From the NCBI RefSeq assembly GCF_008364845.1, contig NZ_VTTP01000015.1, positions 1 to 49,376 of the forward strand: DNA of 49,376 nt, read 5' to 3'. This DNA is from Actinotalea subterranea. GTDB lineage: Bacteria > Actinomycetota > Actinomycetes > Actinomycetales > Cellulomonadaceae. Below are positions 1 to 49,376 of this stretch, one piece after another. The notes beneath the pieces were generated by a model. It was not told the DNA's origin and did not search any database. It worked only from the letters and a program-made list of their open reading frames with translations. How positions within the stretch are numbered: the first letter of the stretch is position 1; each line of letters starts with the position of its first letter. The translations under genes were made by a program, and so were the position numbers.

Positions 1-47
1 ACTACGCTGCCCACAGCCTCACGCCAACAGCGGAGGTCTCACACCAG

Positions 48-77
48 TGAGTCTCCGGACACGCCGGGGCGGTTCAG
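48..77 (+). repeat. Left terminal inverted repeat of the IS3 element
   Basis: The block containing GGACACGCCGGGGCGGTTCA is mirrored just after the orfB stop. The region also carries the ribosome-binding and promoter space for orfA, whose ATG is at 93. Confidence 0.6.
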
Positions 78-92
78 CGAGAAGATCTGCTC

Positions 93-422
93 ATGGCAAG
101 GAAGACGTACTCGGCGGAGTTTCGCCGCGATGCGGTCGAGCTGTACCGCACGACACCGACGGCGACGGTCGCGGGGATCGCGGCTGATCTGGGGATCATG
201 GACACGACCCTGTCGGGGTGGATCAAGGCCGCCGGCGTGCCGATTCGCGGACAGTCACGGCCGCGCTCGAGCGCCCCGCCGCCGGGTGAGAGCCCTGAGC
301 AGGAGCTGGTGCGGCTCCGCTCGAAGGTCCGTGAGCTCGAAGATGAGAAGCGCAAGCTGAGCACCGAGCGGGAGATCTTGCGCGCGGCGGCGAAGTATTT
401 CGCCGGGGAGACGAACTGGTGA
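93..422 (+). CDS. IS3-family transposase OrfA
   Basis: A 109-residue protein with the usual IS3 OrfA plan: an N-terminal helix-turn-helix (about residues 5-50, beginning KTYSAEFRRDAVELY) that binds the terminal repeats, then a leucine-zipper-like coiled coil (about 70-100, VRLRSKVRELEDEKRKLSTE) for multimerisation. Its last codons overlap orfB by 4 bp (GTGA), and orfB is in the -1 frame. In this family OrfA acts alone as a regulator and is joined to OrfB by programmed -1 frameshifting to give the active transposase. Length is normal and I see no disruption. Confidence 0.92.
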   Translation: MARKTYSAEFRRDAVELYRTTPTATVAGIAADLGIMDTTLSGWIKAAGVPIRGQSRPRSSAPPPGESPEQELVRLRSKVRELEDEKRKLSTEREILRAAAKYFAGETNW

Positions 423-1321
423 GCCGCTTCCAGTTCGTCGCCGAGCACCAGTCCACCTTCGAGGTGAAGCGGCTGTGCCAGGTCGTGCAGATCGCACGCT
501 CCTCCTTCTACAAGTGGCTGGGCGCCGCGCCCACACGTGCTGCTCGTCGGGCCGATGACCAGGCCCTGGCCGCGCGGATCGCAGCGGTCCACGCCGCCGA
601 CGCCGCGTGTGGGGCCCCGCGGATCACCGTCGAGCTCAACGACGGCGTCCCGGCCGCTGAGCGGGTCAACCACAAGAGGGTCGCTCGGGTGATGCGCGAG
701 CATCACATCGCCGGGATCCGGCTGCGCCGACGGGTGCGGACCACGGTGCCCGGCCCGGACGGCCAGAAGGTCCCGGACCTGCTCGAGCGGGACTTCACGG
801 CCGACGCGCCGAACACCAAGTACGTCGGGGACATCACCTACCTGCCCTGCGGGGACAAGAGGTTCCTCTACCTCGCGACCGTGATCGACTGCTACTCCCG
901 GCGCCTGGTCGGCTGGTCGATCGCCGACCACATGCGCACCGACCTGGTCGCCGATGCCCTGCGCGCGGCCGCCGCCGAGCGCGGGTCCCTGTCCGGAGCG
1001 ATCTTCCACGCCGACCACGGGTCGGTCTACACCTCCAAGGACTACGCCACCCTGTGTGAGCGGCTCGGCGTGATCCGGTCGATGGGCGCGGTGGGCTCCT
1101 CGGCGGACAACGCGATGGCCGAGTCGTTCAACGCGACCCTCAAACGCGAGACCCTCGCCGGCGCCCACGGGTGGCCCGACCCAGCCACCGCCCGCCGGTC
1201 GGTGTTCGCCTGGATCACCCGCTACAACACCAGACGCCGCCACTCCTGGTGCGGCTACCTCAGCCCCGTCACCTACGAGAACGCCCACCACGGCGCCGCT
1301 AGGCTGGCGACCGCCGCGTGA
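419..1321 (+). CDS. IS3-family transposase OrfB (DDE catalytic domain)
   Basis: A 300-residue integrase-core protein. An N-terminal HTH_21-like segment (residues about 45-105) precedes an rve domain with the three acidic residues in their usual settings: Asp in GDITYLP, Asp in FHADHGSVYTS and Glu in MAESFNATLKRE, followed by the typical YNTRRRHSWCGYLSPVTYE tail. The GTG at 419 overlaps the orfA stop, so it could be made by re-initiation as well as by -1 frameshift fusion. The reading frame is full length, so the element may still be able to move. Confidence 0.92.
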   Translation: MSRFQFVAEHQSTFEVKRLCQVVQIARSSFYKWLGAAPTRAARRADDQALAARIAAVHAADAACGAPRITVELNDGVPAAERVNHKRVARVMREHHIAGIRLRRRVRTTVPGPDGQKVPDLLERDFTADAPNTKYVGDITYLPCGDKRFLYLATVIDCYSRRLVGWSIADHMRTDLVADALRAAAAERGSLSGAIFHADHGSVYTSKDYATLCERLGVIRSMGAVGSSADNAMAESFNATLKRETLAGAHGWPDPATARRSVFAWITRYNTRRRHSWCGYLSPVTYENAHHGAARLATAA

Positions 1322-1352
1322 AACCACCCCGCGTGTCCACCCTTAGGGGTCA
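1318..1352 (+). repeat. Right terminal inverted repeat of the IS3 element
   Basis: Starting at the orfB stop codon, this stretch (TGAAACCACCCCGCGTGTCC and onward) is the imperfect reverse complement of the left end. The outer 10-15 bases have diverged, or the true end lies a few bases inside. Confidence 0.5.
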
Positions 1353-1494
1353 AGCCCCACGTGACGACGCCCGTCAGCAGACCCGGTTCCCATCCGTGGT
1401 GGCGCTTGGTACCTCCACCACCCCCTTCAATGCCGAGAAGTCCCTTCAGTCTTGGGGCACCCAAGGAGTGGCAAAGACGATCGTCCTCCGTGCG

Positions 1495-3432
1495 CTACTC
1501 CCGGCGGAGCAGGTCCGGGGTGATGCGTGTCCGGATGAGAGGGAGCGTGCTGAGCGAGACGAGTACAGCGCCGATCAGGGAAGCCGACGCCACGAGGCCG
1601 AGCTGCACACCGTCGGCGAGCGGCGGCCATTCGGCCAGCGCGGCCCACGCGCGGACCATGAGTGCGCCGAGCCCGGTCGCCAACGTGACGGCGATCCCCA
1701 GCGGCACGAGCGTCTCGAGCAGCTGCGCACCGCGGAGGACTCGAGGGGGGATGCCGATGGCGATCTGGCGCGCGACGGATCTGCGTCGGTCGACGGCGCG
1801 GTCAACGGTCGTCATCGCGAGGCTGAGCATGCCGAGTCCGATGACGACGGCGCACAGGGTGGTGATGAGCGCCCGGACACGCATGACGGAGTCGTAGTCC
1901 CACAGGGGATACGGCTCGACGACCACGCCCGGCGGAGCCGCTCGTGCCACAGCCTGCTGGACCGCCAGCCCGCCGTCGGCAATGACTGTCGCTGACAGCG
2001 GATGAGCGTCCGCCGCGTCAGCGATGTGCTGCGGGACGAAGACGTTGTAGGACGACTGGTAGACCCACAGGGCTTGGGTGGCGGCGGAGTCCTGCATGAT
2101 CGGCGCGCCCAGTGTGACGGCAGAGGGCGGGCCGTCCTCACTGAAGCGGATGTCCAGGCTCGTGGCGGTGTCCAGCTCGCCCTGGCCCGCGTCCCAACCC
2201 CACTGGGTGCCGGCGAACCTCTCGATCGCGATCACTGCAGCTGTGTCGTCGCTGCACCCCCGCGCCACCATGACCTCCGCGAGCTGTGCACAGGTGCCGA
2301 CGAAGACGTCGGCGAAGCACGCCTCCTCCGGTGCGCAGACGTCGTCGACGCTCGTCTCATAGCCCGGCACCACGGCGCGGACCCCGGGCACCGTGCTAAG
2401 GGCAGCCATCTCCTCGCGCGTCAACGGCGCGACCCGTGAGCCTTGCCCGTCGCGTTGATGCCCGACGCTGATCGGCTGGGGTCCTTCCCGGATGGTCTGC
2501 AGCGCGAACTGGTACTGCGGTGTGGACTCGTAGGCGCTGAGCACGGCGAGAGCCGCGAGCGCAAGGTAGACCGCCACCCCGAGGCCCGACACGAGCCTCG
2601 CGGTTCCGCCCGGTTCCGTCTGGATGGCGCGGCCCGCGAGGACCGCAGGGGTCGAGCCGCCACGGATCAGCAGCCGGGCCAGCCACGCGGAGACCAAGGG
2701 GGTCACCTGTGCGATGGCGATGGCGCCCGCCATGGCGCCGGCAACGAGGAGGACGAGACCGCCGGTGCTCTGCAACCAGCTGGCCGTCCGCCCGATCGCG
2801 GCGAGAAGCGCCATGGGGGCGACGGCGGTGAGCAGCAGCGTGAGCCGCCACAGGCTCGGGTCGCGTCGTGTCGCCTCGGAGCGCTGGGCGATCGGGTCGC
2901 GCGTCAGACGGCGGAGGGACACCGTGGCGATCCCCGCGGTGAGCAGGGTCACGGTGAGGACGACCGCGAGAGCCGGCATCGCACCCGTGGTGAACGGCGC
3001 ACGGAACCAGCCCGGGCCCGCGGCGACGAGGGCTTCGACCAGTGGTGCCGTGGCCAGGAAGAGAGCCAGACCGGCGACGGATCCGGCGAGGCCGAGCATC
3101 CCATTCTCCAGGCAGGCGAGGATCGCCGTCCGCCGGAGAGAGACGCCGAGCAGTCGGAAGGACGCCAAGCGGCGGTCGCGCACCGCGGCGGAGGTGCGGC
3201 TCGCGGTGAGGAGCAGGACGACCGCGGGTAGCAGGCTGAAGGTCAGGGCCGCCGTCACGCTCGCCCGCTCGGCTGGGTCCACGACGGTGCCCGCCGGGTA
3301 GATCGCGGACGGGACCGCTGCGGTGGCGAGCAGGAGCGCCGTCGCGACGCCGTTCCCGACGAGGACGACCACGATGCGACGCGCCCCACCGGTGAGTGCC
3401 AGGCGCCACGCCAGCGTCACGAGGGCGGTCAT
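1495..3432 (-). CDS. FtsX/MacB-type ABC transporter permease
   Basis: A 645-residue membrane protein. An N-terminal helix (LTGGARRIVVVLVGNGVATALL) is followed by a large loop and two FtsX-type three-helix blocks (about residues 50-280 and 520-640), with an extracytoplasmic domain between them (about 310-500, several Cys). I start it at the ATG at 3432, which forms an ATGA overlap with the ATPase stop; an upstream in-frame ATG at 3492 would lie inside the ATPase gene. It is the last gene of a PadR-ATPase-permease operon. Such systems usually move lipids, lipoproteins or peptides such as antimicrobials; the substrate cannot be told here. Confidence 0.85.
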   Translation of the reverse strand: MTALVTLAWRLALTGGARRIVVVLVGNGVATALLLATAAVPSAIYPAGTVVDPAERASVTAALTFSLLPAVVLLLTASRTSAAVRDRRLASFRLLGVSLRRTAILACLENGMLGLAGSVAGLALFLATAPLVEALVAAGPGWFRAPFTTGAMPALAVVLTVTLLTAGIATVSLRRLTRDPIAQRSEATRRDPSLWRLTLLLTAVAPMALLAAIGRTASWLQSTGGLVLLVAGAMAGAIAIAQVTPLVSAWLARLLIRGGSTPAVLAGRAIQTEPGGTARLVSGLGVAVYLALAALAVLSAYESTPQYQFALQTIREGPQPISVGHQRDGQGSRVAPLTREEMAALSTVPGVRAVVPGYETSVDDVCAPEEACFADVFVGTCAQLAEVMVARGCSDDTAAVIAIERFAGTQWGWDAGQGELDTATSLDIRFSEDGPPSAVTLGAPIMQDSAATQALWVYQSSYNVFVPQHIADAADAHPLSATVIADGGLAVQQAVARAAPPGVVVEPYPLWDYDSVMRVRALITTLCAVVIGLGMLSLAMTTVDRAVDRRRSVARQIAIGIPPRVLRGAQLLETLVPLGIAVTLATGLGALMVRAWAALAEWPPLADGVQLGLVASASLIGAVLVSLSTLPLIRTRITPDLLRRE

Positions 3433-4106
3433 GACGTCGTCGCAGGCGCCACGACGCACCCGTCGCGGAGCTGGACCTCCCGGCTGGCCCACGACGCGAC
3501 GCGAGCCTCGTGCGTCACCAGCAGGACTGCGGTCCCCACGGCCCGAGCTGCGCGAACGAAAGCCTCGAGGACCAGCTCGCCGGTCACGGTGTCCAGCGAC
3601 CCGGTGGGCTCGTCTGCGAGCACGACGGCAGGACGGTGCACCAGAGCACGAGCCACGGCGGCGCGCTGCGCCTGACCGCCGGAGACCTCGTTCACCCGCC
3701 GAGCGGCGACGTCCGCGACGGCCAGGTCGGCCAGGATCTCCATGGCCTGGGATCGCGCGAGCCGACGAGCGACCCCGGTGAGGCGCAGCGGCAGCTCGAC
3801 GTTCTCCACCACGGTGAGCTCGGGCACGAGGTCGCCGAGCTGGAACACGAATCCGAACCGCCGCAGGCGCAGCTCAGACCTCTCGCGGTCGGCGAGGTGG
3901 TCGATGCGACGCCCGTCCAGCTCGACCGAACCGGCGTCCGGCCGCAGCAGCCCTGCGAGCACGTGCAGGAGGGTCGACTTGCCTGATCCGGACGCGCCCA
4001 GGACCGCGACGATCTCACCAGGGTCCAGAGCGATGTCGACGTCGTGCAGAACGGTCGTCGGACCGAACGCCAGTCCCAGTCCGTGCCCGGACAAGACGGC
4101 GCTCAC
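3429..4106 (-). CDS. ABC transporter ATPase, LolD/MacB type
   Basis: A 225-residue nucleotide-binding subunit with Walker A (GASGSGKST, about residues 37-45), Q-loop (VFQLGD), signature (VSGGQAQR), Walker B (VVLADEPTG) and H-loop (LLVTHEA). The start is the GTG at 4106, whose GTGA overlaps the PadR stop. The downstream permease overlaps by 4 bp, so the three genes are probably translationally coupled. Short length and lack of extra domains fit the LolD/FtsE/MacB class, which energises FtsX-like permeases from the cytoplasm. Confidence 0.88.
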   Translation of the reverse strand: MSAVLSGHGLGLAFGPTTVLHDVDIALDPGEIVAVLGASGSGKSTLLHVLAGLLRPDAGSVELDGRRIDHLADRERSELRLRRFGFVFQLGDLVPELTVVENVELPLRLTGVARRLARSQAMEILADLAVADVAARRVNEVSGGQAQRAAVARALVHRPAVVLADEPTGSLDTVTGELVLEAFVRAARAVGTAVLLVTHEARVASWASREVQLRDGCVVAPATTS

Positions 4107-4642
4107 GGCATGCCCTCGGCGCGCCCGTGGATGCGCGACGCCACGTCGGACATCCGCGCCGCGGCCAGCTCGATCCACCGCAGGTCTGCCTCGAGGTGGG
4201 CGATCTCGTAGTCACCCGCCAGCCGGTCGACCACGTCACCGTCGTGCCGGGCGGCGGTGAGCTGGCGCATCCGCTTCAGGTACACCGCCCGCTGCTCTTC
4301 CAGGAGGGGGCCGGCTTCGCGCCCGGACACGAGTGCCAGGACCACCTTGGTGAACAGCTCGGTGGGCCGGGCGTTGGCAGCGTGCGGAGTGCGCAGCCAG
4401 TGCTCCAGCTCCGCGACCCCGGAGTCGGTGATGGCGTAGACCCGACGGTCCGGTCCCTCGCCGCGCTCGATCTCGACGCCCCGGGTCAGTCCGTCCCGTT
4501 CCAGGCGGGCGAGCGTGGAGTAGACCTGGCCAGACTTCAGCTCGCGCTCATGCCCGAGCAAGCCGTCGTAGCGCTGCTTGAGCGCGAATCCGTGAGCGGG
4601 CCGGTCCTCGAGGAACGCCAAGATCGCCATCGGTACCGTCAT
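4103..4642 (-). CDS. PadR-family transcriptional regulator
   Basis: A 179-residue regulator with an N-terminal winged helix of the PadR type (about residues 3-80, MAILAFLEDRPAHGFALKQ..., ending in the wing VYAITDSGVAELEHWL) and a C-terminal PadR/Vir_C_2 helical dimerisation region. The start at 4642 is supported by a -10 hexamer TATAGT ending 6 nt before the ATG, which suggests a leaderless mRNA. A perfect 7-1-7 palindrome covers that promoter, so autorepression of the whole PadR-ABC operon is likely. The ligand is probably a substrate of the transporter, by analogy with LmrR-like regulators. Confidence 0.9.
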   Translation of the reverse strand: MTVPMAILAFLEDRPAHGFALKQRYDGLLGHERELKSGQVYSTLARLERDGLTRGVEIERGEGPDRRVYAITDSGVAELEHWLRTPHAANARPTELFTKVVLALVSGREAGPLLEEQRAVYLKRMRQLTAARHDGDVVDRLAGDYEIAHLEADLRWIELAAARMSDVASRIHGRAEGMP

Positions 4643-4648
4643 GGCGCG

Positions 4649-4666
4649 ACTATACACTCAGTGTAT
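4649..4666 (-). promoter_or_regulatory. PadR operator overlapping a leaderless promoter
   Basis: ATACACT-C-AGTGTAT (4652-4666) is a perfect 15-bp palindrome. Read on the minus strand it includes the -10 hexamer TATAGT (4654-4649), 6 nt upstream of the padR-like ATG. The ACT/AGT dyad resembles known PadR sites. The palindrome also touches the stop codon of the upstream tetR-like gene (TGA at 4669-4667), so the promoter is packed into that gene's end. Confidence 0.7.
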
Positions 4667-5227
4667 TCACCCGGTGTAGGTGGCGAGCGGCTGAGGCTTC
4701 AGTCCGTCGAGCATCACCTGGAGGAGCAGGGGCAGGTCGTCGGGCGAACCGAGCCGTACCGCGTGCTCGATCCCGCAGACCAGGTGCGCCAGATGGCCGA
4801 CCGTCAGGTCGGCGCGGATGGCACCAGCGGCGCGGGCGGCCTCGAGCAGGGACGCGAAGGTCTCGAAGATCTCGCGCTTGACGGTTCGGACGGCCTCGGC
4901 CTCGTCCTCGGGGGAGAGCAGGACGGCCTGGAGGCCGCCGTCCTCGAGCTGGAGCGTGAGCGCGGAGCGCAGGTAGAGGGCCAGGCCCTCACCCGGGTCG
5001 GGGACTGCTGCGGCGCGCCGAGAGGTCGCGAGCATCGCGTCGAGGGTGTCGACGGAGAGGGCCTCGACGAGTGCGTGGACCGTCGGGAAGTGCCTGTAGA
5101 CGGTCCCGACGCCGACCCCGGCCTCGCGGGCGACCTCGTTGAGTCGCAGGGTTGCGCGGTCGTGCGTCCGGGCGATGTCGATGATGCGCGCCCTGCTGCG
5201 TGCTGCGTCGGATCGAAGGGCTGCCAT
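4667..5227 (-). CDS. TetR-family transcriptional repressor
   Basis: A 186-residue TetR protein. The N-terminal DNA-binding domain (about residues 8-55) has the family helix-turn-helix (LNEVAREAGVGVGTVYRHF), followed by an all-helical ligand domain of the SBD type common in actinobacterial regulators of dehydrogenase genes. The ATG at 5227 is chosen because a -10-like TACGGT (5239-5234) ends 6 nt upstream, giving a leaderless start. It is divergent from a short-chain dehydrogenase gene and two matching operator sites lie between them. It probably represses both genes until a small ligand binds. Confidence 0.9.
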   Translation of the reverse strand: MAALRSDAARSRARIIDIARTHDRATLRLNEVAREAGVGVGTVYRHFPTVHALVEALSVDTLDAMLATSRRAAAVPDPGEGLALYLRSALTLQLEDGGLQAVLLSPEDEAEAVRTVKREIFETFASLLEAARAAGAIRADLTVGHLAHLVCGIEHAVRLGSPDDLPLLLQVMLDGLKPQPLATYTG

Positions 5228-5240
5228 GCCCCCACCGTAC

Positions 5241-5300
5241 CTCAAGCGGATGACCTATCCAGTTGTGCTAGCGTTCAAGCGGATAGGTCATCCGCTTGAG
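5241..5300. promoter_or_regulatory. Doublet TetR operator in a divergent promoter region
   Basis: Two sites share the same design. Site 2 (5275-5299) is TCAAGCGGAT, 5 bp, ATCCGCTTGA, a perfect 10-5-10 palindrome. Site 1 (5242-5266) has an identical left arm and a right arm matching at 7 of 10 positions. As a result, 5241-5260 and 5281-5300 are exact 20-bp reverse complements. Site 1 abuts the tetR -10 region; site 2 lies just upstream of the dehydrogenase ribosome-binding site, so binding would block both genes. Confidence 0.75.
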
Positions 5301-5313
5301 AGAAGAGGACAGC

Positions 5314-6252
5314 ATGCCCTGGGACCCCGCACGACTGCCAGACCAGACCGGACGCACCGTCGTCGTGACCGGCGCCACCGCCGGGATCGGCTACTTCGCA
5401 GCGGAGCAGCTCGCCGCTGCCGGCGCAGACGTCGTGCTCGCCTCCCGTTCGGAGAGCAAGCTCCGACGGGCCGCTGACTCCGTCCGCAGCAGGGTGCCGC
5501 ACGCATCGGTGCGGCTCGTCGTGCTCGAGCTCGGCTCGCTGGCATCGGTCGATGCCGCAGCCGCGGAGCTTGCGTCGTTGCCGCGCCTGGACGCCGTCCT
5601 GCTCAACGGAGGCGCGATGAGCACGGGCCGACGCGCCGTGACCGAGGACGGGTTGCCGCTCCTCCTCGGAACCCACGTCGCCGCGAACGCGAGGCTGATC
5701 GCACGGCTGCTCCCCGCCCTCGTCGCCACCGCCGTCGAGCATCGCGGCCTGAGTCGAGTCGTCCACACGTCGACAGGGTTCGTCGAGCGGCTGCACCTGG
5801 GGGTCGACGACCTACAGCGGGTCCCCAGGCTCGGGGTCGCGGCCTACACGAAGGCCAAGACCGTGACCGAGATCTTCGCGTTCGAGCTCGACCGCAGGCT
5901 CCGCGCGGCAGGCCTGCCCGTCGCGTCCGTCGTGACGCGACCCGGAGTGGGCGTCGACGCGAAGACACCTGAGCGCCCCGGCATCCGCGACGCCACCACG
6001 CCCTATCAGCGCAACCCGTACACCCCGTGGGCGCAGGGCAAGGACACCGCCGCCTGGTCCGCCGTCCGAGCGCTCACCGACCGGGAGGTCCGTGGCGGGG
6101 AGTACTTCGCCCCCAGCGGGCGGCTGCGGGGCGCCCCCGTCCCCGTACCGCCGCCTGCCAGGACCGCTGCTCCTGGCCGCGAGACTGCGGAGCGCGTGTG
6201 GCGCCAGGTCGAGGAGCTCACCGGCCTGACGATCGACGTCGGGTCAGCCTGA
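5314..6252 (+). CDS. Short-chain dehydrogenase/reductase (SDR)
   Basis: A 312-residue cytoplasmic oxidoreductase of the extended retinol-dehydrogenase-like SDR group. It shows the cofactor motif TGATAGIG (about residues 19-26), an altered NNAG-type motif (LLNGGA), a catalytic Ser region (VHTSTGF) and the YxxxK pair (YTKAK). The RBS AGAAGAGGA precedes the ATG at 5314. It is divergent from a TetR gene with a shared operator doublet, so it is probably induced by the compound the TetR senses. The substrate is unknown. A relic of another gene is fused to its 3' end region. Confidence 0.85.
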   Translation: MPWDPARLPDQTGRTVVVTGATAGIGYFAAEQLAAAGADVVLASRSESKLRRAADSVRSRVPHASVRLVVLELGSLASVDAAAAELASLPRLDAVLLNGGAMSTGRRAVTEDGLPLLLGTHVAANARLIARLLPALVATAVEHRGLSRVVHTSTGFVERLHLGVDDLQRVPRLGVAAYTKAKTVTEIFAFELDRRLRAAGLPVASVVTRPGVGVDAKTPERPGIRDATTPYQRNPYTPWAQGKDTAAWSAVRALTDREVRGGEYFAPSGRLRGAPVPVPPPARTAAPGRETAERVWRQVEELTGLTIDVGSA

Positions 6253-6398
6253 AGATCGTCGCCCCGAATGCGGACGTCACCTACCCCGTCGTCGCCGACC
6301 CGAGGACCACGCGTGCATGGTGGAATGCGACGGTGCATCTCAACCGAGCCGAGACCGCGCTCCACGCCGGCGCCAAAGCCGTGGGGTGCTGCCGTTGA
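6249..6398 (+). pseudogene. Relic of a secreted 'YPVVADP'-type actinobacterial protein
   Basis: In the frame starting at 6249 a stretch of about 48 codons reads KIVAPNADVTYPVVADP, then WWNATVHLNRAET, then a stop at 6396-6398. The pair 'YPVVADP ... WWN(x)T(x)xxNRAET' is, to my recollection, typical of a family of actinobacterial exported proteins in which this segment comes late in the chain. Here there is no start, no signal peptide and no normal C-terminus, so this looks like a decayed fragment that begins right at the dehydrogenase stop codon. The identification rests on memory of the motif, not on a search. Confidence 0.45.
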
Positions 6399-6652
6399 GC
6401 GCCGGCGCCGTGATGATGACTGCCGCCGTGGTCACTGGTGCCGGGGTCGCGTTCATCGTCCAGGTCGCCAGGCGCAAGGCCTCCTGGCCGTGGCGGGTCG
6501 TCGGGGCCTCCGCAGGCCTGGCTGGTGTGGCTGTGTTCCTGGTGCACGTCGTGCGGGACGGCGGGTCGATCATGCCGCTCATGGTCTTCACGGTCCTCGT
6601 CATTGCCTCGAACGCGTTCGCGCCTCGGGGCGTCGCTCCCCGCGGGCATTGA
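6386..6652 (+). CDS. Small membrane protein, unknown function
   Basis: About 88 residues if started at the GTG at 6386, or 79 from the ATG at 6413; no clear ribosome-binding site decides. Three hydrophobic segments are visible: around MMTAAVVTGAGVAFIVQV, VVGASAGLAGVAVFLVHVV and MPLMVFTVLVIASNAFA, with a basic loop (ARRKASWPWR) between the first two. It follows directly on the relic of a secreted protein. A small membrane protein in that place could once have served as an immunity or companion protein, but that is speculation. The tail is short and basic. Confidence 0.5.
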   Translation: MLPLSAGAVMMTAAVVTGAGVAFIVQVARRKASWPWRVVGASAGLAGVAVFLVHVVRDGGSIMPLMVFTVLVIASNAFAPRGVAPRGH

Positions 6653-6721
6653 CCTGACCTCGTGGTCGCACCCCGCATGCGCGCCGTTGTGAGCGCCGCC
6701 AGATCGCACGAACGCAGGCGG

Positions 6722-7621
6722 TCAGACGCGCCCCTCGGCCGCAGCGACCACGCGCTCGCACAGCTCGTGCGTCACCACGGCGTCGTGCGCGTCGAGGACC
6801 CGCCCCTCGCGGACCGCGCCGAGGAAGTGCGCGCACATCGCGTCGAAGCCGCGCAGGGTCGTGGCGGGCTGCCAGCCGTCGCGTCGCGTGAGGCGTTCCG
6901 TGCCGTCGAGGTCGACGACGTCCGCGAGGTCGGTGACCTGCCGCCTCCTGCCGTCGCCGACGACGTCGAGGTGCTCGTGCGCCATGCCCGCGGTCCAGCT
7001 CATGACCCCTGTCGCGATGCGGCCCTCGCCGGTGAACTGCACGGCCAGGCGGCGGCAGCCGGACGCGTCGACGCGGGTGTGCACCACGACGTCCGTGAGC
7101 GGCGAGGGCACCAGGAACCGCAGCGTGTCGAGCACGTGGACGTAGTCGTCGAACACCATGGCCCGGGCGGGGCCCAGCGGCTCGTCGCGGTGCTTCTGGA
7201 GCGTCACGACGTCGCGGTCGGGCCACCCGGCGAGCTCCCGGTAGGCGGGGGCGAACCGGCGGTTGAAGCCGACCATGAGGCTCACGCCCTGCGCGGCGGC
7301 GGTCGACGCGAGCGTTGCGGCCGTCGCGGCGTCGTCGGCCAACGGCTTGTCCACGAGCACCGGCACGCCAGCGCGGACGAGCGTCTCGACGATCTCGGGG
7401 TGCGTCCGGGTCGGGCTGTGCACCGTGGCGGCGTCGAGGCCCGAAGTGATCGCGTCGTCGAGCGACGTGTGCTGCTCGGGCACGCGGTACGCGCGGCCGA
7501 TGCGCTCGACGGTCTCGCGGCTGCGGGAGACGAGCACCGGTGTCACTCCCGGCGTCGACATGAGCACCGGCAGGTACGCCTTGGTGGCGATCGAACCGAG
7601 ACCGATCACGGCAACCCGCAT
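6722..7621 (-). CDS. Gfo/Idh/MocA-family NAD(P)-dependent oxidoreductase
   Basis: A 299-residue two-domain dehydrogenase. The N-terminal Rossmann fold has GLGSIA (residues 7-12), and the family motif DKPLADD (about 98-104, the Lys-Pro pair of the active site) is present, followed by the alpha/beta C-terminal domain (GFNRRFAPAYREL). The RBS GAGGAG precedes the ATG at 7621. Family members act on sugars, inositols or related alcohols in the cytoplasm; the substrate is not clear. It lies 40 bp downstream of a small membrane protein gene on the same strand and is probably co-transcribed with it. Confidence 0.88.
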   Translation of the reverse strand: MRVAVIGLGSIATKAYLPVLMSTPGVTPVLVSRSRETVERIGRAYRVPEQHTSLDDAITSGLDAATVHSPTRTHPEIVETLVRAGVPVLVDKPLADDAATAATLASTAAAQGVSLMVGFNRRFAPAYRELAGWPDRDVVTLQKHRDEPLGPARAMVFDDYVHVLDTLRFLVPSPLTDVVVHTRVDASGCRRLAVQFTGEGRIATGVMSWTAGMAHEHLDVVGDGRRRQVTDLADVVDLDGTERLTRRDGWQPATTLRGFDAMCAHFLGAVREGRVLDAHDAVVTHELCERVVAAAEGRV

Positions 7622-7661
7622 GGTGCTCCTCGCTCGTGCGTCGGTCGGTGCGTGCGCGTCC

Positions 7662-7862
7662 CTACCGGGGTGCGTCGTCGAGGTCCGGCCCGGCCTCCAG
7701 CTCGGCGGCCGTCTCGACCGCCTCCGCGTGCCGCGCGTGCAGCCGCTCGCGGATCTCGTGCGGCTCGTACGCCCGACGTCGGCGCTCGTCCTTGGCGATG
7801 AGCACGCCCGTGGCTGCCACGCCCGCTATCCCGGCCACACCGAGCACCTTCCACCACCGCAC
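7662..7862 (-). CDS. Small single-span membrane protein
   Basis: A 66-residue protein with one N-terminal membrane segment (VLGVAGIAGVAATGVLIA) and a highly charged cytoplasmic tail (DERRRRAYEPHEIRERLHARHAEA). The GTG start at 7862 is supported by TAGCCT (7874-7869) ending 6 nt upstream, a leaderless arrangement. No family is recognised. Its position suggests a link with the Gfo/Idh/MocA gene downstream and with the divergent papain-fold gene. Confidence 0.6.
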   Translation of the reverse strand: MRWWKVLGVAGIAGVAATGVLIAKDERRRRAYEPHEIRERLHARHAEAVETAAELEAGPDLDDAPR

Positions 7863-7867
7863 GTCCC

Positions 7868-7874
7868 TAGGCTA
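7868..7874. promoter_or_regulatory. Overlapping divergent -10 hexamers serving two leaderless genes
   Basis: Only 18 bp separate the two GTG start codons (7862 minus, 7881 plus). The plus strand has TAGGCT at 7868-7873, 7 nt before its GTG. The minus strand has TAGCCT at 7874-7869, 6 nt before its GTG. The hexamers overlap in the palindromic CCTAGG region, so polymerase binding for one gene should exclude the other. Confidence 0.6.
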
Positions 7875-7880
7875 CAGAGC

Positions 7881-8576
7881 GTGGCCGCGACCGTGATCGG
7901 ACTGGACCAGGCGCTCGACGCCACCCGCACGGGCGACCTCTGGCTGTTCCGGGGGCGCACCGCCGTCGACCGGGCGATCCAGATGGGCACCAACAGCCCC
8001 GTCAACCACGTCGGCATGGCAGTGGTCCTCGACGACCTGCCGCCGCTCATGTGGCACGCCGAGCTCGGGCGGTCGCTGCCGGACATGTGGTCCGGGACGC
8101 ACCAGCGCGGTGCCCAGCTCCACGACCTGCGCGACGCGGTCGGTGCGTGGGCGCACCGGTACGGGCAGAAGGCCTGGTTCCGCCAGCTCGACCACCCTGT
8201 GGATGCCGAGGCCGAGGACGCGGTGCTGCGCACCATCGCGCGTCTCGACGGGACGCCGTTCCCGTCCACGACGCAGCTCGTGACCCGGTGGGTCGCGGGC
8301 CGCGTGCCGTCGTTCCTGCGGCGGGGCTCGGCGGCCGACGCCGAGGCCGAGCTCGAGCGGGCGTACTGCGCGGAGATCGTGGCCATCACGTACGAGGCGA
8401 TGGGGATCCTCGCGCCCGGGCGCCGGCCGAGCTGGTTCGACCCGGGCAAGTTCTGGAGCGGTGACTCCCTTGAGCTGCTGGGCGGGGCGACCCTGGGCAA
8501 GGAGATCGCCGTCGACGTCCCGCCGCTGGTGGCGGGCGTGCGGGCGTCGTCGGGCGCCGCAGCCCCGCGGTCCTAA
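7881..8576 (+). CDS. YiiX/NlpC-P60-superfamily papain-fold protein
   Basis: A 231-residue protein without signal peptide. It follows the YiiX/DUF830 plan: an opening GDLWLFRG strand, a conserved His in NHVGMAVV (about residue 44), a loop with a Trp-His pair (PLMWHAEL), and a Cys in AYCAEIVAITYEAMG (about residue 163) that would pair with the His as in NlpC/P60 peptidases of permuted order. The GTG start at 7881 is favoured by a -10 TAGGCT 7 nt upstream. Relatives are thought to act as hydrolases or acyltransferases on lipids or peptides; the target is unknown here. Confidence 0.7.
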   Translation: MAATVIGLDQALDATRTGDLWLFRGRTAVDRAIQMGTNSPVNHVGMAVVLDDLPPLMWHAELGRSLPDMWSGTHQRGAQLHDLRDAVGAWAHRYGQKAWFRQLDHPVDAEAEDAVLRTIARLDGTPFPSTTQLVTRWVAGRVPSFLRRGSAADAEAELERAYCAEIVAITYEAMGILAPGRRPSWFDPGKFWSGDSLELLGGATLGKEIAVDVPPLVAGVRASSGAAAPRS

Positions 8577-8601
8577 CGGGTCATCTCCCGCCCCGGCGTG
8601 C

Positions 8602-9690
8602 TCAGCCCCGCGCGGCGCTCGGCGGGGCCGTGCTGGAGCGCACCACGAGGTCCACGGGGATGAGCGTCCGGTGGTCCGCGAGCTCGGTCCGCTCATGGAC
8701 CTGCTGGAGCAGGAGCTCCACGAGCAGGCGCCCGATGAGGTGGAAGTCCTGCGCCACCGTGGTCAGCGGGGGCCACAGGTACTCGGCGAGCGGGATGTCG
8801 TCGAACCCGACCACCGAGACGTCGTCGGGCACGCGCAGCCCTGCCTCGTGCAGCGCACGGTAGAGACCCGCCGCCATCTCGTCGTTGGCGCAGAAGACGG
8901 CCGTGACCGTCCGGTCGAGCGCGAGTCCGCGACCCTGCTCGTAGCCGGAGCGGGCGGACCAGTCGCCGCGGACCGGTGGCGGTGCGGGCCGGCCGCCGTC
9001 CTCGAGGGCGCGGCGCCACGCCTCGACGCGGAGCTGGGCGGGTGCGGAGTCGGCGGGGCCGGCGATGTGGTGCACGGTGCGGTGGCCGAGTGCGAGGAGG
9101 TGCTCGACGGCGGCGCGGCTCCCCGCGGTCTGGTCGGTCCCGACGGCGGGGTGGTGGCCCACGAACCGGGAGTCGGAGACGACGACAGGCAGGCGCGCGG
9201 GCAGCGCGAGGGTCGCAGGTGTCGCGGTCTCTGCGCGGATGATGATGAGGCCGTCGATGGCCTGGTGGCTCAGACGTGCGACGGCCTCGCTGACGTCGGT
9301 GGAGGACGGGCTCTGCACGTCGACGAGGCTCACCGTGTACCCGTGCAGGCGTGCGGCGTCGACGACGGCCTCGACCGTGCGTGACTCGCCGGTGCGGGCG
9401 AGGCGGTGCGCGATGAGGCCGATCGTCTCGAAGCTGCCGTAGCGCAGGGCCCTGGCCGCGTTGTTCGGGGAGTACCCGAGCTCGGTCATCGCGGCCAGGA
9501 CGCGCCGCCGGGTCTCCGGGCGGACGGTGCCGGCGCCCGTCGAGACGCGTGAGACGGTCTGCGAGGACACGCCTGCGAGGGCCGCGACGTCGGCCATGGA
9601 GGGTCCCTGGCGCGCCCGGGGCGGCGGGACGACGGGCGTGCTCGACGGCTCGTCGGCACCGTCCGCCGGCACGCCGTCTCGGCTCAGCAT
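8602..9690 (-). CDS. LacI-family transcriptional regulator
   Basis: A 362-residue repressor. A 30-residue Pro-rich lead precedes the LacI helix-turn-helix (MADVAALAGVSSQTVSRVS, about residues 32-50) and hinge (NNAARALRYGSFETIGLI). A periplasmic-binding-protein-like sugar domain follows (about 90-355, with VVGFDDIPLAEYLWPPLTTV). The ATG at 9690 lies 6 nt after TATGAT, a leaderless start that supports the N-terminal extension. It is divergent from a sugar importer and beta-galactosidase operon, and a perfect LacI-type palindrome precedes that operon. It most likely represses both until a galactoside-derived inducer binds. Confidence 0.92.
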   Translation of the reverse strand: MLSRDGVPADGADEPSSTPVVPPPRARQGPSMADVAALAGVSSQTVSRVSTGAGTVRPETRRRVLAAMTELGYSPNNAARALRYGSFETIGLIAHRLARTGESRTVEAVVDAARLHGYTVSLVDVQSPSSTDVSEAVARLSHQAIDGLIIIRAETATPATLALPARLPVVVSDSRFVGHHPAVGTDQTAGSRAAVEHLLALGHRTVHHIAGPADSAPAQLRVEAWRRALEDGGRPAPPPVRGDWSARSGYEQGRGLALDRTVTAVFCANDEMAAGLYRALHEAGLRVPDDVSVVGFDDIPLAEYLWPPLTTVAQDFHLIGRLLVELLLQQVHERTELADHRTLIPVDLVVRSSTAPPSAARG

Positions 9691-9696
9691 GGCGCG

Positions 9697-9702
9697 ATCA
9701 TA
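9697..9702 (-). promoter_or_regulatory. -10 element of the lacI-type gene
   Basis: TATGAT on the minus strand (9702-9697) is followed by 6 nt and then the ATG at 9690. No clear -35 is seen. The spacing implies transcription starting at the A of the start codon. Confidence 0.55.
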
Positions 9703-9752
9703 CGAGCGCCCGGGGCCGGTCGACGGGACGCGGCGCGGCAGGGACCGGGCGA

Positions 9753-9768
9753 ATGTTCACGTCACCAT
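9753..9768. promoter_or_regulatory. Degenerate second LacI-type operator
   Basis: ATGTTCACGTCACCAT matches the main operator core ATGTTTACGTAAACAT at 13 of 16 positions. Its centre is 77 bp upstream of the main site, about seven helical turns, between the lacI promoter and the importer promoter. It would suit looping or autoregulation. Confidence 0.45.
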
Positions 9769-9785
9769 TCTGTGACCTGGAGCCG

Positions 9786-9815
9786 TTGACACGGGCGAAA
9801 GGCGCATGTCAGGCT
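9786..9815 (+). promoter_or_regulatory. Promoter of the sugar importer operon
   Basis: A perfect TTGACA (-35, 9786-9791) is followed after 18 bp by the weak CAGGCT (9810-9815). The predicted start is near 9822, just upstream of the main operator, so bound repressor would act as a roadblock. Confidence 0.45.
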
Positions 9816-9825
9816 GCCGGTCGCG

Positions 9826-9849
9826 GCGGATGTTTACGTAAACATCCGC
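9826..9849. promoter_or_regulatory. LacI-family operator, perfect 24-bp palindrome
   Basis: The core TGTTTACGTAAACA (9831-9844) sits in a perfect dyad extending to 9826-9849, centred on CpG as is usual for LacI-family sites. It lies between the putative promoter and the first importer gene, 25 bp upstream of its start codon. Confidence 0.8.
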
Positions 9850-9874
9850 GATGGCTCACGAGGGAGTGATGCGC

Positions 9875-10786
9875 ATGGCGCAGGCGGTGATCGCCACGGG
9901 CCTGCCGGCGACGACCAGGCGCGCACGCCGGTCGTGGCGCGGCTGGGGGTTCGTCGGCCCGTTCATGGCGGTCTTCGGGCTCGTGTTCCTGGCGCCGATC
10001 GCGTACTCGCTCTACCTGAGCCTCTTCCGCCAGCAGCTCGTCGGCGGCAACGCGTTCGTGGGGATCGAGAACTACCAGCGCGCGCTCGGCGACGCCCAGC
10101 TGTGGGCGGCCTTCGGCAGGGTCGCGCTCTTCCTGGCCGTCCAGGTGCCGATCATGCTCGGCATCGCGCTCCTCGTGGCCCTCGCGATCGACGGCGGCCG
10201 CCTCTACGGCGCGTCCTTCTTCCGCATCTCGATCTTCCTGCCCTATGCCGTGCCCGCCGTCGTCGCGACCCTCATGTGGGGCTTCATGTACGGCACGCGC
10301 TTCGGGCTCGTCGGCAACATCGAGGACGCGCTCGGCGTCGCGCTGCCCGACCCGCTCGCACCCGACCTCGTGCTCGCGTCGATCGGCAACATCGTGACCT
10401 GGGAGTTCGTGGGCTACAACATGCTGATCTTCTACTCGGCCCTCCGGGTCATCCCGACGACGCTCTACGAGGCCGCCGAGATCGACGGGGCCGGGCCCTG
10501 GCGCGTGATCACCGCGATCAAGCTCCCCGCGATCCGCGGCGCGATGGTCGTCGCGACCATCTTCTCGATCATCGGGAGCTTCCAGCTCTTCAACGAGCCC
10601 GCGATCCTCCAGAACCTCGCGCCCAACGCCATCACGACGCACTTCACGCCCAACATGTACGCGTACTCGCTGTCCTTCTCCGGCCAGCAGTACAACTACT
10701 CCGCCACGGTCGCCCTGATCATGGGCCTCCTGACGATGGTCGTCGCCTACGTCGTCCAGCTGCGCGGCATGCGCAAGGAGGCGTGA
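9875..10786 (+). CDS. Carbohydrate ABC transporter permease (MalF type)
   Basis: A 303-residue integral membrane permease with about six helices, starting around WGFVGPFMAVFGLVFLAPIA. The cytoplasmic EAA-type loop that contacts the ATPase is ALYEAAEIDGAGPWRVITA in essence (here TTLYEAAEIDGAGPWRVI). I choose the ATG at 9875, because AGGGAG at 9861-9866 is 8 nt upstream; ATGs at 9869 and 9851 are also in frame. With the next two genes it forms a CUT1-type sugar importer. No ATPase gene is present, so a shared MsiK-like ATPase encoded elsewhere is expected. Confidence 0.9.
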   Translation: MAQAVIATGLPATTRRARRSWRGWGFVGPFMAVFGLVFLAPIAYSLYLSLFRQQLVGGNAFVGIENYQRALGDAQLWAAFGRVALFLAVQVPIMLGIALLVALAIDGGRLYGASFFRISIFLPYAVPAVVATLMWGFMYGTRFGLVGNIEDALGVALPDPLAPDLVLASIGNIVTWEFVGYNMLIFYSALRVIPTTLYEAAEIDGAGPWRVITAIKLPAIRGAMVVATIFSIIGSFQLFNEPAILQNLAPNAITTHFTPNMYAYSLSFSGQQYNYSATVALIMGLLTMVVAYVVQLRGMRKEA

Positions 10787-10787
10787 C

Positions 10788-11738
10788 ATGACCGTCGTCG
10801 ACCCCGCCCCCGCACGCGCCGCACGCGCCACCGGCCGCACCGCCCCGCGCCTGCGACCCGGCGTCCGCGAGGGTGCTCCCCGCCGTGGCACCGCCCGGCC
10901 CCGCCGCAGCGTCCTGCTCACGGTCGCCACGGGCGTCGTGCTCGTCTACAGCCTCATCCCGCTCGCCTGGCTGGTCATCAACGCGACCAAGACCCAGGGC
11001 AGCCTCTTCGGGTCGTTCGGCCTCTGGTTCAGCGGGCCGTTCGCGCTCGGCACCAACGTGGCCGAGACGCTCACGTACGACGACGGCGTGTTCGTCCGGT
11101 GGCTGCTCAACACCCTGCTCTACGTCGTCGCCGGCGCGGGCGGTGCCACGGCGCTCGCGGTGATCGGCGGCTACGGGCTCGCCAAGTTCTCGTTCCCCGG
11201 ACGCAGGGCGGTGTTCGCGATCGTGATCGGCGCCGTCGCCGTGCCCGGGACCGCGCTCGCCGTGCCCACATTCCTCATGTTCAGCCGGATGGGCCTGACC
11301 AACACGCCCTGGTCGGTCATCATCCCCTCGCTGATCTCACCGTTCGGTCTCTACCTCATGTGGACGTTCGCGAGCGAGGCCGTCCCCACCGAGCTCCTCG
11401 AGGCCGCGCGCATGGACGGCGCGAGCGAGCTGCGGACCTTCGCGCAGATCAGTCTCCCGCTGCTCGCCCCCGGGATCGTCACGGTGCTGCTCTTCACGAT
11501 GGTCGCGACCTGGAACAACTACTTCCTGCCGCTGATCATGCTGCGGGACCCGGACTGGTACCCGCTCACCCTCGGCCTGAACTCGTGGAACGCGCAGGCG
11601 GCGACCGCGGGCGGCGAGGCGATCTTCAACCTCGTCATCACCGGCTCCCTGCTGACGATCCTGCCGCTCGTCGCCGCGTTCCTGCTGCTCCAGCGCTACT
11701 GGCAGTCCGGCCTCGCCGCCGGGAGCGTCAAGGAGTGA
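10788..11738 (+). CDS. Carbohydrate ABC transporter permease (MalG type)
   Basis: A 316-residue permease. About 40 basic, disordered residues precede the first helix (LLTVATGVVLVYSLIPLAWLV). The EAA loop reads TELLEAARMDGASELRTF, and the helix and loop pattern is that of MalG/ThuG partners. It begins one base after the stop of the first permease (TGAcATG), so the two are coupled, and forms the membrane channel with it. Confidence 0.9.
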   Translation: MTVVDPAPARAARATGRTAPRLRPGVREGAPRRGTARPRRSVLLTVATGVVLVYSLIPLAWLVINATKTQGSLFGSFGLWFSGPFALGTNVAETLTYDDGVFVRWLLNTLLYVVAGAGGATALAVIGGYGLAKFSFPGRRAVFAIVIGAVAVPGTALAVPTFLMFSRMGLTNTPWSVIIPSLISPFGLYLMWTFASEAVPTELLEAARMDGASELRTFAQISLPLLAPGIVTVLLFTMVATWNNYFLPLIMLRDPDWYPLTLGLNSWNAQAATAGGEAIFNLVITGSLLTILPLVAAFLLLQRYWQSGLAAGSVKE

Positions 11739-11794
11739 GCCCCACCGACCCCGCACGACCGTCCGCCATCGACAAAGAAGCGAGAGGACATCTC

Positions 11795-13138
11795 ATGACC
11801 GTCATCCCCAGGACCCTGATGCGTGGCGTCGCGCTGGCCGGCGCGGCCACGCTCGCGCTGGCCGCGTGCAGCTCCGGTGCCGACGAGGCCGACGACGGGG
11901 GCGGCGACGCGGCTGCCGGCGACACGGCGTCCGTCCTCGAGGAGGGCGGCGACCTCCTCGTCTGGGCCTGGGAGCCGACGCTCGAGCAGGTCGTCGAGGA
12001 CTTCGAGGCCGAGCACCCGAACGTCGACGTCGAGCTCGCGAACGTGGGCACGGGCAACGACGCGTACACCGCGCTCCAGAACGCGATCGCCGCGGGCTCG
12101 GGCGTCCCCGACGTCGCGCAGATCGAGTACTTCGCCCTGCCCCAGTTCGCCATCGGGGAGTCGCTGACCGAGCTCAGCGACCTCGGTGCGGCCGACCTCG
12201 AGGGCACGTACACGCCTGGCCCGTGGTCGGCCGTGCACCAGGGCGAGGGCATCTACGGCCTGCCCATGGACTCGGGGCCGATGGCCCTCTTCTACAACAC
12301 CGAGGTCTTCGAGCGCCTCCGTGTCGCCGTCCCCACCACGTGGGACGAGTACGTCGAGGCCGCGCGCGCCCTGCACGCCGCGGACCCCGAGGTCTACATC
12401 ACGAGCGACACGGGTGACGCGGGCTTCACCACGAGCATGATCTGGCAGGCGGGCGGCAAGCCCTACGCCGTCGACGGCACCGACGTCGCGATCGACTTCA
12501 CCGACGAGGGCTCCACCAAGTTCGCCGAGCTGTGGCAGCAGCTCGTCGACGAGGACCTGGTGTCCCCCGTGAGCGGGTGGAGCGACGAGTGGTACCAGGG
12601 CCTGGGCGACGGCACCATCGCGACCCTGACCATCGGTGCGTGGATGCCCGCGAACCTCGAGTCCGGCGTCGAGGCCGGCGCGGGCAAGTGGCGCGTCGCG
12701 CCCATGCCGCAGTGGGAGGCCGGCGCGTCGGCCACCGCGGAGAACGGCGGCAGCTCGCTGACCATCCCGGCGGCGAGCGAGAAGGCCGAGCTGGCGTACG
12801 CGTTCCTCGAGTACGCGAACGCGGGCGACGGCGTCCAGACTCGGCTCGACGGCGGGGCGTTCCCCGCGACGGTCGCCGAGCTCGAGTCCGAGGAGTTCGT
12901 CGGCAAGGAGTTCGAGTACTTCGGCGGGCAGAAGGTCAACGAGGTGCTCGCGCAGTCCGCGCAGGACGTCGTCGAGGGCTGGCAGTACCTGCCCTTCCAG
13001 GTCTACGCGAACAGCATCTTCAACGACACCGTCGGCCAGGCCTACGTGTCCGACCTGACGCTCGCCGAGGGCCTCGCGGACTGGGCGGAGGCGTCCAGCA
13101 CCTACGGCGCCGACCAGGGCTTCACCATGGCCGACTGA
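11795..13138 (+). CDS. Extracellular sugar-binding lipoprotein of the ABC importer
   Basis: A 447-residue type-1 solute-binding protein. The signal peptide (MTVIPRTLMRGVALAGAATL) ends in a lipobox LALAAC, with the lipid-modified Cys near residue 27, followed by an Asp/Ala-rich linker and the two-lobed binding fold (for example the conserved segment ALFYNTEVFERL, about residue 165). A good RBS (GAGAGGA) precedes the ATG at 11795. It captures a sugar, by context probably a beta-galactoside, outside the membrane and hands it to the two permeases. Confidence 0.9.
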   Translation: MTVIPRTLMRGVALAGAATLALAACSSGADEADDGGGDAAAGDTASVLEEGGDLLVWAWEPTLEQVVEDFEAEHPNVDVELANVGTGNDAYTALQNAIAAGSGVPDVAQIEYFALPQFAIGESLTELSDLGAADLEGTYTPGPWSAVHQGEGIYGLPMDSGPMALFYNTEVFERLRVAVPTTWDEYVEAARALHAADPEVYITSDTGDAGFTTSMIWQAGGKPYAVDGTDVAIDFTDEGSTKFAELWQQLVDEDLVSPVSGWSDEWYQGLGDGTIATLTIGAWMPANLESGVEAGAGKWRVAPMPQWEAGASATAENGGSSLTIPAASEKAELAYAFLEYANAGDGVQTRLDGGAFPATVAELESEEFVGKEFEYFGGQKVNEVLAQSAQDVVEGWQYLPFQVYANSIFNDTVGQAYVSDLTLAEGLADWAEASSTYGADQGFTMAD

Positions 13139-13308
13139 CGAGCCGTCCCGCCGGTCCGCGGGTGGTCGGGTGCTCCTCCGCCCGCCCCCCGCGGACCGGG
13201 TGCCGGGCCACCTGCGCCGGGCGCCGAACCGTCCCAACCGTGCCGACCGGGCCGCCGGTCCGCCCCGACCGCACCCCTCCGGTCCACCTCATGAGAGCGA
13301 GCCGCAGC

Positions 13309-15075
13309 ATGCCCACGTTCGAGATCGGCGACCGTGACTTCCTCCTCGACGGCCGACCCGTCCAGGTCATCAGCGGCGCGCTGCACTACTTCCGGGTCCA
13401 CCCGGACCTGTGGGCGGACCGCATCCGCAAGGCGCGCCTCATGGGTCTCAACACGATCGAGACGTACGTGGCGTGGAACGTGCACGCGCCCCGGCGGGGC
13501 GTCTTCGACACGACGGGCGGTCGGGACCTGGGCCGCTTCCTCGACCTCGTCGCTGCCGAGGGCATGCACGCGATCGTCCGGCCCGGGCCATACATCTGCG
13601 CCGAGTGGGACAACGGCGGCCTGCCCGCCTGGCTCTTCACCGAGCCCGGCGTGGGCATCCGGTGCAACGAGCCCCGCTACCTCGAGGCCGTCGGCGAGTA
13701 CTACGCCGGGCTCATGCCGATCGTCGCCGAGCGGCAGGTCACGCGGGGCGGGCCGGTCGTCCTCGTCCAGGTGGAGAACGAGTACGGCGCCTACGGCGAC
13801 GACAAGGACTACCTGCGGGCCCTCGTCGACCTCACGCGCGCGCACGGCATCGACGTCCCGCTCGTGACCTGCGACCAGGCCGACGACGCCATGCTCGAGC
13901 GCGGCGGGCTCCCCGAGGTGCACCGCACCGCGACGTTCGGCTCGCGCAGCACGGAGCGCCTGGCCATCCTGCGCCGGCGCCAGCCGACCGGCCCGCTCAT
14001 GTGCATGGAGTTCTGGAACGGCTGGTTCGACAGCTGGGGCCTGCCGCACCACGTCGCCGCCGTCGAGGACAACGCCCAGGACCTCGACGACCTGCTCGCA
14101 GCCGGCGGCTCCGTCAACCTCTACATGTTCCACGGCGGGACCAACTTCGGGCTCACCAACGGGGCCAACGACAAGGGCCGCTACCTGCCCATCACGACGT
14201 CGTACGACTACGACGCACCCCTGGCGGAGCACGGTGCCCCGACGGCGAAGTACCACGCGCTGCGCGGCGTGATCGCGCGGCACGCACCCGTCCCCGACGA
14301 GGTGCCCGACGACGCCCCGCCCGCTCCCGTGCTCGACGTCCCGCTGCCCGCGCACCTCTCGCTGTGGGACGCGCTGCCCGAGCTGGGCGCCGCCCGCCCG
14401 TGGGACCGGCTTCCCACCGCGGACGACGTCGGCCAGCTCTCGGGGTTCACGCTCTACCGGACGCGCGTCGAGGCGGGGGACGCCGTGCTGACCTTCGCCG
14501 ACGTGCGCGACCGTGCCGTCGCGTTCCTCGACCGGGAGCCCGTCGGTGTGCTGAGCCGGAGCCTGGGCACGCGGAGCCTCGCCCTGCCCGCACGCTCGGG
14601 CGACCTCGAGCTGCTCGTCGAGGACCAGGGGCGCGTCAACTACGGGACGCGCATCGGCGAGCCCAAGGGCCTCGTGGCGCCCGCCCGCACCGCCGTGCGC
14701 GAGGTCGACCGGTGGGACGTCGCGCCGCTCGCGCTCGACACGCTCCCCGCGGCCGTGCTCGACCGGCTGCGCGACCGGGCCACCGCGGCCGGCGCCGAGC
14801 CCGTCGTCGGGCCGGCGTTCCGCCGGGGGACGTTCACGTCGGTCCCGGGGGCGGACCACTTCATGCGCCTCGACGGCTGGGGTCGGGGTCTCGTGTGGGT
14901 CAACGGGTTCCTGCTCGGCCGCTACTCGAGCGAGGGCCCGACCCGCACCCTGTACGTCCCCGGCCCGCTCGTCCGCGACGGCGACAACGAGCTCGTGGTG
15001 CTCGAGCTGCACGCCGCCGCGGACGGGGTGGTCGCGTTCGTCGCCGAGCCCGACCTGGGGGTCACCGACATCTGA
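13309..15075 (+). CDS. GH35 beta-galactosidase
   Basis: A 588-residue glycoside hydrolase. The (beta/alpha)8 barrel of family GH35 fills about residues 5-320, with signatures ISGALHYFRVHPDLWADRI and GLNTIETYVAWNVHAP. The acid/base is Glu158 in VENEYGAYG, and the nucleophile is Glu234 in CMEFWNGWFDSWG. Beta-sandwich domains follow, ending with a jelly-roll part (KGLVWVNGFLLGRYSSEGP type). There is no signal peptide, so it works in the cytoplasm on galactosides brought in by the preceding importer. The ATG at 13309 is preferred over 13291 because of the GAGAGCGAG 7 nt upstream. A 170-bp gap separates it from the binding-protein gene. Confidence 0.93.
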   Translation: MPTFEIGDRDFLLDGRPVQVISGALHYFRVHPDLWADRIRKARLMGLNTIETYVAWNVHAPRRGVFDTTGGRDLGRFLDLVAAEGMHAIVRPGPYICAEWDNGGLPAWLFTEPGVGIRCNEPRYLEAVGEYYAGLMPIVAERQVTRGGPVVLVQVENEYGAYGDDKDYLRALVDLTRAHGIDVPLVTCDQADDAMLERGGLPEVHRTATFGSRSTERLAILRRRQPTGPLMCMEFWNGWFDSWGLPHHVAAVEDNAQDLDDLLAAGGSVNLYMFHGGTNFGLTNGANDKGRYLPITTSYDYDAPLAEHGAPTAKYHALRGVIARHAPVPDEVPDDAPPAPVLDVPLPAHLSLWDALPELGAARPWDRLPTADDVGQLSGFTLYRTRVEAGDAVLTFADVRDRAVAFLDREPVGVLSRSLGTRSLALPARSGDLELLVEDQGRVNYGTRIGEPKGLVAPARTAVREVDRWDVAPLALDTLPAAVLDRLRDRATAAGAEPVVGPAFRRGTFTSVPGADHFMRLDGWGRGLVWVNGFLLGRYSSEGPTRTLYVPGPLVRDGDNELVVLELHAAADGVVAFVAEPDLGVTDI

Positions 15076-15088
15076 CCCGCGGGCGACG

Positions 15089-15871
15089 TCAGGCGTCGCG
15101 GAGCAGGTCCCGGATGACGCGCGAGCCGGAGGCGGCCGCGTCCTGGTCGCCGAGGGCCGCGAGCACGGCCGCGAGGTTCATCGTGCCGAGGATGCCGAGC
15201 GCGGCGTCACGGTCGGCGGACGTGGGTGCGCCGGCGCCGCGGCGTGCGGCGACCTGGGCGGCGAGGCGGTCCACGGTGCCCTCGATGGTCGGCAGCAGGC
15301 GCTCGCGGGCCTCGGGGTGGCGCACGGCGTAGGCGAGGATCTCGAACGGCAGGAGGACGCGGACGTCGTCGCCCGAGGCTTCCAGGCGGCCCGCGAGGTC
15401 GTCGGCGAGGTCCGGCCCCGTCGCGCCGGGGTGGCCGGCCGCCTCGGGCTCGGCGGCGAGGCACTCGCGCGCGAGCTCGAGGAACAGGTCGCCCTTCGAG
15501 CCGAAGTGCGCGTAGAGCGCGCCCTTGGTGTAGCCGGCGGCTGCGGCGATGTCGCCGACGCTCGCGCCCTCGAAGCCGCGTGCGGCGACGAGCTGCTCCG
15601 CTGCGGCGAGGAGGTCGGCGCGCGTGCGGTCGACCTTGGCCCGGCGTCTGTCGTCACCCCGGCCGTAGCGCCGCTCGACCGACTCCGACGCGTCGCTGAG
15701 GCCCCGGGCCGCCTCGCGCAGGCTCGTGGCGATCGCGTCCCCGACCTCGGGGCCCACGCTCGCGCTGACGTGCCGCCCGAGCATCTTGGTGAGGGTCGCC
15801 GTCGCCTCGGCGAGGGCGCGGGTCGCCGCGCCGACGTCCTCGAAGGGCGGGCGTTCGTCGTCGCGTGACAT
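15089..15871 (-). CDS. TetR-family regulator with an 85-residue N-terminal extension
   Basis: A 260-residue protein. The TetR DNA-binding domain occupies about residues 82-130 (helix-turn-helix GASVGDIAAAAGYTKGALYAHF), with a C-terminal ligand domain. Before it lies an unusual mostly helical extension of about 80 residues (ALAEATATLTKMLGRHVSAS...) that ends in a very basic stretch (YGRGDDRRRAKVDRTR). The ATG at 15871 follows TAGAGT by exactly 6 nt, so a leaderless start supports the extension as real. It is divergent from an ABC exporter and three matching operators lie between them; repression of both is likely. Confidence 0.87.
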   Translation of the reverse strand: MSRDDERPPFEDVGAATRALAEATATLTKMLGRHVSASVGPEVGDAIATSLREAARGLSDASESVERRYGRGDDRRRAKVDRTRADLLAAAEQLVAARGFEGASVGDIAAAAGYTKGALYAHFGSKGDLFLELARECLAAEPEAAGHPGATGPDLADDLAGRLEASGDDVRVLLPFEILAYAVRHPEARERLLPTIEGTVDRLAAQVAARRGAGAPTSADRDAALGILGTMNLAAVLAALGDQDAAASGSRVIRDLLRDA

Positions 15872-15892
15872 GTCCCTACTCTACCTCCCCGG

Positions 15893-15982
15893 ATTCCGAT
15901 CGGTATCTGACGCGATCTGCGTCTCGGACCTGCATTCATACCGAACGGTATCTGCTACGGTACCGAATGTACCGACCGGTAG
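15893..15982. promoter_or_regulatory. Three TetR-type operators between tetR and the ABC exporter
   Basis: Three 14-bp sites follow one pattern, (A/G)T(A/T)CCGANCGGTA(T/G): ATTCCGATCGGTAT (15893-15906), ATACCGAACGGTAT (15938-15951) and GTACCGACCGGTAG (15969-15982). The first overlaps the expected -35/spacer of the tetR promoter (-10 TAGAGT at 15883-15878). The last is about 20 bp upstream of the exporter start. Confidence 0.75.
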
Positions 15983-16001
15983 GAATGCACAGGAGGCAGA
16001 C

Positions 16002-17009
16002 GTGACGCAGCAGCAGGAGGTGCTCAGCATCCGCGGGCTGAGCAAGCGGTACCGGGGGAGGCGCGGCGTCCAGGCGAACGACGGCATCGACCTCGACGTG
16101 CTGCCCGGTCAGGTGGTCGGGCTCCTGGGCCACAACGGCGCGGGCAAGACGACGCTCGTGAACCAGGTGGTCGGCCTCGTCCGCCCGGACGCCGGCAGCA
16201 TCACGCTCGCCGGGGTCGACGCCGTCGCCCGGCCCGACGAGGCACGTCGGCTCGCGTCCATCCAGGCGCAGGCCAACGTCCCGATCACGGGCCTGAGCCC
16301 GCGGTCGGCCATCGAGCTCGTGGGACGCATCCGTGGCGGCGAGCGCCGCGCCGTGCAGGCCCGCACGCGTGAGCTCGTCGAGACCCTCGACATCGGCGCC
16401 TGGGCCGACGTGCCCGCGCAGAAGATCTCCGGCGGCGTGGCCAGGCTCACCGCGTTCGCGATGACCGCCGTCCACCCCGGCCGGCTGGTCGTGCTCGACG
16501 AGCCGACCAACGACGTCGACCCCGTGCGCAGGCGCCTGCTGTGGCGGGCCATCCGTGAGCTGGCCGACGACGGCGCAGGCGTGCTCCTCGTGACCCACAA
16601 CGTGCGGGAGGCCGAGAGCGTCGTCGACCACCTCGTCGTGCTCGACCGCGGACGCGTCATCGCCGCCGACAGCCCGGGTGGCCTCGCGGCCGGCCTGCGC
16701 GGGACCCTCACCGTCGAGCTCGACGTCGTCCCCGGCGCGCAGATCGCGTGGCCCGCGACCGTGCGGGACGTCACGCGCGAGCGGCTCCGGGCGACGGCGA
16801 CCGTGCCTGCCGAAGCCGCGGCCGACGTCGTCCGCTGGGCCCAGGGCCTCGTCGAGACGGGCACCGTCGAGCGCTACTCGCTCACGGCCGCCTCGCTCGA
16901 GGACGTCTACGTGCGGCTCGTCGGCGACAGCGGCGGGGGTGCGCACGACCCCGACGGCGCGACGACGGACGCCCGGACGGCCGACGCAGTGCTCGGCGGT
17001 GCCGCATGA
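16002..17009 (+). CDS. ABC exporter ATPase (DrrA/CcmA type)
   Basis: A 335-residue ATPase with Walker A (GHNGAGKTT, about residues 45-53), signature region (KISGGVARL, a degenerate LSGGQ), Walker B (LVVLDEPTNDVDP) and H-loop (LLVTHN). A C-terminal domain of about 100 residues is typical of DrrA-like exporters. A strong RBS AGGAGG precedes the GTG at 16002. The signature has Val-Ala instead of the usual Gln-Xxx, still within the range for this class. It powers the permease encoded just downstream, which overlaps it by 4 bp (ATGA). Confidence 0.88.
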   Translation: MTQQQEVLSIRGLSKRYRGRRGVQANDGIDLDVLPGQVVGLLGHNGAGKTTLVNQVVGLVRPDAGSITLAGVDAVARPDEARRLASIQAQANVPITGLSPRSAIELVGRIRGGERRAVQARTRELVETLDIGAWADVPAQKISGGVARLTAFAMTAVHPGRLVVLDEPTNDVDPVRRRLLWRAIRELADDGAGVLLVTHNVREAESVVDHLVVLDRGRVIAADSPGGLAAGLRGTLTVELDVVPGAQIAWPATVRDVTRERLRATATVPAEAAADVVRWAQGLVETGTVERYSLTAASLEDVYVRLVGDSGGGAHDPDGATTDARTADAVLGGAA

Positions 17010-17740
17010 ACGGCGCGCGCCAGGCGCTGCTCCTGGCCCAGTGGCAGCTGCGCCGGCAGTCGACCATGCTCCCCCTGCTCGTCGTCGTGCAGACCGCCAT
17101 CGCGGTCGCCACCGTCGTCGGCTACGGGCTCCTCGTCGGCGACCCGCCGCCCGAGGTCGCGGTGTTCCTCGCGACGGGCGCGCCCACCGTGACGCTCATC
17201 AGCGTGGGCCTCGTGATGACGCCGCAGATGCTCGCCCAGTCCAAGCTCGAGGGCAGCCTCGACTGGATGCGGACGCTCCCCGTCCCGCGCGTCGTCTTCC
17301 TGCTCAGCGACCTCGCGGTGTGGACGCTCCTCGCGCTGCCGGGCATGGTGCTCGGCGTCGTGGCAGGCGTCATGCGGTTCGACCTCGAGCTGTCGGTCGC
17401 GCCCTGGATCCTCGTCGCGGTCCTCGTCATCTCGCTCACCGCGGCCTCCGTCGGCTACGGCATGGCGAGCGTCCTGCCCCCCGCACTCGCCATGATCATG
17501 ACGCAGCTGCTGATCTTCGTGGTGCTCCTGTTCTCCCCGATCAGCTACCCGGCCGAGCGCATGCCGGACTGGCTCCAGCAGGCGCACGAGGTGCTGCCGA
17601 TCGAGCCGATGGCCCAGCTCATGCGGGCCGGGCTGGTCGACGACACCTTCAGCGTGCCCGGCCGTTCGCTCGTCGTGCTCGCGGCGTGGACGGCCGTGTC
17701 CGTGGGCGGTGCGCTGATGGCCCTGCGCCGGCGGGCCTGA
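17006..17740 (+). CDS. ABC-2 type exporter permease
   Basis: A 244-residue protein with about six membrane helices (for example [22 protein letters not shown] and LAMIMTQLLIFVVLLFSPISY). The last helices carry the 'FSPISYPAERMPDWLQ' type signature of ABC-2 permeases. The ATGA overlap with the ATPase gene shows they form one exporter. The TetR control and class suggest export of a drug, pigment or lipid-like compound; no substrate can be named. Confidence 0.87.
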   Translation: MNGARQALLLAQWQLRRQSTMLPLLVVVQTAIAVATVVGYGLLVGDPPPEVAVFLATGAPTVTLISVGLVMTPQMLAQSKLEGSLDWMRTLPVPRVVFLLSDLAVWTLLALPGMVLGVVAGVMRFDLELSVAPWILVAVLVISLTAASVGYGMASVLPPALAMIMTQLLIFVVLLFSPISYPAERMPDWLQQAHEVLPIEPMAQLMRAGLVDDTFSVPGRSLVVLAAWTAVSVGGALMALRRRA

Positions 17741-17760
17741 GCCCGTCGGGAGGTGTCGAG

Positions 17761-17804
17761 GCCCCCTGCGGCGCCGTGCCCGTGCGCACGGCGCCGCAGG
17801 GGGC
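17761..17804 (+). terminator. Strong hairpin after the ABC exporter operon
   Basis: Two perfectly complementary arms (17761-17779 and 17786-17804, 19 bp, GC-rich) enclose a 6-nt loop, 20 bp after the permease stop. There is no U-run, which is common for terminators in high-GC actinobacteria. Confidence 0.75.
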
Positions 17805-17916
17805 CGCTGGGCCGAAGGGGACGCCTGGGCCGCCGTGCTCCGGCTCGGCCGCTGCGGGCAGCCGGGGCCGCGGACGCGCAGGGCGAGGTGTCGGAGGGGC
17901 GACCTACGGTGGCCCC

Positions 17917-19023
17917 GTGATCCGAACCGTCGCGATCGAGAGCTACCGGTCCCTGCGGGACGTCGTGACCGAGCTCGAGGGCCTGACCGTCGTGACCGGC
18001 GCGAACGGCTCCGGCAAGACGAGCTTCTACCGTGCGCTGCGCCTCCTCGCGGACCTCGCGCGCGAGGGCGCGATCTCGACGCTCGCCCGTGAGGGCGGCA
18101 TGCGCTCGGCCCTGTACGCCGGCCGACGTACCGAGCCCGGTGTCACGATGCGGCTCGGCTTCGCGAGCGACGACCTGTCGTACGCGATCGACCTCGGCCT
18201 GCCGCAGCTCGGCCCGTTCCACCTCGACCCGGAGATCAAGGTCGAGGCCGTGTGGGCCGGGCCCGTGCTGCGGCCCGCGACGCTCCTCGCGGACCGGCAC
18301 GGGCCACGCGTGCGCACCCGCGCGGCCGACGGCGCGTGGCGCACGGCACCCTGGCGGCTCGGTGACCACGAGTCGCTCATGTCCGCGCTCGCGGACCCGT
18401 CCGAGACGCCCGAGCTCTACGCGATCCGCGAGCAGGCGCGGCGGTGGCGCTTCTACGACCACTTCCGCACGGACGCCGACGCCGGGGCGCGGCGGCCGGG
18501 CATCGCGACGTTCACGCCCGTCCTCGCGCCCGACGGGGACGACCTCGCCGCCGCGCTCCTGACCATCCAGCGCATCGGCTCGGCCGACGTCCTGGAGGCG
18601 ACCGTCGCCGACGCGTTCGACGGCGCACGCCTCGAGGTGACCGAGGACGGCGACGACGGCGCGTGCCGCCTCGGCCTGCACCAGCGTGGGCTGCGCAGGC
18701 CCCTCGGCGCACGCGAGCTCTCCGACGGGACCCTGCGCTACCTGCTCCTCGCGGCCGCGCTGCTCTCGCCGAGTCCCCCGGGCCTGCTCGTCCTCAACGA
18801 GCCCGAGTCGAGCCTCCACCCGAGCCTCATGCCCGCACTCGCCGCGCTCGTGCTCGACGCCGCGCAGCGCTCGCAGGTCGTCGTCGTCACGCACTCCGGT
18901 GAGCTGGTCCGCTGCCTGCGGTCGGACGCGCACCTGCTCGAGCTCGTGCGCGACGGCGGGGCGACGACGATCGCGGGGCGGCTCCCGCTCGAGGGCCCGG
19001 CCTGGGCGTGGCCGCAGCGGTGA
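17917..19023 (+). CDS. AAA ATPase, RecF/OLD-like (AAA_21)
   Basis: A 368-residue predicted ATPase with the SMC/RecF split arrangement: Walker A GANGSGKT (residues 28-35) right after an opening VAIESYRSLRDV, an ABC-like signature (ARELSDGTLRYLLL), Walker B LLVLNEPESSLHP and the switch His in VVVTHSGEL. The middle 170 residues are not recognised. There is no coiled-coil and no TOPRIM domain, so it is not a full OLD nuclease. The GTG at 17917 is 6 nt after TACGGT, a leaderless start. It stands alone, convergent with the FNT gene after a 4-bp gap. Cellular role unknown. Confidence 0.8.
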   Translation: MIRTVAIESYRSLRDVVTELEGLTVVTGANGSGKTSFYRALRLLADLAREGAISTLAREGGMRSALYAGRRTEPGVTMRLGFASDDLSYAIDLGLPQLGPFHLDPEIKVEAVWAGPVLRPATLLADRHGPRVRTRAADGAWRTAPWRLGDHESLMSALADPSETPELYAIREQARRWRFYDHFRTDADAGARRPGIATFTPVLAPDGDDLAAALLTIQRIGSADVLEATVADAFDGARLEVTEDGDDGACRLGLHQRGLRRPLGARELSDGTLRYLLLAAALLSPSPPGLLVLNEPESSLHPSLMPALAALVLDAAQRSQVVVVTHSGELVRCLRSDAHLLELVRDGGATTIAGRLPLEGPAWAWPQR

Positions 19024-19027
19024 CGGG

Positions 19028-19906
19028 TCAGCGGCCGGGAGGCGGTGACGCGGCGTCGTCGCCACGCCGCCTGAGGTAGGCGGCGTCGTCGTTGACGTAC
19101 GCGTAGTAGAGCCCGATGAGCAGCCCGCCGCCGAGGAAGTTGCCGAGCAGGGCGATCCCCACGTTGCCCGCGGCGAGCCCGAGGTCGATGCCCTCGCGCA
19201 GCCCGACGATGCTGAACAGCACCGTGTTGGCCACGGAGTGCTCGAGGCCGAGGAACGCGAACAGGAACACCGAGACGATCATGACGAGGCTCTTGGTCAG
19301 GTCGTCCTTGATGAGCCCGTTGTAGACGAGCAGCATCGCGATGTTGATGAGGAAGTTGCACAGCACGGCCCGGACGAGGAGGTCGCCCCACCCGCTGGCG
19401 CCCGCGGTCAGGTACTCGAGCTTGTGGTCGACGGACGCCGTCATCTCGTCGAGCACCGGCCCGTCGACGAGCGTCGAGAACCGGAACAGCACGGCCACGA
19501 AGGCTCCACCGACGAGGTTGCCGACGTAGCAGAGGGTCAGGATGCGCAGCGCCTTGGCCACGCTCGTGCGCCGGTAGTACGCGCCGATCGAGACGATCAT
19601 CATGTTCGAGGTCAGGAGCTCGGACTTCGAGTAGTAGATGAAGACGAGCGCCCAGCCGAAGGTCAGCGCACCCGCGATCCGCCCGAGGGGCCGCAACGTG
19701 GAGTCCCCGACGTCGACGGCGTCGAAGGCCGCGATGATCGCGTAGTTCGCCGCGTACAGGACGCCGATGATGATCCCGGCCATCGCCGCACGCTGCAGGT
19801 ACCGCCGGGCGAGGTGGCCGGACATCGCGGTCTTGGTCTCGAGGGCCTCGAGCGCGGTGCTGATGAAGTGCTTGCCCGGGAACAGGGACTGGGGGTCTGC
19901 GGCCAC
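19028..19906 (-). CDS. Formate/nitrite transporter (FNT) family channel
   Basis: A 292-residue membrane protein with about six helices and the FNT family pattern: an amphipathic N-terminus, GIIIGVLYAANYAIIAAF as helix 1, ELLTSNMM after helix 2 (the family's first broken helix), VGNLVGGAF, and GLEHSVANTV (second broken helix; family form 'G-EH-VANM'). Such pentameric channels pass formate, nitrite or hydrosulfide. I start at the GTG at 19906, with CACCGT 6 nt upstream. The chain between helices 4 and 5 is normal. Export of formate would fit a fermentative host, but nitrite is equally possible. Confidence 0.85.
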   Translation of the reverse strand: MAADPQSLFPGKHFISTALEALETKTAMSGHLARRYLQRAAMAGIIIGVLYAANYAIIAAFDAVDVGDSTLRPLGRIAGALTFGWALVFIYYSKSELLTSNMMIVSIGAYYRRTSVAKALRILTLCYVGNLVGGAFVAVLFRFSTLVDGPVLDEMTASVDHKLEYLTAGASGWGDLLVRAVLCNFLINIAMLLVYNGLIKDDLTKSLVMIVSVFLFAFLGLEHSVANTVLFSIVGLREGIDLGLAAGNVGIALLGNFLGGGLLIGLYYAYVNDDAAYLRRRGDDAASPPPGR

Positions 19907-20129
19907 GGTCCAACGGTGGCACGCCTCGGGCCTCGTCGGGGTGGTGTTCCGCGCGCGCCTCCCGGCGCGTCGCCCGACACGATGATCAGCGGCGACGCCC
20001 GAGCCCTCGCTGGTGAGAGGGTGTCCCCGACCGCCGTCGCCCTCGCCGCGACGAGCCCGGTCGAGGGACGTGCGTGCGTGCCGTCCCGGGGCCCGAGGGT
20101 CCGCCGTCGTGACGAAGGAGAGGGGCCGC

Positions 20130-21230
20130 ATGAGCGCGCTCGAGATCGACCACCTGAGCAAGGCGTACGGGAACCTGCGCGCCTTGCGTGACCTGACCTT
20201 CGACGTCCAGGCGGGCGAGATCTTCGGCTTCGTCGGCTCGAACGGCGCGGGCAAGACGACGGCCATGCGCATCATGCTCGGCGTCCTCGCCGCCGACGGC
20301 GGGCAGGTCAGGTGGAACGGTCGCGAGCTCGACCTCGAGGCCCGACGCCGGGTCGGCTACATGCCGGAGGAGCGCGGGCTCTACCCCAAGATGAAGGTCG
20401 GCGAGCAGCTGCGCTTCCTCGCGGGCCTGCACGGCATGACGCCCACCGACGCCGCCGCAGCGGTCGACGTCTGGACGGACCGGCTCGGCGTGGGCGCCCG
20501 GCGCGGCGACGAGGTCGAGCGGCTCTCCCTCGGCAACCAGCAGCGCGTCCAGCTCGCGGCGGCGCTCGTCCACGGGCCCGACGTGCTGGTCCTCGACGAG
20601 CCCTTCTCGGGCCTCGACCCCGTCGCGGTCGACGTGATGAGCGGGGTGCTGCGCGAGCGCGCCGCCGCCGGCGTCCCCGTCATCTTCTCCTCGCACCAGC
20701 TGGACCTCGTCGAGCGCCTGTGCGACCGCGTCGGGATCATTCGTGCCGGCCAGATGGAGGCGCTCGGCACCATCGACGAGCTGCGGTCCACCGACGCGCG
20801 CCGGTGGGTGCTCGACGTCGACGCGGACGCCGCGGTGGTGCTCGCGCGGCTCGGTGAGGTCCACGGCGTGACGGTGGCACCCGCCCCGGGCCGGCCGACC
20901 GCTGTGATCGTCGAGCTGGCCGCCGACGCCGGACCGGCGGGCGACGCCCGACCGACGGGCGACGCGGTGACCGCGGGCGACGCGGCACCGACCGGTGCGG
21001 TGCCCGCGGCCGCGGCCGAGCAGCAGGTCCTCGCCGTCGCGCTCCAGCTGGGCACCGTGCGGGAGTTCTCCCCGGTCCGCCCGTCCCTCGCGGACCTCTT
21101 CCGCGGCGTCGTCTCCGCGGACGAGCCGGCGGGCTCCGGGGAGCAGCCCGCGCCGGGAGCGGGCGTCGGGCGCGGTCGGCGCGGTGGTTGGGGCAGACGG
21201 TCCCACGGACGGACGGAGGTGGCGTCATGA
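20130..21230 (+). CDS. ABC exporter ATPase (NatA type)
   Basis: A 366-residue ATPase with Walker A (GSNGAGKTT), Q-loop region (YMPEERGLYPKM), signature LSLGNQQR, Walker B (VLVLDEPFSGLDP) and the His switch (IFSSHQL). The YMPEERGLYP and SLGNQQ segments are typical of the NatA group that pairs with the 400-residue NatB permeases. A C-terminal domain contains a low-complexity run of Gly-Asp-Ala repeats around residues 270-290 and a very basic tail. The RBS AAGGAGAGG precedes the ATG. Confidence 0.9.
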   Translation: MSALEIDHLSKAYGNLRALRDLTFDVQAGEIFGFVGSNGAGKTTAMRIMLGVLAADGGQVRWNGRELDLEARRRVGYMPEERGLYPKMKVGEQLRFLAGLHGMTPTDAAAAVDVWTDRLGVGARRGDEVERLSLGNQQRVQLAAALVHGPDVLVLDEPFSGLDPVAVDVMSGVLRERAAAGVPVIFSSHQLDLVERLCDRVGIIRAGQMEALGTIDELRSTDARRWVLDVDADAAVVLARLGEVHGVTVAPAPGRPTAVIVELAADAGPAGDARPTGDAVTAGDAAPTGAVPAAAAEQQVLAVALQLGTVREFSPVRPSLADLFRGVVSADEPAGSGEQPAPGAGVGRGRRGGWGRRSHGRTEVAS

Positions 21231-22432
21231 ACCGGAACGTCGTGTGGATGGTCGCGCGCCGCGAGCTCAAGACGCGCATGCTGACCAAGGCCAACATCAT
21301 CTCGATGTCGATCATGCTGCTGGTGATCGCCGTCGCGACGGGCGTCGGCGCGTGGTTCCTCAACCGTGACGAGGCGCCGCCCACGCGGCACGTCGCCGTC
21401 GAGGAGTCCGTCGCCGGGCTCGAGCCGCACCTCGCCGCGGCCGCGGAGCAGCAGGAGGTCGACCTCGACGTCACGACCATGACGGCCGAGGACGCGAAGG
21501 CGGCGCTCGAGGACCCCGACGCCGACCCGGCCCTCGAGGCGTTCCTGTCCGGGGACCCCGCGGCCCCCACGATGACCGTCGCGACCACCGCCGAGGGCGA
21601 CGTGCTCGAGGTCGTGAACGTCGCCGTCCGCTCCTACGTCGTGACCGAGGAGATCGGCTCGCTGGGTGGCGACCCGGACTCCTTCGAGCAGGCCCTGGCC
21701 GGCGCAGCCCCCAGGGTCGACGCGCTCGACCCGCCCGACGACGACGAGTTCGACGGGGCCGCGTACGGCATCGCGATGGTCATGATCTCGCTCCTGCTCT
21801 TCGCCCTCATCGGCTCCGGCTCGATGATCTCGATGGGCGTCGTCGAGGAGAAGACGTCGCGCGTCGTCGAGATCCTGCTCGCCACGATCAAGCCGAGCCA
21901 GCTCCTCGCCGGCAAGATCATCGGCATCGGGATCTACGGGCTCTTCCAGGTCGTCGTCCTGGGCGGTGCGATGGCCGCGGCGCTCGCCGCGCTGGGGCTC
22001 GTCGACGACCTCGAGGTCGACCTGGGTGCGGCGCTGATCCTGCTCGTCGTGTGGTTCCTCATCGGCTACGGCATCTACGCGCTGCTCTTCGGCGGGTTCG
22101 CGGCGCTCGTCTCGCGCCAGGAGGACATCGGCTCCGTCACGACGCCGCTCATGTTCATGCTGTTCGTGCCGTTCTACGTCACGATGTTCCTCGTCCCGAA
22201 CGACCCGGACGGCACGGCGGTGCGCATCCTGTCGCAGATCCCGCTGTTCGCCCCGTTCATGATCCCGGTGCGCGACGCCTTCGGTGCGATCGAGCCCTGG
22301 GAGCTGGGGCTGTCCATGGGCCTGGCGCTCGCGACGATCCCGCTCCTGGTGTGGGTCGCGGCACGCGTGTACCAGCGCGGGGTGCTGCACACGGGCGGTC
22401 GGATGAAGCTCACGGACGCGCTCAAGGGCTGA
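21227..22432 (+). CDS. ABC-2 exporter permease (NatB type)
   Basis: A 401-residue permease. One N-terminal helix (IISMSIMLLVIAVATGVGAWFL) and a large extracytoplasmic domain (about residues 45-175, acidic) precede five C-terminal helices, with the signature MGVVEEKTSRVVEILLATIKPSQLLAGKI. It overlaps the NatA-type gene by 4 bp (ATGA). NatAB systems were first described as Na+ exporters and relatives export peptides and antibiotics; the cargo here is not defined. Confidence 0.9.
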   Translation: MNRNVVWMVARRELKTRMLTKANIISMSIMLLVIAVATGVGAWFLNRDEAPPTRHVAVEESVAGLEPHLAAAAEQQEVDLDVTTMTAEDAKAALEDPDADPALEAFLSGDPAAPTMTVATTAEGDVLEVVNVAVRSYVVTEEIGSLGGDPDSFEQALAGAAPRVDALDPPDDDEFDGAAYGIAMVMISLLLFALIGSGSMISMGVVEEKTSRVVEILLATIKPSQLLAGKIIGIGIYGLFQVVVLGGAMAAALAALGLVDDLEVDLGAALILLVVWFLIGYGIYALLFGGFAALVSRQEDIGSVTTPLMFMLFVPFYVTMFLVPNDPDGTAVRILSQIPLFAPFMIPVRDAFGAIEPWELGLSMGLALATIPLLVWVAARVYQRGVLHTGGRMKLTDALKG

Positions 22433-22463
22433 GGTCGCCGTGCCCTGGTGCGAGAGTGGGGCC

Positions 22464-23291
22464 ATGCGACGCTCCGCCCTCGTCCAGGCCGACGAGCTCC
22501 TGTCCCTGCTGTCCCACGGCGGCGCGCCCCTGCTCGTCGACGTGCGCTGGTCCCTCGCGGGCGCCGACCGCGCCGGGTACCTCGCGGGTCACCTGCCCGG
22601 TGCGGTGTTCTGCGACCTGGACGCCGAGCTCGCGGGTCCGCCGGGGGACGGCGGGCGCCACCCGTTGCCCGACGCGGACGCGATGACGGCGGTGCTGCGC
22701 CGGCTGGGCGCCGCCGTGGGTCGCGACGTCGTCGTGCACGACGGCGGGGCCGGGGCCGCGGCCGCACGCGCATGGTGGTGCCTGCGCTGGGCGGGGCTCG
22801 AGAGCGTGCGCGTGCTCGACGGCGGTCTCCCGGCCTGGGTCGCGGCCGGTGGCACGCTGACGACCGGTGACGTCACCCCGGAGCCGACGGTCGAGGTCGT
22901 CGCACGCACCGGGTCGATGCCGACCGTGAGCGTCGAGCAGGTGCTCGCGGGTGACGTCGCACCGCTCGTCGACGCACGGGCCGCCGAGCGGTTCCGCGGT
23001 GAGGTCGAGCCCGTGGACCCGGTCGCGGGCCACATCCCGGGGGCGGCGTCGTGCCCGACGACGGACCTCCTGGGTCCCGACGGGCGGTACCTCCCGGCGC
23101 CCGTGCTCAGGGAGCGGCTCGGGTCGCTCGCCGACGCGGACGGACGGCTCACGGCGTACTGCGGCTCGGGCGTCACCGCGGCGCAGCTCGTCCTCGCGGC
23201 GCACGAGATCGGCGTGGACGCCGCGCTCTACCCCGGCTCGTGGTCGCACTGGGTGCGGGACCCGGCTCGGCCGGTGGCGACGGGCGGCTGA
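22464..23291 (+). CDS. Thiosulfate/3-mercaptopyruvate sulfurtransferase (two rhodanese domains)
   Basis: A 275-residue cytoplasmic protein with two tandem rhodanese folds. The N-terminal one (about residues 5-125) is inactive, with VVVHDGGAG at the catalytic-loop position and no Cys. The C-terminal one (about 150-270) has the active loop YCGSGVTA, with the persulfide Cys near 234. It transfers sulfur from thiosulfate or 3-mercaptopyruvate to an acceptor. It follows the NatAB-type genes by 31 bp and has GAGAGT 6 nt before its ATG, so it may have its own leaderless promoter. Confidence 0.9.
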   Translation: MRRSALVQADELLSLLSHGGAPLLVDVRWSLAGADRAGYLAGHLPGAVFCDLDAELAGPPGDGGRHPLPDADAMTAVLRRLGAAVGRDVVVHDGGAGAAAARAWWCLRWAGLESVRVLDGGLPAWVAAGGTLTTGDVTPEPTVEVVARTGSMPTVSVEQVLAGDVAPLVDARAAERFRGEVEPVDPVAGHIPGAASCPTTDLLGPDGRYLPAPVLRERLGSLADADGRLTAYCGSGVTAAQLVLAAHEIGVDAALYPGSWSHWVRDPARPVATGG

Positions 23292-23335
23292 CGCGGCGGC
23301 GTCCTGCGGGTGGCGGCCCGAGGAACCCTCGGTAG

Positions 23336-23368
23336 CGGGCGTGAACACTCGGCGAACGGTCGATCAAC
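23336..23368 (-). promoter_or_regulatory. Candidate PHO box: three 11-bp direct repeats
   Basis: Read on the minus strand there are three contiguous 11-bp units: GTTGATCGACC, GTTCGCCGAGT and GTTCACGCCCG. This is the layout of actinobacterial PhoP sites (repeats of GTTCA-type heads every 11 bp). It ends 15 bp upstream of a promoter for the ugp-like operon. The orientation is opposite to the operon. Confidence 0.55.
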
Positions 23369-23383
23369 GTCGCCTCCAGGCGC

Positions 23384-23412
23384 CTGACCAGGCCTTTCGT
23401 CCCGCCTAGGTT
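23384..23412 (+). promoter_or_regulatory. Promoter of the ugp-like operon
   Basis: CTGACC (23384-23389), a 17-bp spacer and TAGGTT (23407-23412) fit a housekeeping promoter. Transcription would begin near 23419, about 33 nt before the first start codon. Confidence 0.5.
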
Positions 23413-23451
23413 GGCTCGCGCCAGGCAGTGACCCCGCGCAGAGAGCCCCCG

Positions 23452-24423
23452 ATGTCGACCACCGTCCTCGCCCCACCGGCCCCCCGGTCCGGGCAGACCG
23501 ATCCACCCGCGGCGTCCCCGACGTCCCCCGCGTCGCGCCGGACCCGCAGCCGGCGGCGCCGCTCATGGCTCGCCTTCGCGCTCCTCGCGGGCCCCAACGT
23601 GCTGCTCCTCCTCGTCTTCGTGTACCGGCCCCTGCTCGAGAGCCTGTACCTCTCGACCCTGCAGTGGAACCTCGGCTCACCCGTGGCCCGGTTCATCGGG
23701 CTGGGCAACTACCGCGAGTGGTTCACGAGCCCGGACACGGCGCAGGTGCTGCTCGCCACGGGCGTGTTCACGGTCGTGACCGTCGGCGGGTCGCTCGTGC
23801 TCGGCCTGGGCCTGGCGCTCGCGCTCGACCGGAAGCTCCCGGGCCGCGCCGTCGCCCGGACCGTCGCGTTCGCGCCGTACGTGCTGTCCGGGTTCGCCGT
23901 CGGCATCCTGTGGCTGTTCATCTTCGACCCCCGCTACGGGCTCATGTCGACGCTGCTGCAGGCCGTCGGCATGTCCTCGCCGCAGTGGTACACCGAGCCG
24001 CCGTGGCCCCTCGTCATGATCATCGTGGTGTACGTCTGGAAGAACCTGGGCTACGTCGCACTGATCTACCTGGCCGGCCTCCAGGCGATCCCGCAGGACG
24101 TGCGGGACGCCGCAGCGCTCGACGGCGCGACGTCGGCGCGGACCCTGCGGTCGATCGTGCTGCCGCTGCTCACGCCCACGACGTTCTTCCTGCTCGTGAC
24201 CATGCTGCTGAGCTCGCTCCAGTCGTTCGACATCATCCAGGCGATGACCAAGGGCGGGCCGTTGGGCAGCACGACGACGCTCATGTACCAGATCTACGAG
24301 GAGGGCTTCGTCAACGGTCGCGCCGGGTACGCGTCCGCCGGGGCGACCATCCTGTTCGTCCTCCTGCTCGCCGTCACCGCGGTCCAGCTGCGCTTCGTCG
24401 AGCGGAAGGTGCACTACGCATGA
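23452..24423 (+). CDS. ugpA: Glycerol-3-phosphate-type ABC transporter permease (UgpA-like)
   Basis: A 323-residue permease: about 40 disordered N-terminal residues ending in RRTRSRRRR, then about six helices beginning LAFALLAGPNVLLLLVFVYRPLLESLYLS. The EAA loop reads DVRDAAALDGATSARTLRSIVLPLL. The opening 'YRPLLESLYLSTLQWNLGSPVARFIGLGNY' resembles UgpA more than generic sugar permeases. The assignment is supported by the downstream phosphodiesterase. The ATG at 23452 has GCAGAGAG upstream. Confidence 0.8.
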   Translation: MSTTVLAPPAPRSGQTDPPAASPTSPASRRTRSRRRRSWLAFALLAGPNVLLLLVFVYRPLLESLYLSTLQWNLGSPVARFIGLGNYREWFTSPDTAQVLLATGVFTVVTVGGSLVLGLGLALALDRKLPGRAVARTVAFAPYVLSGFAVGILWLFIFDPRYGLMSTLLQAVGMSSPQWYTEPPWPLVMIIVVYVWKNLGYVALIYLAGLQAIPQDVRDAAALDGATSARTLRSIVLPLLTPTTFFLLVTMLLSSLQSFDIIQAMTKGGPLGSTTTLMYQIYEEGFVNGRAGYASAGATILFVLLLAVTAVQLRFVERKVHYA

Positions 24424-25316
24424 GCCTCCAGACCGCACCGGGCCGCCCGACCGCACGCCGCACGTCGGGCGCGCCCACGCGCCGTCGGGCACGCCGCGGC
24501 CTGGGCCTCGACCTCGGGGCCTACGCCGCGATGATCGCCGCGACCGTCGTCCTCGGCGCACCCCTGCTGTGGATGGTGGTCGCGAGCCTCAAGGAACGCA
24601 GCGAGCTGTACAGCGTCCCCCTGCAGTGGCTGCCCGACGACCTGGACCTCGCCAACTACGCGCAGGCCGCCGGGACGATCCCGATGGGCCAGCTCATCGC
24701 CAACAGCGTCGGCCTGACGATCGTGGGCGCGGGCCTCAAGGTGGCCCTCGGCCTCACGTGCGCGTACGCCCTCGTCTTCGTGGACGTCCCGTTCCGCCGC
24801 GCCGTGTTCGTGCTCGTCCTCGCGACGCTCATGATCCCGTCGCAGATCACGATCATCCCCAACTACACGCTCGTCGCGAGTCTCGGGTGGCTCAACACCT
24901 ACCAGGGCATCCTCGTGCCCGGGCTCGCGAGCGCGTTCGGCACCTTCCTGTTCCGCCAGCACTTCCTGTCCCTGCCGACCTCGATCCTCGAGGCCGCCGA
25001 GCTCGACGGTGCGGGTCACTGGCGCAAGCTCTGGCAGTTCGTCGTGCCGCTCTCGCTCCCGACGGTCGCGGCCGTCGCGCTCGTGTCCGTCGTCGCCGAG
25101 TGGAACGACTACCTGTGGCCGTTCCTGGTGGTCGACGACGCCGCGAAGATGACGCTGCCCGTGGGCCTGACCCTGCTGCAGAGCATCGACGGCATGAACA
25201 ACTGGGGCGTGCTCCTCGCGGCGACCGTCGTCGTGACCGTGCCCATCCTCGCCGTCTTCCTCGTCCTCCAGCGGCGGCTCGTCGCCGGACTCACCGCGGG
25301 CGCCGTGACGGGCTGA
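24420..25316 (+). CDS. ugpE: Glycerol-3-phosphate-type ABC transporter permease (UgpE-like)
   Basis: A 298-residue partner permease. About 30 basic residues precede the first helix (AAMIAATVVLGAPLLWMVVASLKE). The EAA loop is SILEAAELDGAGHWRKLW. It overlaps the preceding gene by 4 bp (ATGA). Together the two form the membrane channel of a CUT1-type importer. No ATPase is encoded, so a shared one (UgpC/MsiK-like) from elsewhere is presumed. Confidence 0.82.
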   Translation: MSLQTAPGRPTARRTSGAPTRRRARRGLGLDLGAYAAMIAATVVLGAPLLWMVVASLKERSELYSVPLQWLPDDLDLANYAQAAGTIPMGQLIANSVGLTIVGAGLKVALGLTCAYALVFVDVPFRRAVFVLVLATLMIPSQITIIPNYTLVASLGWLNTYQGILVPGLASAFGTFLFRQHFLSLPTSILEAAELDGAGHWRKLWQFVVPLSLPTVAAVALVSVVAEWNDYLWPFLVVDDAAKMTLPVGLTLLQSIDGMNNWGVLLAATVVVTVPILAVFLVLQRRLVAGLTAGAVTG

Positions 25317-25462
25317 CCGCCCGCACCTCACCCCCTTCCGCACAGCCCCGGGCCCCGGGGCCGGGACGAGCCCAGCCCGTCACCGGCCCAGCGGAGCCCT
25401 GCCCTACCCCCGATCCAGCACGTCCATCCCACCCCGCAAGAACCAGCACCGAGGAGACCCAC

Positions 25463-26833
25463 GTGTCCCAGCGTTCCCCGATCAGGCGCCGCACCCGGAC
25501 GGCCGTCCCGGCCGCCCTGGCCGCCGCAGCGACGCTCGCCCTCGCCGCGTGCGCCGGCCCGAGCGTCGGCGCCGAGCCCGACGCCGACGCGAGCGAGACC
25601 GCCGCGGCCGGCACGGACTGGTCGCAGGTCACGCCCGCCTCCGAGATCACGTGGTGGAGCAACCACCCCGGGGCCTCGCAGGAGGTCGAGAAGGAGCTCA
25701 TCCGCCGCTTCAACGAGGAGCACCCCGAGATCACGGTCAACCTCGTCACCGCGGGCGCGGGCTACGACGAGATCGCGCAGCGGTTCCAGGCCGCGTCGCA
25801 GACCGACGAGCTGCCCGACCTGGTCATCTCGAGCGACGTCTGGTGGTTCCGGTACCACCTGAACGACCAGATCATGCCGCTCGACGACGTGTTCGAGTAC
25901 CTCGAGGTCGACACCGAGGACTTCAACCCGGCGCTCTACAGCGACTACGAGTACGAGGGCTCGCACTGGGCTGCGCCGTACGCCCGGTCCACGCCGCTCT
26001 TCTACTACAACAAGGACATGTGGGCCGCTGCCGGCCTGCCCGACCGTGGCCCGACCACGTGGCAGGAGCTCGAGGAGTGGAGCGAGGCGCTGCGCCCCCA
26101 GGTCCCGGCCGACGGTGCGCCGCTCGGGCTCGCGACCGGCCCGTCGTGGTCCGCGTGGTGGTTCATGAACATGCTCTGGGGCCAGGGCGGCCAGTACAGC
26201 GACGGCTGGGAGATGACGCTCGACACCCCTGAGGCGCTCGCCGCAGGGGACTTCCTGCACGAGCTGTTCCACGAGAAGAAGGTCGCCACGGTCTCCAAGG
26301 ACTCGAACGCCGACTTCGCGGCCGGCGTGATCGCGTCGACCGTCGGCTCGACGGGCAGCCTCACGGGCATCCTCGAGTCCGCGACGTTCGAGGTCGGCAC
26401 CGCGTACCTGCCCGACGGCCCCGAGGGTTCCGGCACGCCCACCGGCGGCACCGGCCTCGCGATCCCGTCGTCGCGCACGCCCGAGCAGCAGCTCGCCGCC
26501 GCGATGTTCCTCGCGTTCATCACGGACACCGACAACACCGCGTACTTCTCCCAGAACACGGGCTACATGCCGGTGCGCACGTCCGCCGTCGAGTCCGACG
26601 CGATGAAGGCCGTGTACGAGCAGACCCCGCAGTTCCGCACGGCCGTGGACCAGCTCGCCGACAAGGCGCGCTCGCAGGACTGGGTCCGCGTCTTCGTCCC
26701 GTCGGCCGACCAGATCCTCACGGACGCGATCGAGGAGATCGTCCTCAAGGGCACGGACCCGGAGACCGCGTTCGGCTCGGTGACGCCGAAGGTCGAGACG
26801 GCCTACCGTGAGAACGTGGAGCCCTACCTGTGA
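25463..26833 (+). CDS. ugpB: Solute-binding lipoprotein (UgpB-like)
   Basis: A 456-residue binding protein. A Tat-like or Sec basic start (SQRSPIRRRTRTAVPAALAA) leads to the lipobox LALAAC near residue 28, a short Asp/Ala linker and a two-lobed binding fold with ITWWSNHPGASQEVEKELI at its first strand. The GTG at 25463 has GAGGAG upstream. In UgpB proteins this fold binds sn-glycerol-3-phosphate or glycerophosphodiesters outside the cell. The link to that substrate rests on the adjacent phosphodiesterase and the PHO-box-like repeats, not on recognised ligand residues. Confidence 0.8.
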   Translation: MSQRSPIRRRTRTAVPAALAAAATLALAACAGPSVGAEPDADASETAAAGTDWSQVTPASEITWWSNHPGASQEVEKELIRRFNEEHPEITVNLVTAGAGYDEIAQRFQAASQTDELPDLVISSDVWWFRYHLNDQIMPLDDVFEYLEVDTEDFNPALYSDYEYEGSHWAAPYARSTPLFYYNKDMWAAAGLPDRGPTTWQELEEWSEALRPQVPADGAPLGLATGPSWSAWWFMNMLWGQGGQYSDGWEMTLDTPEALAAGDFLHELFHEKKVATVSKDSNADFAAGVIASTVGSTGSLTGILESATFEVGTAYLPDGPEGSGTPTGGTGLAIPSSRTPEQQLAAAMFLAFITDTDNTAYFSQNTGYMPVRTSAVESDAMKAVYEQTPQFRTAVDQLADKARSQDWVRVFVPSADQILTDAIEEIVLKGTDPETAFGSVTPKVETAYRENVEPYL

Positions 26834-27558
26834 CAGCCGTCATCGCGCACCGCGGCAACTCGTCCGTCGCACCCCAGAACACGCTCAGCGCGTTCGAGGC
26901 CGCGTGGCGGGGTGACGCGGACAGCATCGAGATCGACGTCCAGCTCACCGCGGACCGCCAGGTCGTCGTGATCCACGACGACTCGGTCGACGCGACCACC
27001 GACGGCAGCGGGGTCGTGGGCGAGCTGACCCTCGACGAGGTGCGCGCGCTCGACGCGGGCGCCTGGTTCGCGCCGGCCTTCACCGGCCAGCGCGTGCCCA
27101 CGTTCGCCGAGGTCGTGGAGTTCCTGACCGAGCACCCCGGGATCGAGCTGCTGCTCGAGCTCAAGGGCGCCTGGACGGCCGACGACGTGCGGCTCGTCAC
27201 CGAGCCCATCGCGGCGGCCGGCCTCGAGGACCGCGTCGTCGGGCAGAGCTTCTGGCCCGAGTCGGTCGAGGCGCTCGCGGAGGTGGCCCCCGGGCTGCGA
27301 CGCGGGCTCCTGATCTTCGCGGTGCCCGACGACCTCGTGGCACGGTGCCGCGAGCTCGGCGTCATGACGTGCAACCCGCACGGCGACCTCGTGGCGGCGA
27401 ACCCGTCCCTGGTCGACGAGCTGCACGACGCCGGCATCCAGGTCATGGTCTGGACGCTCGACAAGCCCGACGAGTGGGCCGCGGCCATCGATGCCGGGGT
27501 CGACGCGATCATCACCAACCGCCCCGACCGCCTCGGCGGCTGGCTGGCGGCGCGCTAG
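26830..27558 (+). CDS. ugpQ: Glycerophosphodiester phosphodiesterase (UgpQ-like)
   Basis: A 242-residue cytoplasmic GDPD-family enzyme: a TIM barrel with IAHRGNSSVAPQNTLSAF (catalytic His7 and the PENT-like loop), the metal ligands in SIEIDVQLT, and the second catalytic His in VVIHDDSVD. Near the C-terminus VMVWTLDKPDEW and DAIITNRPD are typical. It hydrolyses glycerophosphodiesters to glycerol-3-phosphate and an alcohol. The GTG start overlaps the binding-protein stop (GTGA). Coupling of importer and diesterase is as in Escherichia coli ugpBAECQ. Confidence 0.9.
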   Translation: MTAVIAHRGNSSVAPQNTLSAFEAAWRGDADSIEIDVQLTADRQVVVIHDDSVDATTDGSGVVGELTLDEVRALDAGAWFAPAFTGQRVPTFAEVVEFLTEHPGIELLLELKGAWTADDVRLVTEPIAAAGLEDRVVGQSFWPESVEALAEVAPGLRRGLLIFAVPDDLVARCRELGVMTCNPHGDLVAANPSLVDELHDAGIQVMVWTLDKPDEWAAAIDAGVDAIITNRPDRLGGWLAAR

Positions 27559-27623
27559 CCCGACACCACGGCGCCGACGCGTGCCGCGACACACCACGGC
27601 GCCCACGGGCGCCGGCCGTCCGC

Positions 27624-27657
27624 AGACCCGTCGGGAGCACCCGCTCCCGACGGGTCT
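27624..27657 (+). terminator. Hairpin terminator after ugpQ-like gene
   Basis: Perfect 15-bp arms (AGACCCGTCGGGAGC at 27624-27638 and its complement at 27643-27657) enclose a 4-nt loop, 65 bp after the stop. No clear U-run follows. Confidence 0.75.
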
Positions 27658-27694
27658 CGCCGTCTGCCCCGCCCCGCGCCGGCTCGTCCGTGTG

Positions 27695-27783
27695 CCGAGG
27701 TCGGCCCTTCGCGCCGAGGTCGGTCCGTGGGAGGGCCGACCTCGGCAGGAGGGACCGACCTCGGCAGGATGGACCGACCTCGG
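27695..27783. repeat. Five copies of a 10-bp core, two forward and three reversed
   Basis: CCGAGGTCGG occurs at 27695 and 27714, and its complement CCGACCTCGG at 27736, 27755 and 27774. Spacing is 19, 22, 19 and 19 bp. The array can fold into alternative stems and lies between convergent genes, so bidirectional termination is one plausible role. Confidence 0.7.
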
Positions 27784-27831
27784 CGCCGCTCGTCGCGGCG
27801 CCTCCACCCGGCCGGGCCCCCGCGGCCGTGG

Positions 27832-29043
27832 TCAGGAGGCCAGGGCGTCGGGGGTGCCGAGGCGGGCCAGCGCTGCCGGGGGGAGCTCGAGGTCGAGCGC
27901 TGGGAGGGCCGACAGGTACTGGTCCCAGGTGCGGGGGCCGATGAGGGGGAGCACCCGGGGGCGGCGGGCCGCCATGAGCCAGGCGAGGACGACCTGCGTC
28001 GGGCGCGCGCCCAGCTCGGCGGCGACCGACTCGAGCTCCCGTAGGCGGGCCGCGTTGTCGGCGTCGTCGTACGCGGCCCACAGGTGGTGGCCGGCGCGCT
28101 TGACCGCATCGTCGTAGATGCCCTTGAGGATCGGCGAGTACGCCACCAGCGACTGGTCGTCGTGCCGGGCGAGGTGCGCGGCCTGCGCGGCGTCGACGAT
28201 CGAGTCGTTCTCCACGTCCGTGCGCCGGCGCAGGTAGGAGTGCTGCTGCTGGACGGCGACCGGGAGCGGCCAGCCCTCGGCCACGCACAGGCGCCGGATC
28301 TCCTCGAGCCGCCCGGTGCGCACGTTCGACCAACCCAGGTACCGGACCTTCCCCGCCGCGACGAAGCCGGCCAGGGTCTCGAGCGTCTCGGCGAGCGGCG
28401 TCGCGTGGTCGTCGACGTGCACGTAGTACAGGTCCACGTGGTCGACGCCCAGCCGTCGCAGGCTCCCGTCGAGGGAGGCCCGGAGCGTTCCGGCGCCCGC
28501 ACCGACGAACCGTGTGCGGGCGAGGTCCCAGTCCGGGTCGGTGCGGCGCCCGCCCCAGATGTGGTCGTTGTCGCGCACGTTCGCGGTCCCCTTGGTCGCG
28601 AGGAGCACGCGCTCGCGGCGGCCGGGACGGGCGAGCCACCGGCCGAGCAGGCTCTCCGACTCGCCGCCACGGCTCTCGGGCCGGTCCCACCAGCAGTAGC
28701 AGTCCGCGGTGTCGAGCATCGGCAGGGCTCGAGCGCCGTCGGGTCCGGTGAAGCGGTCGCCGACCTCGCCGGTGAAATGGTCGAGCATGCGCACAGCCAC
28801 GTCCTCGGGCGTCGTCGTACCCATGATCATCGTGCCGAGGGCGAGTGGCGTCAGGTGCACGTCGGTGCTGCCGAGCCTGTGCGCAGATGCTGCGCCCGAG
28901 GGCCCGGTCGGTGTGCCGGGCGCGTCGGACCCCGGTGTGCCCGACGCGCGGTGGCTGGGTTCGGTGGTGCCCGACGCGCGGGGGTTGGGTCCGGACGGGT
29001 CGGTCGCGTCCGCGGGGCGGGGAGTGGGCAGGGCTGCGGGCAT
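27832..29043 (-). CDS. Aldo/keto reductase
   Basis: A 403-residue protein. Some 60 Pro/Thr/Ser-rich residues precede a normal aldo/keto reductase barrel beginning LGSTDVHLTPLALGTMIMG. Visible active-site elements are the Asp of LDTADCY, the Tyr of that turn, the Lys in VLLATKGT and the His in DLYYVHVDDH; YLGWSNV and YSPILKGIYDD are also typical. The RBS GGGAGAG before the ATG at 29043 supports the extension, though the barrel alone would be the usual length. It reduces or oxidises an unknown carbonyl or sugar with NADP(H). It lies downstream of a MerR gene on the same strand. Confidence 0.85.
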   Translation of the reverse strand: MPAALPTPRPADATDPSGPNPRASGTTEPSHRASGTPGSDAPGTPTGPSGAASAHRLGSTDVHLTPLALGTMIMGTTTPEDVAVRMLDHFTGEVGDRFTGPDGARALPMLDTADCYCWWDRPESRGGESESLLGRWLARPGRRERVLLATKGTANVRDNDHIWGGRRTDPDWDLARTRFVGAGAGTLRASLDGSLRRLGVDHVDLYYVHVDDHATPLAETLETLAGFVAAGKVRYLGWSNVRTGRLEEIRRLCVAEGWPLPVAVQQQHSYLRRRTDVENDSIVDAAQAAHLARHDDQSLVAYSPILKGIYDDAVKRAGHHLWAAYDDADNAARLRELESVAAELGARPTQVVLAWLMAARRPRVLPLIGPRTWDQYLSALPALDLELPPAALARLGTPDALAS

Positions 29044-29130
29044 GGTTCTCTCCCGGGTCGTCGTTCGGGTGTCGGCGGGGCCGGTCGGCGTCGCCGCGAG
29101 TGGTCGTCCGGGGAGTGCCCCGGGCTCTCG

Positions 29131-29240
29131 TGCCAGGCGGGTGGTTCAGTCGCGTGGGCCAGGCCCTCGTGCCAGGCGGGTGGTTCAGTCGCGTGGGTCA
29201 GTCACGTGGGCCAGACCCTGGTGCCAGGCGGGTGGTTCAG
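29131..29240. repeat. Three tandem direct repeats of about 39 bp
   Basis: The segment TGCCAGGCGGGTGGTTCAG occurs at 29131, 29170 and 29222. The first two copies are 39 bp apart and share the whole unit. The third is displaced by an extra 13 bp. The array lies in the 249-bp gap between the merR-like stop and the aldo/keto reductase start. Confidence 0.75.
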
Positions 29241-29292
29241 ACGGACAGGTCAGGCGTGCGGGCCGGCCCGGTCGGGCGCGGCGGCGGGTGGG

Positions 29293-29721
29293 TCAGACGG
29301 GCACCCGCGCCTCGCGGGCGAGGTCGGGAGCGGGGTCGGGGACCGAGGCGGGGGCCGGAGCGGCGAGCATCGACTCGTAGACGCCGACCTTGTGCTCGAT
29401 GGCCTCGAGGTGCTGGGCCTCACGCTCGAGTCGCTCACGGACGGCGTCGCGGTGCTCGCGCAGCAGTGCGACCCGGGCGGGGATGGTCCCGTCGCCCCCG
29501 CGGGTGAGCTCCATGAAGCGGGTCATCTCCCTGACGGGCATGCCCGTCTCGCGCAGCAGGACGACGAAGCCGATCATGCCGAGGTCGCCCTCGGAGTACC
29601 GCCGGCGGCCGGCTGCGTCGCGCTCGACGGGTGCGAGCAGCCCGATGCGCTCGTAGTAGCGCAGGGTCGGCGGAGTCATGCCCGTGAGTGCCGCCACCGT
29701 CTCGATCGTGTGCGCCGTCAT
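29293..29721 (-). CDS. MerR-family transcriptional regulator
   Basis: A 142-residue regulator with an N-terminal winged helix (TIETVAALTGMTPPTLRYYERIGLL, about residues 4-30, then RRRYSEGDL) and a long C-terminal dimerisation helix (residues about 75-120). No Cys cluster for metal binding is present, so it belongs with the organic-ligand or redox-independent MerR proteins. The ATG at 29721 is 7 nt after the -10, a leaderless start. Its promoter has a 19-bp spacer with a palindrome, so it controls its own expression and perhaps the aldo/keto reductase downstream. Confidence 0.87.
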   Translation of the reverse strand: MTAHTIETVAALTGMTPPTLRYYERIGLLAPVERDAAGRRRYSEGDLGMIGFVVLLRETGMPVREMTRFMELTRGGDGTIPARVALLREHRDAVRERLEREAQHLEAIEHKVGVYESMLAAPAPASVPDPAPDLAREARVPV

Positions 29722-29728
29722 GCCCAAG

Positions 29729-29759
29729 ACGCTAGGAGTTGAAGTGCACTTCAGGTCAA
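29729..29759 (-). promoter_or_regulatory. MerR-type promoter with 19-bp spacer
   Basis: On the minus strand TTGACC (29759-29754) and TAGCGT (29734-29729) are separated by 19 bp instead of 17. The spacer holds the perfect palindrome TGAAGTGCACTTCA (29753-29740). This is the hallmark layout of promoters that MerR proteins activate by DNA untwisting. Confidence 0.8.
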
Positions 29760-29782
29760 GCGTTCTGCAGCAGGATCTCCGG

Positions 29783-29836
29783 CCGACGCCGACGCCGACG
29801 CCGACGCCGACACCGAAGCGGATGCCGAAGCGGATG
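29783..29836. repeat. Hexanucleotide microsatellite (CCGACG)n and a degenerate tail
   Basis: Four perfect CCGACG units and one CCGACA (29783-29812) are followed by two 12-bp units CCGAAGCGGATG (29813-29836). It lies between the divergently controlled merR-like gene and the 3' end of an ABC ATPase gene. The repeats are in no recognised coding frame. Confidence 0.8.
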
Positions 29837-29887
29837 CTGAATCCGAAGCCACCGACACCGACGCTCTCGCTCGGGCAGTCCGGACCC

Positions 29888-30475
29888 TCACGCTCCGAGG
29901 TGGACGACGGCCGCACCGAACCACGCGGCGTCCGCCGGGTCGTGCGTGATCAGGAGCACGGTGCGCCCGGCGCATCGCGCGCGTGCGTAGGTCAGCGCCT
30001 GCGCGCGTGACTCGGGGTCGAGGCCCGTGAACGGCTCGTCGAGGACCACGAGGTCGGCGTCGCCCGCGAGCGCCCGGACGAGTGCGACGCGCCGGCGCTG
30101 CCCTCCCGAGAGGTCGAGGACGGGCTTGCGCAGCGAGGGGTCGTCGAGGCCGACCCGGCGCAGCTCGGCGACGGCGCGGGTGGTGCGGGCGGCGCGGTCG
30201 CCGCCGTCGAGCACGAGGCGCACGTTGCGGACGGCGCTGAGCTGCTCGCACAACCGGTTCTCCTGGAACACGGCTGCCCGACGCCGCCCGTCGAGCCCGT
30301 GCAGCGTCCCGGCGTCGGGCGTGGTCAGGCCGAGAAGGATGCGGCCGACGGTCGTCTTGCCGGAGCCGTTGGGTCCGACGAGTGCGGTGACCGTGCCGGG
30401 TGCGAGGTCGAGGTCCAGGCCGTCGAGGACGACCTGCTCCCCGAACGTCTTGCGGAGCCCCCGGGCACGGATCAT
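29888..30475 (-). CDS. ABC importer ATPase (SsuB/TauB class, short)
   Basis: A 195-residue ATPase, shorter than the usual 240-260 of its class because the C-terminal tail is missing. All core motifs are present: Walker A (GPNGSGKTT), Q-loop (VFQENRLCEQL), signature (LSGGQRRR), Walker B (LVVLDEPFTGLDP) and H-loop (LLITHDP). It overlaps the permease gene by 4 bp. It is the last gene of an operon that begins with a [FeFe] hydrogenase. Confidence 0.87.
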   Translation of the reverse strand: MIRARGLRKTFGEQVVLDGLDLDLAPGTVTALVGPNGSGKTTVGRILLGLTTPDAGTLHGLDGRRRAAVFQENRLCEQLSAVRNVRLVLDGGDRAARTTRAVAELRRVGLDDPSLRKPVLDLSGGQRRRVALVRALAGDADLVVLDEPFTGLDPESRAQALTYARARCAGRTVLLITHDPADAAWFGAAVVHLGA

Positions 30476-31428
30476 GCCGGGCTCCCGACCGCGAGCCGAC
30501 GGCTCGCCCGGTCGAGCAGCGCGACGACGACCCGCTCGAGGCCGTAGCTGAGGGCGACGACGACGACCGTCCACGCGAACACGTCGGCCGTGCTGAGGAA
30601 GATCTTCGCCTGGTAGAGCTGCTCGCCGATGCTGCCCTGCGGCAGGCCGATGACCTCGGCGGCGACCCCGCTCTTCCACGCGAGGCCCACGCCGGTGCGG
30701 CACGCGGACACGAAGTACGGCAGGACGGCGGGCACGTCGATCGCCGGGATGCGGCGCAGCGTCGGGACCTCGAACACGGTCGCGACCTCGAGGAGCGCGG
30801 GGTCACGCTGGCGGATGCCCTCGAGCACGTTGGTGTGCACCACGGGCACGACCATGAGGAAGCTCACGACGAGTGCGAGCTGCCCGCTGTCCGCCCACAC
30901 GAGCACGAGGATGATGAAGCTGACGACCGGTGTGCTGCGGACGGCTGTCACGAGCGGGGCGAGCAGGGCGTCGGCCACGCGGGACGCGGCGGCGAGCGTC
31001 GCGCCGAGGACGCCGACGACGGCGGCGGCGAGGAACCCCGTGCCGATGCGCGCGAACGAGTGACCGACGGTCGCCCAGAAGTCGCCTGTGCGCACGAGCT
31101 CGGCGAGCCGCACCAGGACGTCGCCGGGGGAGGCGAGCAGCAGGTCCTGGTCGACGACGACGGCCGCGACGTGCCACACGCCGATCCAGAAGGCGACGGC
31201 GAGCACCGTCCGCAGGGCGGCACGGGACGGCCGGCCAGCGGAGCGGGACGATCGGGCACGTGGCTGTGGGTGCGAGGAGCCGGGAGGCCCGGACGACCCG
31301 GGCGAGCGGGGCGTCCCCGGTGACCCGGGTGAGCGCGGCAGGCGTGTGAAGCGGGGCGAGCGTCCTCGCCGGGCCCCGTCGGGGCCGTCGGGTGCCGGGG
31401 TCCGGCTACGGCCGGTAGTAGAAGTCAT
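30472..31428 (-). CDS. ABC importer permease (SsuC/TauC class)
   Basis: A 318-residue protein. The first about 70 residues are Pro/Gly/Ser/Arg-rich and disordered, then about six helices follow (TVLAVAFWIGVWHVAAVVV, AAVVGVLGATLAAASRV, PVVSFIILVLVWADSGQLALVVSFLMVVPVVHTNVLEGI). The EAA-type loop is ALLEVATVFEVPTLRRI. Its start lies 23 bp inside the binding-protein gene, so an internal start is possible, but no good alternative appears before the first helix. Relatives import nitrate, sulfonates, taurine or thiamine precursors; the cargo here is unknown. Confidence 0.82.
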   Translation of the reverse strand: MTSTTGRSRTPAPDGPDGARRGRSPRFTRLPRSPGSPGTPRSPGSSGPPGSSHPQPRARSSRSAGRPSRAALRTVLAVAFWIGVWHVAAVVVDQDLLLASPGDVLVRLAELVRTGDFWATVGHSFARIGTGFLAAAVVGVLGATLAAASRVADALLAPLVTAVRSTPVVSFIILVLVWADSGQLALVVSFLMVVPVVHTNVLEGIRQRDPALLEVATVFEVPTLRRIPAIDVPAVLPYFVSACRTGVGLAWKSGVAAEVIGLPQGSIGEQLYQAKIFLSTADVFAWTVVVVALSYGLERVVVALLDRASRRLAVGSPA

Positions 31429-32455
31429 CGCCGGGCAGCGATCCGCCGACGGACGCGGGGTCGGCGTCGAACAGCACCTGCAGGTACCCGCCGAGCAGGG
31501 TCTGGAGGCGCTCGCCCGCGACGTAGGTCAGGTGGCACGCGGGGATCGCGGCCTCGGCGACGGCCGCGGAGGGCGTGAGGCCTGCGTCGGCGATGAGGAC
31601 GGCCGCAGCGGCGGGCTCGTCGGTCGTGTACGCCGTCGACGCCTCGTAGTCGAGCAGGAAGTCCTCGAACGCCTCGGGGTGCTCCGCCACGAACCCGGTG
31701 CGGACCACGACGACGCCGGTGACGAGCTCGGAGCCCGGGGTCACCGCGGCCCACTCCTCGGTCAGGTCCAGGGCCGTGCGGATCGCCGGGTTCTGGGTCT
31801 GCAGCACGGTGACGTACGGCTGCGGCAGCACGCCGATCGCGTCGGGGCGGGAGGCGAGGAGCGCGGCGACCTCGGTGGCCTCGCTCTTGTACTCGACGGT
31901 GAGGTCGGTCGCGGGGTCGAGGCCGTGGCTCACCAGGAGGTGGTTGAGGACGTGCTCCGGCGTCGTGCCCTTGCCCGTCGCGTAGACGGTGCGACCGGCG
32001 AGGTCCTCGATGCTGTCGACCGTGTCGCCCTGCTCGAGCACCTGCAGCATGCCGAGGGTGTTGATCGCGGCGACCTGGACCTGGGCGCCGTCGTCGGTGA
32101 GCGTCCGGTTGTACAGCACGCTCGCGAGGTTGGCCGGGAGGAGGGCGACGTCGACCTGGCCCTGCGTCAGGAGCGGGACCACCTCGTCGGGCGTGCCGTA
32201 CATCGTGACGTCGTAGTCCTGCCGTCCCTCGCCCGCCTCGTCGGCCATGAGCCCCACGAGGCCCATGGTCGTCGGGCCCTTGAGGGACGCGACCCGGATG
32301 GTCGTCCGCGGCGCGGCGGTCTCCTCGGGGGTGGCGCTCGCCGACGCGGCGCCCGACGGGTCCGGTGAGGCGGGGTCGCCCGCCTCGAGGCTCGCGCAGG
32401 CGGGCAGGAGCGCGAGCGCGAGGGCCAGCAGGGCGGCGCGTGCGGGTGGCCTCAT
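31406..32455 (-). CDS. ABC importer solute-binding lipoprotein (NMT1/SsuA-like)
   Basis: A 349-residue lipoprotein: signal peptide ending in the lipobox LLPAC (Cys near residue 20), an Ala/Ser/Pro linker, then a type-2 binding fold starting TTIRVASLKGPTTMGLVGLM. Conserved-looking segments include GQVDVALLPANLASVLYN, GRTVYATGKGTTPEHVL and the C-terminal SVGGSLPGDDFYY. The closest relatives I recall are common in fermentative Clostridia and have no assigned substrate. It starts only 4 bp after the hydrogenase stop, so the hydrogenase and importer share one transcript. Confidence 0.82.
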   Translation of the reverse strand: MRPPARAALLALALALLPACASLEAGDPASPDPSGAASASATPEETAAPRTTIRVASLKGPTTMGLVGLMADEAGEGRQDYDVTMYGTPDEVVPLLTQGQVDVALLPANLASVLYNRTLTDDGAQVQVAAINTLGMLQVLEQGDTVDSIEDLAGRTVYATGKGTTPEHVLNHLLVSHGLDPATDLTVEYKSEATEVAALLASRPDAIGVLPQPYVTVLQTQNPAIRTALDLTEEWAAVTPGSELVTGVVVVRTGFVAEHPEAFEDFLLDYEASTAYTTDEPAAAAVLIADAGLTPSAAVAEAAIPACHLTYVAGERLQTLLGGYLQVLFDADPASVGGSLPGDDFYYRP

Positions 32456-32459
32456 GGCG

Positions 32460-35400
32460 TCAGCCGCGCCCGGTCGTGCCTGCCGGTGCCCCGGAGCTGC
32501 CCGTGACGGGGGCTCCCACCGGCACGCCCACGGGTACAGGCGCCGGCTCCGGGCGGAACGGCGCGTACGTCGTGTGCAGCAGGTCGTGCGCGACGTGCGA
32601 GTTGGGCTCGCCGTAGAAGTCGTCGTACAGACGCAGCACGTCCGGGTTCTCCTGCGACTTGCGGTACCTGGACACCTGGTCGATCTGCACGAGCACCTTC
32701 TGCCGCGCGGCCATCTCCCCCACGTGGTCCGGGACGGGGTGGCCGGCGCCGTTGATGCACCCGCCGGGGCAGGCCATGACCTCGACGAGGTCGTAGCCGA
32801 CGTCCTCGCCGGCGACGATGCGCCGGACGAGGGGCTCGGCGTTGTTCAGGCCGGAGATCACGGCGACGCGGACGGTGGCGTCGCCCGCGGTGACGGTCGC
32901 CTCCTTGAAGCCCTCGAACCCGCGCACCTCGTGGAAGTCGAGCTGGTCGACGAGCACCTCGCCCGTGAGCTTCTCGACGGCCATGCGCAGCGCGGCCTCG
33001 GCGACGCCGCCCGACGCGCCGAACAGCACGCCCGCGCCGCTGACGCGCCGGTAGGGCGCGTCGAACTCCCCGGGGACGATGTCCTCGGGCGTCAGCCGCA
33101 GCATCTCGGCCATCTCGATGAACTCGGTCGTGGTGAGGACCGCGTCGACGTCCCGGATGCCCTCGGGTGCGAACTCGGGCCGCGCGGCCTCGTACTTCTT
33201 GCCGAGGCACGGCACGATCGAGACGACGTACAGGTCGTCGAGGGGGATGCCCGCCTGCTGCGCGAAGTGGTTCTTCACGGTCGCGCCCATCATCTGCTGC
33301 GGGGACTTGCAGCTCGACAGGTGCGGGATCATCCCGGGCCAGCGCCGTTCGACGAGGTTGACCCAGCCGGGGCAGCAGGACGTGAACAAGGGTGTGACGC
33401 CGCCGCCCGTGAGGCGGCCGAGGAGCTCGGTGGTCTCCTCCATGATCGTCAGGTCGGCGGCGAACGCGAAGTCGAACACCTTGTCGAAGCCGATGCGGCG
33501 CATCATCCCCGCGATGAACGCGGACGCCTCGTCGAACGCGATCCCGTACTCGGCGGCGACGACGCTGCGCACGGCGGGGGCCACGAAGCCGACGACGACC
33601 TTGGCCGGGTCGTTGATCGCGGTGAACACGGACCCGCGCTCGCGGACGTAGTCGAGCGCGCCGCACGGGCAGGCGCGCACGCACTGCCCGCACGAGACGC
33701 AGTCGGTCATGCCGAGCGGCAGGTCGTTGTGCGTGCCGACGGTCAGCCGGCCCTCGTGGAACTGGAAGGCGAGCACGCCGGGGCCCTCGATCTCGGCGCA
33801 CGCGGCGACGCAGCGCCCGCAGGAGATGCACTTGTTGTCGTCGCGCACGATGAACGGGTGGTCCTGCGTCTTGACCGGTGCGTGCGGGCGCACGTGCAGG
33901 GGCGTCGCGAACGCGATCTTGTGCGCGCTGGCCTCGGTGCGCAGCGCGCAGTGCTTCTGCTTGGAGCAGCCGCACTCGAGGCAGCGGCCGGCCTCGGCGC
34001 GTGCCTGTGCCTCGGTCAGGCCGGTCTCGACCTCGATGAAGCTGCCGACCCGGGCGGCGGGCGCGAGGGCGGGCATGGTTGCGCGGGCGAGCCGCGGGAA
34101 CTCCTCGAACTCGGCCCGCGGCAGGTCCTCGAGGGAGCCGCGGCTGCAGGTGTAGTCCTCCTCGCTGGGGCGCACGTAGCCGCGCGTGACGAACTCGTCG
34201 ATCGCGGTCGCCGCACGGCGCCCGGCGGCAACGGCCTGGATGACGGTCGCGGGCCCGGTCACGCAGTCGCCGCCCGCGAAGATGTTGTTCTCCGAGGACT
34301 GCATGGTGTGGCCGTCGATCTCGATGTCGCCCCACGCGTTGAGGCGCACCGGGAGGTCGTTGTAGAGGAAGCCGGTGTCGGTCGTCTGGCCGATCGCGCC
34401 GATGACGGTGGTCGCCTCGATGACGAAGTCGCTGCCGTCGACCATGACCGGGCGGCGGCGTCCGGAGCGGTCGGGCTCGCCGAGCTCCATGCGCGTGCAG
34501 TGGACGTACTTGGTGCCGTTGGTTCCGGTGATGCGTGTCGGGGCCGCGAGGAAGATCATCTCGACGCCCTCGGCGAGGGCCTCCTCGACCTCGAACGGGT
34601 CCGCAGGCATCTCGTCGCGCGTGCGCCGGTAGACGAGCTTGACGTTCTTCGCGCCCTTGCGGACGGCGGTGCGCACGCAGTCGATGGCGGTGTTGCCGCC
34701 GCCGATGACGACGACGGTGTCGCCCAGGGGCTTGTCGGCGCCCTTGGTGACGTGCCGCAGGTAGTCGATGCCGAGCTCGACGCCGCCCAGGTGCTCGCCG
34801 TCGATGCGCATGGGTGTCGAGCGCCACGAGCCGATCGCGAGGTAGACGGCGTCGAAGTCCCGCCGCAGGTCCTCGAGGCTCAGGTGCGTGCCGAGCGCCT
34901 TGCCCGTGACGACCTTGACGCCGAGCGCCGTGATGATGCCGATCTCCTGGTCGAGGGTGCTCTTGGGCAGGCGGTACTCGGGGATGCCGTAGCGCATCAT
35001 GCCGCCCGCATGGTCCTGCTTCTCGAACACCGTGACCGCGTGGCCCCCGATCGCGCTGTAGTAGGCGGCGGAGAGGCCGGAGGGTCCGGAGCCGACGACG
35101 GCGATGCGCTTGCCGGTCGGCTCGGCGACGCGGGGGAGCCACGGCTCGTCCTGAGCCAGGTCCCAGTCGGCGGCGAACCGCTTGACGTAGTTGATCGCGA
35201 CGGGCTCGTCGACGAGGCTGCGGCGGCACTCGGCCTCGCAGGGGTGGGGGCAGACGCGCCCGCACACGGAGGGGAACGGGTTGCGGTCCTTGATCACGCG
35301 GATCGCGGCCTGGAAGTTCCCGTCCGCGACGTGCTTGAGGTACGTCTGGATGTCGACGTTGGCGGGGCACGTCTGGACGCAGGGCGCCACGCAGTCGGCG

Positions 35401-35714
35401 TTGTGGTCGCACAGCAGCTGCTCGAGGCGCACCTTGCGGTAGGCCTCGAGGCGTGGCGTGTGCGTGGTGATGACCATGCCCGGCTGGACGGGCGTGAGGC
35501 ACGCCTTGACGTCGCGGGGCGTGTCCTCGCCGACCTCGACGACGCACAGGCCGCAGCTCCCGTTGGACCGCTTGAGCCGGATGTCGTGGCACAGGGACGG
35601 GATCTCGATGCCCTCGGCCGTGAGGGCCTGCAGGATCGTCAGGCCGTCGTAGACCTCGAGCTCGCGGTTGTTGACCGTGATCGAGAACCGGCCGCTCTCG
35701 TCGAGTACCCGCAC
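32460..35714 (-). CDS. Multidomain [FeFe] hydrogenase with NuoG-like and GltD-like modules
   Basis: A 1084-residue cytoplasmic protein from the GTG at 35714 (GGAGG 5 nt upstream). Domains in order: a plant-type [2Fe-2S] domain (Cys 42, 54, 57, 72); a Cys/His-rich segment (102-116, then 151-163, CGRVCPHPCEAEC) mixing NuoG and GltD features; a GltD-like FAD/NAD(P) flavoprotein (about 200-510, GSGPSG and GGGNTA dinucleotide motifs, IFAGGD); a Cys cluster (CLECGC, 578-589); two [4Fe-4S] ferredoxin clusters (629-639 and 672-684); and the H-cluster domain (about 695-1030). H-cluster motifs are FTSCCPGW (Cys 780/781, the proton-relay Cys kept), VPCLGKKYE (Cys836) and MACPGGC with NGAGHP (Cys982, 986). 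It should couple NAD(P)H or ferredoxin to H2. No hydEFG maturases are in the window. Confidence 0.93.
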   Translation of the reverse strand: MRVLDESGRFSITVNNRELEVYDGLTILQALTAEGIEIPSLCHDIRLKRSNGSCGLCVVEVGEDTPRDVKACLTPVQPGMVITTHTPRLEAYRKVRLEQLLCDHNADCVAPCVQTCPANVDIQTYLKHVADGNFQAAIRVIKDRNPFPSVCGRVCPHPCEAECRRSLVDEPVAINYVKRFAADWDLAQDEPWLPRVAEPTGKRIAVVGSGPSGLSAAYYSAIGGHAVTVFEKQDHAGGMMRYGIPEYRLPKSTLDQEIGIITALGVKVVTGKALGTHLSLEDLRRDFDAVYLAIGSWRSTPMRIDGEHLGGVELGIDYLRHVTKGADKPLGDTVVVIGGGNTAIDCVRTAVRKGAKNVKLVYRRTRDEMPADPFEVEEALAEGVEMIFLAAPTRITGTNGTKYVHCTRMELGEPDRSGRRRPVMVDGSDFVIEATTVIGAIGQTTDTGFLYNDLPVRLNAWGDIEIDGHTMQSSENNIFAGGDCVTGPATVIQAVAAGRRAATAIDEFVTRGYVRPSEEDYTCSRGSLEDLPRAEFEEFPRLARATMPALAPAARVGSFIEVETGLTEAQARAEAGRCLECGCSKQKHCALRTEASAHKIAFATPLHVRPHAPVKTQDHPFIVRDDNKCISCGRCVAACAEIEGPGVLAFQFHEGRLTVGTHNDLPLGMTDCVSCGQCVRACPCGALDYVRERGSVFTAINDPAKVVVGFVAPAVRSVVAAEYGIAFDEASAFIAGMMRRIGFDKVFDFAFAADLTIMEETTELLGRLTGGGVTPLFTSCCPGWVNLVERRWPGMIPHLSSCKSPQQMMGATVKNHFAQQAGIPLDDLYVVSIVPCLGKKYEAARPEFAPEGIRDVDAVLTTTEFIEMAEMLRLTPEDIVPGEFDAPYRRVSGAGVLFGASGGVAEAALRMAVEKLTGEVLVDQLDFHEVRGFEGFKEATVTAGDATVRVAVISGLNNAEPLVRRIVAGEDVGYDLVEVMACPGGCINGAGHPVPDHVGEMAARQKVLVQIDQVSRYRKSQENPDVLRLYDDFYGEPNSHVAHDLLHTTYAPFRPEPAPVPVGVPVGAPVTGSSGAPAGTTGRG

Positions 35715-35837
35715 GTGGACCTCCGTTGGTCGCTGATGGGCGCAACGAAGGCTGGACGACACCTCTGCATCCCTCGCAGGAGGGTCCGGGCCGACGCTGG
35801 CTCCGTTGGCAGGCTATGGCCGGCCTCGGCCCGGTCT

Positions 35838-35975
35838 GGGTGACTTCGGGCCTAGACGCCCCCTCCTGGTCGCCGCCCCCGCCCTCCTGCCCCCGGCCTG
35901 TTGGTTGCCGAGGTCGCACATCCACACCGAGATCGCACTCGCGCGAGTGCGATCTGGCTGCGGATGTGCGACCTC
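35838..35975. repeat. Inverted-repeat element, copy A (left of agmatine operon)
   Basis: Outer arms GAGGTCGCACATCC (35910-35923) and its complement (35962-35975) enclose a perfect 26-bp palindrome (35930-35955, core ACTCGCGCGAGT). A lead-in starting GGGTGACTTC (35838) is shared with copy B at 40932-41056. The element follows the carbamate kinase stop and fills most of the 304-bp gap before the hydrogenase start. I see no gene in that gap. Cruciform formation or transcription termination are plausible. Confidence 0.75.
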
Positions 35976-36018
35976 AGCGCCCGTGCGGGGCCCGGGTGGC
36001 GCCCGTGGGGCACAGGCG

Positions 36019-36957
36019 TCAGGCGTGGATGGTCGTGCCGCTCTCCCCGCGCATCGCCAGCGGCGCCTTCTCCAGCGAGCAGATGACCGCGCGTCGGCCC
36101 GGGGCGCTCGCCGCGAAGCCCATCGCGGCCTGGACCTTGGGCAGCATCGACCCCTCGCCGAGCTGCCCGCCGTCGACGAGCCGCTGGGCGGTGGCGAGGT
36201 CGAGGTCGTCGAGGTCGCGCTGCGCGGGTGTGCCGAAGTCGGTGGCGACCCGGTCCACGGCCGTGAGGATGAACAGGTAGTCCGCCCCGACGGCCTCGGC
36301 GAGCGCCGCGGACGCGAAGTCCTTGTCGATCACGGCAGGCACGCCGCGGTAGCCGCCGTCGGGCGACCGGACGACAGGGACCCCGCCACCACCGCACGCG
36401 ACCACGATGAACTCGTGGTCGAGCAGGTTGAGGATCGAGTCGCGCTCGACGATGCCGACGGGCCGCGGCGAGGGGACCACCCGTCGCCAGCCCCGCCCGG
36501 CGTCGTCGACCATGCGCAGGTCCGGGTCGGCGGCCATGCGTGCGCGCGCCGTCGCCTCGTCGTAGAACGCGCCGATCGGCTTGGTCGCCCGCGCGAACGC
36601 CGGGTCGGCCGGGTCGACCTCGACCTGCGTCACGACGGACGCGACGTGCCACGGCATGCCGACGCGCCGCAGCTCCTTCGCGATGCCCTGCTGGAGGTGG
36701 TAGCCGATGTAGCCCTGGCTCATGGCCGTGCACTCGGGGAGCTCCATGGGGCTGACCCGGTCCGTGTGCTGCGCGGCGACCTCGAACGCGAGGTTGATCA
36801 TGCCGACCTGGGGGCCGTTGCCGTGGGACACGATGATCTCGTGGCCCTGGGCGATGAGGCCCACGAGCGAGGGCGTCGCGGCGTCGATGCGCTCACGCTG
36901 CTCGACGGCGGTGCTGCCCAGCGCGTTGCCGCCGAGCGCGATGACGATGCGTGACAC
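36019..36957 (-). CDS. arcC: Carbamate kinase of the agmatine deiminase pathway
   Basis: A 312-residue amino-acid-kinase-fold enzyme: IALGGNAL near the start, SHGNGPQVG, VACGGGGVPV, ILTAVDRVATDFGTP and LGEGSMLPKVQAA are all family signatures with intact substrate-binding residues. It makes ATP and carbamate from carbamoyl phosphate and ADP. The GTG start at 36957 is 6 bp after the putrescine carbamoyltransferase stop, so it is the last step of that operon and the ATP-yielding one. In agmatine operons the gene is also called aguC. Confidence 0.95.
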   Translation of the reverse strand: MSRIVIALGGNALGSTAVEQRERIDAATPSLVGLIAQGHEIIVSHGNGPQVGMINLAFEVAAQHTDRVSPMELPECTAMSQGYIGYHLQQGIAKELRRVGMPWHVASVVTQVEVDPADPAFARATKPIGAFYDEATARARMAADPDLRMVDDAGRGWRRVVPSPRPVGIVERDSILNLLDHEFIVVACGGGGVPVVRSPDGGYRGVPAVIDKDFASAALAEAVGADYLFILTAVDRVATDFGTPAQRDLDDLDLATAQRLVDGGQLGEGSMLPKVQAAMGFAASAPGRRAVICSLEKAPLAMRGESGTTIHA

Positions 36958-36963
36958 GGGGGC

Positions 36964-37974
36964 TCAGAGGATCCCGGCGAGGACCGACGCGAGCTCCGCC
37001 TTGGCCGCTTCGACCTTGACGGGGTTCGCGAGCTCGGGCCGCAGGAAGTACACGAGGAGCGCGCGCTGGGCGGTGAGCCGGTTGCCGGCCTCCTCGAACG
37101 CGATCGAGGCCGGGCCGTCGAGCACGGCGTCGGTGACCTCCTCGCCGCGCGTCGCCGGCAGGCAGTGCATGAACTTGGCGTCCGGGGAGGCGAGGGCCAT
37201 GAGCTCGGGGTTCACCTGGTACTTGGGCATGAACGCCGCGAGGCGCTCGGCCTCCCCGAGCTCGGCCTCGTAGTCGCCGTACCAGACGTCCGTGTAGACG
37301 AAGTCGGCGCCCTCGAGGGCCTTGTGCGGGTCGTCGGTGACGAAGACGCTGCCGCCGGAGACCACGCAGTTGTCGCGGCCGATGGCCTGCATCGACTCCT
37401 TGAGCTGGAACGCCTCGGGGCCGAACTGCACGAAGTCCATGCCCATCTTGGTGGTGATCATCATGAGCGAGGCGCACACCTGGGTGGCGTCGCCGACGAA
37501 CACGACCTTGCAGTCCTCGAGGCGCTTGCCTGCGGGCAGGTGCTCGACCATCGTGATGAGGTCGCCGATCTCCTGCGTCGGGTGGTTGTAGTCGGACATG
37601 CCGTTGAGCACGGGGATCGTCGCGTGCTCGGCGAGCTCCGCGACCGTGTGGTGCCGGGCGACGCGCGCCATGACGACGTCCACGAGCCGCGACAGGACGC
37701 GTGCCGTGTCCTCGATGGACTCGTGCCCGCCGAGCTGGATCTGGCCCGGCGCGAGGTACTGCGCGTGCCCACCGAGCTGTGCCATCGCGGTCTCGAAGGA
37801 CACGCGCGTGCGGGTCGAGGACTGCTCGAAGATCATCCCGAGCGTGCGGCCGTGCAGCAGCGGCGGGAAGTACCCGACCTCGACGCACCGCTTGAGCGTG
37901 AGCCCGAGCTGCACGATGTCGAGGACCTCGGCCTTGGTGAGGTCCTGCGTGTCGATGAAGTGGCGGACGGTCAT
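36964..37974 (-). CDS. ptcA: Putrescine carbamoyltransferase
   Basis: A 336-residue transcarbamylase. The carbamoyl-phosphate loop is SSTRTR (residues 52-57), with HPTQE (131-135) and the amine-side loop [11 protein letters not shown] (270-280). An ornithine enzyme would have HCLPAF/HD there, whereas the ATRGEE form, DYNHPTQE and the extra C-terminal helix ([20 protein letters not shown]) mark putrescine carbamoyltransferase. It converts N-carbamoylputrescine and phosphate to putrescine and carbamoyl phosphate. Its neighbours are agmatine deiminase and carbamate kinase, which agrees with the assignment. Confidence 0.92.
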
Positions 37975-38102
37975 CGTCGTCTCCTGGTTCGGTCCGGCGG
38001 CGCCGGGTGGTTCTGGGCTGGGGTGGTTGCTGGTCCCGGGTGCGTCCGGGCAGGGCGGGGCGGCCGGGCCACCGGTGGTGGCACGACGTGCGTGGTGGGG
38101 GG

Positions 38103-38144
38103 ACCCGGCCGCCGGGCTCAGGGGATGTGACCCGGCGGCCGGGT
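38103..38144 (-). terminator. Hairpin inside the agmatine operon, after the deiminase gene
   Basis: Perfect 14-bp arms (ACCCGGCCGCCGGG at 38103-38116 and its complement at 38131-38144) lie just 2 bp past the agmatine deiminase stop, in a 172-bp gap before the carbamoyltransferase. It may be a partial terminator or protect upstream mRNA. The rest of the gap is G-rich without other signals. Confidence 0.6.
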
Positions 38145-38146
38145 GG

Positions 38147-39244
38147 TCAGCGGCCGGAGGGCTGCTGCTGGGTGATGCAGTGGACGTTGCCGCCGCCGAG
38201 GAGGATCTCCCGGCCGGGCACGGTCACGACCCTGCGGGGCGCGAACAGCTCGGTGTAGGCGGCGACCGCGGCGTCGTCGTGCGGGTCGTCGAAGACCGGC
38301 AGGACGACGACGTCGTTGCCGATGTAGGAGTTCACGTACGAGCCGGCGAGCCGGTCGCCGGCCTCGCGGGGCAGGGTCCCCTCGATGGAGTCGACGCCCG
38401 CGGACTCCTCGGCCGTGATGAAGATCGGCCCGGGCTGGGTGATCTTCACGACCTCGAGCTCGCGGCCCCGGGCGTCCCGCGTGGCCTGGAGCACCGCGAG
38501 GGCGGCGGCGGACCGCTCGTACTGGGGGTCGGTCTCGTCGTCGGTCCACGTCAGCATGACCACTCCGGGCCGCACGAAGCGGCAGAAGTTGTCGACGTGC
38601 CCGTTGGTCTCGTCGAGGTAGACGCCGTACGGGAGCCAGACCACGACCTCGACGCCGAGGTAGTCGCGCAGGTGCTGCTCGATCTGCTCACGCGTGAGGT
38701 CGGGGTTGCGGCCGGCCGAGAGCAGGCACTCCTCGGTCACGAGGACGGTGCCCTCGCCGTCGACGTCGATCGAGCCGCCCTCGAGCACCAGCGGCGCCTT
38801 GTAGCGGTCGACGCCCTCGACCTCGAGGACCTTGCGCGCGACGGCGTCGTCCGCGGCCCACGGGAAGTAGAGGCCGTCGACGAGGCCGCCCCAGGCGTTG
38901 AAGTCCCAGTCGACGCCGCGCACGTCGCCGGAGTCGTCGACCACGAACGTCGGGCCGATGTCGCGCATCCACGAGTCGTCGTTGGACATCTCCACGACGC
39001 GGACGTGCGCGGGGAGCTGGCTGCGCGCGTTGTCGTACTGCCGCGCCGAGACGGCGACGGTCACGGGCTCGGTCGCGGCGATCGCGGTGGCGACCGTCGT
39101 GAACGCTTCCTGCGCGGGCTTGCCGCCGAGGCGCCAGTTGTCGGGGCGCTCGGGCCACACGAGCCAGCAGCCCGCGTGGTGGGCCCACTCGGCCGGCATG
39201 CGGTAGCCGTCGGCCGCGGGGGTCGAGTCGATCGTGCGTGTCAT
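38147..39244 (-). CDS. aguA: Agmatine deiminase
   Basis: A 365-residue guanidino-group-modifying enzyme of the PAD_porph family. It shows [25 protein letters not shown] near the start, [14 protein letters not shown]-like ([16 protein letters not shown]), [36 protein letters not shown] (catalytic His/Asp region) and the active-site Cys356 in [13 protein letters not shown] close to the C-terminus. It hydrolyses agmatine to N-carbamoylputrescine and ammonia in the cytoplasm. It lies between the antiporter and the carbamoyltransferase genes of the same operon. Confidence 0.95.
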
Positions 39245-39271
39245 GGGGTCACGACCTTCCTGGTCAGGGGT

Positions 39272-40762
39272 TCAGCTGAGGGGTGCGTCGGCGAACTGGC
39301 GCGCGGTGTCCGGGTCCTCGCCGCGCTCGAGGGCACGCTCACGCGTCCACTGCGGCGACTTGGCGCAGAAGTACTCCTGCACCGCGACGGTCACGCCGAG
39401 CCCGAGGAGGATCGAGCCGGTCACGGCGAGCGAGTAGTCGTACGGGTTCCAGACGAAGAACACGGCGGCCGCGCCCAGGAGGAGGGTCGGCACCCAGGTG
39501 ATGACCCAGGTCATCGCCGCGCCACCGGGCACCCGGTAGGGCCGCGGACGCTCGGGGTCGATGCGACGCAGCTTGCGGAACGCGAGCATCATCACGATGT
39601 ACGGGAGCAGGAAGATCACCGACGAGAACGCGAACAGGTTCCAGAACACGTCGTCGATCGCGCCGTCGGTGAGCGAGAAGAGCGCCGCGTAGCCGACCGT
39701 GAAGACGGTGCCGACGACGGAGCAGAGCATCGCCGCACCGACGGGCGTGCCGCGTGTCGGGTGCTTGCGGGCGAAGACCTTGGGCAGGTCGCCCTGCTGG
39801 GCCGACTCGGCGGCCGCGAGGTTGGCGCCGATGGTCCACGGCACGAGGCACGCGAAGAAGCAGAACAGTGCGCCGATGCCCAGGGCGTTGACGACCACGT
39901 GGGCGATCGCCGAGTCACCGAGGCCGCGCTGGAGGGCGTCGATGAGCCCCGTGGTCTCCGAGATCTCGTCCGCGGGGACGATGAGCTGCATGCCGACGGT
40001 CGCGATGAGGTAGAAGCCGCCGATGAGGACGCCCGCGATCGCGATGGTGCGGGGCACGTCACGCTTCGGGTTCTCCATCTGGGTCGAGGCGGAGGACATG
40101 AGCTCGAAGCCGAGGAAGTTGTAGATGACGATGGGCAGCGCCCCGATGAATGCGGGCAGCGCATCCGTCGGCAGCACGGAGCTCACGGTCCACTCGGTGG
40201 CCGAGCCGTTGCTGGAGGCGTAGATGCCTCCGGCGACGGCGAGCGCGACGATGACGGCGATGGTGATGCCGGCGCCGACGTTCGACACCCAGGTGCCGGT
40301 CTCGAGGCTGCGGGCGTTGACCCAGTAGTTGATCCAGATGAGGGTCACCGTGATGGCGATCTGGACCCAGAAGTTGAGCTCGCCGTCGAAGAACATCGAG
40401 GAGATGGCGCCCGAGAACATGAGGTAGACGCTCGGGACCCACAGGCCCACGTTGACCCAGTACCACCAGGAGACGCGGCTGCCCCAGCGGTTGCCGAAGG
40501 CCCGGACGACCCAGGCGTAGATGCCGCCGGCGTCGGGGTAGGCGGAGCCGAGCTCAGCCGTGACGAGGCCGTAGGGGACGAAGAACGCGGCGATGATCAG
40601 GACGGTCCAGAAGATGGCCGTCGGCCCGACGGCGGCGGTCACGGTGAGCTGCGAGAGCAGCAGCATCGCGGCGACGGAGAACAGGACCATGTCGAACATG
40701 CGGAAGGCGGGTCGGCTGGGGGTGCCTACCTCCGCCGGGGGGCGATCGGTCTGCGCGGCCAT
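39272..40762 (-). CDS. aguD: APC-superfamily amino acid/amine permease, probable agmatine-putrescine antiporter
   Basis: A 496-residue membrane protein with 12 predicted helices, first one around VLFSVAAMLLLSQLTVTAAVG. The APC signature region AYPDAGGIYAWVVRAFG and the helix-6 segment NFLGFELMSSASTQMENPKRDVPR are of the glutamate:GABA/agmatine antiporter kind. RBS AAAGGAG precedes the ATG at 40762. As the first gene of the agmatine operon it most likely exchanges external agmatine for internal putrescine, which keeps the pathway supplied without spending ATP. The exact pair of amines is inferred from context. Confidence 0.85.
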   Translation of the reverse strand: MAAQTDRPPAEVGTPSRPAFRMFDMVLFSVAAMLLLSQLTVTAAVGPTAIFWTVLIIAAFFVPYGLVTAELGSAYPDAGGIYAWVVRAFGNRWGSRVSWWYWVNVGLWVPSVYLMFSGAISSMFFDGELNFWVQIAITVTLIWINYWVNARSLETGTWVSNVGAGITIAVIVALAVAGGIYASSNGSATEWTVSSVLPTDALPAFIGALPIVIYNFLGFELMSSASTQMENPKRDVPRTIAIAGVLIGGFYLIATVGMQLIVPADEISETTGLIDALQRGLGDSAIAHVVVNALGIGALFCFFACLVPWTIGANLAAAESAQQGDLPKVFARKHPTRGTPVGAAMLCSVVGTVFTVGYAALFSLTDGAIDDVFWNLFAFSSVIFLLPYIVMMLAFRKLRRIDPERPRPYRVPGGAAMTWVITWVPTLLLGAAAVFFVWNPYDYSLAVTGSILLGLGVTVAVQEYFCAKSPQWTRERALERGEDPDTARQFADAPLS

Positions 40763-40842
40763 GGGGGCTCCTTTGCGTGGTGTGCCGCTGATGTCGATGC
40801 ACTCGAAGAGGCGTTGGGCATCGGACGCGATCTGCGTTCGTG

Positions 40843-40879
40843 TGTACAAACGTACAACTTCGATATGTACGAACGTACA
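40843..40879. promoter_or_regulatory. Two tandem TGTAC-type operators upstream of the agmatine operon
   Basis: TGTACAAACGTACA (40843-40856) and TGTACGAACGTACA (40866-40879) are near-identical 14-bp dyads whose starts are 23 bp apart, about two helical turns. They lie 81-117 bp upstream of the permease ATG, where the promoter is expected. The size and A-A centre resemble TetR-family sites, and a tetR-like gene lies next upstream (41102-41761). No clear -35/-10 pair is visible. Confidence 0.65.
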
Positions 40880-40931
40880 AACCTCGGTGTCGGTGGCGTA
40901 GGGACCAACGTCCCCCGGCCCGACGCCGGCC

Positions 40932-41056
40932 GGGTGACTTCCAGGCCCAGCCGGCGGGCCCCCCTCCTGCTCACCGTTCCTGATGCCGAGGTCGCACATC
41001 CGCACCGAAACCGCGCTCGCGCATGTGGGAACTCGCTGGGGATGTGCGATCTCGGC
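40932..41056. repeat. Inverted-repeat element, copy B (right of agmatine operon)
   Basis: Outer arms GCCGAGGTCGCACATCC (40985-41001) and its complement (41040-41056) match with one mismatch. The GGGTGACTTC lead-in (40932-40941) is shared with copy A. The inner part is more degenerate than in copy A. It lies in the 339-bp gap between the permease and tetR-like genes, downstream of the latter. Confidence 0.7.
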
Positions 41057-41101
41057 GGGTGGCGGGGCGGAGGGGCGGGCCGGAGGAGTGGCGGGTGGGG
41101 G

Positions 41102-41761
41102 TCAGGTGCTGGCCGAGGGGGCGGGGGGGCCTTGCGTCGGCGGGCACAGGCGCGCGACGACGACGTGGAGGCGCTCGGCGAGGTCCGCGACGTCGAGCTC
41201 ACCGTTGGACACCGCCTCGAGCATGAGGCCGTCCACGAGGCACGCCACGATCTGGGTCACCTGGTCGCGTGGGATCGCCGGGTCGCTGGGCGGCAGCACC
41301 TTGTCCACGAGGTCGCCGATCATCGTCGACCACGCGCGGGTCACCGGCCGCAGCGCGTCCGTCCGCGTCGCCTCCATGAACATCTCGAAGAGCGCGAGGT
41401 CGTACAGCGGGTCGGCCGTCGTCTTGTCGAAGAACATCTCGGTCAGCAGCGCGACCGACCGGTCGACGTCCAGCTCGCCCTCGACGGCGTCGACGATCGC
41501 CGTGAGCCGCTCGGTCTCCGCGGCCCGCGCATGGCCCATCGTCTGGAGCAGCAGGTCGTCACGGTCCGTGAAGTAGTACGTCGTGGACCCGAGGGGCACC
41601 TTCGCCGCCTCGGCCACGGCCCGGTGCGTGACCCCGACGGAGCCGCCGGTGCCGAACACCCGCACCGCGGCGTCGAGGATCTGCTCCCGCTTGCGCTGAC
41701 CGCTCGACGTGATCGCGCGTTCGCGTGGCTTGCGCGCGGCCGGCTGCTGAGGCCCGGGCAT
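41102..41761 (-). CDS. TetR-family regulator next to the agmatine operon
   Basis: A 219-residue TetR protein: helix-turn-helix in the segment VGVTHRAVAEAAKVPLGSTTYYF (about residues 38-62) and a C-terminal domain of the BetI-like TetR_C_6 kind. An Arg/Lys-rich lead (AARKPRERAITSSGQRKREQ) precedes it. The ATG at 41761 has AGGAGCACC upstream. It is the nearest regulator to the agmatine genes on the same strand, and two TetR-like operators precede those genes. In Pseudomonas aeruginosa the agmatine regulator AguR is also of the TetR family; control of this operon is therefore likely but not proven. Confidence 0.85.
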   Translation of the reverse strand: MPGPQQPAARKPRERAITSSGQRKREQILDAAVRVFGTGGSVGVTHRAVAEAAKVPLGSTTYYFTDRDDLLLQTMGHARAAETERLTAIVDAVEGELDVDRSVALLTEMFFDKTTADPLYDLALFEMFMEATRTDALRPVTRAWSTMIGDLVDKVLPPSDPAIPRDQVTQIVACLVDGLMLEAVSNGELDVADLAERLHVVVARLCPPTQGPPAPSAST

Positions 41762-41882
41762 GGTGCTCCTCTCGCCCGACGACCGGGCGTCACGCTCCTC
41801 GTGCGGCGCCGGGGTCAGGCCGTCGACGCGCGGGGCCCGCACGTCCGTCGGCGCCCCCGCCGCACGCTACCGGCACCCGGGC

Positions 41883-41924
41883 TTGACCTGCGTCAAGGAC
41901 TGCCGACCTCCTCCGCCCTAGCGT
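41883..41924 (+). promoter_or_regulatory. FNR-type box and class II promoter
   Basis: TTGACCTGCGTCAA (41883-41896) is a perfect TTGAC-N4-GTCAA dyad. A -10-like TAGCGT follows at 41919-41924. With a start at 41931 the dyad centre is at -41.5, the standard position for FNR/CRP class II activation. A Crp/Fnr gene lies 1.1 kb downstream. Confidence 0.7.
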
Positions 41925-41964
41925 CGGGTCCACCGAGATCGACCGAGGCCAGGGAGAGAACCCC

Positions 41965-42591
41965 ATGCTCATCAACCGCATCGTCACCGCGATCGCCGCG
42001 CTCCGTCCCGCGGTGGTGCAGGCTCACTGCGACACCGCCGAAGGTCCGGCCGTCGCCGCCGGGCACCGCGCCCTGGAGACGGGCAACATCAACCACGCCC
42101 TCGCGTGGGTCCCCGCCGACGGCGAGGCCGAGGTGCGCGAGGTCTTCACGAGCGCCCTGCGGGTCCGCGGGCTCGGCGCCGAGGCCGCACACCTGGCCGA
42201 CCGCCTGTTCCTCGAGACCCTGGTCCGCGTCCACCGGGCCGGCGAAGGTGTGGGCTTCACCGGGATCCAGCCCGCGGGAGCCCACGTCGAGCCCGTCGTG
42301 CGGGCCGCCGACGAGGCCATCGCACGCGGGTCGGACGACGACCTCCTGCCCCTCGTCCCGCAGGAGCGCCGCGCGGAGCTCGACCGTCGCTTCCGGGCGG
42401 CGCTCGCGCTCCAGGACTTCGACGTGGACGACGTCGTGGCGGGCCGTCGCTACCTCGCGGCGTACGTCGACTTCTTCACGTACGCGGAGGGGGAGGAGCA
42501 CGACCACCACGGCTCGGACGGTCACGCGCACGGCGTCGCCCACCCCGATGCGGTCCACGCCCACGACCATGACCTGAGCCACGCCCGCTAG
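41965..42591 (+). CDS. DUF6448-like protein with a His-Cys-Asp hook and His-rich tail
   Basis: A 208-residue protein. A 20-residue leader ends ...PAVVQA and is followed by HCDTAEGPAV (residues 21-30), then a helical domain with RALETGNINHALAWV and RVHRAGEGVGFTGIQPAG, which I recognise as the DUF6448 pattern. The last 30 residues hold about ten His (for example HDHHGSDGHAHG) and are a likely metal-binding tail. The HCD after a short leader recalls Ni-superoxide dismutase, whose mature chain starts HCDLPCG; here the second Cys ligand is replaced by Glu26. RBS AGGGAGAG. It is 7 bp upstream of an S26 protease gene. Function is not established. Confidence 0.8.
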   Translation: MLINRIVTAIAALRPAVVQAHCDTAEGPAVAAGHRALETGNINHALAWVPADGEAEVREVFTSALRVRGLGAEAAHLADRLFLETLVRVHRAGEGVGFTGIQPAGAHVEPVVRAADEAIARGSDDDLLPLVPQERRAELDRRFRAALALQDFDVDDVVAGRRYLAAYVDFFTYAEGEEHDHHGSDGHAHGVAHPDAVHAHDHDLSHAR

Positions 42592-42598
42592 GCGCGTC

Positions 42599-43054
42599 AT
42601 GCTCCGTGTCGTCAAGGTTGCCGGCGAGTCGATGGCGCCGACCTACCGCCCGTCCGACCTGCTGCTCACGCGGCGGGCCGGACGTGCGGGTGCCCATGTG
42701 CGACGGGGTGACGTCGTGGTGGTGCGCCACCTCGGGGTGCGGATCGTCAAGCGGGTCGTCGGCCTGCCGGGAGACGTGGTCGAGCTCGAGGCCGGTCGCC
42801 TGCTCGTCGACGGGGACCCTCTCGACGGACGGCGTCGTCTCCCGGGTGCGTACACGCAGACGTGGCGCGTGCCCGCGGGGAGCTGCTTCGTCGTGGGTGA
42901 CAACCGCGCGGCGTCGACGGACTCGCGTGTGTGGGCCGTCCCCTACGTCCAGGTCACGGACGTGGAGGCGGTCGTCGCAGGACGGCTGTGGCCGGGTCGA
43001 GCGGGCCGGCTCACGCGTCGTCGGCGAGCCGCTGGAGCCGGTCGGTCTGCGTGA
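42599..43054 (+). CDS. S26 peptidase-like protein resembling Ni-SOD maturation protease SodX
   Basis: A 151-residue serine protease of the signal peptidase fold. The nucleophile is Ser11 in VAGESMAPTY, the general base Lys51 in RIVKRVVGLPGD, and the box VVGDNRAASTDSR (about 98-110) is present. There is no membrane anchor, unlike true signal peptidase I, and the small soluble form is that of SodX, which trims the Ni-SOD leader. It follows the HCD-hook gene by 7 bp, a probable operon. It overlaps the convergent crp-like gene by 44 bp at the 3' ends. A role in cutting the neighbour's leader is inferred. Confidence 0.8.
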   Translation: MLRVVKVAGESMAPTYRPSDLLLTRRAGRAGAHVRRGDVVVVRHLGVRIVKRVVGLPGDVVELEAGRLLVDGDPLDGRRRLPGAYTQTWRVPAGSCFVVGDNRAASTDSRVWAVPYVQVTDVEAVVAGRLWPGRAGRLTRRRRAAGAGRSA

Positions 43055-43688
43055 TCGTGACCACCCGTCCGCCGTCGTGTGCGATCACGCCCTGGGCGGC
43101 GAGGCGCGTCAGTGCGCGGCTGAGGCTCTCCGGTGAGGTGTCGAGCAGGGAGGCGATGTCCTTCTTCGCGAGCGGCAGGGTCACGGTGAGGGTGGTCCCG
43201 CTCCAGTCGCCAGGCAGGCCGAGGAGGTAGCCGGCCAGTCGGCTCTCGACATCGCGCGACGTCAGCGCGTCGAGACGGTGCTCGGTGTCGGCGAGCCGCC
43301 CGCTCAGGGCCGCGAGCATCCGCAGCCCGATGTCAGGGTGCGCGCGGATCAGTGCCTCGAGGTCCTCGTGCCGGAACACGCACAGCCGGGACTCCTCGAG
43401 TGCGCTGGCGTAGTCGTCGGGCCGCCCGCCGGTGAACACCGACGTCTCACCGGTGAAGTCGCCGGGTCCGAGCACCCGGACGATGCGCTCGGACCCGTCC
43501 GGGGAGAGCCGGTACACCTTGAGGCGCCCGGTGTGCAGCACCATGAGCTGCGACCGCTCGTCGTCGGCCCCGTACGCGCGGTCCCCCGGCGCGAGGTGCG
43601 TGGGGCGCGCCAGACCGGCGACCCGCTGCTGGTCATCGGCCGAGAGGTGCGCGAAGACCGGGACGCGCGCGACGCAGGTGTCTGCCAT
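43011..43688 (-). CDS. Crp/Fnr-family transcriptional regulator
   Basis: A 225-residue regulator. The N-terminal cyclic-nucleotide-binding-type beta-roll (about residues 10-125) starts CVARVPVFAHLSADDQQRVAGL, a form seen in Fnr-like proteins of Gram-positive bacteria. A dimer helix and a C-terminal HTH_Crp (KKDIASLLDTSPESLSRALTRL) follow. Only Cys5 lies near the N-terminus, so it lacks the four-Cys set of E. coli FNR. The ATG at 43688 is 6 nt after TAGGCT (leaderless). A TTGAC-N4-GTCAA box ahead of the nearby HCD-hook gene fits the DNA specificity of this group. Confidence 0.88.
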   Translation of the reverse strand: MADTCVARVPVFAHLSADDQQRVAGLARPTHLAPGDRAYGADDERSQLMVLHTGRLKVYRLSPDGSERIVRVLGPGDFTGETSVFTGGRPDDYASALEESRLCVFRHEDLEALIRAHPDIGLRMLAALSGRLADTEHRLDALTSRDVESRLAGYLLGLPGDWSGTTLTVTLPLAKKDIASLLDTSPESLSRALTRLAAQGVIAHDGGRVVTITQTDRLQRLADDA

Positions 43689-43820
43689 GCCGTCAGCCTA
43701 GGAAGCCTCGTCGTCCGCGCCATGCGCGGCCGCCGGATCACGCGGCTCGACGTCCGGGCACGCGAGGAGGGCACCGCCTGACGTCCTGCGTGAGCACCCG
43801 TTGTGTGCGCCCGTGCCGGG

Positions 43821-44246
43821 TCAGGGGACGGTCGACCACCGACGCATGAGGTACCAGTGGTTGTGCTCGCCGTCGTGGTGGTGGCGGAGCTCGTGGACCG
43901 CGCGGCGGGCCAGGGGCAGCCCACGGCCGGCTGTCGCGAGGTCGTCGGCCGGCAGGTCACCGTCGAGGTCCAGCGGCACGAAGGCGCCGGAGTCGACGAC
44001 GTCGGCCTCCAGGAGGCCCGGCGACACGCGGAGCCGCACGTCGGCGTCGAAGGACTCCCGGCGCTCGGTGTGCTCGATGACGTTCGCGGCGATCTCGACC
44101 ACGGCGGTCTCGAAGAGCAGCCTGTCCTCGTCGGGCACCTCGGGCGCGCGCCGCCACAGGTCGGCGAACGCCGCGTGCAGCCGCTCGAGGCACGCGGGTG
44201 TGACGCAGTGCTCGACGTGCGCACGGGCGCGCAGGTCAGGAGGCAC
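43821..44246 (-). CDS. Anti-sigma factor serine kinase-like ATPase (HATPase_c, RsbW type)
   Basis: A 141-residue GHKL-fold protein. The N-box is EIAANVIEHT (about residues 50-59), the G1 box is VVDSGAFVPLD and the G2-like box is GRGLPLARRAVHELRH. Such kinases bind a sigma factor or another target and phosphorylate a STAS partner. The GTG at 44246 overlaps the STAS gene by 11 bp, so the two are expressed together. No sigma factor gene is in the window. Confidence 0.85.
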   Translation of the reverse strand: MPPDLRARAHVEHCVTPACLERLHAAFADLWRRAPEVPDEDRLLFETAVVEIAANVIEHTERRESFDADVRLRVSPGLLEADVVDSGAFVPLDLDGDLPADDLATAGRGLPLARRAVHELRHHHDGEHNHWYLMRRWSTVP

Positions 44247-44571
44247 CGAGCGCGTCCTCGACGGTCTCGTGGGGCCGCAGCACGCGGTCCATCGTCGTCA
44301 GCTCGAGGACCGTGCGGACCTGCGCGCCGGGTCGGGCGATCCGTAGGTCGCCACCCACGGCCCGCATGCTGCGCAGCCCGCCGACCAGCGCCCCGAGACC
44401 CGACGAGTCCATGAACTCGACGTCGTGGAGGTCGACGACGACGAGCCGCGCACCCCCCGCGCTCGCGGCGTCGACGGCTGTCTGCAGGGCGTTGCCCGCG
44501 ACCATCGTGAGCCGTCCGCTCAGGCTCAGGACGCTCTCGCCGCCGGGCTCCGTACGGGTCCGGACCTCCAT
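44236..44571 (-). CDS. STAS-domain anti-sigma factor antagonist
   Basis: A 111-residue SpoIIAA/RsbV-type protein. The phosphorylatable Ser is in FMDSSGLGALV (about residue 56), preceded by the usual VVVDLHDVE strand. The unphosphorylated form would capture the neighbouring kinase-like protein. It starts 3 bp after the glycosyltransferase stop; its RBS (GGAG) lies within the end of that gene. Confidence 0.9.
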   Translation of the reverse strand: MEVRTRTEPGGESVLSLSGRLTMVAGNALQTAVDAASAGGARLVVVDLHDVEFMDSSGLGALVGGLRSMRAVGGDLRIARPGAQVRTVLELTTMDRVLRPHETVEDALGAS

Positions 44572-44574
44572 GAC

Positions 44575-46590
44575 CTACTCCTTTCCGAGGGTGGCGTGGC
44601 CCCGGTACCGCAACGCCTGGACGAGCACGCTGAGCACGAGGAGGTCGTACGCGACCCAGCCGAGGTTGACGAGCGTGCCCAGCCACGGGGCGTACCCGAG
44701 GGAGAACCGGACGAGCCCGATGATGGCGGCCGCCACGAGCGTCCCCGCGGCGACGAGCTGGGGGAGCACGAGGCGCCAGGCCTGGGGGTCGGCCCGGCGC
44801 ACCTTGGACGTCACCGCGAACGTCAGGGGCCGGCCCCACCACACGTTGGCGGCGGCCGTCACGGTCGCGCGGATCCACACGGGGAAGAGTGCGAGGGCGT
44901 ACTGCTGACCGCGCCACGTGCGCAGCCCGTGCGCGGCGACGAGGAACAGCGCCTGGCTCGCGAGCTGGAACGGCACGAACCGGGCGAAGAAGTCGGCGCT
45001 CCACGCCGTCACCGGGAGGACGCCGAAGCACAGGAAGATAACCGGCGCGGCGAGGTAGACCACTGCCGCGAAGCCCGAGAGGTAGCTCCACATGGTCGCG
45101 AGGTACATGAGGCGCTGACCGGCTGCGAGGCCGCGCATGACCAGCGGGTTCTCCCGCAGCATCACCTGGAGCGTGCCCTGCGCCCAGCGCAGGCGCTGCG
45201 TCAGCATCGTGCCGAGGTCCTCGGGTGCCAGCCCGTGCGCCAGGCGCTCGTGGTGGTAGACCGTGCGCCACCCGAGGGCGTGCAGGCGCATGGCCGTCGA
45301 CATGTCCTCGGTGACCGAGACCGTGGAGATCGGCATGATCGGCTGCGCCTCGTCCGAGCGGTCCACGTCGACCGCGCCCAGCAGCGAGCGCACCGACTCG
45401 ATCGCGCCGAGCGGCGTCCAGTCGCGGGCCGCCAGCCGGTCGAGCGCGGACTCCTCGATGACGAGCTCGTGCGCGTCGTCGTCGGCCGGTCGGGGCAGGG
45501 CGGCGATCGCCTCGAGGTCGGCGCGCATGCGTGCGACGTCGTCCGCGACGAGCGTCGCGGAGATCGTGTCCACCTGCCGCTGGAACCGGTACGTGACGTC
45601 CGCGACGGCCTCGCCGGCGTCGATGCCCCGGGTCGCGTCCCGAACGGCTGCCTGAAGCGCCGTGATCGCCTCCGCCGTGCGGGGGTCGGTGGCCGTCCGC
45701 CGCGCCTTGCCGAGGACGGTGCCCGACGCGCGCAACGCCGAGCGAACGGCCTGCTCCGTCGCGCGCACGTACCCGACGAGCCCGAGCTGCATGAGGGCGT
45801 CCCGTCGCAGGATCGCGTTGGACCCGCAGAAGAACGCGGCGTTCCAGCCGTCCTTGCCCTGCTGGATGGGTCCGTAGAACAGGGGCGCCTGGCTCCCGAG
45901 CGGGTCCGCCTCGGCGACGTTCGTGAAGTACTGGGGGGTCTGGACGAGGGCCACGCGCTCGTCCCGGAAGTGGCCCAGGGTGCGGGTGAGGATCTGCGGC
46001 TCGGGGACCTGGTCCGCGTCGAGCACGAGGACGAAGTCGCCGTGCGTCGCGAACAGCGCGTTGTTGAGGTTGCCCGCCTTCGCGTGCCGCGGTCGGTCCG
46101 CCCACTGCGCGGCTCGGACGATGTACCCGACGCCGAGGGCCTGCGCGGCGGCCCGCATCTCGGGACGTTCGCCGTCGTCGAGCACCCAGGTCGCGTGGGG
46201 GTAGGTGATCTGCGCGGCGGCGCGCGCCGTGGCTGCCACGAGCTCGACCGGCTCGTCGTAGGTCGTGATGAAGACGTCGACGGTCGCGTCCTGCGGCGGG
46301 GGCCCCGGCGCGGGGCGATCCCGTGCCCGCCACATCGTCACGCTGAAGAGCGTCACGTCGATGAAGCTGTACGTCTCGGCCAGGACGAGGGGCACGGCGA
46401 TCCACCACGCCGCCCAGTTCACCGACTCGAGCCACCGCCACACGATGTAGTTGAGGCCGATGGCGACGGTGAGGGTCGCGAGGGCCCGCAGGGCGAGCAG
46501 GCGACCGGTGAGCGTGCCCGCGGGGGAGGGCACGGGTGGCGGCGCCACGGCGCTCCTCCGGCTCCCGGTCCGTGCGTCGTCGGCCCCCAT
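44575..46590 (-). CDS. BcsA-like family 2 glycosyltransferase with a 150-residue insert
   Basis: A 671-residue membrane protein. Two N-terminal helices (residues about 32-85) lead to a GT2 domain: TYDEP (110-114), VLDDG, HAKAGNLNNAL (169-179), the DAD metal motif (191-193), TED (427-429) and QRLRW (465-469). Four or five helices follow. In cellulose/beta-glucan synthases TED comes soon after the CGSNAILRR segment; here about 150 mostly helical residues (270-420) are inserted between them. There is no PilZ domain, so control by c-di-GMP is not expected. The ATG at 46590 is 6 nt after TACCGT (leaderless). It should polymerise a beta-linked glycan across the membrane. Confidence 0.85.
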   Translation of the reverse strand: MGADDARTGSRRSAVAPPPVPSPAGTLTGRLLALRALATLTVAIGLNYIVWRWLESVNWAAWWIAVPLVLAETYSFIDVTLFSVTMWRARDRPAPGPPPQDATVDVFITTYDEPVELVAATARAAAQITYPHATWVLDDGERPEMRAAAQALGVGYIVRAAQWADRPRHAKAGNLNNALFATHGDFVLVLDADQVPEPQILTRTLGHFRDERVALVQTPQYFTNVAEADPLGSQAPLFYGPIQQGKDGWNAAFFCGSNAILRRDALMQLGLVGYVRATEQAVRSALRASGTVLGKARRTATDPRTAEAITALQAAVRDATRGIDAGEAVADVTYRFQRQVDTISATLVADDVARMRADLEAIAALPRPADDDAHELVIEESALDRLAARDWTPLGAIESVRSLLGAVDVDRSDEAQPIMPISTVSVTEDMSTAMRLHALGWRTVYHHERLAHGLAPEDLGTMLTQRLRWAQGTLQVMLRENPLVMRGLAAGQRLMYLATMWSYLSGFAAVVYLAAPVIFLCFGVLPVTAWSADFFARFVPFQLASQALFLVAAHGLRTWRGQQYALALFPVWIRATVTAAANVWWGRPLTFAVTSKVRRADPQAWRLVLPQLVAAGTLVAAAIIGLVRFSLGYAPWLGTLVNLGWVAYDLLVLSVLVQALRYRGHATLGKE

Positions 46591-46696
46591 GGGACGACGG
46601 TACTGGCAGACCTGTGGTCGTGCCCGTGGGACCGGAGGCCCGTCGCGCTCGGGGCGCCGCCCTGCACGCGCCGCCCGGAGGTGCCAGCATCGACGG

Positions 46697-48751
46697 GTGG
46701 ACACGGGGCGAGAGGTGACCGGCCCGGCGCCCCTGCGTCGCGTCGTGCCCGCCGTCCTCGCGTTCGCGACCCTGTACGTCGTCGCCGCCGTCCTCGGGCG
46801 CCGCACGGTGCTGGACGACGGCTCGGTCAGCCTCGTGTGGCCCGCCGCGGGCGTCGCAGCGCTGTGGTTCGTCGCGCGTGGCGCCGCCCGGCCCTGGGCG
46901 GACCTCCTCGCGGTCGGGGGCCTGACCGTCCTGGCGAACGTCGTCACCGGTGGGGGACCCGTCGCGGCGGTGATCTTCGGTGCCGCGGCCGCCTTCCAGG
47001 CCGGGGTGTTCTCGTGGTTCCTGGCCCGGTGGGCGCCGCGGATCATGGCGGGCCGTGGGCGTGTCGGCGTCGAGACGGTCAACGAGCTCTGGGGCTTCAC
47101 GTCCGCCGCGGTCGCCGGCGCCGTCGTCGCCGCCCCCTTGGCGCTCCTGGCCGCGCTCGTCGGCTCGGGCGCCTGGGACTGGGCGATCGCCCTCGTCTGG
47201 GTCGTCCGCAACACCACGAGCGTGCTCGTCGTCGGCACGCTCGGCCTGGCGATCGGCGCCCGCCTCCCGTCCGCGCCACGGACGGACCGGCCGGTGCGTA
47301 CCGGCGCCGTCTCGCTCGTCGCGGTCGCCCAGTACGTCGCCGTGCTCGTGGTCGCACCCGCGCTCTACGCGGCGTGGTTCATCGCCCTGGACCACCTGCC
47401 GCTCGCGTTCCCGCTGATCGCGATCACCGTCTGGGTCGGCACGCAGCTGCGGACCTCGCTCGTCGTCCTGCACGCCACGGGGCTGGGGTTCGCCGCGATC
47501 TGGTTCACGCTGGCGGGTGTGGGGCCCTTCGCGCAGATCGGCGACCCGACCACCCAGGTGGTCGTCGCCCACGTGTACGTCGGCCTGGTCACCGTCATCG
47601 GCCTTGCGCTCGCGGTCGCGCGGGACGAGCGTGCGGCGCTGCTGGAGGACGTCCGAACCGCCCGGGACACGGCCGAGGACCAGGCGACCCTGCTCGCGAC
47701 CATCGTCGACACCATGGCCGAGGGCGTCGTGGTCATCGCCCCCGACGGCGGCGTGGTGCTCCAGAACCCCCGTGCGGTCGAGCTCCTCGGCGGCGTCGCG
47801 AGCCCGACCGGGGCTGTCCGGACCACGGCGTCGTACGGCATGCACCGCCTCGACGGCTCGCCGCTCCCCGAGGAGGAACGCCCCTACCGGCTCGCGCTCG
47901 CGGGCCGGCGCGTGCGCGACCTGGACCTGCTCATCCGTTCCTCGGGTGTGGGCCGCGAACGCATCGTGAGCTTCAACTCGACGCGCCTGCCCGGCCACGC
48001 GGGCGCAGGGGTCGTCACGATGGTGCGTGATGTCACGTCCGAGCGTGAGGAGCTGCACCGCGCCGCGCGCGTCCAGGAGAGCCTGCTGCCGACGGTCCAC
48101 CCGGTGGCCCCGGGGTACGACCTGGCGGCGCGGGTGGTCCCCGTCGGGTCCGTCGGTGGCGACTTCTACGACTGGTTCGGGGTGCCGGGCGGCGTCGTGC
48201 TGACGGTCGCCGACGTCATGGGCAAGGGTCTCGGCGCGGCGATCCTCGCGGCGACGTCGAGGTCGGTCCTGCGCTCGCCGTCGGACCAGGTCGGCGCGGG
48301 CGAGCGCCTCTCCCACGCGGAGCGACGGATGGAGGCCGACCTCCTCGCGGCCGGTGCGTTCGTCACGGTGTTCACGGCGCGACTCGAGCTCGCGAGCGGT
48401 GAGCTCGAGTACTCCGACGCGGGCCACGGGCTGAGCCTGATCGTCCGGGCCGACGGGACGTCGCAGCGGCTCGGCGCCAACGGGCCGCCCCTGGGCCTCG
48501 ACGTCGCAGCAGATCGCGTGGACGGGCTCGCGCGGCTGGATGCCGGCGACACCCTGGTCACCTTCAGTGACGGCATCCTCGACGGTGTGGGCGGCGTGCT
48601 CGAGGGCCTCGCCCTCGTGGAGGGGGCGGTGCGCAGCGGCGCGACCGCGGCGTATGCGGCCGACGCGGTGCTCGACCTCGTCCTCGCCGCCCAGGACCCG
48701 ACCGACGACCTCACCGTCGTGGTGGTGCGCCGGACGGGTGCGGGTGCCTGA
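46697..48751 (+). CDS. MASE1-PAS-SpoIIE phosphatase (PP2C type)
   Basis: A 684-residue sensor phosphatase. About eight N-terminal helices form a MASE1 sensory region (residues 17-308, with SVSLVWPAAGVAALWF). A short coiled coil and a PAS-like domain (about 325-445, DTMAEGVVVIAPDGGVVLQNP) follow, then a SpoIIE phosphatase domain (about 455-684) with the metal-binding Asp residues in GGDFYDWF (487-494), ADVMGKGLG (505-513) and DPTDDLTVVVV near the end. It should dephosphorylate the STAS protein encoded nearby. The GTG at 46697 is 6 nt after CAGCAT; the GTG at 46715 is an alternative start. It is divergent from the glycosyltransferase. Confidence 0.87.
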   Translation: MDTGREVTGPAPLRRVVPAVLAFATLYVVAAVLGRRTVLDDGSVSLVWPAAGVAALWFVARGAARPWADLLAVGGLTVLANVVTGGGPVAAVIFGAAAAFQAGVFSWFLARWAPRIMAGRGRVGVETVNELWGFTSAAVAGAVVAAPLALLAALVGSGAWDWAIALVWVVRNTTSVLVVGTLGLAIGARLPSAPRTDRPVRTGAVSLVAVAQYVAVLVVAPALYAAWFIALDHLPLAFPLIAITVWVGTQLRTSLVVLHATGLGFAAIWFTLAGVGPFAQIGDPTTQVVVAHVYVGLVTVIGLALAVARDERAALLEDVRTARDTAEDQATLLATIVDTMAEGVVVIAPDGGVVLQNPRAVELLGGVASPTGAVRTTASYGMHRLDGSPLPEEERPYRLALAGRRVRDLDLLIRSSGVGRERIVSFNSTRLPGHAGAGVVTMVRDVTSEREELHRAARVQESLLPTVHPVAPGYDLAARVVPVGSVGGDFYDWFGVPGGVVLTVADVMGKGLGAAILAATSRSVLRSPSDQVGAGERLSHAERRMEADLLAAGAFVTVFTARLELASGELEYSDAGHGLSLIVRADGTSQRLGANGPPLGLDVAADRVDGLARLDAGDTLVTFSDGILDGVGGVLEGLALVEGAVRSGATAAYAADAVLDLVLAAQDPTDDLTVVVVRRTGAGA

Positions 48752-48755
48752 CGGT

Positions 48756-49217
48756 TCAGCTGCAGGTGTCGCAGACCCCTGTCGCGGGCAGGGCCATCGA
48801 GCACGTCGGGCACACCTTGGGTGCGACCTCGCGTGCGGCCGCGGCGCGTGCGGCGCTGGCGGGTCCCGCGGCGGCTCGGGGGGCGCGAGCGGCGCGTGGT
48901 GCGCGCGTCTTCGCCGCGGCGGGGGCCCGCACGGCCGACACGGGCTCCGACACCTCGAACCCGCGCCGGCGCAGGATCGCGACGGCGTCCTGCATGCCCC
49001 CGTGGAAGTCGTCGGGCGTCGCGAGGCGGCCGGTCGCGAACCTGTGCGCGACGCCGAGGACCGCCCGCGCGTCGTAGCTGTGGCCCTCGTGGAGCAGCGC
49101 GTACTCGGGCACGGGCTCGAAGCCGTAGACGTCGAGGAACGCGTCGGCGCCGCGGGTGTCGTGCTCCGCCACGGCCTGGAGGATGTGCTGTCTGGTCACG
49201 GAGGAGAACGTCGCCAC
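48756..49217 (-). CDS. ScoMcrA-like head domain fused to a zinc ribbon
   Basis: A 153-residue protein. Residues 1-88 (FSSVTRQHILQAVAEHD..., YDARAVLGVAHRFATGR, FHGGMQDAVAILRRRGFEV) match my memory of the N-terminal 'head' domain of ScoMcrA, the Streptomyces coelicolor type IV restriction enzyme for modified DNA. An Ala/Arg/Pro linker (about 90-130) leads to a four-Cys zinc ribbon (CPTC...CDTC) at the very end. There is no nuclease (HNH) motif. The GTG at 49217 is 8 nt after TACGAT. Its role may be modified-DNA recognition, but this is unproven. It is convergent with the phosphatase gene, with a 4-bp gap. Confidence 0.7.
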   Translation of the reverse strand: MATFSSVTRQHILQAVAEHDTRGADAFLDVYGFEPVPEYALLHEGHSYDARAVLGVAHRFATGRLATPDDFHGGMQDAVAILRRRGFEVSEPVSAVRAPAAAKTRAPRAARAPRAAAGPASAARAAAAREVAPKVCPTCSMALPATGVCDTCS

Positions 49218-49289
49218 GACCAGTGATCGTACGGGGCGTGGGCCTGGGGCGACGCGGGCGGGTCGGGCGGAAAGGGTTTGAGGGCCGCG

Positions 49290-49376
49290 ATCGTGGGCTG
49301 CTAGATGTACTGACCCGGGACGTTGGTCGAGTGGGTGTGACGCGCTGATCTGAGTGCTGGCGCGAGGAGGGCCTCC
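49290..49376 (+). other. Possible start of another insertion sequence, cut by the window edge
   Basis: A stretch beginning TGTACTGACCCGGGACGTTG (49305) resembles, from memory, terminal sequences of IS481-family elements in actinobacteria. It ends in a purine-rich AGGAGG-type sequence at 49366-49371, as would precede a start codon just outside the window. No coding sequence can be seen here, so this is tentative. Confidence 0.3.

Follow-up and report, generated by a model that had tools for sequence, protein, structure and literature searches.

The window, by which we mean the whole stretch of 49,376 nucleotides from Actinotalea subterranea that was analysed, contains on its forward strand an open reading frame (41965-42591) for a member of the DUF6448 family, which scores 176.1 bits against PF20046 (curated cut-off 27). 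Its translation starts with a leader of 20 residues, MLINRIVTAIAALRPAVVQA (41965-42024, forward strand), followed by HCDTAEGPAV; the leader has alanine at position -1 and is predicted to be removed before His21. The mature domain that would result starts HCDTAEGP (42025-42588, forward strand), is all-helical in an AF2 model, and ends in a His-rich tail with 10 histidines within the last 33 residues. After a gap of 7 nt there follows, on the same strand, the gene for an S26 protease resembling signal peptidase I (42599-43054), recognized by profile matches and by reading of the frame. This is a protein of 151 residues with the catalytic pair Ser11/Lys51 and only 8 residues before its GESM motif, and thus with no membrane anchor. 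The original prediction, made from the DNA alone, had described a DUF6448-type protein with a 20-residue leader followed by HCDTAEG, a His-rich tail and, next in line, a soluble S26 protease with an intact Ser/Lys pair, and all of this is found at the locus.

Two further features complete the arrangement. A Crp/Fnr-family regulator gene (43011-43688, reverse strand; cNMP_binding 65.8 bits, HTH_Crp_2 62.6 bits) is convergent with the protease gene, the two sharing 44 bases (43011-43054), and a palindrome of the FNR/HcpR type, TTGACCTGCGTCAA (41883-41896, strand not applicable), is separated by 68 nt from the start codon of the DUF6448 gene downstream. Next to the module, at 44236-48751, a short STAS-like frame, a large frame resembling cellulose-synthase-like glycosyltransferases and a phosphatase-like frame were recognized by eye.

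The HCD motif and what precedes it

The PF20046 model aligns from residue 26 of the window protein, that is, after HCD, and a search with it is blind to the motif. It was applied to 396 genomes of the phylum (9 positive) and 200 of the family (15 positive), the window's own genome being in both, and gave 26 DUF6448 loci, two of which (L009 and L010, G293 C70) are one broken copy split over two frames. HCD is present in 27 of 27 intact loci, namely 24 from this search, the window included, and three from a search of 398 genomes belonging to the same phylum as G690; L015 and L025, identical copies within one genome, are both counted. Lack of conservation of HCD, which the original prediction had named as a refuting result, was thus not obtained. 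The family is spread patchily over many phyla, and a wider set was formed from the best 80 of at least 574 relatives, a choice that makes it lean towards the window's type. Among 78 aligned mature chains (81 rows less three that were dropped) from this wider scan, H1, C2, D3, G7, P8, W28, R68, H70, R71, E74, G75 and G80 are invariant, although for HCD the count of 78 is partly conditioned, since HCD is itself part of one of the two scan patterns, and the script sought HC. Position 6, where glutamate had been pointed out in the window protein, is indeed Glu there; the point needs correcting in that an acidic residue is found nearly family-wide (Asp in 65, Glu in 12 and Gly in one of the 78).

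There are at least three N-terminal designs before HCD. The first is a secretion-type leader, charged at its start and strongly hydrophobic in its core, and mostly has GPV after the motif. The second is a cytoplasmic-type leader and mostly has GPA; some leaders of this kind are short and of low hydrophobicity, while others look like membrane segments whose positive charges come after the hydrophobic part. In the third there is no leader, and HCD follows Met-, Val- or Leu-Pro-Pro directly; this applies to five archaeal loci (L079, L083, L095, L106, L107) and ten loci of the window's phylum (L003-L008, L014, L017, L020, L026, with Met-Ala-Pro in L003), and a stop codon lies only six (L079) and five (L106) residues upstream of HCD. 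In the betaproteobacterial copies L084, L088 and L100, HCD comes after a membrane-rich segment of 51-57 residues; L084 and L094 have two DUF6448 copies each. The residue at -1 is Ala in 68, Pro in five, Gly in four and Ser in three of the best 80 of at least 574 relatives. According to the original prediction, DUF6448 proteins in other phyla carry a signal peptide ending just before HCD. In most loci read a leader or signal peptide does end there, but a free His1 is not universal, because leaderless MPP-HCD forms occur in archaea and actinobacteria; these proteins may undergo further trimming or have a different working mode.

The leaderless forms, which keep HCD with residues ahead of it, could be cited in favour of a purely structural role for the conserved motif, such as that of a helix cap, with no metal bound. 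We consider this unlikely. His-Cys-Asp is found in every intact locus read, and two leader types as well as the neighbouring protease converge on one and the same residue; moreover, Cys2 is the sole cysteine in 61 of 78 DUF6448 proteins, which excludes an intramolecular disulfide in those.

An AF2 model of the mature chain, built with 54 sequences, has a mean pLDDT of 90.3 (95 for residues 1-10) and is all-helical, DSSP assigning isolated bridge residues at 4 and 82. Judging from this model, the N-terminus probably lies against the loop that follows the invariant H70-R71...E74-G75, and we propose a site formed by His1, Cys2 and perhaps Asp3, H70 or E74. A fold search of two models against PDB and viral libraries matched no known fold (E 0.001 for PDB), no viral relative was confirmed, and a sequence search of solved structures with the window protein gave no match to E 10. 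The four matches from a profile search of solved structures (54 rows) are taken as chance; the best is a designed protein aligned across 25 residues at E 0.00054, where no single stretch passed by itself.

Pairing with the S26 protease

The window protease scores 91.4 bits against PF10502 and 96.4 bits against the signal peptidase I model TIGR02227 (cut-off 47), and the catalytic Ser and Lys columns are filled in 29 of 29 aligned proteases from paired loci. Its adjacency to DUF6448 is not confined to this genome, which the original prediction had named as a way in which it could fail. In the set found with the Pfam model, all 13 leader-type loci, among which L015 and L025 are counted separately, have an S26 gene beside them, versus 0 of 11 other intact loci, which is more than chance would give; the flanks examined were 1.5 kb, and shorter downstream in L002 and L007. 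Among the best 80 of at least 574 relatives it lies directly downstream in 31, from four phyla, and in the same set 26 of 27 genes with GPA at residues 7-9 are paired in this way as against 4 of 47 without, once the duplicates L039 and L065 and four loci cut by a contig end have been left out. The protease is thus nearly always found in the clade with cytoplasmic-type leaders and is rare beside genes that have a secretion signal or no leader. Three loci with membrane-type leaders have no adjacent protease, namely L062, L046 (where the contig is cut) and the Peptoclostridium plasmid locus L179; conversely, L076 and L090 from Bacillota combine secretion-type leaders with an anchored protease of the exported type.

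Leader and protease also agree in type. In 29 of 30 pairs (L061 was dropped, its protease frame being unclear), either a soluble-type leader goes with an unanchored protease (21 pairs) or a hydrophobic leader with an anchored one (eight pairs); the sole mismatch, L042, has a leader that was shortened by the start-codon rule. This rule is a simple one, and the starts that it gives are unsure for L042, L055, L058, L064, L065 and L067. The seven anchored proteases outside Bacillota have their net positive charge after the anchor, from which the active site and the leader are predicted to face the cytoplasm; in the two Bacillota proteins the charge precedes the anchor, which fits an exported substrate.

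In a tree of DUF6448 with 75 of the 80 rows of the wider set (the best of at least 574), on which the leader types were assigned by us, all paired rows except the two from Bacillota form one clade of 28 (support 95/86) spanning Actinomycetota, Pseudomonadota and Chloroflexota, nested in a clade of 30 (100/99) to which the unpaired L046 and L062 also belong. Two changes of the soluble label are required on this tree, so that the soluble form either arose twice or gave way to a regained membrane form. Leader and protease would then have changed type together about twice, with the pairing kept across three phyla. It should be noted that the P values overstate the independent evidence, because they treat rows as independent and outside Bacillota the pairing may have a single origin.

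These observations bear on the possibility that the leader is a true export signal, in which case the S26 protein would be an accessory signal peptidase, DUF6448 would be extracytoplasmic everywhere and HCD would merely be what follows the signal peptide. Most unpaired relatives do have normal-looking secretion signals ending A|HCD, the window protease is above the signal peptidase I cut-off, and the Bacillota pairs have anchored proteases of the exported type. Nevertheless, we regard this explanation as quite unlikely for three reasons: the window protease is unanchored, with its catalytic motif so close to the start; the 21 soluble-type leaders rank lower in hydrophobicity than the leaders of 38 unpaired relatives (AUC 0.98); and the charge pattern in the seven membrane-type pairs predicts a cytoplasmic active site. 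From its sequence, the window leader is judged not to be a normal secretion signal and its pro-protein to be cytoplasmic, and we infer a cut at A20|H21.

Regulation, gene neighbours and proposed function

The 4.03-Mb genome has three sites with the pattern TTGACNNNNGTCAA, and a control with the pattern read backwards gave none. A TTGAN6TCAA box precedes 12 of 12 leader-type loci versus 0 of 11 others in the Pfam-model set (one duplicate and the broken copy having been dropped), and a Crp/Fnr homologue is near all 13 leader-type loci of that set. Among the best 80 of at least 574 relatives, which share some genomes with the Pfam-model set, an exact FNR-type box is found at 17 of the 31 paired loci, where 0.02 would be expected from mononucleotide shuffles, and at two of the 49 unpaired ones (0.18 expected), leaving 14 paired loci with no exact box; in the same set a Crp/Fnr homologue is near 16 of 31 paired loci, with 15 lacking one, and near two of 49 unpaired loci. 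On pSymA of Sinorhizobium meliloti 1021, which has a secretion-signal copy near 618972, a TTGATCTGTATCAA box was read by eye about 0.6 kb upstream of the DUF6448 gene.

One FNR-type box ahead of both genes might mean simply that they share an FNR regulon, the protease serving other substrates and having nothing to do with DUF6448 maturation, and the few relatives with membrane-type leaders and no protease could be cited in favour of this. It is an improbable account in our view, since it is opposed by the match of leader and protease types in 29 of 30 pairs and by the lack of the protease beside leaderless and nearly all secretion-signal forms.

The numbers for gene neighbours are raw counts from the best 80 of at least 574 relatives, uncorrected for a random-gene baseline. 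Among the 49 unpaired loci, NorB is near nine (eight within 600 nt, five of these eight being close relatives, two with the same flanking match), hemerythrin-type (HHE) genes near eight, RIC/YtfE near five and cupins near nine; for the 31 paired loci the corresponding figures are NorB 0, HHE 0, RIC 0 and cupins 1. CDF cation-efflux genes are near eight of the 80 loci (five paired), Metal_resist genes near seven (two paired; five lie within 125 nt upstream), Rrf2 regulators near six (one paired) and DUF488 near eight (one paired). We favour the view that NorB, RIC/YtfE and hemerythrin beside the relatives point to a role in nitrosative or low-oxygen stress. Co-occurrence with NO reductase was sought in the window's own family and not found: NorB is absent from its own genome and present in two of 200 family genomes, neither being among the 15 with DUF6448. 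The link to NO rests on unpaired relatives and on the type of box. For the form found in the window, a part in nitrosative or low-oxygen stress is plausible on indirect grounds, and plain metal handling is conceivable as well.

Some further observations concern the wider surroundings of the gene. A small conserved protein lies beside the pair in the proteobacterial loci L043, L047, L052 and L066; its representative from L043 matched nothing in Pfam or NCBIfam at E 0.001. DUF6448 is found on 47 plasmid records (49 places), from Sinorhizobium, Klebsiella, Citrobacter, Salmonella and others, with 35 of the 47 predicted to be conjugative. The gene on a Sinorhizobium plasmid is near a hemerythrin gene, and a search for rhizobial expression data found nothing that could be tied to the DUF6448 gene.

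A different function would be that of a metal store or carrier rather than an enzyme, as for the N-terminal-His binders DUF4198 and DUF6702. It is possible, if rather doubtful. The tail has a median of eight histidines in paired and five in unpaired proteins, Metal_resist and CDF genes occur near some loci (7 and 8 of the best 80 of at least 574), and DUF4198 offers a precedent for nickel (PMC12537917). Against this, the invariant core residues R68, H70, R71 and E74, distant in sequence, resemble a reaction centre more than a sponge, and the FNR box and the NorB and RIC neighbours point to redox stress.

Our preferred reading, which we hold to be somewhat better than an even chance, is that the window encodes a proteolytically matured His1-Cys2 metalloprotein in a three-part module, probably under FNR-like control and concerned with low-oxygen or nitrosative stress. 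In this scheme, the palindrome at 41883 is the probable target of the FNR-type regulator (43011-43688), which would switch the pair on under low oxygen or nitrogen-oxide stress. The DUF6448 pro-protein, judged from its sequence, would be made in the cytoplasm with its short non-secretion leader, and the soluble S26 neighbour would cut between Ala20 and His21, an assignment made because the pairing is conserved and the membrane topology matched. The mature chain would then begin His1-Cys2-Asp3, with its N-terminus predicted to lie against the H70-R71-E74-G75...G80 region, and could hold a redox metal through the amine and imidazole of His1, through Cys2 and possibly through Asp3 or H70/E74, the His-rich tail serving as a putative sponge for metal loading. 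In relatives with secretion signals the protein would have the same function but an extracytoplasmic site of action, and there it would be signal peptidase that frees this residue.

A broader proposal, which we put forward tentatively and consider less likely to be right than wrong by some way, is that DUF6448 represents a second family of metal-hook redox enzymes that depend on proteolytic maturation, one that evolved independently and has an unrelated helical fold with a free His1-Cys2-Asp3 at its end, matured by a cytoplasmic S26 protease or by signal peptidase outside, and acting in bacteria and archaea against NO, superoxide or their products at low oxygen. If true, a family for which neither a paper nor a convincing solved relative was found would gain an identity, as a metalloprotein with His-Cys at its N-terminus and a maturase of its own, and the nickel-hook strategy, in which ligands are kept behind a leader that is cut before they bind, would have evolved more than once. 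There would also be a predicted substrate and exact cut site for a group of soluble signal-peptidase-like enzymes, and a candidate stress enzyme for Sinorhizobium, Burkholderiales, Bacteroidota and archaea.

Comparison with known systems

The window protein is a full member of DUF6448 (PF20046, 176 bits), and the protease is almost confined to one clade of that family; a literature search on DUF6448 and PF20046 found no paper naming either. The box has a counterpart in the HcpR/FNR regulons of nitrogen-oxide metabolism, TTGACnnnnGTCAA being given as the HcpR consensus for two cyanobacteria, and DUF6448 is not named in the portion of that source consulted (PMC1274295); the regulator here is of the Crp/Fnr family.

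Type I signal peptidase (TIGR02227) resembles the window protease in its score and its Ser/Lys pair, and differs from it in that the window protease is unanchored and falls outside the housekeeping signal peptidases in a protease tree of 86 rows, in which deep support is modest. The other DUF6448-linked proteases are likewise apart from the housekeeping enzymes, except for the two Bacillota rows, which group with them.

A study of signal strapping (PMC12537917) describes four other N-terminal-His families, including DUF4198, DUF6702 and the anglerases, in which His1 becomes a metal ligand once the signal has been cut off; its main text has no occurrence of DUF6448, PF20046 or HCD. The likeness is the exposed His1, which is predicted here, and the difference lies in the neighbouring, often cytoplasmic protease and in the His-Cys-Asp motif.

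The parallel in design is with Ni-SOD. Its hook motif is HCxxPCGxY, in which Cys6 is a ligand, and HCxxPCG was found in 30 NiSOD loci. SodN is made with a short leader, which the protein encoded by an adjacent gene cleaves off (PMC3919588, PMC8346466). DUF6448 shares with sodN-sodX the short leader and neighbouring protease gene, a mature HCDxxxG and a probable cytoplasmic location, its cleavage being predicted; it differs in having neither Cys6 nor PCG, position 6 being Glu in the window and Asp or Glu nearly throughout. Nickel or SOD activity in particular is not supported, since Cys6 is absent and nothing among the checked neighbour families is nickel-specific.

Homology to NiSOD is rejected (hhalign probability 0.4%; no PF09055 match), and no NiSOD is among the 40 and 46 Foldseek PDB matches to E 10, none of which reaches E ≤ 0.001. 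A first impression by eye that the leader is NiSOD-like was dropped, because a matrix built from the final 10 residues of NiSOD leaders, without position -1, separated 21 soluble-type paired from 43 unpaired DUF6448 leaders no better than chance (AUC 0.50, P 0.51). The original prediction had spoken of a SodX-like protease, and membership of SodX is not borne out: the window protease scores 38.3 bits against TIGR02754 (28.1 in the genome search), below the cut-off of 63.25, and in the protease tree the DUF6448-linked proteins form lineages outside the 33 SodX rows (one change), the SodX branch having support of 61/71 and being kept together in 54% of 200 bootstrap trees. However, a profile of the DUF6448-linked proteases matches SodX in 33 of 33 NiSOD loci, so they are distant relatives of it. 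PF09055 has no match in the window's own genome, while the same model matched in 82 of 118 genomes of the class, and the window protease therefore has no NiSOD substrate there; in 200 family genomes it likewise gave none, as did the control genomes of that search. The forecast of a relative by design, though not by fold, thus stands with no detectable relation in sequence or fold: as read from the sequences, the design parallel to sodN-sodX holds and kinship does not.
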